Translations under genes and position numbers: made by a program
In this document: one piece after another, positions 1-64,000 of the stretch
Numbering within the stretch: the first letter of the stretch is position 1
Layout of the letters: the number at the start of each line of letters is the position of its first letter
The notes under the pieces: generated by a model
What the model saw: the letters and a program-made list of their open reading frames with translations, nothing else
Database searches by the model: none
What the model was told of the DNA's origin: nothing
Source of the DNA: Cladocopium goreaui
Lineage: Eukaryota; Sar; Dinophyceae; Suessiales; Symbiodiniaceae
DNA length: 64,000 bases
NCBI GenBank assembly: GCA_947184155.2
Contig: CAMXCT020006446.1
Location: 271,001 to 335,000 of the forward strand
Direction: 5' to 3'

Positions 1-422
1 GCATAAGTTTGACCCTGCATAACTTTCCACATGATGCCCCTATTTCACTACTCAATGCTGACGACCAAGCTGTAGTTTGATGGGTGAACGTCAGGAGAGA
101 ATAAACTCAATAAAGGAAGAAACGGGTGTTTCATAAAATTGAGGACCACAAAACCATTGCTTTCCATGTTAAAATGGTAAATATCCCATCATTTTCTGGA
201 ATGCATTGCCTTTAGATACTCATGGTCATTTGGGATATAGATATGGCCATATCTTTTGGCATTAATGCACTGTTTTGTTGATTTGATATGTCATATCAAA
301 GTTTCTGCACGTTTCCTAATATTTTGTTTTGGTTTTGGATTGTTTTGGTTGGTCACAGCCACCTCAAAAATATGTGATAGGAAACGATCTCCATAGCCAA
401 CCGGCCAACCCTGGCACCCAAC

Positions 423-481
423 CTTCCAAGCGGGAACAACTGAGCCGCGCGGTTGCCGTGACGAAGATTCGGATCAAGCAT
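423..481 (-). CDS. Candidate exon at the left edge
   Basis: An open minus stretch LDPNLRHGNRAAQLFPLGR ends at AG|GTTGGG. No acceptor could be fixed. Confidence 0.35.
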
Positions 482-1091
482 GTATAGATATTTACCTATC
501 AAAAATCGTGATTTTCTATATATGGTCTTGTTAATTCACTAGAGGGTAGGTTTCCAATGACCCCAATTGGTACTGTTGAAGGAATGTGTTGGTATGTGTT
601 GGTTTCTTTGTTCAGCAAAAAGGTGGAATAAATATGAATACAAGTTGCAAAAATCTGCAAGAGTGTCCCAGCAGTTTCACAGCAGAAATAAACCGTTGCC
701 AAGACACCTTCGGGTTCACCCTTCGGATTCACCCATCATGCCAGAGTTGTTGGTGGTTTTTCCATGATTTCCCCTTGGCTGTCAACCCCACAATGTATTC
801 ACTCCTGGGTTATTCAATTGGAGGGTACCATCTTAGTACGCATTGTAATTTCTTTGGGGTGCCCTCCCGAATCAACCAAGGTTTGTTACGGTTTGTTCAT
901 CTGGGTGTGACGTTGCCCATATATAATGATTATCATGCCATCCCTAGATTTCTGTAATGTTTCCATGGGTCTTTGGTATATAAATCCATACTTTAGCATC
1001 TCCCGATTATTGGTAGTGAATACCCAGAAAACATTGTGTGGTAATCTTGGGGGTGGTTTACTATTGCGTTTCTCAAGTTTTATCATTAATC
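482..1091. other. Intron or intergenic, no feature
   Basis: AT-rich with short open frames on both strands but no supported exon. A short CTAT run closes it at 1091-1118. Confidence 0.5.
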
Positions 1092-1291
1092 TATCTATCT
1101 ATCTATCTATCTATCTATACGGCATGGGTTTGTATATTCACCCTGGTGCACCCAAAAAAAAGACTAGTAAATGGACCTTCGTCCCGCCAAATATGGTATT
1201 TATAGTTTTGGATCCATCCAAAACCACTGGTATTTGAAGATCCCTCAGATTTTCATATATGTTCCACATCCCCATCTTGGTGTGTATATAT

Positions 1292-1370
1292 CTGGTTGGT
1301 GGTTTCAACCCCTCTGAAAAATATGATAGTCAGTTAGGATTATTATTCCGAATATATATGGGAAAATATT
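1292..1370. mobile_element. Truncated MITE family B copy
   Basis: Left end and core are present (CTGGTTGGTGGTTTCAACC); the right inverted end is missing. Confidence 0.65.
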
Positions 1371-1641
1371 GTATATTCACATATATATTGTCCAACGAAA
1401 AATACCGGTTCCGTCGCTCCGCCGAGCGAAACCGGGTGAGACATCAAATGACCACAGACTCAACCACCGTGGCTTCGACGATGCCTGGCGATCCAATCCA
1501 GGGTCCCCCGATCCCCCAGTGGTAGGTGGGATTGGTTCAGCCTGAAGTGGGCATGGGATAAGCCAATGGGAATCAGAATCGGATTGCTAAGCTCCTTTCA
1601 GGATGACTCTCCAAATAGTTTTAAAAATGATCAGCGAATTC

Positions 1642-1744
1642 CTGGTTGGTGGTTTGAACCCCTCTGAAAAATATGAGTTCGTCACTTGGGATTATTATTC
1701 CCAACATATGGAAAAAATGAAAAATGTTCCAAACCACCAACTAG
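1642..1744. mobile_element. MITE family B copy, target duplication ATTC
   Basis: Ends CTGGTTGGTGGTTT and AAACCACCAACTAG enclose CCCCTCTGAAAAATATGA and TTCCCAACATATGG. ATTC lies directly on both sides. Confidence 0.85.
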
Positions 1745-2221
1745 ATTCTATACTGTTGAAAAATCTGACACATCAGATCATGCCAGCTCCGAAAAGGCTG
1801 TATAAGTGCGCTTCGGTTTCTGAAATTAAATCATATAACCAAAAGATAAACTATCAACCAGCTATCAATAATCATTTCTTATAGTTGACTTTCCCAGCTA
1901 TAATCAACAATTTCAAGTGTTTTTCGCTGGGAAAGTCAACATTAAAATGGTGGATTTTCCAGCCATGTGACTGATCCACCGGTTCCCCTGTGTCGACACA
2001 ACGAAACCCTCCCAAAAAATGACCCCCCCAATGATAGATCATTATAAAAAGTCCTTAGTGGTTGCAGGTAGTGAACATTTTGGCACCATTCACTCATTGT
2101 TTCGATTCTTTTTTACCCACTACAGAAATGAATATGTCTATGATTCTATCACTATCTCGTTAATCATAAGCCCTGATATGCCCTTATCCTATTAATAGTA
2201 ACAATGAATAACGATAAGAAT

Positions 2222-2330
2222 TACCCTCTGGTAAACTAACATAACTATGGAAAAACACCTTCTTTAATGAGTAAATCAACTATAAATGGCCATGTTCAAT
2301 AGTTTTTGTATGTTTAGCAGAGGGTACATT
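2222..2330. mobile_element. MITE family A copy
   Basis: Starts TACCCTCTGGTAAACTAACA and ends in AGAGGGTA; the core TAAATCAACTATAAATGGCC is shared by the family. Confidence 0.8.
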
Positions 2331-2605
2331 AGGATCACTAACTGATGAAAAATGGGATTACTGTGGCAAACCCAAAGCCATCTGCACCATCCCCAAGTCA
2401 TCACCATTTGTATGGGTAGGATTGAAACCATCAGCAGATGGTAGGCTTTACACGGCATCGGGTTTCCCACATTCAACCCATTTATAATAGAATTTATACA
2501 GTAATCAGATTGCCCATTGTTTTTGATGGTGTTTTATCCATTATATCCACCTACCCATAAATCCGTCACAATGTGGGGCCCCTCACTGGTGGGGCATCAA
2601 CTCAC

Positions 2606-2676
2606 TTTCCCTCCAAGGTACTGGGCAATAGCGTCAGCATGGTGCTTGTGCTTTCCTGGCCGGGCCCTGAGGTCTC
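2606..2676 (-). CDS. Exon, basic/histidine-rich
   Basis: Acceptor gaacaccccag|, 71 bases, consensus donor AAA|GTGAGT. It reads DLRARPGKHKHHADAIAQY then LGGK, ending in phase 0. Confidence 0.8.
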
Positions 2677-2879
2677 CTGGGGTGTTCCCATTGTCCATAG
2701 GTGAAATCAATTCCCATTCAAGTCTCCAGAAAAACCCCAATTCTTCTCATCAAAACAGCAGTTTCCCAGTCAAATCCATCATTGAATCCCAGTTTTTTCC
2801 ACATATGTCCCATGGTTTTCCACATATGTCCCATGGTTTTCCATATGTTTCTCATGGAAATCCCCATTAGAATGTCCAC

Positions 2880-2995
2880 CCCGCCACCCGGCCTTGCGCT
2901 TGGACTTGGATACGGCGCGCAACACGGAGCGTAAAGTGCCCGAGAGGGACATGTCGTGGTTCGACACCTCCTGGCGGATGATGGTGGGGTAGTTG
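2880..2995 (-). CDS. Exon, basic
   Basis: Acceptor agtccatcag|, 116 bases, donor |GTGGAC. It reads NYPTIIRQEVSNHDMSLSGT, LRSVLRAVSKSKRKAGWR. Nearly every third position is G or C. Ending here rather than at the earlier |GTGGCG matches the next exon. Confidence 0.85.
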
Positions 2996-3011
2996 CTGAT
3001 GGACTACAATT

Positions 3012-3132
3012 GGTTACCATCTGGTTATGACTAACATAGCCATGGAAAATCACCATGCTATTAAGAACGGTAAACCATCTATTTCGATTAGGGCCATCTA
3101 TACCATGGCTATGTTAAATAAACAGAGGGTAT
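3012..3132. mobile_element. MITE family A copy
   Basis: TACCATCTGGTTATGACTAAC to CATGGCTATGTTAAATAAACAGAGGGTA, a long hairpin. Confidence 0.75.
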
Positions 3133-3193
3133 AGTGCACTATGAATAGTATTATGGACTATGGTGGCCAACTTTTTTCTAGTCCACTATAACC

Positions 3194-3306
3194 AATTACC
3201 CTCTGGTAAACGTTTAAATAACTATGGATCCACTCATTTTATAGCTGGGTCAATCAACTATTTCGACTGGGCCATGGTTTCAATAGCAAACTGTTGGTTT
3301 ACCGGG
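3194..3306. mobile_element. Degenerate MITE family A copy
   Basis: TACCCTCTGGTAAACG at the left, TTGGTTTACCGGGTA at the right, with the ATTTCGACTGGGCCATG core variant. Confidence 0.7.
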
Positions 3307-4147
3307 TAGGCCCAGGGGGTTGGCAAATGTCCTAAATGACCATCACCCAACTATTGTGGAGATAATCACCAACAAATCCCCACAACAGGACATTTACCAA
3401 CCCCTGTTATATAGTCTATGTTGGTAGACAATAAATATCTGATAGATAATAGATATCTGATAGATAATAGATAGTAGATGATAAATATCTAATAGATATC
3501 TTATTGAAATATCTGATCTCTATCTGATCTGTTTTATCTAATTTTCTGGTGGGGTAGCCTACTATATATGTATGTATATATTATGATTATATATATATAT
3601 ATATCATATGATGATGGGGTAGTCTATCTGAATATAAAACATTAGTATAAAAAGATAATTAAGTAACATTTAGATATCTAATGATGCTGATTATATAGGT
3701 CTATCTTAATTAGTCATCTTATCTACAGCTTATCTTTTTTGATAACTTTAGGCTTTTATATATATATACATACATGAAGATAGACGTAGCTGATCTATTA
3801 TATTTATAGCTAATTAAGATATATAAATAGAGAGTGGGACAAGGAGCATAAACTTTGTTCCTCCTGAAGCATATATATATATATATGAATATGTATACAT
3901 AATTATACATATATATATGTGTGTGTGTGTGTGAATCTGTATTTATCTTAATCCACAGTTGCTGATCTATTATCATATAGAGTTAGCTAATTTAGATAGA
4001 TATACTAGATATACAGTATAATTACGTATGTAGTAATATAAACTTGTGCGTTTTTTTAATATCCTTTTTTGCTGTTGTTGTTGGTATTCCTGTTATGCTA
4101 CATCTACATCATGTGACAACTGTACATACCTATTGTTCGATGTTTAC
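3307..4147. other. AT-rich intron
   Basis: GATAGATAATAGATATCT words (3425-3540) and TATATA runs; no exon seen. Confidence 0.6.
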
Positions 4148-4236
4148 CTTTGCTTCGTGACGTCGCGAATCGCGAAGCACCCCATCTTCACCCCAACGCC
4201 TCCGTACGGGACCAATTTTTGCTTGTCATGTTCAGC
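4148..4236 (-). CDS. Exon, unknown
   Basis: Acceptor actctcccatccag|, 89 bases, consensus donor AG|GTAAAC. It reads AEHDKQKLVPYGGVGVKMG then CFAIRDVTKQ. Joins the next exon through a split serine. Confidence 0.83.
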
Positions 4237-4709
4237 CTGGATGGGAGAGTGCCATGGGATGCCCAAAGGAGATGGTGAAAAAAGTTGGCATAAACTATCC
4301 TCCTCATCGCCAGAGAGGGGAATGATGTATCAAACATTGGGCATTTATGTTGGGAAAACGCCATGGAAAAAACCACAGCATCAAGTTTCCAAAAACATGG
4401 TTATGGAGATGTGCAATGGATGGAATTGAAAGCATGAAGCAAGTCGCAGTTTGCGCAACTGAAAGCCTCCCCCTATAAGGTGGTTCCCCCTACTTGTCAT
4501 GGCTCAGTGGTCAGTTGGTTTATAACATGTTACAACTTAGATACTAGGTTAACTACGGTTTATGGTATATAGAACTAGAATCAATTAGGTTTACCCACCA
4601 TTTAGTTAGATGATTTTCCCATAAAAACCGGCATTTATAGTGTGCGTTTCCCATATTTTCCAGTGGTTTTCCTATGTTTTCCCATGGTTTTCCTCTAACA
4701 AACTGGTAC

Positions 4710-4773
4710 CAAGAAAGGCCAAGAAACACATAACCAGAGCTGCCAGCTGCATGGATGCGCGCGTTCTCCAAGC
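4710..4773 (-). CDS. Exon, tryptophan-rich or membrane-like
   Basis: Acceptor gatttcccgag|, 64 bases, donor TTG|GTACCA. The phase-compatible frame reads LGERAHPCSWQLWLCVSWPF; another frame gives a helix ASMQLAALVMCFLAFLG. Confidence 0.6.
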
Positions 4774-5211
4774 CTCGGGAAATCGAAACATGGAGGTTTT
4801 GCTCGGGAAATCGTAGGAAAACCATAAGAAAACCGAGGAAAAAATATGGGAAAATATGGGAAAATTTAAGGAAAAACATGTGAAAATCCACAAAATATGA
4901 CTCATAGCTGGGAAAATCATCGAACTAAAACTGGTGGATCTTCCATAGCTATGTAAAATAACCGGTGGGTATGTGGTAAGCCCACGAACCATGCACAGTA
5001 TCCCGGTATTCCTCACTGGATGAGGTTGGTTCATTTTTCGTCACCTACAAACAGTAGTTGTTTTCCTAAGCATGGTCGCGATTCTGCTGCAATCCTGCCA
5101 TCTAAAATCAGACTTCAACTTTTCAACTTCTCAATCATGTGGGATTGGGAGTGCCACTATCCATTCCATTTTTGTAGATGTTTGCTGCTTAGTTGTCAGT
5201 TGGCATCGGCA

Positions 5212-5304
5212 TCGGCGATCGGATGCCCAGTGGCAGGAGAAGAAGACGCTGCGACTGCGCACCGCCGCCGTAAAGGCCGCCAAGTCCCCAAGGTGCACCG
5301 TGAC
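5212..5304. other. Coding-like island, strand undecided
   Basis: Minus reads VTVHLGDLAAFTAAVRSRS.. with high GC3 but no clear donor. Plus has acceptor ttagttgtcag| (about 5200), WHRHRRSDAQWQEKKTLRL.. and donor AG|GTGCAC (about 5292). The flanking minus exons already join in phase without it. Confidence 0.45.
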
Positions 5305-5723
5305 CTCCATGGAAGCCGTTGGGGGAAGCCCACGGCAGCGTGGAAGAAACGCCGTGGAAGAGGGGGAGATGGCCAGAGTTCGCCATGAAAATTGGGGATT
5401 CAACGTGATTCAACCAGGAATGTTCGGGAAAAACGATGTTTTTTCCGGGAAAAAAGTATGTTAAACAGAAATCAATGGTGCAAAATTGGATTTGATAGAT
5501 ATTGATAGGTGATTCAAGATAGGTAGGATGGTGGTTTTTCACGAGGCTAACTTGGATTGATGGTGGATAGATCTGCTGGGATGCTGATCCTCTGCTAAAA
5601 GTTGGCAGTCTTGACTGAGACAAGATTGCTTTGGTTCAAACCCAAATCCCCAAGTGTTGCTTTGAAGCCCCATCAAAATAGAATTAAATAGAACAAATGC
5701 CGTTCACCCCCATAAAAGTCAGC

Positions 5724-5835
5724 CTGGTTGGTGGTATACCTACCCCTCTGAAAAATATGAGTTCATCAGTTGGGATGATGACATTCCCAATATGATGAGA
5801 AAGTCATAAAAGCCATGTTCCAAACCACCAACCAG
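5724..5835. mobile_element. MITE family B copy, target duplication CAGC
   Basis: Same ends and core as the 1.6-kb copy, with CAGC on both sides. Confidence 0.85.
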
Positions 5836-5900
5836 CAGCATTTCATAGGTTTTTTCATGTTTTTTTCCCATCCATCGAAGGGAAAAGCCGTAAAAGTCAC

Positions 5901-6007
5901 CCGGATCCGTTCCCCTTCGCCTGGTGCGGCAGCACGCCGATGCCCAGCTGCGTCCAGGTGATTTCCACCAATTCCACCAGTAGAATCAGCATGGAGGCAA
6001 GACCCAC
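5901..6007 (-). CDS. Exon with membrane helix
   Basis: Acceptor aacgctccag|, 107 bases, donor GG|GTGACT. It reads VGLASMLILLVELVEITWT then QLGIGVLPHQAKGNGS. Third positions are nearly all G or C. Confidence 0.82.
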
Positions 6008-6052
6008 CTGGAGCGTTCACATGCTTGTAACTTATAACATGCCCCTTGTGGG

Positions 6053-6087
6053 ATTACCTTGGATTACCTTGGATTACCTTGGATTAT
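6053..6087 (+). repeat. CTTGGATTAC repeat
   Basis: Three to four 10-bp units, 50 bp before an exon acceptor at 6007. Confidence 0.9.
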
Positions 6088-6305
6088 GATGTAACTTCTG
6101 GTTATATAATATTATATAATGATGGTTAGTAGTGTTTCGTAGCGGCTAGTAGGGTTTATTGATGGTTCGCAGTGGTTCGTCACGGCAACTCGTGGTTAGG
6201 AATGCTTCGTAATGGTGACTCGTGTGGAGGCGAGACCCACCGGGAAAATTGAGGTTGGTAAATATAGGAGACATGAGCTAAATATCGGAAAGAGCTGTTC
6301 GGGAT

Positions 6306-6439
6306 ATAATGTCAACCCCGGATTAATAAACCTCTAGGCTGTTTAATTGGGGGGTACCATTTCAGTATTGGATTATGACTATTGGAGGAGTACCCTCTTA
6401 ATTAATAAACCATGGTTTATTAATCCGGGGTTGACATTA
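6306..6439. mobile_element. Inverted-repeat element (family D)
   Basis: TAATGTCAACCCCGGATTAATAAACC reads as its complement at the right end (GGTTTATTAATCCGGGGTTGAC plus ATTA). No coding signal between. Confidence 0.8.
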
Positions 6440-7111
6440 CCCACAAAATCCGAAAATCAAGATTCGCTGGTGAAATGCAGGCTTGACCATGTTGAACCAA
6501 CGAAAAATACAGGGGTTGATTCCAGTAGCAATAATCCCGATAGAGTTGACCTAAATTCAGCCGGCGCCATGATTTTGCAGTACAATGGATGAGTCGTTCA
6601 CCTGTTTGAAACCCTTGGATATGATTAAAACAACTGGGGGTTTAGGAGCAAAAGAACTGTTTTAAGACTTGTTTAAGGATACTTGAGAAATGAGAAATGA
6701 AAAGAAAAATGGATGGATCAATGTTCCAGTACAATATTGCCATCTAAACAGATTGGGGGCCATGTGATCATATAATTACAGTACATGTTTTGCTCAACCA
6801 ACTCTTTGAGACCTGGAAGCAGATTTCTGACCAAGGCAAGCATTTGACCATTTACCGACATTTAACCTAGGGATTTTGTAGGCAGTATCTATCTATCTTG
6901 GCTTAAGCCATCTGAAGGCAAGAAATCAACAAAATAATAAATCTGCACGTAGTTACTTGGCCTTGATCTGGAAACATGTGAATTCAGATGGATACAGCCG
7001 ATTTGAATCCCAGAGACCCCGGCAAACCAACGATAGATACGATAGAAACACATAAAAACCAACATCAGGATGGAAGAATATGAGGCCATTGGAGCTGCAT
7101 TTGGCCACCAC

Positions 7112-7145
7112 CCCTCCTTGTGATTCTTGTGCGCATTCGCAAAGC
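7112..7145 (-). CDS. Candidate micro-exon
   Basis: Acceptor gactcccaag|, 34 bases (LCECAQESQGG), donor GGG|GTGGTG. It converts phase 2 to 0 exactly as needed between its neighbours. The region is open in several frames on both strands, so confidence is modest. Confidence 0.42.
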
Positions 7146-7236
7146 CTTGGGAGTCGGCACCGGTTTGGTGGCTTGGAGGGGAGGCAGTACCATTCTGACC
7201 GCCGTTTTGGCCATAGATTCAGTGCTGTTCTCTAAC

Positions 7237-7344
7237 CTTGCCGCCAAGTGACAATCCGGAAGGTAGCTGAAGAGAACCGCATGGAAATGGATGCCATCCG
7301 CCAACAAGAACTCCTGAAACAGGCTGGGTGCATCCGGGCAGCAG
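7237..7344 (-). CDS. Exon, unknown
   Basis: Acceptor ctatggcccag|, 108 bases, donor AAG|GTTAGA. It reads CCPDAPSLFQEFLLADGIHF then HAVLFSYLPDCHLAA. Phase continues from the exon above. Confidence 0.78.
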
Positions 7345-7817
7345 CTGGGCCATAGTTTTCCCTGACTTTTGAATCGCATAACCAGTTTTCCTCATTTTGA
7401 CCGGTTGATTCCAATGTTTCCTGCCAACTAATGCCCCGAACCCTGAAGTTGATGAACATAACTAAAATAAATTGGGTTTATGCTAGATATGAATCTGAGC
7501 AGTGTTCGATAGTGTTCAACAACTTCTGATCATTCCACTATACTGGTTGGTTCAGAACGGATTCACAGCTCATGCAGCCGCAACAAGTCGAGCAGCATGC
7601 CTCAAGGCACAACCCCCAGCGCTAAAAGTTGAACAAATGACCATTGTCCCCAAAAACCATGTGTCAATTTCTCACACTCCAAAAAAAAAATGTTGTTCCT
7701 GGTGATATCTGCCATTTATATATTTTATATCCTCATTGAAAATGGCCATTTATAGTGGATTTACCCATGAAAAATGGTGTTTTTCCATAGTTGCCCCCAA
7801 TTTACCCAGGTCTTCAC

Positions 7818-7914
7818 CCGTTGCCCCCGCAACGCGGGTCCGTCAGCGCTTGCCGTTCGCTCAAAGCCAAGGAGGCCCAGGAGCTGTAGGCCAGTTCCAT
7901 GGCGCTTCGTTCCC
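7818..7914 (-). CDS. Exon, helical
   Basis: Acceptor cacgtatcag|, 97 bases, donor GG|GTGAAG. It reads ERSAMELAYSSWASLALSE then RQALTDPRCGGN. High GC3. Confidence 0.83.
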
Positions 7915-8251
7915 CTGATACGTGGCCGGGGAACGTCCAATGGATAGATTTTTTGCTACTAATAACTGAGGAATATGGGGTAGATATTATACATATATCA
8001 TATCATGTGTCATATATCATGTAAGATATTTCATACAACTGGGTTTTTAAGGGTAGAGATATACAATGATATTACATATTATATTCTATATATAGACACA
8101 CACACATATATATATAATTTATAATTGTGTGTATATATATATATCATATGTCATACATAATCAGATTTCATAGAACTGGGGAGGATATACATATGGATAA
8201 TGGATATACAATGACATATACATAGTTCATCGGGCTTGCAAACCGGCTTAC

Positions 8252-8331
8252 AACTGGGGGATCTTTGGGGAGCCGTTTTCCAGGGGTTTCTAGCGCTCGG
8301 ATTCATCTGGATCTTGGGAACTACCCCACAT
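8252..8331 (-). CDS. Exon, basic
   Basis: Acceptor tcggttgcctcag|, 80 bases, consensus donor |GTAAGC. It reads CGVVPKIQMNPSARNPWKT then APQRSPS. Joins both neighbours through split Leu and Trp codons. Confidence 0.75.
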
Positions 8332-8421
8332 CTGAGGCAACCGAGGAGAGATTGCCCCGAGGATATTGCACCAGCCATGTTTCTGGATGTTTCTGGGTAA
8401 ATATATGTAAATATAGTATTA

Positions 8422-8519
8422 CTGGTTGGTGGTTTAAGCCCCTCTGAAAAATATTAGTCAGTTGGGATTATTATTCCCAATATATGGAAAAATAAAAAAT
8501 GTTCCAAACCACCAACCAG
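8422..8519. mobile_element. MITE family B copy, target duplication ATTA
   Basis: 98 bp, CTGGTTGGTGG to CCACCAACCAG, flanked by ATTA on both sides. Confidence 0.88.
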
Positions 8520-8712
8520 ATTAGTAATAGTTCACTAACCTGAAATAAGGCCATTTCGAGGTGATTCCCCTATACATTCACCATGATTCCAGGTCACTAC
8601 GTCAGGTCACTATATTTTGCCCAAATATTCTCCCATTATATCATATCCCTTATATTCCCATTATACTACCATTTTTGTTGGTTAGATCACCATTTTTCCT
8701 ATAGTTTCCTAC

Positions 8713-8791
8713 AGTTTCATGGGTAAAAGCTCGCCATTTTCAGCAAGCAGCTGGTCCGGCAGATACATGCCAGGCGTAGGAATGCCAAATC
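8713..8791 (-). CDS. Exon, unknown
   Basis: Acceptor gacgttgccag|, 79 bases, donor CT|GTAGGA. It reads FGIPTPGMYLPDQLLAENG then ELLPMK. It starts a run of ten exons whose phases all agree. Confidence 0.75.
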
Positions 8792-8871
8792 CTGGCAACG
8801 TCGAGACCAATTGGCGCGGCAAAAGGTGTGCACAGCGTAATTTTCTCAGCAATGGGCATTGGGCAGATAAA

Positions 8872-8887
8872 TATACATATACATATG

Positions 8888-8931
<44 letters not shown>

Positions 8932-9018
8932 CATATACATATATACACATATACACATATACACATATACACATATACACATATATACATATACATATAT
9001 ATATATATATATATATTA
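8872..9018 (+). repeat. CATATA/CACATATA microsatellite
   Basis: About 145 bp of ACATAT units. Open frames rich in His-Ile and Tyr-Thr on both strands are artefacts. Confidence 0.95.
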
Positions 9019-9612
9019 ATAGTAATAATAGTAATAGTAATAATACGTATGCTACATATATATATACACATAGTATGTAAACCATTTCTACAATCTGCAG
9101 GTCTCCACCCAAGGGTACCCCTTCTGCATATATTATATGTATATCTGCGTGTAGGTGTACATCTAGACGTATCAGATTACATATTACAGAAAATCTGATA
9201 AAACACTATACATCGCCAAGCCAAACCTCAATAAGTTGGGTCATTTTTTTGGTGGAGATTTAAGATAAACCATGATTCTTTGCGACGTTGGTCAGTGAGG
9301 TCCCTACAATTCACCCATCAATGACCTCCAAGACCTCCCACGAAATTGAGAGGTTTCAGCCATCGATAAGAAAAAAAAACGTGTGTTTCATGGGTTGTTG
9401 TGCTTGGTTGTTCCCAAGTCCTAAATCCTCTATCAGGTATGTGGTTCTGATCATGAACAATGGGAAATTGCTATCTTTACCGGGGTATATAAAGCATCCA
9501 TGTTTGGATCACAAATTGATATTTAAACGGGGAACTAGTCCATTGCCGCAATTTTGCTGGTTAGATTCCTACCCCCATGGATTTTGGTCCGTTTTCGACC
9601 ATCCTTCCCCAC

Positions 9613-9713
9613 CCGGTACATCTCTTCATGGCTTCAAAGCCCAAGGCTCTTCTAGGGTGTGCGTGGACAATGCCAAAGATCGGCCCCAGTGACAGAGATA
9701 GCCTCAGCACATG
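9613..9713 (-). CDS. Exon, unknown
   Basis: Excellent acceptor aggtttctgtgcag|, 101 bases, donor GG|GTGGGG. It reads HVLRLSLSLGPIFGIVHAH then PRRALGFEAMKRCT. Confidence 0.82.
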
Positions 9714-9876
9714 CTGCACAGAAACCTAGGAAAGCTGTGGGAAATAGGGGCCTTTGAATGGGGAAACTGATGGATAAAACGTGTGTCACAAAATGGTTGA
9801 CATTTTTGAATTCATTACCAGGTTGGTGTATGGAAAATCTGAGGGAAACCATTGTTTTCTCTCCCCGCGTCGTGAC

Positions 9877-9942
9877 GAAAGGCTCCAGTAGATCTCTTGG
9901 CTGCTGCGCAGCTGCAACTTTTGCAAGGCTTGTAGGCCTTTG
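9877..9942 (-). CDS. Exon, unknown
   Basis: Acceptor tgacgccatcgcag|, 22 codons, donor TTC|GTCACG. It reads QRPTSLAKVAAAQQPRDLL then EPF. Phase 0 to 0 joins the next exon. Confidence 0.58.
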
Positions 9943-9979
9943 CTGCGATGGCGTCAGGGACAAGCCATTGATCTTTTGA

Positions 9980-11073
9980 GTGGATTTAGGGGATTATATG
10001 GGTATGGATCAATACCTATTAACACCATTTTTAGGGGGATGAACATCCATTTACCAGCTATTTTGATGTTCACCAGGGGTACAAGGTTTTGACACACTGC
10101 CATATGAATTTTGCAATATTGCCAGGTTGACATATTTATATAATGGTATTGATAACCCCCACCAATATTGACAATACTACCATCAATACCGTGGTTCACA
10201 TGTGTTTATATCTTGCTTGAACCACATGCAGGATGTTATCAATACCCATGTAGCATCATGTAGCAACCCCCAACAAGAGTGAGAAAGACAAGATTCTTAT
10301 TATGTTATATAGTAGGGTGTTACTTTCCTATCTTGTTGGCAGTTGCTACAATTAGTTTTTGTTGGTGATTGTTGGGGATCAATTTTGCCGGTTGGCTGAC
10401 TTACTTATTTGGGTTTGTTGCTGGATTGGCTGGTAAACTACGAGAATAGGTGTATGTAAACCCATTTGAAACCTTCGTGAGGTCTACAAAGCAAAACAAA
10501 TGGCAAAATGAATTATTGCTGATCATTGGGCTAGCAGCATTAGATTTGAAGCGGGTGGAAATCTTACCTCAATCAACGGCAAGAAAAGTCTAATCTTGGA
10601 TTTGCTGAGGGAACCCCTCAAAAAAAAAACACAAAACTTAATCAAATTCCTCATGTCTAGGGGATGTCCCATTCGGAATCCATGCCAGCCCAATCATCGA
10701 CTCAGCAAAAAGAAAAAATGTGAGTCGTCATAATCCCATTCATATTCCATGACCCCATCAATATATCCAGTAATATTCCAAGAATATCCCATTCTGGAAA
10801 TATACATCCATCAAATTGGTGGATTATCACAAGAAACTGTGGCCGACAACCCAGAGCGGCAAAGCACTCCTTTTCTTGGTTCTTGAGCCAAAGTCCAAAT
10901 CAGACGGCTGTTTTAACCCTGACCTTGCTGGATTCTGGATGGCTGACAGTTCTAAGGAAGTATTCAGTACGGCATGCTTATGAACTGAACCATGCATTGT
11001 AAATCTACCCGCCTATGGTTGGAGTCTAAAGGCTACGCAACCCGTAGATGCTTACAAGCAGCAGTGAATTCAT
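9980..11073. other. Intron
   Basis: No supported exon. It holds an inverted repeat (10250-10350) and, on the minus strand at 10882-10893, CTTTGGCTCAAG, one base off the end of the dinoflagellate spliced leader. Confidence 0.5.
10250..10350. repeat. Inverted repeat
   Basis: TGTAGCAACCCCCAACAAG pairs with CTTGTTGGCAGTTGCTACA around an AT-rich loop. Confidence 0.65.
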
Positions 11074-11197
11074 ACAATGTGGTGCCCCCCAGTTATAAGT
11101 TGGTTTAAAACCCCATTAACTGTAGTTATAAATACCATAAACCATAGTTATTGGAGTTATAAACCAACTTAGCTATCTTGGGAGCCCCACATTGTAC
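11074..11197. mobile_element. Inverted-repeat element (family C)
   Basis: ACAATGTGGTGCCCCCCAGT pairs with TTGGGAGCCCCACATTGT; inner arms TTATAAGTTGGTTTA and TATAAACCAACTTA. Fragments recur near 18161, 39478 and 54378. Confidence 0.78.
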
Positions 11198-11313
11198 CTC
11201 TTTAGTAGAATTGGTGACACATACTTCAAGTGGTAGGTTTTCCTGAATTTCTTCTTCTTTATCCAGTAATATTCTAGTAATTATCCCCTTACTATTCCAT
11301 TCTGGGTTTGAAC

Positions 11314-11354
11314 CTTTGCCCGAGGCCATCGCGAGCTCCGCGAGCTTCGCAAAA
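11314..11354 (-). CDS. Candidate short exon
   Basis: Acceptor ccagtttttgccag|, 41 bases, donor AAAG|GTTCAA. The best-composed frame reads FAKLAELAMASGK; phase with neighbours is not resolved. Confidence 0.42.
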
Positions 11355-11412
11355 CTGGCAAAAACTGGTATGGCGGTATGGCAGGAAAGTCCCAACCAGA
11401 AATTTTCTCATG

Positions 11413-11512
11413 AGATCATCTAACATAGCTATGGAAAGATCCACCATTTTTAATGGGAAAATCCACTATAAATGGCCATTTTCAATAGCTATGTTAAATT
11501 ACCAGAGGGTAG
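11413..11512. mobile_element. MITE family A copy, left end lost
   Basis: TCTAACATAGCTATGGAAAG to GCTATGTTAAATTACCAGAGGGTA. Confidence 0.72.
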
Positions 11513-12004
11513 GTCATCTGTTGGTGATTTCCCCTTGCAAGGATTGCTGGAGTGCAGCTTTCCCTCGTGACAATCAAACATATGGCAATGGAAAACACAT
11601 GAAAACACCCCGCTTTCAGTTGCAGCATCACAGATTACCAGGTTAGATTTTCAGCTACCAGGTTAGATCGATGGCACGGAGGCTAAAAACCCACCCATTT
11701 TATGTGGTTCAAATCACCAATCCCCAAGTCTTTGTCAGTTGCATCCACGGAGGTTCCCAAACATCTTTCTGGTTGGCAAGGAAAAACCCTGCAGGGTTTC
11801 CCATTGTTTTTTAATCCACAGAAAGGGCTAAGCCCTGCAAATGTTCTCTTCAAAAAAAATGCAAAAAATTATATGATGTATGTTGATAGTTGTTTGTGGT
11901 GGCGGCGCCCAAGGAGGGGCGGGACAGTTGTCACTTTTGCACATTGCGTATCTGTTTTTTTTTGGGGGGTCGGGGGGTGTAATAGCGTTCTTTTGCCTGC
12001 GTTC

Positions 12005-12300
12005 TCAGCAACACGTTCCTGCTACGTTGTAACATCTTCTTCAAGTAATTGCCAAGACGTTCCTGATACGTTGGAACATGTTCTTCAAGTCACTTCCAAG
12101 ACGCTCTTGATACGTTGTAACATCTTCTTCAAGTAACTTGCAAGACTTTCTTTGATACATTGTAACATCTTCTTGAAGTAACTTCCAAGACGCTCTTGAT
12201 ACGTTGTAACATCTTCTTCAAGTAACTTGCAAGACGTTCTTTGATATGTGTAACATCTTCTTCAAGTACTGTAATTTCCAAGACGTTCCTGATACAAACT
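12005..12300 (+). repeat. Minisatellite, unit about 46 bp
   Basis: About six copies of CCAAGACGTTCCTGATACG..TTGTAACATCTTCTTCAAGTAA. Confidence 0.92.
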
Positions 12301-12600
12301 CTTGCGATCGAATTGGGGTCTCAGGATCTAGATCATGGATCGGTTAGGAAAGCTTTGTGAAAAACACAACAACAAAGTTGGACTATGGCGTCTCACATCA
12401 AGATGAAAAAAACTGACGATTTGCCACTTTCAAAAACACTGAAAGCGCAGCACTTCTACAGGCGCCGAAACCTTGTTTTTTAAAACAACCAAGGGATATG
12501 ATCCGTATATTGTGTATTATATACTCTACATCCACATATAGCAACCCCCACAAAGACTCGCCAAGGGCCAAGGGGCTATACAGCACCGTTAGTGTGGTGC

Positions 12601-12674
12601 CTTGCGTGAGGAAGGGCGAGTGCGTAGCTCCTGCGAGAACCATACCGCGAGGTCCCTCCAACACTCCAAGGGGC
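12601..12674 (-). CDS. Exon, frame uncertain
   Basis: Acceptor acagaccccag|, possible GC donor AAG|GCACCA. One frame reads PLECWRDLAVWFSQELRTR; another (LEGPRGMVLAGATHSPFLT) stays open longer. The plus strand is open as well. Confidence 0.5.
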
Positions 12675-13208
12675 CTGGGGTCTGTTGGATTTTATAGTAA
12701 CATAGTTGGAAAATGGGAAATAAGTTAAATATATTTCCAAAAGTAACCCATAGGAATTCATAGTTTATATATGCTTACCTATGTGAGCATTCCTGTGTAA
12801 ACAGATATAAACATAGATATAAACTATGAAATCCTATGTTTTTGTTGGGGGGGAAGTTCATGAAACTGCCCTGAATTCCATCAACTATGGATTCGAAGCA
12901 ATCCATCAAGATGTTTCCTGCTATTTGAACATGGCGGTAGACACATTGTATCTGTTTGGAGATTCCTTTAGAAAAAAACTGGCGCTGCCTTTCAAGGTGG
13001 TGCCCGCCATGTGTTTGCTGGCTTCGTTTCCCCCTTCCAACCGTAGATATATCCACCATAAACCCAACAGTTCATTGACCTACTGATTTCCAACAACTTC
13101 AATAAGTTTACCTACGGATTTGCTTGAAGGAATCCCCAATTTAAAAATAAAAAACTGTAGATTCCAAGTGGACCTACTAGTGGGGAAATAAGCCAATTCA
13201 TCTCCTGC

Positions 13209-13302
13209 CGTCGCGCCGATGCCGGCTAACATGCCCAAGGCAGAGAACAAAAACCTTGGCATTTCCGTTGCTCCAATAAGCCACAACGAAGTATAGATAC
13301 GT
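13209..13302 (-). CDS. Exon with membrane helix; 3' edge uncertain
   Basis: Acceptor ttcatggtag|. It reads RIYTSLWLIGATEMPRFLF then SALGMLAGIGAT, strongly hydrophobic. No GT donor fits cleanly; GC donors occur at 13209 and nearby. Confidence 0.7.
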
Positions 13303-14133
13303 CTACCATGAACCCTGGAGGCCCTGGACCCAGTTATTTCGTCTTCCACCAACTTACCAACTTGGCTAAGGATTTGGGGATTTAATACCTTTTAACCAAC
13401 GGAAATTGGAATTATTTGGGGAATATGTCGTAGGATATTTGTTTTTTTCAAAACTGAGAATGCGGTATACCCTCAACATGGATCAAACATTTACGATAAT
13501 TTCAATACGGAAAATGCTGATTAACCCATGGAATTTGGGGGTCCTTGTCAGACAAACCCTTTTCCGGCGTTGGCGGCTGGATGGTTTCATGATCCTTTTA
13601 TGAGGGCTCGTTGATGGGCACATGGATGGGTGTGAACATGTAGAAACCCACGGCACATGGAATATTTACCAGCCATGATCCCATTGTGCCTGATATTTGA
13701 TGTGTTTGATTCACCACCATCAACCATCATCTACCCTTATGCGCGTACGCCCCAATTTGAATTGGCCACAAGGGTCTCTGTTGTTGGTTGCTGCCATGTA
13801 CTGTGCGCAACTTTGATTGAACGAAATTACATTCTTATACAACATTCACTGGGGTAATCAAACATGGCAATGAAAAATCATTCAGTTCTGGATAGACCTT
13901 TGTGATTTACCTCATAAATGAATTGAGAATTGTCACCGGCTTGATAATATGCAACTGACGTTATGGGTCAAGTGATGGGTCAAGTGTTATGAGGTTAAGG
14001 TATGTCAATTCATAATTTTTACCAGGGGTTCACGTAAATAACACTTACAACTTACAACCCCAAATAGTAATCACAACAAACCTTATAACCCATAACAATG
14101 GGTTACAAATTACTTACGACAACCCCCTACCAC

Positions 14134-14199
14134 CCCAGCCATGGCTTCGTGGCTTCGCCCAGGCACAATTTGTAGGCTGCCTCATCTTGCTCTGCCGCC
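14134..14199 (-). CDS. Exon, helical
   Basis: Acceptor tcgaaaccccag|, 66 bases, donor GG|GTGGTA. The peptide is AAEQDEAAYKLCLGEATKPWL. Phase 2 to 2 fits both neighbours. Confidence 0.8.
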
Positions 14200-14275
14200 C
14201 TGGGGTTTCGACAAGGTGACCCTCCAGTGACCTAACATAGAAAATAGATGTGGAAAATCCATGAACATCTGTGTA

Positions 14276-14279
14276 TAAA

Positions 14280-14327
<48 letters not shown>

Positions 14328-15067
14328 CTATCCTATCCTATCCTATCTATATATATATATTTCTCTCTCTCTCTATCTATCTATCTAATTATTTATCTAT
14401 CTATCTATCGATCTATCTATTTATCTCTATTCTATTCTATTCTGTTCTATTCTATTCTATTCTGTTCTATCCTATCCTATCTATCTATCTATTTATTTCT
14501 ATTCTATTCTATTCTGTTCTGTTCTATTCTATTCTATCCTATCCTATCATACCCTACCCTATCCTATCCTATCCTATCCATCCATCTATCTATCCTATCC
14601 TATCATATCCTATCCTATCTATCTATCTATTTATGTCTATTCCACTCTATTCTGTTCTGTTCTATTCCATTCTATCCTATCCTATTCTATCCTATCCTAT
14701 CCATCCATCTATCTATCCTATCCTATCCTATCCTATCTATTTATTTCTATTCTATTCTATTCTGTTCTGTTCTATTCTATTCCATCCTATCCTATCCTAT
14801 CCTATCCTATCCTATCCTATCCATCCATCTATCTATCCTATCCTATCCTATCCTATCTATCTATCTATCTATCTATCTATTTATGTCTATTCTATTCTAT
14901 TCTGTTCTGTTCTATTCTATCCTATCCTATCCTATCCATCCATCCATCCATCCTATCCTATCCTATCCTATCCCATCCATCCATCCATCTATCTATCCTA
15001 TCCTATCCTATCCTATCCATCCATCTATCTTATCCTATCCTATCCTATCCTATCCTATCCTATCCAT

Positions 15068-15102
<35 letters not shown>

Positions 15103-15104
15103 GT
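14276..15104 (+). repeat. CTATC/CTATT/CTAT satellite with higher-order pattern
   Basis: Blocks of CTAT, CTATT, CTGTT, CTATC and CATC follow in the same order about five times with a period near 110-130 bp. A 330-codon open frame here is only repeat. Confidence 0.95.
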
Positions 15105-15225
15105 GTGTGCGCAGATCATGTGAAAACAGGAAAACACCAGGTTTTCTCCACATCTCAGAGGTGTCTGCATCTTGGTGCCCTGGATAGGTTTGAATACGCC
15201 CCTTGTGCCAAATGCCAAAGATCAT

Positions 15226-15357
15226 ATACCCTCTGGTTGGAAAGTTACCATCTGGTTATTTAACATAGCCATGGAAAATGGCCCATTTATAGATGGTTTA
15301 CCGGTTTACCTACAAAAAATGGTGATTTTCCATGGCTATGTTAAATAACCAGATGGT
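15226..15357. mobile_element. MITE family A copy
   Basis: TACCCTCTGGTTGG then an inner hairpin GGTTATTTAACATAGCCATGG paired with its complement up to CCAGATGGTA. Confidence 0.78.
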
Positions 15358-15535
15358 ACAAGAAAAAAACCATATAGACATGGAAAAAAGACATAAAAAT
15401 TGACCATTAATATATAGATTCTAAATGATTCAAAGGATGTGTTTTCTTCCATATCCGTGTTAATTTCATGGATCTGTCTTTAAAACTCATTCAGCATCAT
15501 TCAACAAACCAAAGTTTTCCAGCTGAAAACCCCGC

Positions 15536-15706
15536 CTTTGTCGCAGGATTTGCAGGCTCAACGGTGTGTTCTCAGCTTGCATGAACTGCCCGAAGACGAA
15601 GCTTTCGTGCAACCTAGGCGGAGCCCGGGCAATGGGGATGGGACGCTTGATGGTACCACCCATGTTCACCACATAGACATGGCTTGGTCCGGAAAATGGT
15701 ACAAGA
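15536..15706 (-). CDS. Exon, unknown
   Basis: 171 bases from aaacgacag| to a GC donor AAAG|GCGGGG. It reads LVPFSGPSHVYVVNMGGTIK, RPIPIARAPPRLHESFVFGQ and FMQAENTPLSLQILRQ. High GC3. The GC donor rather than a nearby GT (15531) matches the next exon. Confidence 0.8.
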
Positions 15707-15933
15707 CTGTCGTTTTAACGAAGCAGCCTATAGGGAGCCAGCAGTGCAAAAAGGAGTCATCTCCAATTCTTCGCCATAGATGTTTCCACGTTTCCGCAGC
15801 TGAAATCCACTTCCTGTCGATTTTTTCCTCCTGAAATTGGCCAAACACCCAGATTTTTGCGGGGTGAAATTCCACAAAAATCCCACTTCTCCACATTTTC
15901 TCGAGGTGAAAATCACCACAAGACGCCCATCAC

Positions 15934-15977
15934 TTTCCAGGCAGCTCCGAGATCGAGGCGACAAGGTCTGCGGTCTC
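15934..15977 (-). CDS. Exon, unknown
   Basis: Acceptor gacttttctctag|, 44 bases, donor AA|GTGATG, reading ETADLVASISELPG. Phase 0 to 2 joins both neighbours. A longer exon from ccattcag| at 16028 in another frame (RENRLSPDEAMEDFSLG..) is also open. Confidence 0.72.
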
Positions 15978-16034
15978 CTAGAGAAAAGTCTTCCATCGCT
16001 TCATCGGGGGAAAGGCGATTTTCACGATCTGAAT

Positions 16035-16160
16035 GGAAAGTTACCATCTGGTTATGACTAACATAGCCATGGAAAATCCCTTACAAATGGAGGTATTCAT
16101 GGGAAAATCATCTATAAATGGGCCATTTTCCATGGCTATGTTAAATAACCAGAGGGTATT
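16035..16160. mobile_element. MITE family A copy
   Basis: TACCATCTGGTTATG to CATAACCAGAGGGTA-type end; it begins directly after a possible exon edge at 16028. Confidence 0.78.
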
Positions 16161-16751
16161 TGGTCAGATGAAAAGTGATGATATGTAACGGCGTAATGGT
16201 ATAAGTATAATGTGTCATCTTCATATGCTTATTGTTTCCTTCGGTCTAATGATGAAGACCAACTAATTGTAGCATGTTCATCTTCATATGCAAAGTTATT
16301 TGACCTTATGTTTTAAATGCTAGAAGTAGTTGATATATCAGTTGGTCCAATGTGGGAGAAACGTTGTATTTTCAAATACCTTCATCTGTTGCTTTGGTGA
16401 TTCACGGTCAAAACCCCCATCTCAGGTTTACCTGCTTTAGCCAAGTTGTATATATATACATACCCATGCGCATACCATTGTATACCATATTCTGTTGTTA
16501 TCATACTTCCAGGAAAGTGATGGAAAATCCACTGGAAAGCGCCTTATTGGGGATATCACTGGACATAACGAACTCTGATACTATATTGCCCCACAGGTAG
16601 CTTTCCCAAATATCTGCATCAACCGGATGATGTTCCCCAGAGATTTAAACCAACCTGATTCGGGGTGATTCCGCCCTATTACGAACCATCATCGTGCAAG
16701 GCCGTGCGTCTCTGTGATGTGGAAGTAGTAGCAATATCGAATTTGTCTTAC

Positions 16752-16928
16752 CATCGCTTTCTTTTCTGACAACAAATGCATTATTGCAGCATAGTATTGT
16801 TGGGTCCATACGTGGTACAACATGAAAATTACGACTGCTGTGATATGTGGATGACCGCCAATCATGCAATAGACCAAGTGACCTACCTGGTGACGGCATG
16901 AAAACAGCTCCTCAAAAAGAGGCGAGAA
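16752..16928 (-). CDS. Exon with membrane helix and an internal cryptic intron
   Basis: Acceptor cgactcttctctgcag|, 59 codons, donor ATG|GTAAGA, both near consensus. It reads FSPLFEELFSCRHQ, then VGHLVYCMIGGHPHITAVV and IFMLYHVWTQQYYAAIMHLL. Inside, CAG|GTAGGT (16886) and atatcacag| (16838) form a perfect 49-bp intron whose removal would break the frame. Confidence 0.8.
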
Positions 16929-17143
16929 CTGCAGAGAAGAGTCGGGCCGGAAACCAAAGCTATAGGAATTCATATTTGGCAAAGGTGTGTTCAATATTCA
17001 TTGATAATTGATAATCAGATAGTCTTCATCTGTAAATATGTCCAAAATCTTAAGTTCCCATCCGTTTTTGAAAAAAAGCTCAAACCTCGACCACGGATCC
17101 TGCGCTTCGCCCCCAGCCCCTTCCCTCCCCCTTTGTCAGAAAC

Positions 17144-17251
17144 CTCCGTCAAGATCTCGAAGGAAGGCACCACATTGAGATGGTTCTCCAAGAGCTTCGA
17201 CACGGCGCTGTCGGGCTGTTGGCACTGCTTGGGCAGTTGCATCGTGAGGTG
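17144..17251 (-). CDS. Exon, unknown
   Basis: 108 bases from gttccaag| to GAG|GTTTCT. It reads HLTMQLPKQCQQPDSAVSK then LLENHLNVVPSFEILTE, phase 0 to 0. The plus strand is also open with good composition, but minus phase agreement with three neighbours decides. Confidence 0.78.
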
Positions 17252-17946
17252 CTTGGAACGACCCAGGCCTCAAACGAACAACAAAAAGATGGGCCATTGG
17301 TGAAGTCACTTTGAACAGTAGTTATGTAGCGAATGTAGTGCATCATGAACTAACTATCCATCCATATCCATCCCCAGCATATCATATCAAGTCCGTATCC
17401 CCATCTCCAGTTCATCAATGGATTACACATGGGGATGGATATAGATGTAGTGCATCATTGTCATCGGACTCAGTGGATCATGGCTGCAGCGGTAACTGGA
17501 ATGAATAGGAACCCCCTGGTAAACATACAAAAAAACATCAAAAAACTATGGAAACTCACCATTTTTTGATGGGTAAATCAACTATTTCGACTGGGCCATT
17601 TACATGGGGGTATTTTTGGTTGTGGGTTGTACCTTTTTTGACCCACGGACTCTAACCCATCTGCTAATCCCATGGCCCATCTAAGTAACCATCAGGGAAT
17701 TATGATCTGGTCAACCAACCTTGTGACATGGGAAGGCTATGGCTTTCAGGAATATGATGATTATTGTCCACAAACATTAGTTTTTGTTTACTAGCCAAAC
17801 TGCTTCTTTCACCAAAAATCGGATAGAACTGATAGAACCAACTGAATGAAGGTCAACAAAAATCTGTTAACCAACTGAATGACGGTCAACAAAAATCTTT
17901 TTGTAGCAACACTGAGCTATCGAATCTATCGAACCAAAAAAAAAAC

Positions 17947-18024
17947 GGGGCCATGGGCCATCCCTGCTGATCTGCCCGGCCTTTCACTGCCAGGTACATC
18001 AGCAAACCTGACGGACTGGTGCTG
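17947..18024 (-). CDS. Exon, frame uncertain
   Basis: Acceptor ccagttcag|, 78 bases, donor |GTTTTT. The phase-0 frame reads QHQSVRFADVPGSERPGRS; a second frame (SGLLMYLAVKGRADQQGWP) has higher GC3. Confidence 0.58.
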
Positions 18025-18543
18025 CTGAACTGGTGGTTGGTAACTGGGAGTATAATGCGAAATATAAACTGCTGGGAGTGTAATGTTAGTAACTGGTGTA
18101 ACTGGTGGTTGGTTAGTAAACCATCTTATTGATGATAAATAATTCATAGATACCTTTTTTGGTGCCCCCCAGTTACAAGTTGGTTTATAACCCCATAGCT
18201 AATAGCTGTTCTTGGGCCATTGGGGCCCCGGTGGTGGAAAGATGTCACTACTTGGAGGTGAGGTTCCAGTGAACTAAGCGGATCACTATTTATCTGGGTA
18301 AATTATATATATTTCACTAACCTGAAGAGTTGGCCCATTTTGGGATGATTTCACTAACATAAACCATGATTATCATGATTCCAGGCTTCGGGAGGACAGG
18401 GTTCGGTCGTGATCAAATTTACCCAGAGATATAAATATATATATAGTATATAGTATATATATATAGTATACATATAGTTATGGCTTCATATCCCAATCCC
18501 TAGCTGTTTTGTGACATGTCAAAAAATCCGCTGATTTTCCCAC

Positions 18544-18627
18544 GGTGCTTTTTTGGGCCGCCAATAGCGCCAAGATGCCATGGATCCAGTCCGGTCTCTC
18601 CTTGATGCCCGTCCACACCACGAAATC
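18544..18627 (-). CDS. Exon, unknown
   Basis: Acceptor cgtttctcgcag|, exactly 28 codons, donor ACC|GTGGGA. It reads DFVVWTGIKERPDWIHGIL then ALLAAQKST. Very high GC3, phase 0 to 0. Confidence 0.85.
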
Positions 18628-19375
18628 CTGCGAGAAACGCTGCGATGGAAAGATCCAACCAGTTTTGTTATCAAAAGGCCATACAAAAACTCGGAATTGT
18701 GTTGTAGAAAAACCCTAGAAAAATATAAAATCACCGATTCATCATCAGAAAAAATATAAATATAAATAAATATATATATATGTGTGTAAATATAAAATCA
18801 CCTTAAAAACTGGTTGGTTGATTGAACACTGGAGGGCTATTTCCCAGTAGTCCGATCAAAGGTTAAAACCTCTGGACCTGTATACAACGTGATGCCTCCT
18901 GCTCAGCTAACTTGCTTTGTAGCTGAACAATTGGGTTTCTGGGGGCACCCACCGAACAATAAGTGGTGGAAAAACCAGTAAAAACCGCAAAAATAACTGT
19001 ACCATTTGGAAATTGTAATCACGATGCTCAAAAAATATTGAACAAGGGGTATTCAAATGCATTTAGCCATAAAAAGATGTGGTTCAACAAAGCACTTCAG
19101 ATGCCAGGGCTCAACCCATCACGAGGGTTCATTCATGGTAGTTCACCAACATAGCCAACTACAGCCATTCGTCAGCAATCATTACACTCAAATATGGATC
19201 AATTATATAATTATGTCTAATGTGCACCTGAAGCAGATGTGCGCCCTTTTTTGATACATCCATAGCCATCAAAACCCTTGAAACTAAGCCTGCAGCGCAC
19301 AAAATACCCAGAATGACCACTGTGAAATTGCGCATTCTCCCGCAGAAATTACAGCACACTTGGTGCCAATGAAGG
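18628..19375. other. Intron 3' of the FNIP copy
   Basis: No exon found; AT-rich with TATA runs near 18760. Confidence 0.5.
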
Positions 19376-20087
19376 TCAAGCTACGCTCACCATGGTGGAA
19401 CCGCGCCAACAAATGCGCAACGTACTGCTCGGACAGGTCACCCGTTCAAGGCTCTGATTGAACTCCTGTCCAAACGTCACGTTTTGCAAATTCCTCGGAA
19501 AAGTTACCCCTTCAAGGCTCTGATTAAAGCACCTGCCAAAAGTCAAGATTTGTAAGTTGTGTGGCAATGTCGGCCGTTCTGGGCGCTCTTCAGATTTCTC
19601 ACCAATAGTCAAGTTTTTAAGTTTGCTCAGCCAGCTCACTGGTTCAGGGCTCTGATTGAATTTCTCGCCAAAAGTCAAGCTTTGAAGGTTGCTAGGAAAT
19701 GTCACTCCTTCGAGGCTGTTGTTGAAGTCGCGCCCAAGGGTCAAACTTTCCAAGCTTGGAGGGAGATGATACAAATACTTACGTATTGAAAGCACCTGCT
19801 ATCTGTGTGATCCCTTCCAATGCAAACTCTTCCCCAGTGACTTGCATGTTGACGACGTAACGCCAGGCGGTATGTAGATCCGTTGGAATGTAAGTGCAGG
19901 ACAGGGTCGCAGTCTGACTCAGAATACCTTGCTCCTGCAAGGTTTGGTGGAGCAGCAACAGTGAATCAAGATGGTGGAGCGCGCACATGGCGCCTCTCTT
20001 TGGAGGGAGCTGCTCCGCAACCATCTTTCGCACGTCACGGCCCAGAGTCGAAGGGCTGACCTGCAGAATGCATGCTTCACCTGACAT
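19376..20087 (-). pseudogene. Intronless ubiquitin-like + FNIP/LRR-repeat gene copy with one frameshift
   Basis: From ATG at 20087 a first frame of about 100 codons reads MSGEACILQVSPSTLGRDV.. through DSLLLLHQTLQEQGIL.., a ubiquitin-like N-terminal domain. After ITQIAGAFN one extra base moves the reading into a second frame starting KYLYHLPPSLESLTLG, which carries five FNIP-type repeats (LQSLTFGEKFNQS, LQILTFGRCFNQS and similar) to TGA at 19376. The two parts fit one protein, so the shift near 19786-19793 is a mutation or assembly error. The last repeat decays into WRGSTMVSVA. Such Ubl-FNIP proteins are, to my knowledge, a large family in Symbiodinium genomes. It lies inside an intron of the host gene on the same strand, as expected for an inserted or retrocopied gene. 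Confidence 0.85.
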
Positions 20088-20649
20088 CGGCTGAAGATGG
20101 CCCCCAATTCATTTCCAAAAGAAATGACACACATCATATTCCCAATAGATCCCCCTCTCTCTTGGTGGATCCAGACAACAAAGAACATCCAGGTTGCAAA
20201 TCCAGGTTGCCGTTGAGGCGAAGCACATGGAGATCAATCACTGGAGCCACTAAGCGCTGGCAACGTGGCTGCATGATCGCCCTTAAATTACCTATCCTCA
20301 TCTATCCTCAATATGTCAATTCATAGGGGTCATCATTCCCTTCAGCTTCGAAACCGAAGATGAAATGGTGTTATGGTGTTATGACGCTCAGGCATATGGG
20401 TGTAACTGCTCAAAACCATCATTCTCATTCATTTTCAGCCTTGAACCATCACAACATGGGTGTCAATAAATCTGAGCCATCCCAGCCATACCCGTAAGAA
20501 TCAATCCATCCGCTCTTTTTCAATACTTCACCCTTTACTTTTTGAGCCCCGGAAACACATCAAACATCATGACATATCAATCATAGTCTCTCCAAGAAGT
20601 CTCAGCCACCATGGTCACCTGCGGGGCCTCACTTTTTTGATGTATCGAC

Positions 20650-20706
20650 TCGGTGCAGCGGTCTCCTGCATTTGTTGCCACTGTTCAGGTCGCAGCTTCT
20701 TCTTTC
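20650..20706 (-). CDS. Exon, basic
   Basis: Excellent acceptor cctactctcctttttgcacgcag|, 57 bases, donor CGA|GTCGAT. In the phase-0 frame it reads ERRSCDLNSGNKCRRPLHR; another frame reads KKKLRPEQWQQMQETAAPSR. Phase favours the first. Confidence 0.65.
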
Positions 20707-20961
20707 CTGCGTGCAAAAAGGAGAGTAGGCCAACGGGGAGGCAAAAAGAGGGAGCCAACCGGCCTAACCAAACAACCCAGTCGTGCTTCGAAATGAGTTT
20801 CTGGTGTTAAGTGAAAATTGGTTGAATCAACCAGTTGAATGGAAATATGAATAGCTTCTATTCCATTTGTAGTCATTTACATCATTTCCCACTCAAATCT
20901 CACAAACTTTCCCAAAGATCAAGTCAGCCCTGAAAATTGCCAGAGTCCCCCGTCTCCATAC

Positions 20962-21069
20962 CAATGCTTTCCGTAGCTTCGTAAATGTGCGCATGTCGGC
21001 GTACCCGGTGGTGCCCCAGATCCACCGGTCAATCATGATACAAAGAAGTTGAGAAGCAGTACAGTAGGC
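20962..21069 (-). CDS. Exon, unknown
   Basis: 108 bases from caaataag| to TTG|GTATGG. It reads AYCTASQLLCIMIDRWIWG then TTGYADMRTFTKLRKAL. Phase 0 to 0. Confidence 0.8.
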
Positions 21070-21374
21070 CTTATTTGCCATGGAAATGAGGCTATTTTGA
21101 GTGTACAAGGCAGTGCTCCCCAGTGTAATTTGGAGAAGTTTTACCCTAGACCAATAGCTACAGTTAGGGTAACCTACTTATTTCTACCAATTTAGCAAAG
21201 TATGGGGAACCATAACCACGTCTCCTGGGCGTATACCGCGGTACCGGCATCCCCCTTATCTCCCATAAAAATTGGTACAAAAGGTTGGGAATCACATTGT
21301 GACATTGACATCAGCTGCTTGGTGTCATACCATGCTACAAAATCCATCCACCTTGACCCGTCGCCCAAAAGCAC

Positions 21375-21428
21375 CTGGTTGTCCAGATGTGAAATCGTCA
21401 TAGCGATCAGCAGCCAACCACAAAGCAC
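21375..21428 (-). CDS. Exon, membrane-like helix
   Basis: Acceptor gcggactag|, 18 codons (VLCGWLLIAMTISHLDNQ), donor CAG|GTGCTT. Phase 0 to 0 joins both neighbours. The frame continues downstream for about 55 open codons (LLGDGSRWMDFVAWYD..), so a longer exon or retained intron is possible. Confidence 0.7.
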
Positions 21429-21560
21429 CTAGTCCGCGATGCCAACCAATCTAGAATCTAGATGAATGATGATGAATCTAGGTCTACATTCTCCTACACT
21501 TAATAGATCTAAAAAAAGAATGGGCTACCCCCGAAAAAAATCCTCCAGTTGTTGGATCAC

Positions 21561-21711
21561 CAAGGCACTCATCATGCAGCTCAGCGCCCGAAATCTCTCC
21601 GTGTCGCTGGTGAAGAGCGCGTGGGTTCCCACCTCCGGAAGGAGCTCGGGGAAGAGCCTCACGCAGCTCGTCCAGCCACGGAGGGAGAGATTTTCGGACA
21701 GTCCGAAACGG
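21561..21711 (-). CDS. Exon, unknown
   Basis: Acceptor tggttttttttag|, 151 bases, donor TTG|GTGATC. It reads RFGLSENLSLRGWTSCVRLF, then PELLPEVGTHALFTSDTERF and RALSCMMSAL. Very high GC3. The frame stays open a little further toward a GA donor at 21543. Confidence 0.83.
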
Positions 21712-22057
21712 CTAAAAAAACCAAGGGCCAAATTGGCGGTTGTTCACCATGCATTTTTTTTTCGAAAAGGTAAGGTTGTGTAAAGATGCCAGCCACAAAA
21801 AGATCAGATGCGATTTAAACAACTGCACAGAATAAACACGAAAAAAGCGGTCTAACTTGTTCAATCTACCAAAATAACGCGAAATCGGGGAGTAAAGCGA
21901 AGGTCCGGAGTTGAGTTGCATGTGGATTTCAAAGGTTGGGATTTCTCCTGGAAGCACGGGTCAAGAGTGGGGGTGATGTTGCAAAAGACGAATTTGGAGG
22001 TGATTTAATGTGATTTAATCTGCAAGGAGTTGGGTTTCGAGACACTTGAACCTATAC

Positions 22058-22147
22058 CCCATAGGATCCATGTATGGCATATATGCTAACATTTGGGGTA
22101 TATTGATGGTAAATGTCACCATATATAGCATACATGGATCCTATGGG
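22058..22147. mobile_element. Inverted-repeat element, 90 bp
   Basis: CCCATAGGATCCATGTATG pairs exactly with CATACATGGATCCTATGGG, with a second inner match around GCATATATG/CATATATAGC. Confidence 0.75.
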
Positions 22148-22649
22148 TACTACAACCTATGAGAAACCGGATTTACGATAAGTTGACCAATGGAAATGTG
22201 GATTCAAGACCATTTAGCCAAAGAAAGTGAGCCTTTTTTGCCGCAAGGAGCTACATAACCAATACTTGGATTTTTTTACTTCAGGGCCCCCCAAACAAAA
22301 GAAATACACGCAAACCTCTCTCAGTGGTTTGCCCAGAACGGTGGATTTCCGATTGAAAATTTCAAACATCACATTTCGCAAGGCTCTTATAATGTGGCAA
22401 GCCCCATCGTAACCTGTTAAACATGCGTTGAAACTTCCCCTTCCCAAGATCGGCCATGGGATTAGTTGGCTAGTAACTGGATCATAATCATGTATATCCA
22501 TGTATAATCTATTTACGGACGAGCTGAGTTCAATATCACTCCGTGGCCCAATGTACCCTCCGGTAATCAAACATAGCAAATGGAAACATCACCCATTGAT
22601 AGGGGACATCATCCATTGATTGATGATTTTATGGATATATATCTATATA

Positions 22650-22745
22650 ATTTATATATATACATATATATATATATACATATATATACATATATATACA
22701 TATATATATATACATATACATATATATATATGTGTGTGTGTGTGT
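22650..22745 (+). repeat. ATATAC/GT microsatellite
   Basis: TATATACA units ending in a GT run. Confidence 0.9.
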
Positions 22746-22819
22746 CCCTCTCTCTCTACTATATCTACATATCTATATATTTCCCAGCCATTTTTAGCTC
22801 CATGGATTTCCAGGATTAC

Positions 22820-22869
22820 CAGCCTCTCCAAGTCCTTCAGTGTTTTTTCCCCTGGGCGCCACTGTCGGA
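22820..22869 (-). CDS. Weak candidate exon
   Basis: Acceptor cctggtag|, 50 bases, donor CTG|GTAATC; one frame reads RQWRPGEKTLKDLERL. Its phase does not match the neighbours. Confidence 0.4.
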
Positions 22870-22892
22870 CTACCAGGACGACACTGGGACTA

Positions 22893-23003
22893 CCATATTT
22901 AACATAGCCATGGGAAATGGCCCATTTATGGATGATTTTCCCACTAAAACCTCCATTTATTTCAGGGATTTTCCATGGCTATGTTGAATAACCAGAGGAT
23001 AAG
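22893..23003. mobile_element. MITE family A copy, left end lost
   Basis: TAACATAGCCATGGGAAATGG pairs with CCATGGCTATGTTGAATAACCAGAGG. Confidence 0.7.
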
Positions 23004-23171
23004 TAGTACTGTAGATAGTTTTTTTCCACTCTGGCTGTGACTTGTTCAGTCGGCTGCTGCAGCCCCAAAAGCTCATTATGTCATTGTGAGCGACCAATGT
23101 TGACTTGCGAAGTCATAAAGGTAACTGTAGATATAGTACTTATAAATCTTATAAATCAACAATATCAGCGG

Positions 23172-23281
23172 CTACCCTCTGGTGAACTAACATAGCAATG
23201 GAAAGATCCACCCATGTTTAATGGGAAAATCCACTATTTCTATGGCAATTTTCAATTGCTATGTTAGTTCACCAGAGGCTA
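23172..23281. mobile_element. MITE family A copy
   Basis: TACCCTCTGGTGAACTAACATAGCAATGG pairs with ATTGCTATGTTAGTTCACCAGAGG; nearly perfect terminal repeats. Confidence 0.85.
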
Positions 23282-23568
23282 ATGCAAATTATTGCTAAGT
23301 AGACCTTGTGTATGACAATTGTTCATCCCCAGATGGAAAAACTTCAGCAACCCAACCCTCGCCTAGCTTCGGCTACATTTGTATATAAACCAGGTAGAAA
23401 AACCGAAAATAGAAACCATCCATATGAACGGTTAATGTACAGTTAACCAATCATCAAAGCTTTTTGTTGGAAATATCCCAGTGAACATGACAATGTTCAG
23501 CATTCAACTTTCATGTTTGTTCAGTTGCATCATTTGGAGTTTAAAAGCAACCTTCAATTGAACAAGTT

Positions 23569-23680
23569 TTACCCTCTGGTAAACTATCATTAGCTATTGA
23601 AAATGGCCCAGTCGAAATAGTTGATTTACCAATTAATAGCATGGTGATTTTCCATTGGTTTTTGTTTGTTTACCAGGCCG
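23569..23680. mobile_element. Degenerate MITE family A copy
   Basis: TACCCTCTGGTAAACTATCA at left, GTTTACCAGGCCGGGTA at right. Confidence 0.7.
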
Positions 23681-23738
23681 GGTAGACTCCTTGATTTTGC
23701 CCTTTGCCCAACTCCGGAGTTCTCCATGCTGTCTCCAC

Positions 23739-23819
23739 CCCCCGTCCCCATCCCAAGCGCCACGTCGCGCCTGCGGGGGTCTCTCCGGACAGCACCGACT
23801 GGATGAACGCCAAGATCTC
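23739..23819 (-). CDS. Exon, tryptophan/glycine-rich
   Basis: Acceptor gttggccgcag|, 27 codons, donor GGG|GTGGAG. It reads EILAFIQSVLSGETPAGATW then RLGWGRG, with very high GC3 and phase 0 at both ends. Confidence 0.83.
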
Positions 23820-23948
23820 CTGCGGCCAACGTGGCCATTTGGGAATGGTAAAACTGCCACTACTATTGCAATTGGGTGAAATTGGGGATGATCAAAAGGG
23901 AACTGTTTTACCAACATTCATCCAGGGATCCCAAGTAATTAGCAAATC

Positions 23949-24017
23949 CTGCGATCCAGCCCCAGCCTCGCGCCCTGGATGAGGCCCCTTGATCTTGAAG
24001 TGCCCCAGCATCTTTTC
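23949..24017 (-). CDS. Exon, unknown
   Basis: Acceptor acattttttccgag|. It reads EKMLGHFKIKGPHPGRE and continues AGAGSQ if a GA donor at 23949 is used; a GC donor at 23967 would end it earlier, also in phase 0. A longer form from ctgcag| at 24037 is possible. Confidence 0.7.
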
Positions 24018-24894
24018 CTCGGAAAAAATGTGTTCAGCTGCAGGAAAGAGCCGTGGTTTCCCATGATATACTTATCTGGCCAGTTATAGTGGCTAGCACT
24101 TAGAATATGGTGGTTTTCATCCTTGAGTTCCCCTGTGCTCTGTTAGAGGCTGCAAATTTCCACAAGGTTCCATCTTTTATTATGATTTCTTGGCACTTAG
24201 AACATTCGTTTTTTTTTCAGATATCAATCAATACATTACTTCTTGAAGTGTGGCATTTGCCATGGCAGCATGGAGATTTCGATGGAGATTTTCGATGGAG
24301 CCATCTGGTTTTGGAAAATTCTAACTGCTAATGTTCCCAGAATTTTCTAAGTGAGGTGTCGTATGGTTTTCTAACTGCAAAGAAGTTGAAATCTGGATCA
24401 TGAAATATCTGATAGAAGTCCACTATAGATACTATAGTATGCGTTGTTCAATACAGTTCCATTAAAGCAAGCCATTGACATGCCATTGACATCAAACAAA
24501 AACGCTTTGAAGGGATGTTTAAAGCCGCGTTTTCGGACGATGAGTCGCATCAAACCCTAGGCACCAACTGGCCAACATCCATAAGGATGAGGTGAGGTGG
24601 TGAGGCTACAGCATGACTTGCAGAGTTTATCCAGGTCATGGTGATTGCTTATTTACGATGTATTCCCAGTAGGTTCCTATCATATCCCCCTAACATATGG
24701 CTGGTCAAATTATACATAATTCCCTATAAGTAAACCACTTTATATAAATCATTATCAATCCATCACACATCCGACCCAGGATATTTATAAATGATATAAC
24801 CAGGCTCATGGCATACTCCCATTTTATACTTCCCAAAAACAATGCTATTATCCACACATCCCCCATTTCAGGAGCGCAACGATGCGCAACGCAC

Positions 24895-24966
24895 ACAACG
24901 GATGCCCGCCTTTGATAGGTGCCGCAATTGATAGACGTCCGTCCCTTCGCTGCACCTCCGAATGGC
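24895..24966 (-). CDS. Exon, cysteine-containing
   Basis: Acceptor gcgacccag|, exactly 24 codons, donor TGT|GTGCGT. It reads AIRRCSEGTDVYQLRHLSK then AGIRC. Phase 0 at both ends matches the exons on either side. Confidence 0.75.
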
Positions 24967-25189
24967 CTGGGTCGCTGGGGTTCAACTGGTCTCAACTCAT
25001 GCAGGAAAAATGATTTAATGGTGATTTAATGGTGATTGAATGGTGATTTAATGGCGATTTAATGGTGACTCTATATATATATATTATAAATACTATATAT
25101 ATATATATCTGTGTATGTGTGCGTGTGTATGGTATTATTTAAATGACCAGCCATATGAGTATCTGAAGAACCTAGGTCAAACCACTCAC

Positions 25190-25287
25190 CAGTAGCTCTG
25201 CCTCTGCGCTCAAAACTTCCTCAGCAACAGTCTCCTGGGCGGCAACGACAAGGTGCCCCAAATGGTTGGCGAAGTTGATCAACATAA
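25190..25287 (-). CDS. Exon, possible first coding exon
   Basis: From tttggag|TT ATG to CTG|GTGAGT. It reads MLINFANHLGHLVVAAQET then VAEEVLSAEAELL, helical with high GC3. The ATG lies two bases after the AG, so a spliced-leader acceptor with a minimal 5' UTR is possible; otherwise this is an internal exon. Confidence 0.8.
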
Positions 25288-25454
25288 CTCCAAACATGGG
25301 TTTACGATATTTAACTAACTTTGGTTAATGATATACCAAGTTATATGATATACCAAGTTAACTAACTTAGTTTATGATAAATAGGGTTTATGATATATAA
25401 CTTGGTTAATGGTGATGATATACCAAGTTATAACTCGGAGGCCACCACCTTGTA

Positions 25455-25556
25455 TGGCCAAACTAACATGGCCATGCATTTCTTTAGGAAGCTGACTGGG
25501 CAAATAATCTATGAATGGGCCATGTTCCATAGCTATGTTAGTTGACTGGAGGATAA
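25455..25556. mobile_element. Degenerate MITE family A copy
   Basis: AACTAACATGGCCATG pairs with CATAGCTATGTTAGTT; outer ends eroded. Confidence 0.6.
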
Positions 25557-25983
25557 TTGGTTATGAACTACTAATGTCACGTAGACATGGAAATGTCTGA
25601 CATTTGATTGTGAATTGATGAAATCCCTAACCAATTGTTGACCATTACCAGTTACTGTGGGATTTGCTATGGGATATTGTGAACATGTGTGAGCTGCATT
25701 TCAAGAACCATCATTAAAAAAAAATCAGGATGTCATTGGGGATATGCAAATATCACCATATATATATATATTATACATATATATATATATCACATATATA
25801 TATATCATATACTGAGGAAATCAAGACCTAGTGACCTAGTGCTTCACACGCTAAAAATCCCAGGAAAAGTTACTGGAAAAGTCACGCCATAGCCTGGTGC
25901 AATGGCTTGGATCATTCATTGGACCTTCGCATGTTGAGGTCCCAATGAAGGTATCTTTTTGGATATGTTTGGTATCTTAAAAA

Positions 25984-26092
25984 ATGTGAAAATCTATGGA
26001 AATCTATGGTTAATGGAAAATCTATGGTTAATGGAAAATCTATGGTTAATGGAAAATCTATGGTTAATGGAAAATCTATGACTAATGGAAAA
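25984..26092 (+). repeat. 18-bp tandem repeat GAAAATCTATGGTTAATG
   Basis: About six copies next to a family B element. Confidence 0.9.
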
Positions 26093-26216
26093 CTGGTTGG
26101 TGGTATACCAACCAACCATCTTGAATTAAATCATGGAGTGAGTTCGTCAATGGGAAGGATGACAGCCCCTATTATATGACATGGAAAAATGAAAGATGTT
26201 CCAAACCACCAACCAG
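26093..26216. mobile_element. Divergent MITE family B copy
   Basis: CTGGTTGGTGGTATACC to CCACCAACCAG, preceded by an 18-bp tandem array also found inside the 40.8-kb copy. Confidence 0.7.
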
Positions 26217-26228
26217 TTAAAATCTTCC

Positions 26229-26273
26229 CAGTTTGAGCCACCGGTTTGCCGGGTCCTGTGCATTGAGCCTGCC
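26229..26273 (-). CDS. Weak candidate exon
   Basis: Acceptor cgtaccttgcag| followed by GRLNAQDPANRWLKL. GC3 is 11 of 15, but no GT or GC donor is obvious at the 3' side. Confidence 0.4.
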
Positions 26274-26929
26274 CTGCAAGGTACGAGCGTACCTCAGTGA
26301 ACTGATGGAAACATATGGAAACTGGTTCAGGGGAACTGATGAGGATTGAAATTCGGGAAAACGTAAATGGCCAAGCTTAGGTGCCTTGTTTTCTCCCTCG
26401 GTTTGTATTACATTCCCATTTATGGCAAGTCATTAAAGCTCTAAAACCACGGCAAAGGCTACTCAGCGAGGTCAAAGACATGAAATTGGATGGGCAAAAA
26501 AAAAGAGTTCTGTGTAATTAATTGCTGGATTTGAAACAAACCAACATCAAAATCATCAAAGTTCAGAGAAAGCTCTGCATAAATCCGAGAAGCCTTATCA
26601 AGTTGAGAATCCACCAATTGGGCAGTCAGACCCAAACAAAACGGGAGAGCGTCGATTCGAATATATAAACCTTCCCAGAAATGTGGTGTCGCCAGTTCTA
26701 CCAGTCAACTTTATCCGACCTTGCCAAACATGCATCATGTGTTTAGATGTGCCCTAGGGTGGAAAACCCCTGGTTCCCCGTTCAGAAATTAAAATTAATC
26801 TTCAAACGGTAGGTTTTTCTCACATGTTTGGTATTTCTTTGTAAATGTTTAGCCCAGGCTATTTCGTCTTTGGTTTCACCAAGAAATCACACATCTCTGG
26901 ATGAATTTTAACTTCACCAACCTCAATAA

Positions 26930-27009
26930 ATGTCATCCGAGCCGCTGGTAGACATAACTGCAGCATTCTGGATGCTCCTTTGGTCGCCCAATTGGAGGTC
27001 AGGATGGCA
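26930..27009 (-). CDS. Weak candidate exon
   Basis: An open minus frame reads CHPDLQLGDQRSIQNAAVM then STSGSDDI with about 65 percent GC3, but splice edges are poor. It sits just before the 16-bp array. Confidence 0.35.
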
Positions 27010-27094
27010 CTTGATGGTAAACAATGGTAAACATCCCATTATCAAAGGAAGTTTAGGGGGAGAAACTTCCGTGTTACGGACTTTTAGAATGTCA

Positions 27095-27858
27095 GGGAAA
27101 GAGTTAGTCAAAGAAAGAGTTAGTCAAAGAAACAGTTAGTCAGGGAAAGAGTTAGTCAAAGAAAGAGTTAGTCAGGGAAAGAGTTAGTCAAAGAAAGAGT
27201 TAGTGAGGGAAAGAGTTAGCAAAGAAACCGTTAGTCAAAGAAAGAGTTAGTCAAAGAAACAGTTTGTCAGGGAAAGAGTTAGTCAAAGAAAGCGTTAGTC
27301 AAAGAAAGAGTTAGTCAGGGAAAGAGTTAGTCAAAGAAAGAGTTAGTCAAAGAAAGAGTTAGTCAAAGAAACAGTTAGTCAGGGAAAGAGTTAGTCAAAG
27401 AAAGAGTTAGTGAGGGAAAGAGTTAGTCAAAGAAAGAGTTAGTGAGGGAAAGAGTTAGTCAAAGAAAGAGTTAGTCAAACAAAGAGTTAGTCAAAGAAAC
27501 AGTTAGTCAGGGAAAGAGTTAGTCAAAGAAAGAGTTAGTGAGGGAAAGAGTTAGCAAAGAAACAGTTAGTCAAAGAAAGAGTTAGTCAAAGAAACAGTTA
27601 GTCAGGGAAAGAGTTAGTCAAAGAAAGAGTTAGTCAGGAGTTAGTCAGGGAAAGAGTTAGTCAAAGAAAGAGTTAGTCAAAGAAACAGTTAGTCAAAGGG
27701 AAAGAGTTAGTCAAAGAAAGAGTTAGTGAGGGAAAGAGTTAGTCAAAGAAAGAGTTAGTGAGGGAAAGAGTTAGTGAAAGAAAGAGTTAGTCAAACAAAG
27801 AGTTAGTCAAAGAAACAGTTAGTCAGGGAAAGAGTTAGTCAAAGAAAGAGTTAAAACT
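27095..27858 (+). repeat. GTTAGTCAAAGAAAGA array
   Basis: About 45 copies of a 16-bp unit, alternating AAAGAAAGAGTTAGTC and AGGGAAAGAGTTAGTC variants in a partly regular order. Confidence 0.95.
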
Positions 27859-27861
27859 CTA

Positions 27862-28846
27862 GGATCGTTCCCTCACTGTAAATGGCATTGCAAGTGGTGC
27901 TGGTGGAGGAGTTGCCGACGGAGTTTTGGAGGAAGTCTCGCACGAAATGCGTTTTTGAGAGATAGCAGATGCACGAAACCCTATGTTTTTCCATACAAAG
28001 TCCGTCCCCGAACCTCGATGATCTACCTCTGCGGTGCGACGGTTGCGAGACGGTCTCGTGTGTGGTCGGATCATGCTCGGATCATGGGGATCATTCTCGG
28101 ATCGGTTCCGCATTGTAAATGGGGTTTCAACTGTTTTTCGTGCATGTGTGGTCGACAGAATTCCATTGTGATTTGCAACTGTCGGATCGTTCCCGCATTG
28201 TAAATGGGATGCAAGTGGTGCTGGTGGATGAGTTGCTGATGGAATTGCATTGTGATTTGCAACTCTAGGATCGTTCCCTTCACTGCAAATGGGATTGCAA
28301 GTGGTGCTGGTGGAGGAGTTGCCGATGGAGTTTTGAAGGAAGTCTCGCACGAAATGCGTTTTTGAGAGATAGCAGATGCACGAAACCCTATGTTTTTCCA
28401 TACAAAGTCCGTCCCCGAACCTCGATGATCTACCTCTGCGGTGCGACGGGTGCGAGACGGTCTCGTGTGTGGTCGGATCATGCTCGGATCATGGTCGGAT
28501 CATGGTCGGATCGGTCTCGGATCGGTTCCGCATTGTAAATGGGGTTTCAACTGTGTTTCGTCTATGTGCGGTCGACAGAATTCCATTGTGATTTGCAACT
28601 GTAGGATCGTTCCCGCAATGTAAATGGGATTGCAAGTGGCGCTGGTGGATGAGTTGCCGATGGAATTCCATTGTGATTTGCAACTCTAGGATCGTTCCCT
28701 CACTGCAAATGGGATTGCAAGTGGTGCTGGTGCAGGAGTTGCCGATGGAGTTTTGGAGGAAGTCTCGCACGAAATGCGTTTTTGAGAGATAGCAAATGCA
28801 CGAAAGCCTATGTTTTTCCATACAAAGTGCGTCCACGAACGTCGAT
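27862..28846. repeat. Tandem array, unit about 415 bp, interrupted
   Basis: Copies begin near 27862, 28268 and 28690 with AGGATCGTTCCCTCACTG and contain GTCTCGTGTGTGGTCGGATCA. The third copy is split by the 3.4-kb element and resumes at 32286-32590. Confidence 0.92.
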
Positions 28847-29799
28847 GATCTTCACAGGGACCTACACTACACTCACCCACACTCCCCCCCCCAAAATAAT
28901 AAGCAATATAGCCTTATTTCGGTCGTTTTTGCCAAAACGTCCGATTTTGGAGGAGAATGCCTTATTTAGGGCTTATTTCCAATGCTTGAATGGTGGTTCG
29001 AACATGATCGAAATAAGGCATGATAACCCTTATTTTCACCAGTGCACTTGGCTAAAATAAGGCCATATGAACCTTATTTTTCTTCTGGAACATGATCATG
29101 GAATAAGGGCATTTTGACCAGCGCACTTGGTTTAAATAAGGCATGATGAACCTTACCCATCTTCTGGGATAACGAGGGCGACCTCAAATGTGGAATTTTG
29201 CTGTTGATGAAATTCATGATATGATGTGGAACCAAAAGTGCAACCGACTTCGACATGAAGGTTACAGTCCTGATCTGTTACAAATTTCCAACCTGATAAA
29301 CATTTCCCCGGGGGTTCTGCCTTCAACAATTGCGCGGTGTTCAAAACCTCACAATATATCCTTATTTCCATGGTATTAATGAAAACGTTGGATTTGGGAG
29401 GACGGGACCTTAATTAGTGCTTATTTGCATTGTTTAGTACTGGTTTGAACCTAACCGAAATAAGGACTATAAGCCATTATTTTCACCAGTTCACTTGGCT
29501 TAAATAAGGCAATGACGGACCAATCTTCATCATCCTTGTTCTTAGTAAACCCATAATAAGCTCTTATCCACTGGGCGCTGCTGCATCTGAAGCATGGAAA
29601 AGATAGGGATTCAACCAACCGCCTGCAAAGACGACCCACCGGCTTATCAAGGGCTTATCAAGAGTCTATTAATGACTTCTACTCCTGTGATTTCCATCAC
29701 ATTCTCAGCCAATGAACTTTGATCTGTGAGTTGACCAATCCAAGCTCTGTGAGATGACCTGAAAAACATCCTAGTATTTATCACCCTCTGCTGTCAACG

Positions 29800-31920
29800 C
29801 TTGATGATCGCATTTTCCATCGCATGGCCTATTGATGTACTAGTCCCTTTGGTTTTTGGGCTGCGCGTTCCCCTGGATTTTTTTGACGTGAAGAAACTCA
29901 AGCTTGGGGGCCCCTTTTTGGTAAGACAGTACAAGTAATGTCCTCTGATGGGTCGAATCTGTAGGTAAACCTTAGGTATGGCTTATTTAGGGCTTATTTA
30001 GGTCTTATTATTTGTGGCTTATTGATGCCCTATTCTCTTTGGTTCTTGGGCTGCGCTTTCCCCTGGATCTTTGCGAAGTGAAGACAGTTAAGCTTGGGGG
30101 CCCCTTTTGGTAAGACAGTTCAGTACGAGTAATGTCCTCTGATGGGTCGAATCTGTAGGTAAACCTTAGGTGTGGCTTATTTAGGGCTTATTTAGGGCTT
30201 ATTTAGGGCTTATTTAGGGCTTATTATTTGTGGCTATAAGGTTCCATGAGGTTTCTGGAAACAATTTTCGGGAAGAAAAACGCCAAAAATCTGAGCCCTT
30301 CGCGAAGGGCTCAGATTTTTGGCGTTTTTCTTCCCGAAAATGGTTTCCAAAGACTTCCATGGAACTCTATATTTGTGGCTTATTGATGCCCTATTGTCTT
30401 TGGTTCTTGGGCTGCGCTTTCCCCTGGATCTTTTTGAAGTGAAGAAAGTTACGCTTGGGGGCCCCTTTTGGTGAGACAGTACAAGTAATGTCCTCTGATG
30501 GGTCGAATCTGTAGGTCACCCTTAGTTATGGCTTATTTAGGGCTTATTTAGGGCTTATTATTTGTGGCTTATTGATGACCTATTCCCTTTGGTTTTTGGG
30601 CTGCGCTTTCCCCTGGATTTTTTTGAAGTGAAGAAACTCAAGCTTGGGGGCCCCTTTTGGTAAGACAGTACACATAATGTCCTCTGATGGGTCGAATCTG
30701 TTGGTAAACCTTATCACCATCTGGATGCTCTCTGTGGCTCAAAGACGAGAATTATTTGCAGGAATGGCTACAAAGTGGGTTCCTCCATAATGTCCTCTGA
30801 TGGCTCGAATCTGTAGGTAACCCTTAGTTATGGCTTATTTAGTGCTTATTTAGGGTTTATTATATGTGGCTTATTGATGTACTATTCCCCTTGGTTTTTG
30901 GGCTGCGCATTCCCCTGGTTTTTTTTGAAGTGAAGAAACTCAAGCTTGGGGGCCCCTTTTTGGTAAGACAGTACAAGTAATGTCCTCTGATGGCTCGAAT
31001 CTGTAGGTAAACCTTAGGTATGGCTTATTTAGGGCTTATTTAGGTCTTATTATTTGTGGCTTATTGATGCCCTATTCTCTTTGGTTCTTGGGCTCCCCTG
31101 GATCTTTTTGAAGTGAAGAAAGTTACGCTTGGGGGCCCCTTTTGGTGAGACAGTACAAGTAATGTCCTCTGATGGGTCGAATCTAATGTTAAACCTTATT
31201 GCTGGCCTATTTAGGGCTTATTTAGGGCTTATTATTTGTGGCTTATTGATGACCTATTCCCTTTGGTTTTTGGGCTGCGCTTCCCCTGGATTTTTTTTGA
31301 AGTGAAGAAACTCAAGCTTGGGGGCCCCTTTTGGTAAGACAGTACACATAATGTCCTCTGATGGGTCGAATCTGTTGGTAAACCTTATCACCATCTGGAT
31401 GCTCTCTGTGGTTCAAAGACGAGAATTATTTGCAGGAATGGCTACAAAGTGGGTTCCTCCATAATGTCCTCTGATGGCTCGAATCTGTAGGTAACCCTTA
31501 GTTATGGCTTATTTAGTGCTTATTTAGGGCTTATTATATGTGGCTTATTGATGTACTATTCCCCTTGGTTTTTGGGCTGCGCATTCCCCTGGTTTTTTTT
31601 GAAGTGAAGAAACTCAAGCTTGGGGGCCCCTTTTTGGTAAGACAGTACAAGTAATGTCCTCTGATGGGTCGAATCTAATGTTAAACCTTAGGTATGGCTT
31701 ATTTAGGGCTTATTTAGGTCTTATTATTTGTGGCTTATTGATGCCCTATTCTCTTTGGTTCTTGGGCTGCGCTTTCCCCTGGATCTTTGCGAAGTGAAGA
31801 CAGTTAAGCTTGGGGGCCCCTTTTGGTAAGACAGTTCAGTACAAGTAATGTCCTCTGATGGGTCGAACCTGTAGGTAACCCTTAGTGATGGCTTGTGTAG
31901 GGCTGCTGTCATCGCATGCC
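29800..31920. repeat. Internal tandem repeats of the 3.4-kb element
   Basis: Units of roughly 180-230 bp share CTGCGCTTTCCCCTGGAT, CTTGGGGGCCCCTTTTGG and AATGTCCTCTGATGGGTCGA, joined by TTTAGGGCTTA tracts. Two blocks starting near 30560 and 31240 repeat each other at a higher-order period near 670 bp, both carrying GGAATGGCTACAAAGTGGG. Confidence 0.9.
30236..30370. mobile_element. 135-bp palindromic element with 10-bp flanking duplication
   Basis: A near-perfect hairpin centred at 30302/30303, with 39 bp of uninterrupted arms and imperfect matching to both ends. ATTTGTGGCT flanks both sides (30226-30235, 30371-30380). Neighbouring repeat units have that string once, so this is a nested insertion. 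Foldback structure with a 9-10-bp duplication is Mutator-like; that class call is inference. Confidence 0.85.
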
Positions 31921-32285
31921 AATGTCAAAAATCGAACGGGAACATTTCAATCAATAATAAGGAAATTATTGCTTATTCCACCGCATTCCCAGGCAATGAA
32001 CTTTGATCTGTGGGGTGACCAATCCAAGCTCCCAAAATAAGACACTTTTAGCCTTATTTTGCCCCCTTTGATCTGTACCTGGGCCCAAAGAAAATAGACC
32101 TTAATTAGGCCTTATAATTTGTGTAACAAATCATCAAAGCTTATTCAAGGCTTAAATAAGGCCATTTTGCCGTTTTTGTGGTTTAAGCTTCTAATAGCTA
32201 TTTGATAAGCTACTATTAAATTTACAACCCTTATTATTTTGGGGGGGGAGTGTGGGTGAGTGTAGTGTAGGTCCCTGTGAGATCT

Positions 32286-32590
32286 ACCTCTGCGGTGCGA
32301 CGGGTGCGAGACGGTCTCGTGTGTGGTCGGATCATGTTCGGATATTCTCGGATCGGTCTCGGATCGGTTCCGCATTGTAAATGGGGTTTCAACTGTTTTT
32401 CGTGCATGTGTGGACTGTAGGATCGTTCCCGCATTGTAAATGGGGTTGCAAGTGGTGCTGGTGGATGAGTTGCCGATGGAGTTTTGGAGGAAGTCTCGCA
32501 CGAAATGCATCTTTGAGAGATAGCAGATGCACGAAACCTATGTTTTTCCATACAAAGTCCGTCCCCGAACCTCGATGATCTACCTTTGCG
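32286..32590. repeat. Right remainder of the split 415-bp unit
   Basis: Continues exactly where the left part stops at 28851, through GGTGCGACGGGTGCGAGACGG and on to the next tandem family. Confidence 0.9.
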
Positions 32591-33800
32591 GCGGAAGTGA
32601 TTTGTCAGCAGATTTTCTCCATTTTGGTGCTAGTGATTTTCCTTCTAAAAATCCTTTTAAAAAGTGCTTCAAAATCGTCTTTTTTTCGCTCTGGCGTCGA
32701 GATCCGGTTTTGGAGCTGCAATTTCCGACGCCATTGCGTGTAGTTCTATTGTGTTTTGCAACTCAGTCTCCGCAGATCGCATTGGAATGGCTGCGTCAAG
32801 GTTGCTTCTTGCTTTGGCTGCATGCGTAATGTCTCTTGCAGCTGGATCTCGTAAATCGTATTGGAGTGGCTGCATGAAGGCTGCGACAGTGATTTGTCAG
32901 CAGATTTTCTCCATTTTGGCGCTAGTGATTTTCCTTCTAAAAATCCTTTTAAAAAGTGCTTCAAAATCGTCTTTTTTTCGCTCTGGCGTCGAGATCCGGT
33001 TTTGGAGCTGCAATTTCCGACCCAGTTGCGCGTAGTTCTATTGTGTTTTGCAACTCAGTGACTGCAGATCGCATTGTAATGGCTGCGTCAAGGTTGCTTC
33101 CTGCTTTGGCTGCATTCGTAATACTATTGTCTTTTGCAGCTGGATCTCGTAAATCGTATTGGAGTGGCTGCATGAAGGCTGCGACAGTGATTTGTCAGCA
33201 GATTTTCTCCATTTTGGCGCTAGTAATTTTCCTTCGAAAAATCCTTTTAAAAAGTGCTTCAAAATCGTCTTTTTTTCGCTCTGGCGTCGAGATCCATCCG
33301 GTTTTGGAGCTGCAATTTCCGACCCAGTTGCGCGTAGTTCTATTGTGTTTTGCAACTCAGTCTCTGCAGATCGCATTGTAATGGCTGCGTCAAGGTTGCT
33401 TGGTGCCACGGCTGCATGCGCAATACTATTGTCTTTTGCAGCTGGACTTCGTAAATCGTATTGGAGTGGCTGCATGAAGGCTGCGACATTGATTTGTCAG
33501 CAGATTTTCTCCATTTTGGCGCTAGTGATTTTCCTTCTAAAAATCCTTTTAAAAAGTGCTTCAAAATCGTCTTTTTTTCGCTCTAGCGTCGAGATCCGGT
33601 TTTGGAGCTACAATTTCCGACGCCGTTGTGCGTAGTTCTATTGTGTTTTGCAACTCAGTCTCTGCAGATCGCATTGTAATGGCTGCGTCAAGGTTGCTTG
33701 GTGCCGCGGCTGCATGCGCAATACTATTGTCTTTTGCAACTGGACTTCGTAAATCGTATTGGAGTAGGTGCATCAAGGGTTCGACAGTGATTCGTAGTAG
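32590..33800 (+). repeat. Tandem array, unit about 297 bp, four copies
   Basis: Copies start near 32590, 32886, 33184 and 33484, each opening with GTGATTTGTCAGCAGATTTT and containing CGTCGAGATCCGG. Neighbouring copies differ at few positions. Similar peptides from each copy are repeat artefacts; no splice-supported exon was found. Confidence 0.93.
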
Positions 33801-33894
33801 TGCTGGGAATTGATTAATGAAAGCTTAATAGATGACATATGAGAAGGGACGAAATGAGAAGAGATGAGCTGGGATAAGGTGAGAAGAGCTCAGA

Positions 33895-35205
33895 TGAGAT
33901 GAACTGTGGAGTGTGAAGAGTGTAGTGTGAAATGTGGGGCGTGAAGAGTGCAGTGTGACGTGTGAAGTGTGAAGTTTGGAGTGTGAAGGAAGCAGTGAGA
34001 AGTGAGAAGTGTGAAGTGAGAAGTGTGAAGTGTGGAGTGTGAAGTTTGGAGTGCAAAGAGTGCAGTGTGAAGTGTGGAGTGTGAAGAGTGCAGTGTGAAG
34101 TGTACAGTGTGAAGGAAGCAGTGGGAAGTGAGAAGTGTGAAGTGTGGAGTGTGAAGTTTAAGTTTGGAGTGCGAAGAGTGAGTGTGAAGTGTGAAGTGTG
34201 AGGTTTGGAGTGTGAAGGCAGCAGTGAGAAGTGAGAAGTGTGAAGTGTGGACTGTGAAGTGTGGAGTGTGAAGTGCGAAGTGAGAAGTGTGAAGTTTGGA
34301 GTGTGAAGGAAGCAGTGAGAAGTGTGAAGTGCGAAGTGAGAAGTGTGAAGTGTGAAGTTTGGAGTGTGAAGTTTGGAGTGGGAAGGAAGCAGTGAGAAGT
34401 GAGAAGTGTGAAGTGTGGACTGTGAAGTGTGGAGTGTGAAGTGCGAAGTGAGAAGTGTGAAGTGTGGACTGTGAAGGAAGCAGTGAGAAGTGAGAAGTGT
34501 GAAGTGAGAAGTGTGAAGTGTGGACTGTGCAGTGTGGAGTGCGAAGAGCGCAGTGTGAAGTGTGAAGTGTGAAGTGTGAGGTTTGGAGTGTGAAGGAAGC
34601 AGTGAGAAGTGTGAAGTGTGGGCTGTGAAGTGTGAAGTGTGAGTGAAGTGTGGAGTGTGAAGTGCGAAGTGAGAAGTGTGAAGTGTGAAGTTTGGAGTGT
34701 GAAGTTTGGAGTGGGAAGGAAGCAGTGAGAAGTGAGAAGTGTGAAGTGAGAAGTGTGAAGTGTGGACTGTGCAGTGTGGAGTGCGAAGAGCGCAGTGTGA
34801 AGTGTGAAGTGTGAAGTGTGAGGTTTGGAGTGTGAAGGAAGCAGTGAGAAGTGTGAAGTGTGAAATGTGGAGTGTGAAGTGTGAAGTGTGAAGTTTGGAG
34901 TGTGAAGGAAGCAGTGAGAAGTGAGAAGTGTGAAATGTGGAGTGTGAAGTGTGAAGTGTGAAGTGCGAAGTGAGAAGTGAGAAGTGTGGACTGTGAAGTG
35001 TGAAGTGTGAAGTGTGGACTGTGAAGTGTGAAGTGTGAAGTGTGGACTGTGAAGTGTGAAGTGTGCAGTGTGAAGTGTGAAGTGTGAGGTTTGGAGTGTA
35101 AAGGAAGCAGTGAGAAGTGAGAAGTGTGGAGTGTGAAGTGTGGAGTGTGAAGTTTGAAGTTTGGAGTGCGAAGAGTGCAGTGTGCAGTGTGAGGTGTGGA
35201 GTGTC
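33895..35205 (+). repeat. GTGAAGTGTG satellite
   Basis: About 1.3 kb of degenerate GTGAAGTGTGGAGTGTGAAG-type units, with longer units closed by GGAAGCAGTGAGAAGTGAGA. One strand is almost pure G/A/T. Long open frames on the other strand (His-Thr-Ser-Phe repeats) are artefacts of the repeat. Confidence 0.95.
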
Positions 35206-35384
35206 GAGGGAAGGACACGGTCGGGACAGGGTGTGTTTGAACTATAGGTCATTTATGTTTGGGAAACTTCCGCCGCCGGCTTGCCCGGGTCTATGTTAGT
35301 CCCATTGTTATAGTGTTTCATAGTTGCCAATAATTACCAACTGGTGCAGGATTTTGTCCATTCACAGTTAGCTTTATCACAAAC

Positions 35385-35589
35385 CCTTCTGGATCTGGCC
35401 AAGAATGGGGGATATCGGAATTTTTGCGGCAATGCGGATGGGGAAGCTGATGAACAACCATGCCATCTTGGCGTACTCTTCAAACCCAGAGAGTGGGGAC
35501 GGCCATGGTCTGCAGCCATGTTTCTTTGCCAGAGTGCCATTCAGAATCCAAACAACTGGGCTTTGATCACATATCCGATGTAAAGAACG
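35385..35589 (-). CDS. Candidate exon, strand not settled
   Basis: Acceptor tttttctcacgcag| and an open frame of 68 codons to |GTTTGT. It contains a hydrophobic stretch AWLFISFPIRIAAKIPIS. The plus strand is open over the same bases with lower GC3 (about 43 against 51 percent). Confidence 0.45.
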
Positions 35590-36018
35590 CTGCGTGAGAA
35601 AAATCATCGAGAATCAAATTGAATCTGCCCGAGAGGTTGAACCATGTGGTCCTCTTCGATCATTTGTGTGAACACTTTACCCACATATCATTCAATGATT
35701 CAACCTTCGAACCAATGATTTTGCCTGCTCAGTTTTGGCCGATTTTTGCCGCGCTCGGGAAACCCAAAAATTTGTAATGGTTTTAGTACTTGTTGCATAC
35801 AAAAACTACTTCTTTCAACATGGTGAAAATCACGTAAATATTATAATTGCCAGTGCTTTTGCTAGGTGATGTCTAAAACACTGCAAATACCGTGGTTTTT
35901 GCTACCACTGGCACAAAACATCGCAAATACCGTGGTTTTTGGCTTCCGAGGCGCCAAAAACATTGGTATTTACGGTGTGTTGTGCTCCGATAGTTTTAAA
36001 AAAAAATGAAAACAGCAC

Positions 36019-36084
36019 CTCTCTGACGATTTTTGAAGGCACACCAAAATGCGACAAAAAGATATGTGGTAAGATGGCTACAAG
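36019..36084 (-). CDS. Weak candidate exon
   Basis: Acceptor gcataccgcag|, 22 codons (LVAILPHIFLSHFGVPSK..), donor GAG|GTGCTG. Splice edges look good but third-position composition is not coding-like and phase does not match upstream. Confidence 0.35.
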
Positions 36085-36165
36085 CTGCGGTATGCAGTGC
36101 GCATGAACAACACCAACACTCACACTACCAACAAAACCCTTATGGGGTCGCCGGTGTGAGAAGCT

Positions 36166-36187
36166 GTGCATTATGTATGTATGTATG

Positions 36188-36218
<31 letters not shown>

Positions 36219-36464
36219 TGTATGTAATGTATGTATGGTATGTATGTATGTATGTATGTATGTATGTATGTATGTATGCATGTATGTATGTATGTATGCC
36301 TGTATGTCTGTATGTCTGTATGTCTGTATGTCTGTATGTCTGTATGTCTGTCTGTCTGTATGTATGTATGTATGCATGGATGGATGGGTGGATGTATGTA
36401 TGTATGTCTGTGTGTGTGTCTGTATCTATCTATCTATCTATCTAACTATCTATCTATCTATCTA

Positions 36465-36508
<44 letters not shown>

Positions 36509-37260
36509 GTCTATCTATCTATCTATCTATGTATGTATGTATGTGTGTGTGTCTGTGTGTCTGTGTGTATGTGTGTATGTGTGTATGTGTGCATGGTTGT
36601 GTATGGTTGTGTATGTATGGTTGTGTATGTATGGTTGTGTATGTATGATTATGTATGTATGATTATGTATGTATGATTATGTATGTATGATTATGTATGT
36701 ATGATTATGAATGTATGATTATGAATGTATGATTATGTATGTATGGTTATGTATGTATGGTTATGATGTATGTATGGTTATGATGTATGTATGATTATGT
36801 ATGCATGATTATGTATGTATGATTACGTATGTATGATTATGTGTGTATGATTACGTATGTATGATCATGTATGTATTATTATGCATGTATGACTATGTAT
36901 GTATGATTATGTATGTGTGATTATGTATTTATGATTATGTATGTATTATTATGTTTGTATGATTATGTATGACTATGTATGGATGGATGGATGGATGGAT
37001 GGATGGATAGATGGATGGAGGTAGGTAGGTAGGTGGGTAGGTTAGGTAGGTTAGGTAGGTTAGGTAGGTTAGGTAGGTTAGGTAGGTAAGGTAGGTAGGC
37101 AGGTAGGTAGGTATATAGGTAGGTATATAGGTAGGTAGGTAGGTAGGTAGGTAGATAGGTAGGTAGGTAGGTAGGTAGGTATGTCCTTACGTATGTCCTT
37201 ATGTATGTCCTTATGTATGTATGTCTTCATGTAACGTATGTGTTTATGTGTTCATGTCTT
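36166..37260 (+). repeat. TATG, CTAT, GATTATGTAT and TAGG compound microsatellite
   Basis: About 1.1 kb in successive blocks: TATG, TCTG, CTAT, GTGT, GTATGATTAT, TGGA, TAGG and finally TATGTCCT. Confidence 0.95.
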
Positions 37261-37548
37261 TTTGTCTTTTTGTCTTTATGTACCCGCTTTTCCTTAGTTA
37301 AACGACCCTGAATAGAACATGATCTCTCCTGGATGGCTTGCACCAAGGATGCAGGCTTGAGCACGAAGGTGTCCTGTGCCATGCTCCCACAAGTGTTGGA
37401 GGTGGGACAAGTGGGGAATGATCGTCCAATATTAGCAGAATAAGCTTAGGGTAGCCCAAAAAAATAAACAATCAATGATTTATCACTGTGTTAGAAAAAC
37501 AAATGGTTCTATCTTTTCGAGAGTTGCGTATTACTGCAGATGTGATAA

Positions 37549-37667
37549 TCATGGTTTTATAGGGGGCTTTTTAATACTCCGAGAAAAATATGTGCCAATC
37601 GGTGACCAATTGTCCACAGAAATGGCCACGATGATTGTTCGCAGCGCTGCAGTATTTGCCATGTCAG
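37549..37667 (-). CDS. Possible terminal exon
   Basis: Acceptor ttttttgcttagcag|, in phase with the exon above. DMANTAALRTIIVAISVDN is hydrophobic and may be membrane-associated. It can be spliced at TG|GTCACC (37607) or read on through SPIGTYFSRSIKKPP to TGA at 37549, which would end the protein. Confidence 0.5.
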
Positions 37668-37971
37668 CTGCTAAGCAAAAAATCGTCTGAGAGTCTATAT
37701 GTAAGTGTGAAATTTGGAAAAAATTGGCTTTCCTGGTTCTCCACCCAAACATGTGGCCAAGGATTTCAACGATTTTTTGGAGGTTTTCCAATGGATAATC
37801 AAGGCTTTGTTAACCATGAAAAACCCTGAGATTACAGATGGTTGATCCATGTTGGGCCTTTCCACTACGAGTAATCACCCCCCGGGATAAGATCGAAAAC
37901 CAGTCTTTTTTTCCCGACACGTTATAGGAGATATTGATGCACATTTATTTCATGCTTTGCAGGTGTCCAAC

Positions 37972-38086
37972 CTAGCCAGCGTTTCATCAGCTCATGTCTC
38001 AGCACTAAAGAGAGTGGACAGAACCAGGCTTCCCCGCGTTGAATTGCAAGCTGCAGACGGTGGTGGTATGCTGGAAGTTCATAAAC
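37972..38086 (-). CDS. Exon, unknown
   Basis: Acceptor ggctattttcag|, 115 bases, donor G|GTTGGA. It reads VYELPAYHHRLQLAIQRGE, then AWFCPLSLVLRHELMKRWL. The plus strand has an equally clean acceptor, but phase agreement on both sides supports minus. Confidence 0.6.
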
Positions 38087-38238
38087 CTGAAAATAGCCGG
38101 TATAGGTGCGTCTGACACTGTGCATATATTCGTGCGCTAATATATTCACATATACCCCCCGAACTATCCCAGAAATATCCCATCGTTGCATTTTGATGCG
38201 GAAAATGATCATAGACTCTATAGTGGACTTTAGGACAC

Positions 38239-38389
38239 CCTACGTTCAACGAACTGAACGGAGGCGCTCAAACCACCATGGCTCAAGTTTTTTCCACACT
38301 CCCCCATGCTTGGCCTAGCTAAAGCCATAGATATATTGAGGTTTGCATCATGGTACATCATGACCATCATGCTATTCAAATCCCCACGG
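38239..38389 (-). CDS. Exon, methionine-rich
   Basis: Strong acceptor gttttttgtttctggccag|, 151 bases, donor AGG|GTGTCC. It starts RGDLNSMMVMMYHDANLN and ends SASVQFVERR. It ends in phase 0, matching the next exon. GC3 is only about 50 percent. Confidence 0.58.
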
Positions 38390-38689
38390 CTGGCCAGAAA
38401 CAAAAAACTTGAAGAGGAGATCAACGAAGAGAAAGACATGGCCCACTTCGCAAATCCAGTCGTTTCACCATGGAGGTGAAGAAACTCCCGATCTTCATAT
38501 TTTTCTATGTTTATCATGGTGATATCATGGTGAGTCAATTAGGCCACAGATTTTTTGCTTGCTTCCCGTGGACAATCTTAGATACCCAGTTAGCCAGCAA
38601 CAAAAAATGTTCAGGGTAGTACATGTCCAGTTAAATCTATGGCAAGAGATGCATCCTCCAGAAATCAAACATGGATTGATTAAGACCTC

Positions 38690-38763
38690 CGTTTAGTGCG
38701 GGGATGTTCCATTGCTACGTTTGATTACCGACCACTACCGACCTACTTTCCACCGGTAGGTTT
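38690..38763 (+). repeat. Dispersed 68-bp repeat, copy 1
   Basis: Carries CCGACCACTACCGACCTACT and TTTCCACCGGT; a near-identical copy is at 41383-41453. Confidence 0.8.
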
Positions 38764-39310
38764 GCCCCAGCTACTCGATCTATCACTTAGTTTTTTAATG
38801 TTATCCCCTGGTTGTTTCCTTTTATGTCCCTTTTGTTACTGCTTACACCTCCCAATGTTGATTACTTAATTGCTGCTTATAGCCTCAAAAAAATACATTA
38901 TAGAAACCTTTTTTTGGCCATGCCAGCGGAAAACCACTTTCCAAGCTGTAAGTGGCAAAGATAACAGATCTGATAAGCCCTTAATCTAGCTGGGAACCTT
39001 CCGCAGTTTTTTTTGTTAATTAATGGTGGTGTAGGAATTGTGTCCACTATCCGCACTTATAGCAGCTATACCTCCCTAGCTTTTTGTTGATGAGATCACC
39101 ATTTTGGTGGAGAATGATCCCCATTGTGCTTATTAAATCCCATTAAAACCCACTTAATCCCATTGCATGGCAATTACATCCTATTACATAAACCGAATGA
39201 AATTCCATTAAATTCCTGCAAATCCCTTAAAACATCCTATAAATTCCATTAAAAGATCCTAGCAACATCCATTGTAAATTCCATCGGAAAATCATTCCCA
39301 TGGTTCCCAC

Positions 39311-39388
39311 CCTTTAATCCGAGCGGGGGAATCCCCAGCACCGCCCCCGACAAAGTAACAGGGCGATCTCGGACCAGAAGGTATGATC
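39311..39388 (-). CDS. Exon, frame uncertain
   Basis: Acceptor aactgccaacag| and donors at GTGGGA (39311) or GTGCTG (39342). One frame gives SYLLVRDRPVTLSGAVLG; another, shorter one gives DHTFWSEIALLLCRG and would join the next exon. Confidence 0.6.
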
Positions 39389-40116
39389 CTGTTGGCAGTT
39401 TCATGCTCATCCCATGTATAAATGGCACTAGATTCAATGGTTAACTAGGGTTTATGGCAGATACATCTGTGATCTAAAGGAGTTCATAAACCAACTTATA
39501 ACTGGGGGTCCACACCTTGTAGATATGTGTGTAGCTGACGGGATTATAAAAGAAAAAACATGTCACTCTAACCTGGTTTATTGCTAGGATGACTATCCAG
39601 GGTTTGTGGTAGATATATGGTGGTTTCCTAAGATAGGGGTACCCCAAATCATCCAAGTCATGGATGACCATGACTTAGTATTGAAACAACCATGGTGACT
39701 TGGGGTACCGCATTTTAGGTTAAACCTCCATATCATGTAATACATTACATATATATATATCGGACAACAGTGAATAGGCTGTACAAACCCACAAACACAA
39801 GCTTGGGGGCTCCCACAAAACGTATGACCTGGCAATTGAAGCTTGACGACCCGGCAATCCCTGGTGTAACAATAGAATTTATGATTTGGCGATGAGTCTA
39901 AACCCCTAGATACCCTGATGGTCCCCAAAGTCAGAGCTGGTTTATGGAGGTTTATTCCTCCAAATATGGCAATTTAATAGATTTGCACCCATCCCCATTA
40001 AATTCAGAATAGGGATGATTCTACAATAAATTGATAGTTTTATTGGAGAATCAATGATAGTTGATCAAACATGGCATTGCTGAAAAAAAAAAACATGTGC
40101 AGATGATTTTCCAAGC

Positions 40117-40267
40117 TACCCTCTGGTAAACTAACGTAACTATGGAAAATCACCATTTTTAATGGGTAAATCCACTCTAAATGGCCATTTTCAATAATTA
40201 GCTATGTTAGTTTCTCTCTCTCCATCGCCATCTCAGGAGATCAGCTATGTTAGTTTACCAGAGGGTA
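40117..40267. mobile_element. MITE family A copy with internal duplication
   Basis: TACCCTCTGGTAAACTAACG to GTTTACCAGAGGGTA. AGCTATGTTAGTTT occurs twice near the right end, separated by TCTCTCTCCATCGCCATCTC. Confidence 0.82.
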
Positions 40268-40279
40268 TTTTCCAAGCTA

Positions 40280-40363
40280 TGGGGCCCCATGGAAATCTCG
40301 GTGCTTCCCCCTGGGCCACGGTTCCGTTTGATGGAAGTTGGAGATCTCGTCGTCCGTCTGCTC
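40280..40363 (-). CDS. Exon, acidic then basic; 3' edge unclear
   Basis: Excellent acceptor cacccttctcag|. It reads EQTDDEISNFHQTEP then WPRGKHRDFHGAP and a TAG stop, with high GC3. It could be a terminal exon or end earlier at CC|GTGGCC. Confidence 0.68.
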
Positions 40364-40683
40364 CTGAGAAGGGTGAGAAAAACCAGTGAAAAAACTGGAC
40401 GTTGTAGCTGGTGATTGTTGGCATTCATACCAATAATAGCAATAATAGTACAGTATATATTGGTTTAGTATGGTTTAGTAACAATTGATACCAAGAAATC
40501 AATTCCATCCCATCTCCCCAATATGAAATACCCCAAATGTTGGGGACCCAAAAAAAAGAATAGATCAAGTACATTTCACCATGATTTCGTTCGAGAAGCA
40601 TTTGAACTGGGATTCTTGTACATTTCACCCTGCTTAGTATGTCCCCGAAGTGGCTTCTCCCATATAAATATCCTACAACTTGC

Positions 40684-40729
40684 GTAGCAAGCGCTGGGGA
40701 TGGGCCTTGCGGCCAAGCAGTCCGTAGTA
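40684..40729 (-). CDS. Exon with GC donor
   Basis: Acceptor ctctcccccacag|, 46 bases, GC donor C|GCAAGT. In the frame compatible with the next exon it reads TTDCLAARPIPSACY; the frame reading YYGLLGRKAHPQRLL is also open and reaches a stop. Confidence 0.62.
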
Positions 40730-40784
40730 CTGTGGGGGAGAGATATCAAGTCAAGCCAATGCCATAAACCATCCCAATAACCAA

Positions 40785-40987
40785 CTGGTTGGTGGTTTTA
40801 ACCATCTTGAAAAATATGAAAATCTATGGAAATCTATGGTTAATGGAAAATCTATGATTAATGGAAAACTGCTTGGTGGTGCCACCAAACCATCTTAAAA
40901 AATGATGGAGTTCGTCAATGGGAAGGATTATATATCCCATATATATTATGGAAAATAAAATTCATTTGAGAGGAACCACCAACCAAT
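40785..40987. mobile_element. Enlarged MITE family B copy with internal 18-bp repeats
   Basis: About 200 bp. Between the inverted ends are GGAAATCTATGGTTAATGG units nearly identical to those at 25984-26092. Confidence 0.7.
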
Positions 40988-41382
40988 CATACCAATCATT
41001 TGGATAGCCCAAAAGCTACCCACCCACCAATCACAACAAAAAGTCGGGGCGACCACTTTGGAGGTCATAAATCCCAGGGGATGCTGACAGGGTTGCTCCC
41101 AACAGCGCACAAGGGTGGTTAATTGCCGAAATATCATATAGAGGCAAATCATGTTTTGTTTTACCCCCCTGGCTATCATTTACCTGTAGTTTCGCTGTTT
41201 CGCAACCCTGCAGAAGAATCATCCCAAATGTTACCATAATGGGGTGGAAGAATCATCCCTTAAAACATGGATGGTTTATGACATTGCTTTACTGACATTA
41301 CCCCTCGGTACTCAGCTCCATGACTTGCTGGAAATCCACCATTTAGTGAACGTTGAGTTTCCCAGCGAACGAAACCTCCATT

Positions 41383-41453
41383 TTTAGTGCAGGGGATTTT
41401 CCATTGCTACGTGTGATGACCGACCACTACCGACCTACTTTCCACCGGTTGGT
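41383..41453 (+). repeat. Dispersed 68-bp repeat, copy 2
   Basis: Matches 38690-38763 except for a few substitutions. Confidence 0.8.
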
Positions 41454-41515
41454 CCTTTATGATTGCTGGTGGATATCACCAAAAAAATGTGGGTGATAAG
41501 ACATGATAAGACAAG

Positions 41516-41628
41516 TTACCCTCTGGTAAATTAACATAGCAATGGAAAATCACCACCTTTAATAGGTAAATCAACTATTTCTATGGGCCATTTTCAGTAG
41601 CAAACTGTTAACATAACCAGAGGGTATC
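41516..41628. mobile_element. MITE family A copy
   Basis: TACCCTCTGGTAAATTAACATAGC to ACATAACCAGAGGGTA. Confidence 0.8.
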
Positions 41629-41652
41629 AGTGATATCAGGTAAACACCCCAG

Positions 41653-41754
41653 CTGGGTGGTGGTTTCAACCCCTCTGAAAAATATGACTTCGTCAGTCGG
41701 GATGACTCTTCCCAACATATGGAAAAATAAAACATGTTCCAAACCACCAACCAG
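41653..41754. mobile_element. MITE family B copy
   Basis: CTGGGTGGTGG to CCACCAACCAG with the family core; no clear target duplication remains. Confidence 0.8.
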
Positions 41755-41867
41755 ATAATAGTTGGACTATAGTTGGTTTGATTATGAGTATTATGGTTCT
41801 CTGCTGGTTAATTACTATATATTTATCCATATTTTATAGTTATGGTGAGGTTTATTGTTAAATGATA

Positions 41868-41970
41868 TACCCTCTGGTAAACTAACATAACAATGGTTTA
41901 AATCGTTTCATGGGGTAAATCCACTATAAATCACCATTTTCAATAGCTTTTTGTATGTCATAACCAGAGG
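41868..41970. mobile_element. MITE family A copy ending at an exon flank
   Basis: TACCCTCTGGTAAACTAACATAAC to CATAACCAGAGG, 38 bp from the exon starting at 42008. Confidence 0.75.
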
Positions 41971-42007
41971 TGAAATCAACCAGCCACCCCGGGCAGCCCC
42001 GGGGCAC

Positions 42008-42079
42008 CTGGTAATGTCCAGGCCCCAAGATGTACATCCCCGCGCCCTCGCTGAAGCGTGCGAAGATCACCTCGTTGTC
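42008..42079 (-). CDS. Exon resembling a cyclic-nucleotide-binding domain core
   Basis: Acceptor cccaaaaag|, exactly 24 codons, donor CAG|GTGCCC. It reads DNEVIFARFSEGAGMYILG then PGHYQ. The layout V.F..F.EGAGMY.L..G.Y resembles the strand-turn-strand of CNMP-binding domains in channels; that link is from family knowledge. If it belongs to the channel, an unusually long insert separates it from the C-linker. Confidence 0.8.
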
Positions 42080-42124
42080 CTTTTTGGGCGATGCCGGAGG
42101 ATGGGGATGACAGTAGAGCCAATA

Positions 42125-42215
42125 AATAACAATAACAATAATAATAATAATCATCACCATCATCACCATCATCACCATCAGTCATCATAGACATAATCAT
42201 CATCATAGACATAAT
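42125..42215 (+). repeat. AAT and CATCAC triplet repeats
   Basis: ATAATAAT then ATCACCATC units next to the CNBD-like exon, on its acceptor side. Confidence 0.9.
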
Positions 42216-42615
42216 CATAATACTAATAATATGCTTAGATTGTAATAATTCATTAACCTGAAATGTTTGGTAATTATTTTTGAGATGATTCAGAGGATAG
42301 GGCTATATGAATGCGAATCATGAGCAATAACTAAGTGATAACCTAATGATGAGCAACCCCAAAATAGATGCAAAAGTGGGAAACCTCGAAAAATATGGTT
42401 GGTATTTTTCTTGTCAACAACCATCCTGGAAACAAGATCGTTCTATATATCTTTTTGGGGGTTCCTTCCTGAGAAAATGGCCGAGAAAATGGTCGGCAAA
42501 TGATGAGATCAAACACAGGACCCGCAGATTTCGCGTTAAACTGTTAATATATGGTTAATATACTGTTAATAATGGTTAATATATGGTTATTATATGGTTA
42601 ATGATGGTTAATAAC

Positions 42616-42724
42616 CTGGTGGGTGGTTGACCTACCCCTCTGAAAAATATGACTGAAAGTCAGTTGGGATTATGAAATTCCCAACTGAATGGAAAAATAA
42701 AACATGTTCAAAACCACCAACCAG
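42616..42724. mobile_element. MITE family B copy
   Basis: CTGGTGGGTGG to CCACCAACCAG; right after a short GGTTAATATAT repeat; no target duplication seen. Confidence 0.8.
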
Positions 42725-43093
42725 ATCCAATTTGGGTGCAAGTCATTTTGAGACATTCCCATACCACCCAAGACACAGGTGCGGACACGCCAAACACCAA
42801 GTTAGGGAAATGATGTCTCAAAAATGCGAGGAGAAGAAGATCAAACACCGAACCAAATGAGCCTCCAAAAATCGCGGAGTCAAACCACTAACCCCTCTCC
42901 AGAAGAAAGCCTTGCTTATGATCTGGTAGATCTGTTCATTTCATGAGTTTTCGGGGATATCATAGCTGAACTTACAGGTCTCCAACTATCCCAACTCTGC
43001 TACTTGTAGTTATTTCTGGGCCGACCAACCTTATCTTGGCCCTTAACATAGGACACTCATGGACTCACGGTCAATGAAACATGGCTAAAAAAC

Positions 43094-43166
43094 CCAGGAC
43101 GCTCTCCCACCCATCCTCAAAAACATTGAGCTGAAGCAGGCCGCACAAACGGGTGAAAGCCTGGCT
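43094..43166 (-). CDS. Exon, unknown
   Basis: Very good acceptor tttttttgccacag|, 73 bases, donor CTGG|GTTTTT. The peptide is SQAFTRLCGLLQLNVFEDG then WESVL. It joins the upstream exon in phase 0. Confidence 0.83.
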
Positions 43167-43322
43167 CTGTGGCAAAAAAAAGAAATTGGATGGTGTAGAA
43201 ATGTGCAAATAAAATGTTTACTGGAAAATTTGGGGGAAAAGAACTAGGTTTGATGGCACCCGGCCACATCATCCCTATCCTTTTGGAATCGGGCTATTTC
43301 CATGACTGCCCTTTGTCTTTAC

Positions 43323-43440
43323 CACGGGCCAGCAGCAGGGACTGTTCTGCTCTAGCGAGCCAAGGTAACCGCACGTCGGCTGTGTGACTTGCCAGGGGCC
43401 CGTGGACCAGTCGTCTTGACCGCCACCAACCCGGACCCCA
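43323..43440 (-). CDS. Exon, cysteine- and tryptophan-rich
   Basis: 118 bases from catcaaaag| to GTG|GTAAAG. It encodes GVRVGGGQDDWSTGPWQVT followed by QPTCGYLGSLEQNSPCCW. High GC3; phase 2 in and 0 out match both neighbours. Several Cys and Trp suggest an extracellular or metal-bound loop, which is inference only. Confidence 0.78.
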
Positions 43441-43529
43441 CTTTTGATGTCCAACATAGGGGTATTATCACCATCTATGAACCATTGGTTTGCCACATTA
43501 ATCAACCAAATATTCACCATTGGTTTACC

Positions 43530-43850
43530 ACATTCTTAACCGCTATTAACCATTATTAACCATGATTAACCATTAACCATCTATTAACCATTATTAACCA
43601 CTATTAACCATTATTAACCACTATTAACCAGTATTAACCATCTATTAACCAGTATTAACCATCTATTAACCATTATTAACCACTATTAACCAGTATTAAC
43701 CATCTATTAACCAGTATTAACCATCTATTAACCATTATGAACCACTATTAACCAGTATTGACCATCTATTAACCATTATGAACCACTATTAACCAATTAA
43801 CCATCTATTAACCATTATGAACCACTATTACATTCTATTTTATAACCTTT
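43530..43850 (+). repeat. TATTAACCA tandem repeat
   Basis: ATTAACCATCTATTAACCA variants, about 25 units of 10-12 bp. It ends about 110 bp from an exon edge at 43959. Confidence 0.93.
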
Positions 43851-43958
43851 GGTTTTACCATTGGTTTTACCATCGAACCAGTAGAACCCACCGGAATCCA
43901 CCGGAATCCACCAACCATCGGTCGCTCATGCCGCTTTGGGCGCGCTGAGTTCTACCAC

Positions 43959-44041
43959 CTCTGCAGCACTCGGCAGGTCCCCAGACCTACAGAGGCGCAC
44001 CTGGCGAGGCGGTGCGCCATCGAAACGTGTCCGGACACGTC
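43959..44041 (-). CDS. Exon, unknown
   Basis: Strong acceptor aatttttccag|, 83 bases, donor AG|GTGGTA. It encodes DVSGHVSMAHRLARCASVG then LGTCRVLQ. Phases fit both neighbours. The plus strand shows open frames here too but without comparable splice edges. Confidence 0.8.
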
Positions 44042-44509
44042 CTGGAAAAATTTCGGTGGAAACATGGGACAAAAACCATCAAAAACCAGGGGATTTCCCC
44101 TGGAAACTCATGGAAAAAACCATCGAAAATCGGAAAGACATGGAAAATCAACGGACAAACCCAGAGTTGGCGGCCAAAGAGGTCGCGAAGGATCCCTACT
44201 TTCTCTCCACCTACTGAGCTCAGTTGGTTTATATCTCCAATTTCACTCTTGGCTTTCTGGTAGGTAATGGCGGACATTTTTATAGGCATATATATATAGA
44301 TAGATAATGATAGATAGATAGATAATTATATATATATATATCGAAAAAATGGAGGTTGTAACTGAGTTCCGTGACTGTTAGATTAGCAGAGGCTATGAAT
44401 CAATAGCCCATTAGTACCCATCCGCCTTATTCTATCATAATTATATCCCGTTCATATGTTAGATTCCCATATATCATGGCAGCCCCACGGCCGAGGGAAG
44501 TCCAGGCAC

Positions 44510-44581
44510 TTCGTTGACTTTGCCCAGCAACGCCTCCTTGGCCAATTCTGAGACGTAGAAAAACTTGGTCGTCGCATATTG
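44510..44581 (-). CDS. Exon, unknown
   Basis: Acceptor atttgtttcag|, exactly 24 codons, donor GAA|GTGCCTGG. It reads QYATTKFFYVSELAKEALL then GKVNE. The donor octamer is the same as in two channel exons. Confidence 0.85.
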
Positions 44582-45262
44582 CTGAAACAAATGCAGTATA
44601 CTCATTTCATTATATTCAGCCTTCTTCGGCTTAACTTTGGTTTAACCTCATTTAAGCACAACCATTACTGAGTAACCGTGGTTACTGGCGTTTGCTTTGG
44701 CAGATTATTGCACCAGTTTCCCATATTTCGCAGGTTGCACCCCCTTATAATTCACAGGTGATACCCCCCCAAATACTGCATGTGCCCTGCATCAACCAAT
44801 TTTCTTTGGATCTTTATAATCCAATAATCCATAAGTTGCCCACAATAACCCATAAGAATCCAGTCCCGTTGCCAAGCTCTTATGTTCTGGATTGCATCTG
44901 ATTTCCATGAAATAAACCAATCTCAGATTTTCTGTTCTTTGGATCTTTGGGTTGTTACCCCCGTTAGCTCACTATATGCTCAGTATTTTCATTGTATTCA
45001 CATTTAATAATGGTTGCTTTTTCTCCATCATTGTTGCTGATGATTTCCCTATTCAAACCTGCCCAAAAAAAAAAACATACTTCAAAAAAAAACATGTTTC
45101 TGTTGGTTTATTGATAAAAACCCACATTCAATCCTCATTCAACCCCACTATATAAACCCCTACTAAACATCCATAAAATCACCATGAAATCCCCTATAAA
45201 CCACCATAAACTCCACATCTTCCCTTCTTCGGATCGCTCGTTGAACGCCCAGCCACGACGAC
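44582..45262. other. Intron
   Basis: No coding signal; poly(A) tracts and CCATAAAATC words. Confidence 0.55.
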
Positions 45263-45320
45263 CTCCTTTTCGCTGTCCAAATGCACTGAGGGCTGCAACT
45301 GCCGCACCATGGAACCGCGT
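45263..45320 (-). CDS. Exon, unknown
   Basis: Acceptor ccgtttggcag|, 58 bases, donor GAG|GTCGTC. It encodes RGSMVRQLQPSVHLDSEKE and joins the next exon in phase 0. Confidence 0.75.
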
Positions 45321-45984
45321 CTGCCAAACGGGGAAGCAATTCTGATGTTTTGGTGTAATGGTGGAAAAATTAGAGGACGAAATATCAGTAATAGAGTTTT
45401 ATTACTTTTGTTGATATAGGTAATGTAAATGTTAAAGACATATAAGAATGATTTGGTGGTTCCAAAAAAAATGTGGAACATTTGGGGAACATATAGAAAT
45501 ATAGAAATTTAGGAAGGTTAATCCAAACAAAAATGAGATATGAATAAAAGCCCCAGTGATGTCAATCTTGGTCGGAAATGGTGGGAGATTTTCCTGGGGA
45601 TTAACACAGGAAGGACCCTGTAAGCTGACTTAGAACTAGGCTAACTAGGATTTATACTGGATGTATCCGTAGCATTCCGTAGCCTTGCATACCCCCACCC
45701 GCGACCCAAGTCATGAACAGATTCAATACCAAACCATGGTTTCAAAGGGAGTATTTAATACTCACAGGCATCTCTAGCATTTTCCATGAATCTTGAATGC
45801 CAAAAGAATCAGCTGGTTGGTATAAATAGTCCGTTTGCAAAAGATCAAAGTCCCATTTTTCATGGTTTTTCCCTAGGTTTTTCTATGTTTTTCATGGTTT
45901 TTCCCTCGGTTTTTCTATGGTTCTCCCGTTTAAAAGTCCTGGGGGTTTCACCCCTGGCTTTTCTCCCCGGTTGGCGTATGCCAC

Positions 45985-46038
45985 CCTGCCAAGGTGGAGG
46001 AGAACATCACCCGGTGCCGCCTCGGCGGAGCGTCGGAG
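45985..46038 (-). CDS. Exon, unknown
   Basis: Acceptor tgggaccag|, 54 bases, donor |GTGGCA. In the frame that joins the next exon it reads SDAPPRRHRVMFSSTLA. Another open frame (LRRSAEAAPGDVLLHLGR) is attractive but does not fit the downstream phase. Confidence 0.62.
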
Positions 46039-46065
46039 CTGGTCCCAATGGGATCAACATGAATC

Positions 46066-46190
46066 AAAGAAAATAGCTATAGAAAATTAGAAAATCACCA
46101 TGAAAATCATAGGTAAACCATGTTTTTTATGGTTTTTTCATATAAACCATGGTGATTTTTTCATCCTTACGTTGATTAACCAGAGGGTAT
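46066..46190. mobile_element. Degenerate MITE family A copy
   Basis: Right end GATTAACCAGAGGGTA; the left side is replaced by an AAATCACCATGAAAATCATAGG hairpin, which recurs near 46366. Confidence 0.6.
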
Positions 46191-46756
46191 GGGTAAATCC
46201 ACTATAAATCAATGGGAGATCTCCAGGATCCTAAAATGGAGGTACGTTAGTACCATATTTTTGGCCATATTTTGGGATATTCCCTGAAATTTAGGCCTGA
46301 AAAATAGGCCTTATATATGGTAGGTACCTCCAATAAATCGGTTCCTGGAATGGCCATTGAAGAAAATCACCATGAAAATCATAGGTAAACCAGGTTTTTA
46401 CATAGCTAAACCATCTATGAATCTATGGGATATTTCTATGGGATATACTCTCTGGTGACTGTTACATAGCTTTTTTTTTAGCCATGGCCCATTGTGAAAA
46501 AACGTGGATTTAGTCGAATCTAAGGCGCTGGAGCAGGGGGCCCGGGAGTCCCACCATAACTATTGAGGTCTATGATTTTGAGGATCTTTAAATATCTTGA
46601 ATACTGATTCCTATCTGATCATTAGATGTAATTAGTAATATCTAACCTCATTACTGAGAACCATAACTATTGGGTTCTTGAAGTTCTATAATTAGATCTT
46701 TTTAAGTCTTTAGTAATTCGGTTTCTCCAAATTGGTCGAAAAAAAGACCATCCGAC

Positions 46757-46845
46757 CATCCCATGAGCCCCGCGGAGTTCGAGGTGCTTTAAGCCAGCCT
46801 CAAAGGCTCCAATGGACGCTAGAACTTCCAGGGTGCGCTCTTCGC
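46757..46845 (-). CDS. Exon, helical, unknown
   Basis: Acceptor agcacctgag|, 89 bases, donor ATG|GTCGGA. The peptide EERTLEVLASIGAFEAGLK continues HLELRGAHGM, helical and clearly coding by composition. Phase does not match the neighbours found, so at least one exon is missing on each side. Confidence 0.8.
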
Positions 46846-47097
46846 CTCAGGTGCTATGGAAAATCGCCAAGTTTAGGTAAATCTTCTATGTAAATCATCT
46901 AAATCATCAATAAATGGACCGTTTTCTATAACTATTCTTAGTTTACTGGAAGGTAGTATAGATCTATATTCACAATGTGTGGTCCCATAGTTGGTTAAGT
47001 TGTTGGTCTACTCTACAACTCTAAGAACTAGGCTTTATGGATCTTTATGGTAGATTCATATCCTGATATCTCGAACCAGCCAATGGAGGTTATAGAC

Positions 47098-47142
47098 TGC
47101 AGATGTGTTTTGATGTTTGGAGTACGAATGCCCCCATTTGCG
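47098..47142 (-). CDS. Candidate short exon
   Basis: Strong acceptor ccttccatttccag|, 15 codons (RKWGHSYSKHQNTSA), donor |GTCTAT, phase 0 at both ends, matching the exon above. Third-position bias is weak. Confidence 0.45.
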
Positions 47143-47595
47143 CTGGAAATGGAAGGTGGATCATGATTTGTGGCCATCCTGTACCTTCCACACGATGCTA
47201 CGTGAGGACATCCTATTCCCCCCATAGCAATACTACAAATCAACAAGGGTTGGTTCCCAACTCAGAAAAATTACGAATCCTAGATACACTCTGGTGTCAT
47301 CAAACGTGGTTCGCTGGGAAATCTCCTAAATGACTATAGCTGGGAAATTCATCAAAGTAAACGGTGGAGCTTCCAGCTGGCCAAGTTTCATTGAATAAAC
47401 ATTAACATAGACCTCTGCAATGATATTAGGACTCTCGGGGCAATATTCGGAGGTTTCCCATTGACATTAAGATGGGGGGTACCCATTTTAATCATCCGTA
47501 ATTTGTCAATATTTGTCATAGGATCTTCGAAATAAACCAACCATTCTTGGGATTTTCCATGGATTTTCCAGGGGTATCCCCCATGACTATGGAAC

Positions 47596-47684
47596 CCCCC
47601 CCTGGTTGCGTTGTTGCTCCATCAAGGCACTCTGATCCGTCTCCAGGGTGAAGGTGTAAACCTCGCAGAGACGACCTGGATCTG
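47596..47684 (-). CDS. Exon, unknown
   Basis: Acceptor acgttttcag|, 89 bases, donor |GTTCCA within a G run. It encodes DPGRLCEVYTFTLETDQSA and then LMEQQRNQGG. Composition and phase are good; no family recognised. Confidence 0.8.
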
Positions 47685-47717
47685 CTGAAAACGTCATGCC
47701 AGTGCCACGACGTAGCG

Positions 47718-47766
47718 ATGACGGGTGGTGATGGGTGGTGATGGGTGGTGATGGGTGGTGATGGGC
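47718..47766 (+). repeat. GATGGGTGGT tandem repeat
   Basis: Five 10-bp units, about 35 bp upstream (minus sense) of an exon acceptor. Confidence 0.9.
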
Positions 47767-48150
47767 GTCATAAGAGTCACAACCTATTGTTACACCAATA
47801 ATATCTAATGGTGGCATATAATAAACCTACTAATAATAGTGATAGACCTGTTGTAACCGGGCGATTTTTTGTGTTTCACCATGGAATACTGTGAAAAACT
47901 CTATGAACATGGCCTTAAAGATGGGTATAGCGATAACCAATCAACCTTTCCAATGGGGTTTGAACATATCCCTATGAAAACGGCGAAGCAAAGAACCACC
48001 CATCAACCGAGAGCTGACCAGGGTTTTCTGGAGCAACAAAGAACCAGCATGTTCTCAGGTGTTTCAGGCATCTAGGCAAAGTATCCCCAGCAAATAAGTC
48101 CACATCTTAAAAATCTAGGCCATGTCAAGAATTCTTCGCAGACGTCGAAC

Positions 48151-48244
48151 GAATTTCCCAGCTCTGGTCGCGGCAAAGCTCAAGAAAGCGCTCCGCCGCC
48201 GCATCTGCAGCTCCCTGTAGGATGCCATCCAAAGAGATGCTGAC
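48151..48244 (-). CDS. Exon, helical, unknown
   Basis: Acceptor cttggccag|, 94 bases, donor C|GTTCGA. The peptide VSISLDGILQGAADAAAER continues FLELCRDQSWEI. Phases fit both neighbours (0 in, 1 out). An alternative frame is arginine-rich and also open. Confidence 0.75.
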
Positions 48245-48917
48245 CTGGCCAAGATATAACCTGGCCATTGATATGTTCTCATGGCTGGATCTAATTATTG
48301 ATTATGCACACATTTATATATTTATATAGACATATCCCATAGACATAGCTGGTTGTATATGATTATAGTCTGCTTAATTCACTCATGTAGGCAACATGTA
48401 AGTAGGTTGTGGTAGTTGCAACGACCTAATCATCCAGCTATTATTGGGAGATCAACCACAATTATGTATGTATGAATGGGAAACATGGCGATGTCTATAC
48501 AATGATGTTAAACGGAGAATAGCCATAATTAATGTATACACAACTGGCTGGTATTATATATATACAGTACAACTACCCATGACTTATAGCATGCTGCTCT
48601 GTTCATATAGTTTGTACATGGTGTGTATATATATATATATAGAATCATATACATATACACTTACAATAAAACTGTAGATGTTGCAGTGCATACGCATATA
48701 TTTATATAACTTGGAATGATATTCCAATAATATAACTGGGAATGGGAATAGCCAGTTGTATATCCAGCTATATGCCATTGGTCACTTCATAGAGGAAATG
48801 TGTTCAGAATGTGTTCAGAACCCAGGTGCAGAGTTGGTTCTTTCCGTCAAGGAAAACATAGGTAACGAACCAGCAAGTGTTATTTGGGAATTATTTTGGT
48901 ATGGTTCAAACTGTGCT

Positions 48918-49004
48918 TAATCATCATCATCATCATCATCATCATCCTCATCCTCATCATCATCATCATCATCATCCTCATCCTCATCCTCATCCTCATC
49001 CTCC
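48918..49004 (+). repeat. CAT/CCT triplet repeat
   Basis: CATCAT and CCTCAT units; poly-His or Asp/Met open frames are artefacts. Confidence 0.95.
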
Positions 49005-49074
49005 CACAGTTTTCCCCATGAAAACTTGCCATTTCGGCTGGTTCCCATTTTCCGACCCCCATGGGAGCCCTCAC

Positions 49075-49179
49075 CGTGGCCCGCTGTTTCGGGCGTTTGG
49101 GGCTGGACGTGCAGCTCTTCGAGAGCAGCAGGAGCAATCCAGCGACCAACGCTAGGATGGTCCAAATGATGTACGGGGC
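49075..49179 (-). CDS. Exon with membrane helix
   Basis: Acceptor ctctccccaag|, exactly 35 codons, donor ACG|GTGAGG. APYIIWTILALVAGLLLLL is a strong transmembrane segment followed by a basic tail with PKRPKQRAT. A helix after the C-linker is unexpected for a simple channel. The plus strand here also reads like coding sequence (see rejected list). Confidence 0.65.
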
Positions 49180-49678
49180 CTTGGGGAGAGGAGATTTGTG
49201 TGGCCTTTTGGGGGGGGAACTCAGTGACTGGAGACTTGTGAAAGGTCGGGATAAACCCAACAGTTCTGCTAAGAAATCGAATAAGAAAGCAACTTAGCTA
49301 CTGGAGCATGACATTGCACAAATATTCCAGCAGATTATTCCCAAACCTAGTGGCTTAACGAGAACATCTTCAGCACATCTGAGTTTCGAGTGGATCGGGG
49401 ATGGGTGAGTCAACGGAAATGTGATGCTAGCAAAAAGTGAGTCAACGCGGTTTACGTTACAGGGTGCTAGAATTTTACTAAGCCAACTCAGACAGAAACC
49501 ATCAGAAACCTACCAAACTGCAAAAATAAGCCGACAAAAGAGGCAGAAAAACTATATAGGACAATCAGATTTTCCGATTCCTCAGTGAATGAGCCATGGG
49601 CTGTGGTGGCTATGAGTATTGAGGCTTATCAACCATGGTTTTTAACCATCTGATGTTCATCCTTGGATCCGTTCGCAC

Positions 49679-49778
49679 CGGCCGTGTTTTTTCGCGCCGG
49701 GACACATTCTTCTTGTAGAGTGTCGCCAAGTCAGCCATTGCGCTGTGATCCGTTGGCGTTCGGCGTCGGGCGTTGTAA
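49679..49778 (-). CDS. Exon, basic, unknown domain
   Basis: Acceptor ctgaaag|, 100 bases, donor CCG|GTGCGA. The chosen frame gives ARRRTPTDHSAMADLATLY and then KKNVSRREKTRP. A second frame is also open but has lower GC3. Phase joins the membrane exon downstream. Confidence 0.68.
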
Positions 49779-49878
49779 CTTTCAGATACTTCCCAGTGAG
49801 GCCAGTATCACATGCCCGCAGAAATCCCATTTCTGGTGGTCAAAATTGGGTAGCCCTAAAAATGGATGGTTTATACAT

Positions 49879-50012
49879 GTTACCCTCTGGTTATTCAACA
49901 GTTTGCCATGGAAAGATCCATCCATTTTTAAGTTCGGTAAACCATGGTAAACCATCTATTTCGATTAGGGCCATCGAAAAATCATGGCTATGTAACAAAT
50001 AACCAGAGGGTA
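49879..50012. mobile_element. MITE family A copy
   Basis: TACCCTCTGGTTATTCAACAG to AACAAATAACCAGAGGGTA with the ATTTCGATTAGGGCCAT core, similar to the copy at 3.0 kb. Confidence 0.8.
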
Positions 50013-50098
50013 TATCCCATTAATATCCCATTGCATCACTATAAAATCCCATTAATATTCCATTAAATCCCATTAATATCCCATTTATAGATGGTAAC

Positions 50099-50133
50099 CA
50101 TAGACTAAGCCATCTGTGATCCCCTTTTTGTCC
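50099..50133 (-). CDS. Candidate short exon
   Basis: Acceptor ctcaacacgacaccag|, 35 bases, donor TG|GTTACC, encoding GQKGDHRWLSL. Its phases (0 to 2) bridge the exons on both sides, which is the main support. Upstream in the same strand lies another open hydrophobic frame with no clear edges. Confidence 0.45.
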
Positions 50134-50384
50134 CTGGTGTCGTGTTGAGCAAAAACAGCCACCAATGATGCCGACCGTGGTCGGCACGGTGACCACAATG
50201 CCCCACAATGCCCCACAATGCCGCACAATCCACACACACAGATAGTATATATATATGTATACTCATAATATGTATATATATATATATGTATAATCATATG
50301 TAATAACTATATATATATGCACTAATAATGATACATGTTACAATTAAATGATTGTAAACCACATGAATTGCTAGTGTCAATGGC

Positions 50385-50460
50385 CTTGGGCGAGATCATC
50401 TCCATGAAGCCGTACATCTGGTGCTTTCGCAGGATGGGCCCCCGCCGGTCCATGTGGAGC
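50385..50460 (-). CDS. Exon: end of C-linker
   Basis: Acceptor acatccgag|, 76 bases, probable GC donor AAG|GCCATT. The peptide starts LHMDRRGPILRKHQMYG and continues FMEMISPK. 24 of 25 third positions are G or C. The join to the preceding exon gives INEL, fitting the C-linker. Confidence 0.82.
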
Positions 50461-50966
50461 CTCGGATGTTTCATGGGGATGTCATGGTGATTTGTATGAT
50501 ATGTTTGTGGGATTTTAATGGATTTTTATGATAGTTTATGGTGATTCATAGGGATTTCACCAAGAAAACATTGGAATATAAGTCATGTGTTACAGTTTGC
50601 TATGGTGTAGACGGCCCATTTAGGTCGATTAAAATAGTGATTATCCATAGCATAGGTGTGTTAAATTACCATCCAGGAGTCTGCTGCCTGGATGAGTCGC
50701 GATGTCGCTCCTTGAAACTTTTCAGTGGCTAGACCTCATCGGAAGATAGGCAACCAATTCAATGGTTAACCCTCATTTTACCATTCTTTTACCATGATTT
50801 TACCATGGATGTGGACTATTTTACTATAAAATATTACGATAAATGACCATTTCACACAGGTAAAAAAAAAAACATGTTCAAACAACGCGCCCTTTGTGGA
50901 TTGGCCGAAATCGGAACATCCCTGGGATCCCGTGGATCCCGTGGAACCCGTGGATCGCCCAGGCAC

Positions 50967-51009
50967 TCATTGATCAGGTTGGAGGACAAGAGCGACGTGT
51001 CCAAGGGAG
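50967..51009 (-). CDS. Exon: C-linker, LLS motif
   Basis: Acceptor gaggcag|, 43 bases, donor GA|GTGCCTGG. It encodes PLDTSLLSSNLIN plus a split glutamate. In relatives this position carries LLS..L..EL, matched here once joined to the next exon. Confidence 0.85.
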
Positions 51010-51248
51010 CTGCCTCTCCGTGGCGGTGGAAAAATTTCCGGTGGATTTTCGGTGGATTTTCCCAGGTTTTTTGGCACCAAAAATCCACCATCACCATCCG
51101 TTCTCTTGGGTTTTTTTCATGATTTGTTCTAGAATTGCTCTCCATGTTCCCATCTTTTACAGGTATTTTTCATGCATTTTCCCATGTTGAACGGATTTGT
51201 TTCCACCGTTGTCCCATCATCAACGCACCAAGCACCAACCTTCACGAC

Positions 51249-51350
51249 TCCCGCGTGGCGCGCTCAGCGCGCTCAGCGCTGCGCGCCTTGTGACGTCCCA
51301 AACTGTGATCCACGAAGCGCATGACGCGGATGCAAAGGTGCATGCTGATC
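51249..51350 (-). CDS. Exon: C-linker, second helix
   Basis: Acceptor attccccaccag| and the peptide ISMHLCIRVMRFVDHSLGR, the signature alternation of the C-linker B' helix. The 3' end is uncertain because a GCGCTGAGC tandem offers several GC donors before an in-frame stop. The next exon requires one of those that leaves one base. Confidence 0.87.
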
Positions 51351-52205
51351 CTGGTGGGGAATACCCGGCCACAGTTTGCAATGGAAAATCCCGGAGCTGC
51401 TGGAAATTCCCGAACTCGAGGTTTACAGCTGGGGAAAACATCCATAAAATGGTGGATTTTCCAGCAAGCTATCTTTGATAATGGCATGATTACTAAGGGA
51501 ACACGTGGTTTAATATTAGTGGGTTTACATAATAGGTTTTCTGGTGATTTTCCATGGTTATGGTAATATATAGCAACTTGCAAGAAAGAATTTTTCAGGT
51601 GTCCAACGGTTCTATCCGTTTGGGGACTGTTTTATGTTGCCATAACATACTGCAATCGCATTGCCCTGATATTAGAAGGGTAGATTATAGCTTGTTGTTG
51701 ATGGTTATTCTACATATATTGGATCATGTGGGTATGGGTCTTTACAAGGATGAGATAGTAGTGTCCTTTTTTATAATGGGGCGAAAGCGTACTCTTATAT
51801 AACTCTATATATATGTGTGTGTGTGTTCATAGCGTGATAAATAAGGATTTTAAAAAAAAATCATTAAATCAATGATCGTCATATTGTGATGGCATATTTT
51901 TTTACAGACAACAAAGTTGCAGGAAACCAACCTGACCGGTGAAAACCTGGTGCGGTTTTCAGTATGGTGGATATCTCAAGCTACGATCCGTGAGATGGTT
52001 GGGGTGACTCCTACCGACTTTTCAACGAGGGCCCCAGGTGATTCTATGGGCCCTATGGGCCCTTTGAGGTGTTCTTCATTTGATGTTCACCCCTAGAAAA
52101 GCCCAAGAACCAGCTGCTGTGATGGGCCCTCTCCCAACACTTGGGGCCATGGGGTTTCTTCAGTACGCCCAATTCCTAGATTTCCTAGGCTTCTAAATAC
52201 CAGAT

Positions 52206-52307
52206 CTGGTTGGTGGTTGACCTACCCCTCTGAAAAATATTAGTCAGTTGCGATGATTATTCTCAATATATGGGAAAATAAAATTGATGTTCCAAACCAC
52301 CAGCCAG
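52206..52307. mobile_element. MITE family B copy, target duplication AGAT
   Basis: Same family, flanked by AGAT on both sides; it ends 56 bp before a channel exon. Confidence 0.87.
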
Positions 52308-52363
52308 AGATGGAATGCTTCCTCACCCAACCCGGGCATCCCATGGAGATCAGCCCCAGGCAC

Positions 52364-52410
52364 TTGTTCATCTTCAGATACATGGCCACGGACCTCTTCC
52401 TGTCACTGAC
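52364..52410 (-). CDS. Exon: C-linker, first helix
   Basis: Acceptor tcgacag|, 47 bases, donor AA|GTGCCTGG. The peptide VSDRKRSVAMYLKMN is basic and amphipathic, as expected for the A' helix of a C-linker. The split lysine codon is completed by the next exon. Confidence 0.88.
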
Positions 52411-52653
52411 CTGTCGACAGAAGACCTGATTTTTCAAAATTCAACAGGAATTCCAATCAACTAAAGATATTGGATATTATATCCTCCATAATAAGGATTA
52501 AAATATGATATAGAGGATGTAACTATATTATCATCCGGGGGTAGTTGACATTTTTGGGGAAAAAGGATGAATGATGTCAATCCCGAAGCAAACTTGATTC
52601 AAGGAGTCCCCTTCAACCCCTTGAAGTCAAACATTTTGGGATCTCGGCCCCGC

Positions 52654-52712
52654 CTCGGAGTTCAGCTTGATCACTTGCTGAATGGTGGCACTGACGCGGC
52701 TGATGCAGCTAC
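52654..52712 (-). CDS. Exon: S6 extension
   Basis: Acceptor tagcccag|, 59 bases, GC-type donor GAG|GCGGGG. The peptide SCISRVSATIQQVIKLNSE continues S6 into the cytoplasmic linker. Using the GC donor makes the next exon start exactly in phase 0. Confidence 0.88.
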
Positions 52713-52762
52713 CTGGGCTAGACATGAAATCCATTCCCAAGAGCTGGGGATTGGTGGGAACC

Positions 52763-52849
52763 TCTGGTAAACTAACATAACTATGGAGTCTCACCATTTT
52801 TAATGGATAAATCACCATTTTCAAGAGCTATGTTAAATTACCAGAGGGT
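52763..52849. mobile_element. Short MITE family A copy
   Basis: CCTCTGGTAAACTAACATAAC to GCTATGTTAAATTACCAGAGGGTA, about 50 bp before a channel exon. Confidence 0.78.
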
Positions 52850-53119
52850 AACCTTTATTATGGTTTTACATGGTTTTAAAGTTTAACTCTGCCAACATCC
52901 CCTGGGATTGTCCCCACTGGCCAATCGAGAATCCCTCATCCTAAGTGTCAACTTCGAAACTCATTTTGAAATAATTGATATGGGTCAAAAGCCGGGTGCC
53001 CAACCCCAAAATACATCAAAATACCATATTTCACCAGCATTCATGGCCACTGATCCCTAGATCCTTCGTGAATTCTTCGAAAAAATTAATGGGATTCCCA
53101 TGGATTCCCGCCACGGCAC

Positions 53120-53193
53120 CCACCACCAGTAAGGAGAAGAAGATCACGAAGAGGTTGTAGCCGCGCTCCGAGGTGTTCATCGCCTCGGGAAGG
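53120..53193 (-). CDS. Exon: pore end and S6 helix
   Basis: Acceptor ccgcag|, donor |GTGCCG. After a split serine the peptide is LPEAMNTSERGYNLFV followed by IFFSLLVVG. The NTSER stretch and the hydrophobic run after it match the post-pore turn and S6 of CNG/HCN/EAG-like channels, by family knowledge. GC3 is very high. It joins the next exon through a split glycine. Confidence 0.88.
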
Positions 53194-53489
53194 CTGCGGT
53201 CAAAGTCGAGGATCCAACAGGAAAAGCCCACCTACCCAGAGATGTTTGCCCTGTTGTCCCAAATGTCCACGAGAAATGTCATAATATGTTTTTGCAATAT
53301 ATCCCATTATATCACAAATTTATGTATATACTCGATATATGGTGTGTGTGTGTGTGTTTGCCAATGAACACCCATTAAGTCCCTATCAAAATCAACCGAA
53401 CAAAAAATCAGCTGCGTAATCCTCATCAACTCTCCATTCAAATTCAAAAGAAAGAACATGACGATTAGCTGATCCACACTAAATCTCAA

Positions 53490-53850
53490 TTAAATCTCAA
53501 TTTAAAGCCCATGAATTTTCCTCAAAATCCCCTTAAACATCCTTAAACCATATAAATCCCATTGAAATTGCTTCAGGAACCCCAACATAAAACATATATT
53601 AGTATCTTAGTCAATTCCCCATTTCTAGTGGATTTTCCCCTTGTATTAAATAAAAATCCATTCAGAAGCCATTAAAATCCTGTTAAAATCCACTCAAGTC
53701 CATTAAGAACCCATTAAAATCCATAAAAAACCATTAATTCATTAGAAAAAACGGTAAAATCCATTAAAATCCATAAAAAAATCCATTAATTCATTTAAAA
53801 AAAAAACATTAAAATCCATTAAAATCCCATATGAAATCCCCTGGTTTTTC
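53490..53850 (+). repeat. Degenerate CCATTAAAAT tract
   Basis: Repeated AAAATCCATTAAAATCC-type words without fixed period; similar tracts lie at 39120-39260 and 50020-50090. No exon seen. Confidence 0.7.
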
Positions 53851-54213
53851 GAAATCGCCAAGCCGCATGAATGCTGCTGGGTGCCGGGGTGAACTGTCCT
53901 AGGATCCAATGACAACTCGCCAGGTACCTAGGGGCGGAGTGTTGGTTGGAACAGCCCATAGATGTTGTGCTTGGGATTTTTTAATAATGTGGACTCCAAC
54001 CAACCATGAAAAAAATCATCATTATGCTTCATGCTTTTTGGTTTGATGGCTTATTAGATGTTGATTTAATGATGATGTTTCATGGTTTGACAATGGCTTA
54101 ATGGTGATGGGATGATAATGGGATTTACCCTCTGTTAATAGTGGTTAATAGTGTTTATATAATAGTGTTTAATAATGATAAGTTTCACGGTGATTAATGG
54201 TGATTAATGGAGA

Positions 54214-54322
54214 TCCACCCTCTGGTAAACATACAAAAAACTATGGAAAATCCTCACTGTTCATAGATAAATCAACTATTTCTATGGTCATGTTCGATGG
54301 CTATGTTAAATTGCCAAAGGGT
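54214..54322. mobile_element. MITE family A copy
   Basis: ACCCTCTGGTAAACATAC to GCTATGTTAAATTGCCAAAGGGT. Confidence 0.75.
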
Positions 54323-55013
54323 GTGGTGGAGATCGACGTTTGAAACGATGGCTTGAACCAAGGACTACAGGCTGAGGCCCTTCAGTTATAAGTTGGATTT
54401 GAAACCCTTAAATACAAGTGTTATATATATATAATCCCCCATAAACCCAGCAGTTAACCAATAACCAATCTATGCGCGTCAACTTGGCTATGGTTTGCCC
54501 CACCTTGTATTTGGATATTACATTGCTATGGAACCACATGTGGCTAGTATCTTCTTAGCATAACCATCTTAATAATGTACAATGATGGTTAGTTGTTATT
54601 TCATCATGAACAATAGGCCTTTCATGTCAGTATGTGTGCCTCTTTGAAAGGTGGATGTCTGGATGTCCATACCACGAAGACCATGTTTTGACGGTGGCAC
54701 ATATAGAAACCCCAGAAAGAGAACAAACGTCTGAAACCTTCAAAATATGGGGGCAAACATCATAGGCTAGTATAATCATCAATTTATATATCATGGTTAG
54801 TAGTTGCAGTTTCCCAATATTTATAGTAGTATCTACCAGTAATATCATACGGGTTTCTGAATAATCCTCAATATATTGGCTAGTATCATCTATTATAATC
54901 CCATATAATCATCAATCAGCAGGGTTTTTTGTGCAGCCACTTCTCTAGTGAGAATCCTGGCGTTAACGACTTCTATGTCAGGAAACTGCTCGGGACCTGT
55001 GCGGCTATCAAAC

Positions 55014-55036
55014 CTGTAGTTCACCAGCCAATTCTC
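55014..55036 (-). CDS. Micro-exon: S5-pore turret
   Basis: Only 23 bases between gtccag| and |GTTTGA, encoding ENWLVNY plus two bases of serine. Phases fit the S5 exon upstream and the S6 exon downstream. The open frame continues upstream as DTSWVQ, which looks like channel turret, but no AG supports that extension. The pore filter exon was not found. Confidence 0.5.
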
Positions 55037-55432
55037 CTGGACCCAGGACGTGTCAACCGAGCAGATTGAGTGGGACAATCATCATCCGATTCCGGGATAG
55101 AAAGGGTAAAATGGTTGGGACTCTTAGTTTTATTTGGAAAAACTCGAAAATTCTGCAGAAAAGAGGATGTTACAAACAGTATATGACGGAGTTGGAACAC
55201 CTTAGCCACGGGTAACCTCACCTGGCACTGAGGTTCATCTGCAGCTAGTTTTCTCACGAGAATGTGCAGATGGGTTATGGGTTTTCGACCTTTCATGAAC
55301 AATAAATAACCATAACAAGAAGGCAGGCCGACATAGCCATAAACAATCATGCAACTGACATATACTGACATATCCAACACAACGTACCCGGCAGATTTTA
55401 CTTCAAAGCAGAGCATACTTTGCCCAGACAAT

Positions 55433-55540
55433 ATCCTCTGGTAATCTAACAGTTCGCTATGGAGAAAGCACCATGTTCAATACGTCAAACATCTAGTTTC
55501 ACGGGCCCTTTTGCAAACTGTCAGGTTACCGGAGGGTAGT
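55433..55540. mobile_element. MITE family A copy, diverged
   Basis: CCTCTGGTAATCTAACAGTTCGC to GCAAACTGTCAGGTTACCGGAGGGTA. Confidence 0.72.
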
Positions 55541-56833
55541 AACCAATATTCCATCAATATGCCGTGAACATTTCATGATGTGTATATATATGTGTGTGTG
55601 TGTGCGTGTGTTTATGTATAATTATTATTCATTTATTCATTTATTCATTTATTCATTTATTCATTTATTAATTTATTCATCTGTTTATTATATATCCAAG
55701 ATTATCATCCCCATTGAAGCCCATTGAATCCTCATAAAATCCACATATCCCTGCACTCTCCGGTCCAGACCATTCTCAATGCTGATGCGACCAACAAAGA
55801 ACCAGAAGCAGCCCAGCACCTCACGAGATGTGTGTCTAATGGGGTATGCCCCCGAATTGTTAAATAATAGGATGATTAAGGGATGATTAAGGGATGATTA
55901 AGCGGATGATTAATTGCTGGGCTTTATGCTTATTGGTTAATGATAATAACCAATAACCCCAATCACCAATAATCATAGTTAACCAATAGTTAATAGCCAA
56001 TTAAATAGGGAGGAAATGATGGAATTGATGAGTTAAATATTGGTGAAATGATGAACCGGATGGAATGGGGTACCTTATTTTCAGATTGTCCATGAAGACA
56101 GAAGTCCATCGATTCGTTTTCGTAAGAAAAACTACAGTTGAAACCATCGTTTCTCCTGATTTGTTTAGGGGTATTCCTGAAAACGTTCCTATCATATCAT
56201 CCGATTCTGGGAATAATAAGGCCCGGTGAAGAGGTTATTTTGGACTTATGAAATGGTTCTTGGGGATGATACCTTTGCGGGGTGCCAAACGTATCATTTT
56301 CCTCCATAAACGCAACCCTTTAGGACTACGGTGAATTCGAGTTTTAAGACCCGGAAGATGGGACTATGTGCGGAACCATGGTTACTGGGTTACTGGGTGG
56401 TGCACCCTACTTTCAAGTTGGCTGAAAAGCTCCATTTCCCCCTGATAAGCCTAAAGCCTAAGATAGTTCGAACATGTGAAAACCTAGTTAGCTAAGGGTA
56501 GTTCGCACCATCTTGTATGGATCCATCTAAGGACATCTTTTGTTGGCATCTAAAACTAAGCCCACCTCTCCAAAATATGGATGCCGACGTGGCCGACCTG
56601 ACATCATATTGCAGTCATGGAATGTCATGGAGGCATCCATACGCCGATGCTTCATTCCAAAATCTGGAGAAATACACACACCAAAATTGGCTCCAAAAAA
56701 CATCCTACAACGACCCCAACCAAAAATTTATCTCCGGAAAATTCATGAAAATTCTCACCCAAAAAACTCGTTGAAACCCCAAAATTCTCGGCATCCCAAG
56801 GCCATCCCAAGGCCATCCCAAGGCCAAAGCCAC
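55541..56833. other. Channel intron
   Basis: Repeat at 55620-55690 and plain AT-rich sequence. The post-S5 exon expected here was not recognised. Confidence 0.45.
55620..55690 (+). repeat. TTCATTTA repeat
   Basis: About seven 8-bp units after a GT run. Confidence 0.9.
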
Positions 56834-56919
56834 GTGGACGCTGAAGAGGATCACCAGCAAGGCCTTGACCACGGCCATGACCAGCTGAAAGGCCTGCGTC
56901 CGTTCGTAGCCGATGGCAT
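56834..56919 (-). CDS. Exon: channel S5 helix
   Basis: AG acceptor, two bases, then 28 codons to CAC|GTGGCT, ending in phase 0. The peptide begins AIGYERTQAF and runs into the hydrophobic VVKALLVILFSVH, a typical S5. Third codon positions are almost all C or G. It is the most upstream exon seen of the channel. Confidence 0.85.
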
Positions 56920-57089
56920 CTTGCGCCGAGGTGGCCATGGGTTGGGCGGGGTCATGACCATGTGGACAAAAACATTTTAAATCTGAAAATATGAATATAC
57001 ATATATATATATATATATGATCGAGAGACCTTTAGGTACCATTTTGTTCCGGTTAATTATGATATTTTTTAAAGCTTTTTGGAAAATTG

Positions 57090-59400
57090 AGAGGATTTAA
57101 AGAATTAAATGGTTTAATCCTTTTAATCCTTCTAATCCTCCAGAGCCTTTGGGGGATTAAACGGATTAAAAGGATTAAATCACTTAATCCTTTTAATCCT
57201 TTTAATCCTCCAAAGCCTCTGGAGGATTAAAAGGATTAAAAGGATTAAATGCTTGGTCCTCACATTGGGGTTCTGGGGGCTCTGGAGGATTAAAAGGATT
57301 AAAAGGATTAAAAGGATTAAATCATTTAATCCAATGCTTGGGCCTTAGACTCCAGATCTCTGGGGGATTAAAAGGATTGAAAGGATTAAAAGGATTAAAA
57401 GGATTAAATGATTTAATCCTTTTAGTCCTTTTAATCCTCCAAAGCCTCTGGAGGATTAAAAGGATTAAAAGGATTAAATGCTTGGTCCTCACATTGGGGT
57501 TCTGGGGGCTCTGGAGGATTAAAAGGATTAAAAGGATTAAAAGGATTAAATCATTTAATCCAATGCTTGGGCCTTAGACTCCAGATCTCTGGGGGATTAA
57601 AAGGATTAAAAGGATTAAAAGGATTAAAAGGATTAAATGATTAAATCCTTTTAATCCTTTTAATCCTCCAGAGCCTTTGGGGGATTAAATGGATTAAAAG
57701 GATTAAATGATTTAATCCTTTTAATCCTTTTAATCCCAGAGCCTTTGGGGGATTAAAAGGATTAAAAGGATTAAATCATTTAATCCTTTTAATCCCTTTA
57801 ATCCTTTTAATCCTTTTAATCCAGAGCCCCCAGAACCCCAATGTGAGGACCAAGCATTTAATCCTTTTAATCCTTTTAGTCCTCCAGAGGCTTTGGAGGA
57901 TTAAAAGGATTAAAAGAATTAAATCATTTAATCCTTTTAATCCAATCCTCCAGAGCCTTATTAAATGGATTAAAAGGATTAAATGATTTAATCCTTTTAA
58001 TCCTTTTAATCCTCCAGAGCCTTTGGGGGATTAAAAGGATTAAAAGGATTAAATCCTTTAATCCTTTTAATCCTCCAGAGCCCCCAGAACCCCAATGTGA
58101 GGACCAAGCATTTAATCCTTTTAATCCTTTTAATCCTCCAGAGGCTTTGGAGGATTAAAAGGATTAAAAGGATTAAATCATTAAATCCAATGCTTGGGCC
58201 TTAGACTCCAGATCTCTGCGGGAGTAAAAGGACTAAAAGGATTAAAAGGATTAAATGATTTAATCCTTTTAATCCTCCAGAGCCTTTGGGGGATTAAACG
58301 GTCATTTAATCCTTTTAATCCTTTTAATCCTCCAGAGCTTTTGGGGGATTAAAAGGATTAAAAGGATTAAATCATTTAATCCTTTTGATCCCTTTAATCC
58401 TTTTAATCCTTTTAATCCTCCAGAGTCCCCAGAACCCCAATGTGAGGACCAAGCATTTAATCCTTTTAATCCTTTTAGTCCTCCAGAGGCTTTGGAGGAT
58501 TAAATGGATTAAAAGGATTAAATAATTTAATCCTTTTAATCCTTTTAATCCTCCAGAGCTTTTGGGGGATTAAAAGGATTAAAAGTATTAAATCATTTAA
58601 TCCTTTTAATCCCTTTAATCCTTTTAATCCTTTTAATCCTCCAGAGTCCCCAGAACCCCAATGTGAGGACCAAGCATTTAATCCTTTTAATCCTTTTAGT
58701 CCTCCAGAGGCTTTGGAGGATTAAATGGATTAAAAGGATTAAATAATTTAATCCTTTTAATCCTTTTAATCCTCCAGAGCCTTTGGGGGATTAAAGAAAG
58801 GGAATAAAGTGGATTTAAAGGAATAAAAAAGGAAAATTAAATGATTAAAAAAAAAAAAAAGAAAAAAAAAAAAAAAAAACAAAAACAAAAAAATTTAATC
58901 CTTTTAATCCTTTTAATCCTCCAGAGCTTTTGGGGGATTAAAAGGATTAAAAGTATTAAATCATTTAATCCTTTTATTCCCTTTAATCCTTTTAATCCTT
59001 TTAATCCTTTTAATCCTTTTAATCCTCCAGGGGGTCCGGAATTCCCGGTCCAAGCCCTTGAGAAATATATTTAAATCCATTTAATCCTTTTAATCCTCCA
59101 GAGCCCTTTGGGGATTAAAAGGATTAAACGGATTAAATGATTTAATCCTTTTAATCCTTTTAATCCTTTAATCCTTTTAATCCTTTAATCTCGGGATCGG
59201 GGGGTTTGGAGGATTAAAAGGATTAAACGGATTAAAGGATTAAAAGGAATTATATAAAGAATTAAAAGTATTTTAAGAATTAAGTGCGGGGCTTTCTCGG
59301 GATTCGGGGAGTTTGGAGGATTACATGATTAAAATGATAAAAGGATAAAGGATTAAAGGATAAATGATTTAATCCTTTTAATCCTTTTAATCCTCCAGAG
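57090..59400. repeat. GGATTAAAA satellite with inverted halves
   Basis: Long runs of GGATTAAAA and its complement TTTTAATCC alternate, joined by CCAGAGCCTTTGGGGGATT spacers. A second spacer, TTGGTCCTCACATTGGGG, occurs in this orientation near 57255 and 57485 and reversed near 57835, 58090, 58435 and 58655, so the halves face each other. A poly(A)-rich piece lies at 58845-58885. No coding signal. Confidence 0.95.
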
Positions 59401-59402
59401 CC

Positions 59403-59598
59403 TTTTGGTAGGTTCAACAGGGTTCCGGATAAAGTTCCGGGAGGCTTTGGTGCAGATACAGGGCAGGCTCAACAGGGCTCCGGGTTTCTGGAGAAGGTTC
59501 CGGGAGGCTTTGGTGCAGAGCCAGGTTAGGTTCAACAGGGTTCTGGTGAAGGTTCCGGAGAAGGTTCCGGGAGGCTTTGGTGCAGAGTGAGGTGAAGT
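59403..59598 (+). repeat. Minisatellite, unit about 62 bp, three copies
   Basis: AGGTTCAACAGGGTTC and GGTTCCGGGAGGCTTTGGTG recur three times between the GGATTAAAA array and the transposase-like element. Confidence 0.9.
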
Positions 59599-59772
59599 TC
59601 AACAGGATTTGTGGCCATTTAACTCACGGAAACCCAGCTGAAGTGTTTCCAGCGGTTGGCTTTGCAGCAGGCTTCAGAAAGATTAGTAAAAATAAAACGT
59701 TGCGGCTGTTGTGCATACCACCGAAGCTTGTTTTCCAAAGACATTTGCTGTGGATGGAAATTGCATGTCCCT

Positions 59773-60333
59773 TCAAAGTTGCAAGAATGCAGGGGTGAGG
59801 CATGTCACCCTGCCTTTGGCAGCATTGTAAGTGACTGCACACGAGATTTCTTGTAAAGAAGCAAGACCCGGATTTCTGGGCACCGCCACTGTCCATTTGG
59901 AAACATTGTGTTTGTTTGAAATTTCCTGGAACAAATATTTTTCGACAAGGGCCACATCACCACATGGGACTTTCAAAAAGCAATGCTCTTGAGCTGCATT
60001 GAAAGCTGGTGAGCCTCCATCCACATTGTGCAAACAGACAACATCACCAGAAGTAATTGTTGCACCAGAAAAAAGTTTACAACAAGAGCTCTGCATGCAA
60101 GGCATTCCCACAGGAACCACTCCAGCATTGCATAGAAATATAGGAATGCCGTCATCTTCTTTGTGGGGCCCCCTTTGCATTTTGTAGGCAGGTGCCTTCT
60201 CTAACAATCTTGACTCTTCACCCAATGTACAGATGTGCTCTGCAATGACAGACTTCATCAAAGAAGTTTCCCAATGGGTAGTGTTGCACAAGACATTCCC
60301 ATGTTTTCTAATGCCTTTGTGCTTCCTTTCCAT
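59773..60333 (-). pseudogene. Transposase-like element, C-terminal frame
   Basis: 186 codons beginning MERKHKGIRKHGNVLCNTT and including LFSGATITSGDVVCLHNVDG. Ends in a stop near the element boundary. Confidence 0.7.
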
Positions 60334-60802
60334 GGTCCAGAATGCAGGTAATTGGCCATGCCTCTGGAGACTTTGACTATAATATGAAGTGACCAGTGCA
60401 TCTTTGGCTCGAATTCTTCAGACCAGTCAGCTGCAACAGTTGCCTCCAATGCTGCTTCAACAAATGAAAGCAATTGCTTGTGGTCAGGCTTTTCCAAAGC
60501 AGGGATGGATAGGCAATAATCCAAAACTTTGCACCAAGCCAAAGAGCAAGTTGGCCCCAGAAGACAAATGCCATTGGCAAGCAGCAAATTTGGACATAGT
60601 GTGCCAGCACCTGGTACAGACCCAGAATCTCTGAGGATGAGCATTTGAATTTCCCAGCTTTTTTGTGGCCTTCCACTGCTTTGGGCAGAAATAACCTTTG
60701 CAAATTGCATTTGTGAATGGCAGGCTGGGCCCAAAGTTGCACAAAGCCATGTGCCTTCCAAATCTCAGCCACACCACTGGAAGCAAGCGGTTGGATCCAC
60801 AA
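60258..60802 (-). pseudogene. Transposase-like element, late part in two frames
   Basis: One frame carries KFKCSSSEILGLYQVLAHYV; the other SIPALEKPDHKQLLSFVEAA and EEFEPKMHWSLH. The sense alternates between them, showing further indels. Confidence 0.65.
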
Positions 60803-61046
60803 AAAAAAATACCCAGTTCAGCACACCATTTGGGCAGAGCCCATGCATATAATCATGCATGTATTGGGTGATTGGTCTCAGAAGGTTCTGGGACTTCAGC
60901 TTGTCACTCAGCAAGAGTGAATGCTGGGAATAATCAACCCCAGAAGCCTGGCTCCACCTTCTGAACTCGGTTTTGTTGCAAGCTGTGCTCCTCTCTTGCA
61001 TCCTTGCCCACGAGGACAGGATTTCTTGGTCTGTTGCAATATCCAA
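60765..61046 (-). pseudogene. Transposase-like element, MHDYMHG frame
   Basis: Reads MDIATDQEILSSWARMQER, SGVDYSQHSLLLSDKLK and PITQYMHDYMHGLCPNGVL. The frame is lost after VFFFVDP. Confidence 0.7.
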
Positions 61047-61476
61047 CAGAGAGTTTCAGTCTTTTAGGACCTCCCTGTAAAAGTACCCCGGAATGAGGAT
61101 GAGCATATTTGTTGTCAAACGTGTGCTCCAGGATCAACCTGAAACATTGGCCAATGCTGGCTGCCAGCTGTGAGACTTGCTTACTCCTCTCCCCAAGCAA
61201 TGTCAACCAACTTTCAGAATTTGACAGCGTGGCCCCAAACTGGGCAGATGAACAGTAAATTGCCCATGTATTCCTAGAATTCCCTGCCAATTGGTTTCCA
61301 GGGTGCAGTTCATCTACATAAAGAATGCAAGACCAAGGGTTGTTGAAGGAACTAGGGTTGTTGTCATGTACCTTGTCCAAATAATCCGCAAAGCAGCCAC
61401 CAGCTGCATAAGCACCAGCCAAATAGCTAAAGATGTTGGCAAATGCCAATTCCACATGGTCCTCTTCCAAAATCAT
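60934..61476 (-). pseudogene. Transposase-like element, catalytic-core-like frame
   Basis: 180 codons with CILYVDELHPGNQLAGNSR, NTWAIYCSSAQFGATLSNSE and IGQCFRLILEH. Acidic residues in YVDE and downstream could be part of a DDE site; that is inference. Confidence 0.7.
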
Positions 61477-61835
61477 AGCTGAAGGCCAGCAATGACCTGC
61501 TCAACAAACTCTCTGATTTGTTTCCTTTTGTGGCTGGCAGGAATGCTTTCCTGGGCTGCCAAAGTCAATATGGCTTCCAGGGCTGACTGGCTGCAAAATG
61601 GGATTCTCTGTCTAAAACTTTGCAATTTTGGAAAGTCTGGCATGGCTGGCTGGAAGCATTTCTTGAGACAATGTTGGAGTATGACTGTGTGAAAGGCAAA
61701 AACTAGTGTTCCATGGCCTGCTGTGGAACCTGCTGCTAACATGGCCTCCAAACATGTCATTTGCAGATTTGGCACACATTGCCTTGGGCCAGGCCTTGCT
61801 TCATGCAGTAGCCTTGCAGACAGCTGTGCCCACAA
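61473..61835 (-). pseudogene. Transposase-like element, frame before the core
   Basis: 120 codons ending CSQSALEAILTLAAQESIP.. and KRKQIREFVEQVIAGLQL, just before the core frame. Upstream 61836-62067 shows only broken pieces. Confidence 0.65.
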
Positions 61836-62067
61836 TGCTGTACTACTGATTCAAACAAAAAAGCCCTTGCAGGCAAACGGATTTCAAATGATAGCTCTTG
61901 AAGCCAAAACTGAAAAACAACAAGCAGAACCAAGGGCAGCACTGCAAGTTAGTGGCCACTTGCTTTCATGCTGGAAAATATGTCTCGATAAGTATGTCCA
62001 GAGAAAGCCTAAGCGTTTCTGTTTTCCCCCACTGCCTGTATGATTTACCATTGCGGTGTTTGCATGG

Positions 62068-62415
62068 TTATTTACCACAAGGCAGCCCACGATCTTTTGT
62101 CAGACCAAGGAAATGTTTACACTTCCTTTTGTTCCCCTGCTGCTTTTCTTGTACCACTTGTTGTATTCCTGTCTTGAACTGAGACTGAGTCCCCCCAAAG
62201 TAGGGAGACTGGCACTTGTCACAGCCACTCACACTGCCACGGCATCTGACACATCCATAGATTCCTTTGGGGAAAGCTGGTGTGACATGCTTTGCTTCCT
62301 CAGCATTCTTCTTCACAATGGCCTTTTGCTTGGGCTCTGCTTTGGCTAGGCTTTTCTTAGTAGCTGGCCTCTTCATGGCAGTATCCAAATCATTGCCCTT
62401 CCTCTTGGTGAGCAT
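62068..62415 (-). pseudogene. Transposase-like element, Lys-rich tail and Cys knuckle
   Basis: A Lys/Ala-rich run (KRPATKKSLAKAEPKQKA) precedes IYGCVRCRGSVSGCDKCQS, a C-x2-C...C-x2-C arrangement that could bind zinc or nucleic acid. Confidence 0.68.
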
Positions 62416-62841
62416 GTGTTTGGCCTCAGCTTCATAGTCCTCAAGGCTTTTGCCTGGGTGCCATCATGTCCTCCAGCAGGTGCAGCACAGTCAGAAGGCG
62501 CAGGTAGAGGCAAAACAGCTGGAACTGCCGGCAAAGCTTTGGGAGTCAAAGAGGTGGAGTCCCTTGGGCCGGCCCCATCTGAGAGCAAGGAGTTGCTGGA
62601 AGCAGGCTCCTCCAAGCTATCATTGTTCAAGATTTTCTGGCTCAAGGCATCCAAAGCTCTGGCCTGTTTCTCCATTTGTAGGATCTTTCCCTGTCGAAGG
62701 CTCTGCTGGCAACTGCTGAGAGGTTGCCTGTGGAGTGGCCACAGCCCTGAGTTCCTTGGCAGTTCCGCTCACCGTGACTTTCTTGGCAATGCTTCCAAGG
62801 TTTATCATATGACTGGTAGCGAGCAAGCAGAAAGCCTGCAA
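62373..62841 (-). pseudogene. Transposase-like element, Pro/Ser/Ala-rich linker
   Basis: Two overlapping frames, one ending TGETGQSFGCLEPENLEQ-like and one starting MEKQARALDALSQKILNND followed by a Pro/Ala/Val-rich stretch. Another frame change occurs near 62450. Confidence 0.6.
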
Positions 62842-62961
62842 GTGTTCATGTTCAAATGGAAATATGTATACGTGTCCATGTGTGTGTGTGTTCAGGGATT
62901 ATGTCATGGCTAAATTTTGACTTCAAAATTATCAGCTTGAAAGCAGCCATCACCAAAGATT

Positions 62962-63435
62962 TTACAAACCCAGTGCCTCCCCAATGTCGTGGGGGCTAGG
63001 TGGGTACCTTGCCAAACCAGCATGCAGAGGTTGAGCCACCACAGCCTCGAACGTATCCAGCACAAAATTTGTACATTTCAAAAACTGGAGGCAAGACATT
63101 GGTGATTTCACCTGAAGGCTGACCAAAAAGGATGTCAAGTACTTCTTGGTGTCTTCTTTGAGGCTTTTCAACCCACACACTTTGATTCTTTTGATCAGCA
63201 TGTGGGTAGCATCAACTGTGTTGATGCCATTCTGCATCTGCTGCCATTCGCTTTGGGACAAGTAGTTCCAAGGCGTGGTCATGCTTTGAGGTGTAGCCTG
63301 CAACCTGGTGGCCCCTTGGATTGAAGAGGCTGCCCTTGATTCGAGAAATGCTTGCAACTCTGCCTTCGTGTCAGCAGTCAAGATGCCATTTTGAACAGCA
63401 TCAGGACTCTTCAAGAAGTTAGAAGCAGTGAGCAT
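62962..63435 (-). pseudogene. Transposase-like element, second frame
   Basis: 157 codons, including TPWNYLSQSEWQQM, IKRIKVCGLKSLKEDTKKYL and ARYPPSPHDIGEALGL. Helical and basic; ends in a stop. Confidence 0.72.
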
Positions 63436-63566
63436 TGGACACCGTTCACTTTGGACTGCAAAGCTTCCTGCATTCGTGGCACCAGCTGTGAACCAGCGTT
63501 CCTTTGGTAAATCGCTTCCATATCACTAATCTCCTTGACTAAGTCCTCAACGTCCCAAGTAGCCAT
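63411..63566 (-). pseudogene. Transposase-like element, N-terminal frame
   Basis: Starts MATWDVEDLVKEISDMEAI and runs 52 codons to TGA. The sense continues in another frame from about 63435 (LTASNFLKSPDAVQ), so a frameshift lies near 63430. Confidence 0.7.
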
Positions 63567-64000
63567 GGTGATCAAAGGATCTAGGCTAAGGTGAGCTCAT
63601 AATTCCTATGGGCCCACTGCAGCAGAAGCAGAAGAGAATTGATTCTGCTAACCTTCAAAGTTAGAATTATGACAGCTCCTTTGGGCATGGGATAAAGGAG
63701 TTTAAGCCTTTACATGAAAGCCCCTTTGGGCAGAAACAATTTAGTTTACACAATAAAATGAAAGCCCTATCAGCAAAACCTTTAGCAAGAGTAGGTGGAA
63801 ATGGGTTCTGGGACCCTTTAAGGTTAGAAGCATATAAATCTCAGTGGGCTCTCATACCCAACCCTGGACCTTTACATGAAAGCCCCTTGGGCATAAACCA
63901 CAATAGTTTCAAAATAGCAGGAAAGGCCACTGGGCCAGAAAAAAACAAGTACACCACATGGTGTTTTTTTAAAATATTTTTTCTCCTCCCACAGTATTTT
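63567..64000. other. Flank of the element, partly duplicated
   Basis: No exon seen. CCTTTACATGAAAGCCCC occurs twice (near 63707 and 63869) with shared TTGGGCA context, suggesting a degenerate subterminal repeat of the element. CpG stays very low. Confidence 0.5.

Follow-up and report, generated by a model that had tools for sequence, protein, structure and literature searches.

A small family of non-autonomous inverted-repeat DNA transposons with a motif-rich tandem array in the dinoflagellate Cladocopium goreaui

Introduction

Among the described transposons with tandem repeats in their interior are Tetris and Galileo of Drosophila. Parts of the published account present the foldback element Tetris as apparently non-autonomous, with three structurally complete copies, no apparent coding capacity and tandem repeats of ~220 bp in varying number; in Galileo, the tandem repeats contain extra transposase-binding sites (PMC4079207). 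Several systems produce 5-bp target-site duplications. In excerpts of their description, TDD-4 and TDD-5 (Ginger2/TDD) of the protist Dictyostelium combine such duplications with inverted repeats of 260 and 297 bp, a length of ~3.8 kb and, for Ginger2, ends of the form TGTNR (PMC2836005), and 5-bp duplications are also stated for some hAT families (PMC12730594) and for a RAG-like transposon of Aureococcus anophagefferens with CACACCC ends (PMC9435367). CACTA/EnSpm elements are characterized, in the section of the source that concerns them, by CACTA/CACTG termini and a 3-bp duplication (PMC10741241). In dinoflagellates, the introners of Symbiodinium microadriaticum, ~0.1 kb long in the paper's example, carry inverted repeats, create 4-bp target duplications and act as introns (PMC9860276, in part).

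The element described here was found in a 64,000-nucleotide stretch of C. goreaui DNA (the window), which corresponds to C5849:271001-335000 of a 1.17-Gb assembly of 6202 contigs. It shares with Tetris all the traits listed above, but in Tetris and Galileo the tandem repeats form part of the inverted repeats, which measure up to 1,735 bp in Tetris, whereas here the array lies between repeats of ~52 bp, and Tetris duplications measure 8-10 bp compared with 5 bp here (PMC4079207, in the parts cited). A foldback element, with long inverted repeats that themselves contain the tandem repeats, was rejected on this basis. The TDD elements resemble it in duplication length, inverted repeats, protist host and overall size; Ginger2/TDD was rejected because the family ends are TCACA, and the inverted repeats here are shorter and no integrase frame is present. 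CACTA/EnSpm was rejected on both the ends and the duplication length, and the introner on the duplication length, 4 bp as opposed to 5 bp; a dinoflagellate host, inverted repeats and target duplications are common to both, but copies of the present family measure 0.45-3.4 kb.

Results

Limits of the insertion and its empty site

An earlier note, made from the sequence alone, claimed that a terminal-inverted-repeat insertion of about 3.4 kb splits a tandem repeat in the window. This was confirmed. The insertion occupies 28852-32280 (3429 bp), and GATCT directly adjoins both ends, so that the span 28847-32285 given earlier is the element plus both 5-bp GATCT copies (Table 1). The terminal inverted repeats, TCACAGGGACC...GGTCCCTGTGA (52 nt on the left and 51 nt on the right, 98%), are identical over the first 40 bases, which are followed by a C-run of 9 versus 8 and then by AAAATAATAAG, another 11 agreeing bases. 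The flanking unit, at 27855-28851, repeats in tandem with a period of 420 bp, earlier given as 415 bp, in 2.4 copies with 93% matches. The proposal that intact unit copies provide an empty site was borne out: when the flanks were joined by script and one GATCT was removed, they matched the unit copy that precedes them in an alignment ungapped at the junction, the joined flanks being a restored copy of the surrounding ~420-bp unit.

Table 1. Features of the insertion, in positions of the 64,000-nt window.
Feature	Position	Strand	Evidence
Target-site duplication GATCT, left copy	28847..28851	.	Sequence; empty site
Left terminal inverted repeat, 52 nt	28852..28903	+	End-to-end comparison
Left arm, irregularly spaced SCTTATT/AATAAGS motifs in both orientations	28904..29824	+	Motif count, shuffles
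Internal tandem array, GGCTTATTTAG motifs	29825..31904	+	Tandem-repeat calls, anchors, motif count
Nested hairpin of another multi-copy family	30236..30369	.	Direct repeats of up to 11 bp at 30225-30235 and 30370-30380
Right arm, motif present here too	31905..32229	+	Right-end search, motif count
Right terminal inverted repeat, 51 nt	32230..32280	-	End-to-end comparison
Target-site duplication GATCT, right copy	32281..32285	.	Sequence; empty site

Exact inverted 30-mer pairs within 15 kb were counted over the 64-kb window, giving 828 in total and 57 after subtraction of pairs starting in the 57-59.4-kb block. These 57 comprise 24 pairs of the nested hairpin, 16 at 15251/16124, 11 of the element's terminal pair, 5 at 15246/15329 and 1 at 17572/23601. 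The other 771 start between 57000 and 59400; at 57092-59369, direct and inverted repeats of AGGATTAAA/TTTAATCCT form a nested block of 2 kb.

Coding capacity, array and nested hairpin

The interior had been described as lacking coding capacity, and indeed no open frame inside the element exceeds 93 codons, nor does any exceed 92 codons inside the copy on contig C602; one longer frame (28677-29060) enters the window element from the flank. A Pfam scan of 8 window frames returned no match above cut-off, and an Rfam scan of the window returned nothing at gathering scores. Two other regions of the window are rich in open frames. A 1.3-kb array of the 7-bp unit TGAAGTG (187 copies, 33900-35204) keeps the three reading frames of the minus strand open for 475, 452 and 364 codons, stretches that are probably not coding. 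The minus strand of 59773-63522 contains overlapping frames of ~120-215 codons, one of which includes a cysteine-rich stretch (GCVRCRGSVSGCDKC), and six frames of this region scanned against Pfam gave no match above cut-off.

The description of the whole interior as tandem repeats held for the array and failed for the two arms (Table 1). Array anchors, of which the window copy has 9 and the C602 copy 5, are mostly spaced at 183-190 bp in the window copy; two spacings are 302 bp and one, which contains the nested hairpin, is 361 bp. The copy on C80, the smallest of the three with both ends, has no array. A search with a 441-base internal piece of the array gave 10 matches on 3 contigs, all inside copies of the element family, and there is therefore no sign of arrays seeded elsewhere. 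The suggestion that such a family spreads repeat arrays thus stands only in the sense that the copies carry their own array along.

The nested hairpin is near-perfect, is flanked by direct repeats (TATTTGTGGCT) that reach 11 bp, and was not found in the C602 copy. It belongs to a dispersed family with 78 matches on 28 contigs, in which palindromic places may match on both strands; 72 of the 78 matches reach one of the query ends, but the query was cut near the hairpin limits and the family boundaries are not fixed thereby. On contigs C5089 and C2573, two hairpin arms of ~85 bp face each other across ~305 bp.

Copies of the family in the genome

Searches of the assembly with the left end, the right end and the array piece yielded 9, 11 and 10 matches, respectively, all on contigs C5849, C602, C80 and C494; the array piece matched C5849, C602 and C494 but not C80. 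The search with the 52-bp end proposed in the earlier note thus led to at least four loci, the window copy included, three of them with both ends. Although such counts are lower bounds, they are mutually consistent, and the family is therefore small. The second copy (C602:593260-595645, 2386 bp) is complete, has the same ends as the window copy and is flanked on both sides by a perfect 5-bp duplication, TTGAA. The two copies are 96.7% identical in the first ~1.3 kb and 95.5% in the last ~0.8 kb. The third copy (C80:824345-824797, 453 bp) consists of the first ~350 bp of the left part and a short, diverged right end; its ends are related but diverged, its flanks TTAAT/ATAAT agree at 4 of 5 positions, and it is 94.1% identical to the window copy over 306 aligned positions. 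The neighbouring bases suggest that it may have inserted between GGTATTTAAT and GGTATTTACA. At the fourth locus, C494, the right ~0.5 kb is kept (97.5% identity over 433 positions) and ends GGTTTCTGTGA; no left end was seen in this truncated copy. Divergence among the copies thus amounts to a few per cent.

The three copies with both ends have terminal inverted repeats whose boundaries coincide, those of the third being diverged, and the target duplication has a constant length of 5 bp at the three loci (GATCT and TTGAA perfect, TTAAT/ATAAT 4/5). Because only three copies have both ends, the evidence for the duplication length consists of two perfect cases and one 4/5 case. Coincident boundaries and a 5-bp duplication were the two features on whose recurrence the earlier note had made its proposal depend, and both recur at other copies. 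When up to 3 mismatches were allowed, a 26-nt pattern of the end occurred at 6 places genome-wide, all of them ends of the three complete copies, compared with 0 for the reversed control. The 21-nt dinoflagellate spliced-leader motif had 172 exact matches in the same genome (81 + 91) and 0 in its reversed control, which marks the host as a dinoflagellate.

Looser searches for ends gave more places. With a 21-nt end and up to 3 mismatches, 18 places were found, 7 of them ends of the four family loci, whereas the reversed control gave 28; a looser end pattern gave 28 places versus 18 in the control, again with 7 family ends. Four of the 11 non-family places from the 21-nt search (C595, C1112, C3173 and C3510) were rejected as copies: a partner end was sought within 7.0-8.5 kb, the best flank agreement was 2/5, and the few 14-mer partner-end matches had 3-4 mismatches. 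Two of these four have inverted repeats (25/32 and 22/22) that do not involve the apparent end, and the remaining 7 places were read at the match. Among 26 loci from both degenerate searches (one of them C494), no partner end with a 4-5/5 flank match was present within ~1.5 kb; for two loci the match used differed from the central one, and all partner-end checks cover only elements shorter than the stretches examined. C3173 and C3510 share similar stretches of ~9 kb on different contigs, with 94-99% identity in three aligned blocks, and represent either a duplicated region or two haplotypes; the duplication extends beyond the apparent end, and the match is thus not necessarily a boundary. A viral origin was also rejected, as 19 nt of the end had no exact match in viral contigs and no similar phage DNA was found at E 1e-5.

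A short motif in arms and array

The most distinctive feature of the element is the motif SCTTATT/AATAAGS, which is present in the arms as well as in the array. It occurs 51 times in the 3429 bp of the window copy (41 + 10), 36 times in the 2386 bp of the C602 copy, 13 times in the 453 bp of C80 and 9 times in 509 bp of C494, as opposed to 18 occurrences in the 60,571 window bases that lie outside the element; per kb, this amounts to ~15, ~15, ~29 and ~18, respectively, versus 0.3. Of the motifs in the window copy, 21 fall outside the array, within ~1.35 kb, and these divide almost evenly between the two orientations (11 and 10).

Since the motif was picked after inspection, the commonest 7-mer of each arm was compared with shuffled sequence. 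The left arm has 12 occurrences, against a mean of 3.5 and a maximum of 7 in 500 shuffles; the right arm taken alone has 3, which is not significant (mean 2.8, maximum 7). Elsewhere in the sequence, 101 of 293 sliding windows have a 7-mer at least as frequent; this is ATATATA in 46 of the 101, and the other words, such as GATTAAA and AGTGTGA, resemble those of the tandem repeats in the window. The high motif density is real and common to all four loci. Frequent short words are nevertheless common in this repeat-rich window. By analogy with Galileo and the extra transposase sites in its tandem repeats (PMC4079207), the motif may represent multiplied subterminal binding sites for a transposase or an accessory protein.

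Discussion

The window element very probably belongs to a small dinoflagellate family of non-autonomous DNA transposons that move by cut and paste. In favour of this, three complete copies at unrelated sites were observed to have ends that are identical in kind or related, and 5-bp duplications, an empty site and the lack of a long frame were observed as well; the earlier proposal of a non-autonomous family with terminal inverted repeats is supported by the coincident boundaries in three copies and the duplications at three loci. A transposase-bearing relative with the same ends, which the earlier note had suggested looking for, was not found in searches of the 1.17-Gb genome. It counts against this reading that neither a transposase nor an autonomous copy was found, so that mobilisation in trans is inferred. 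The TCACAGGGACCTACACT... ends would be recognised by a putative transposase encoded elsewhere, which would cut the target with a 5-bp stagger, and the element would move by cut and paste. If the motif is a binding site, the internal tandem array would multiply it, and the array would change in length by unequal exchange, in keeping with 9 versus 5 unit anchors in two copies. The family is a genuine, small, non-autonomous one, and the insertion is ordinary in kind; no description of it was seen in open-licence literature, which was searched by topic and not by sequence.

An inverted repeat arising by chance or by misassembly has practically no chance of being the explanation. Assemblies can fail in tandem repeats, of which the region has many, but the insertion has an exact empty site, and two more complete copies at unrelated sites, each with its own duplication, refute this reading. 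The family could not be placed in a known superfamily, and the remark that the ends match no nameable class is upheld insofar as they fit none of the superfamilies tested. The family may be a hAT member with 5-bp duplications (hAT5) driven by a hAT transposase of the same genome, an assignment we consider unlikely, though not strikingly so. Its 5-bp duplications agree with it, and the genome has 11 matches to the hAT dimerisation domain, all over the cut-off, as against none in 14 control genomes. hAT elements, too, carry dense short subterminal motifs. However, the four family contigs hold none of the 11 matches, and the usual hAT start (C/T, A, ..., G at position 5) differs from the first bases here, TCACAGGG.

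A relationship to Transib/RAG-like transposons, which begin with CAC, is very unlikely. The 5-bp duplication matches and the family ends hold CACAGGG from the second base, but the element begins TCAC, one base before CAC, with T...A inside both ends in all three complete copies, and when counted from CAC the flanks cease to be direct repeats. A RAG1 profile search of the genome gave no match, but the 14 control genomes were silent too, so that this negative carries little weight. That the 5-bp duplications and TCACAGGG ends define a new superfamily is improbable. Compared by published descriptions, Ginger2/TDD, CACTA and the Symbiodinium introner each fail a tested feature; superfamilies, however, are defined by their transposase, none of which was seen here, and end sequences vary widely within them. 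Slightly more improbable still is a fuller version, in which a new dinoflagellate superfamily with these duplications and ends would have a transposase or helper that reads the short motif GGCTTATTTAG, and its non-autonomous members would become more mobile by multiplying this motif in an internal tandem array, whose growth would thus be under selection within the transposon.

Taken as a non-autonomous cut-and-paste family, these copies constitute a well-bounded, low-copy family of dinoflagellate DNA transposons for which the empty site, the recurrent ends and the duplication length are known. According to part of a study of hybrid (short- and long-read) Suessiales assemblies, the DNA transposons recovered there are little diverged and may remain active (PMC8045281). 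The present family could serve as bait for its transposase, and its interior, dense in the motif, provides a system in which the possible retention and lengthening of a tandem array within a transposon can be tested.
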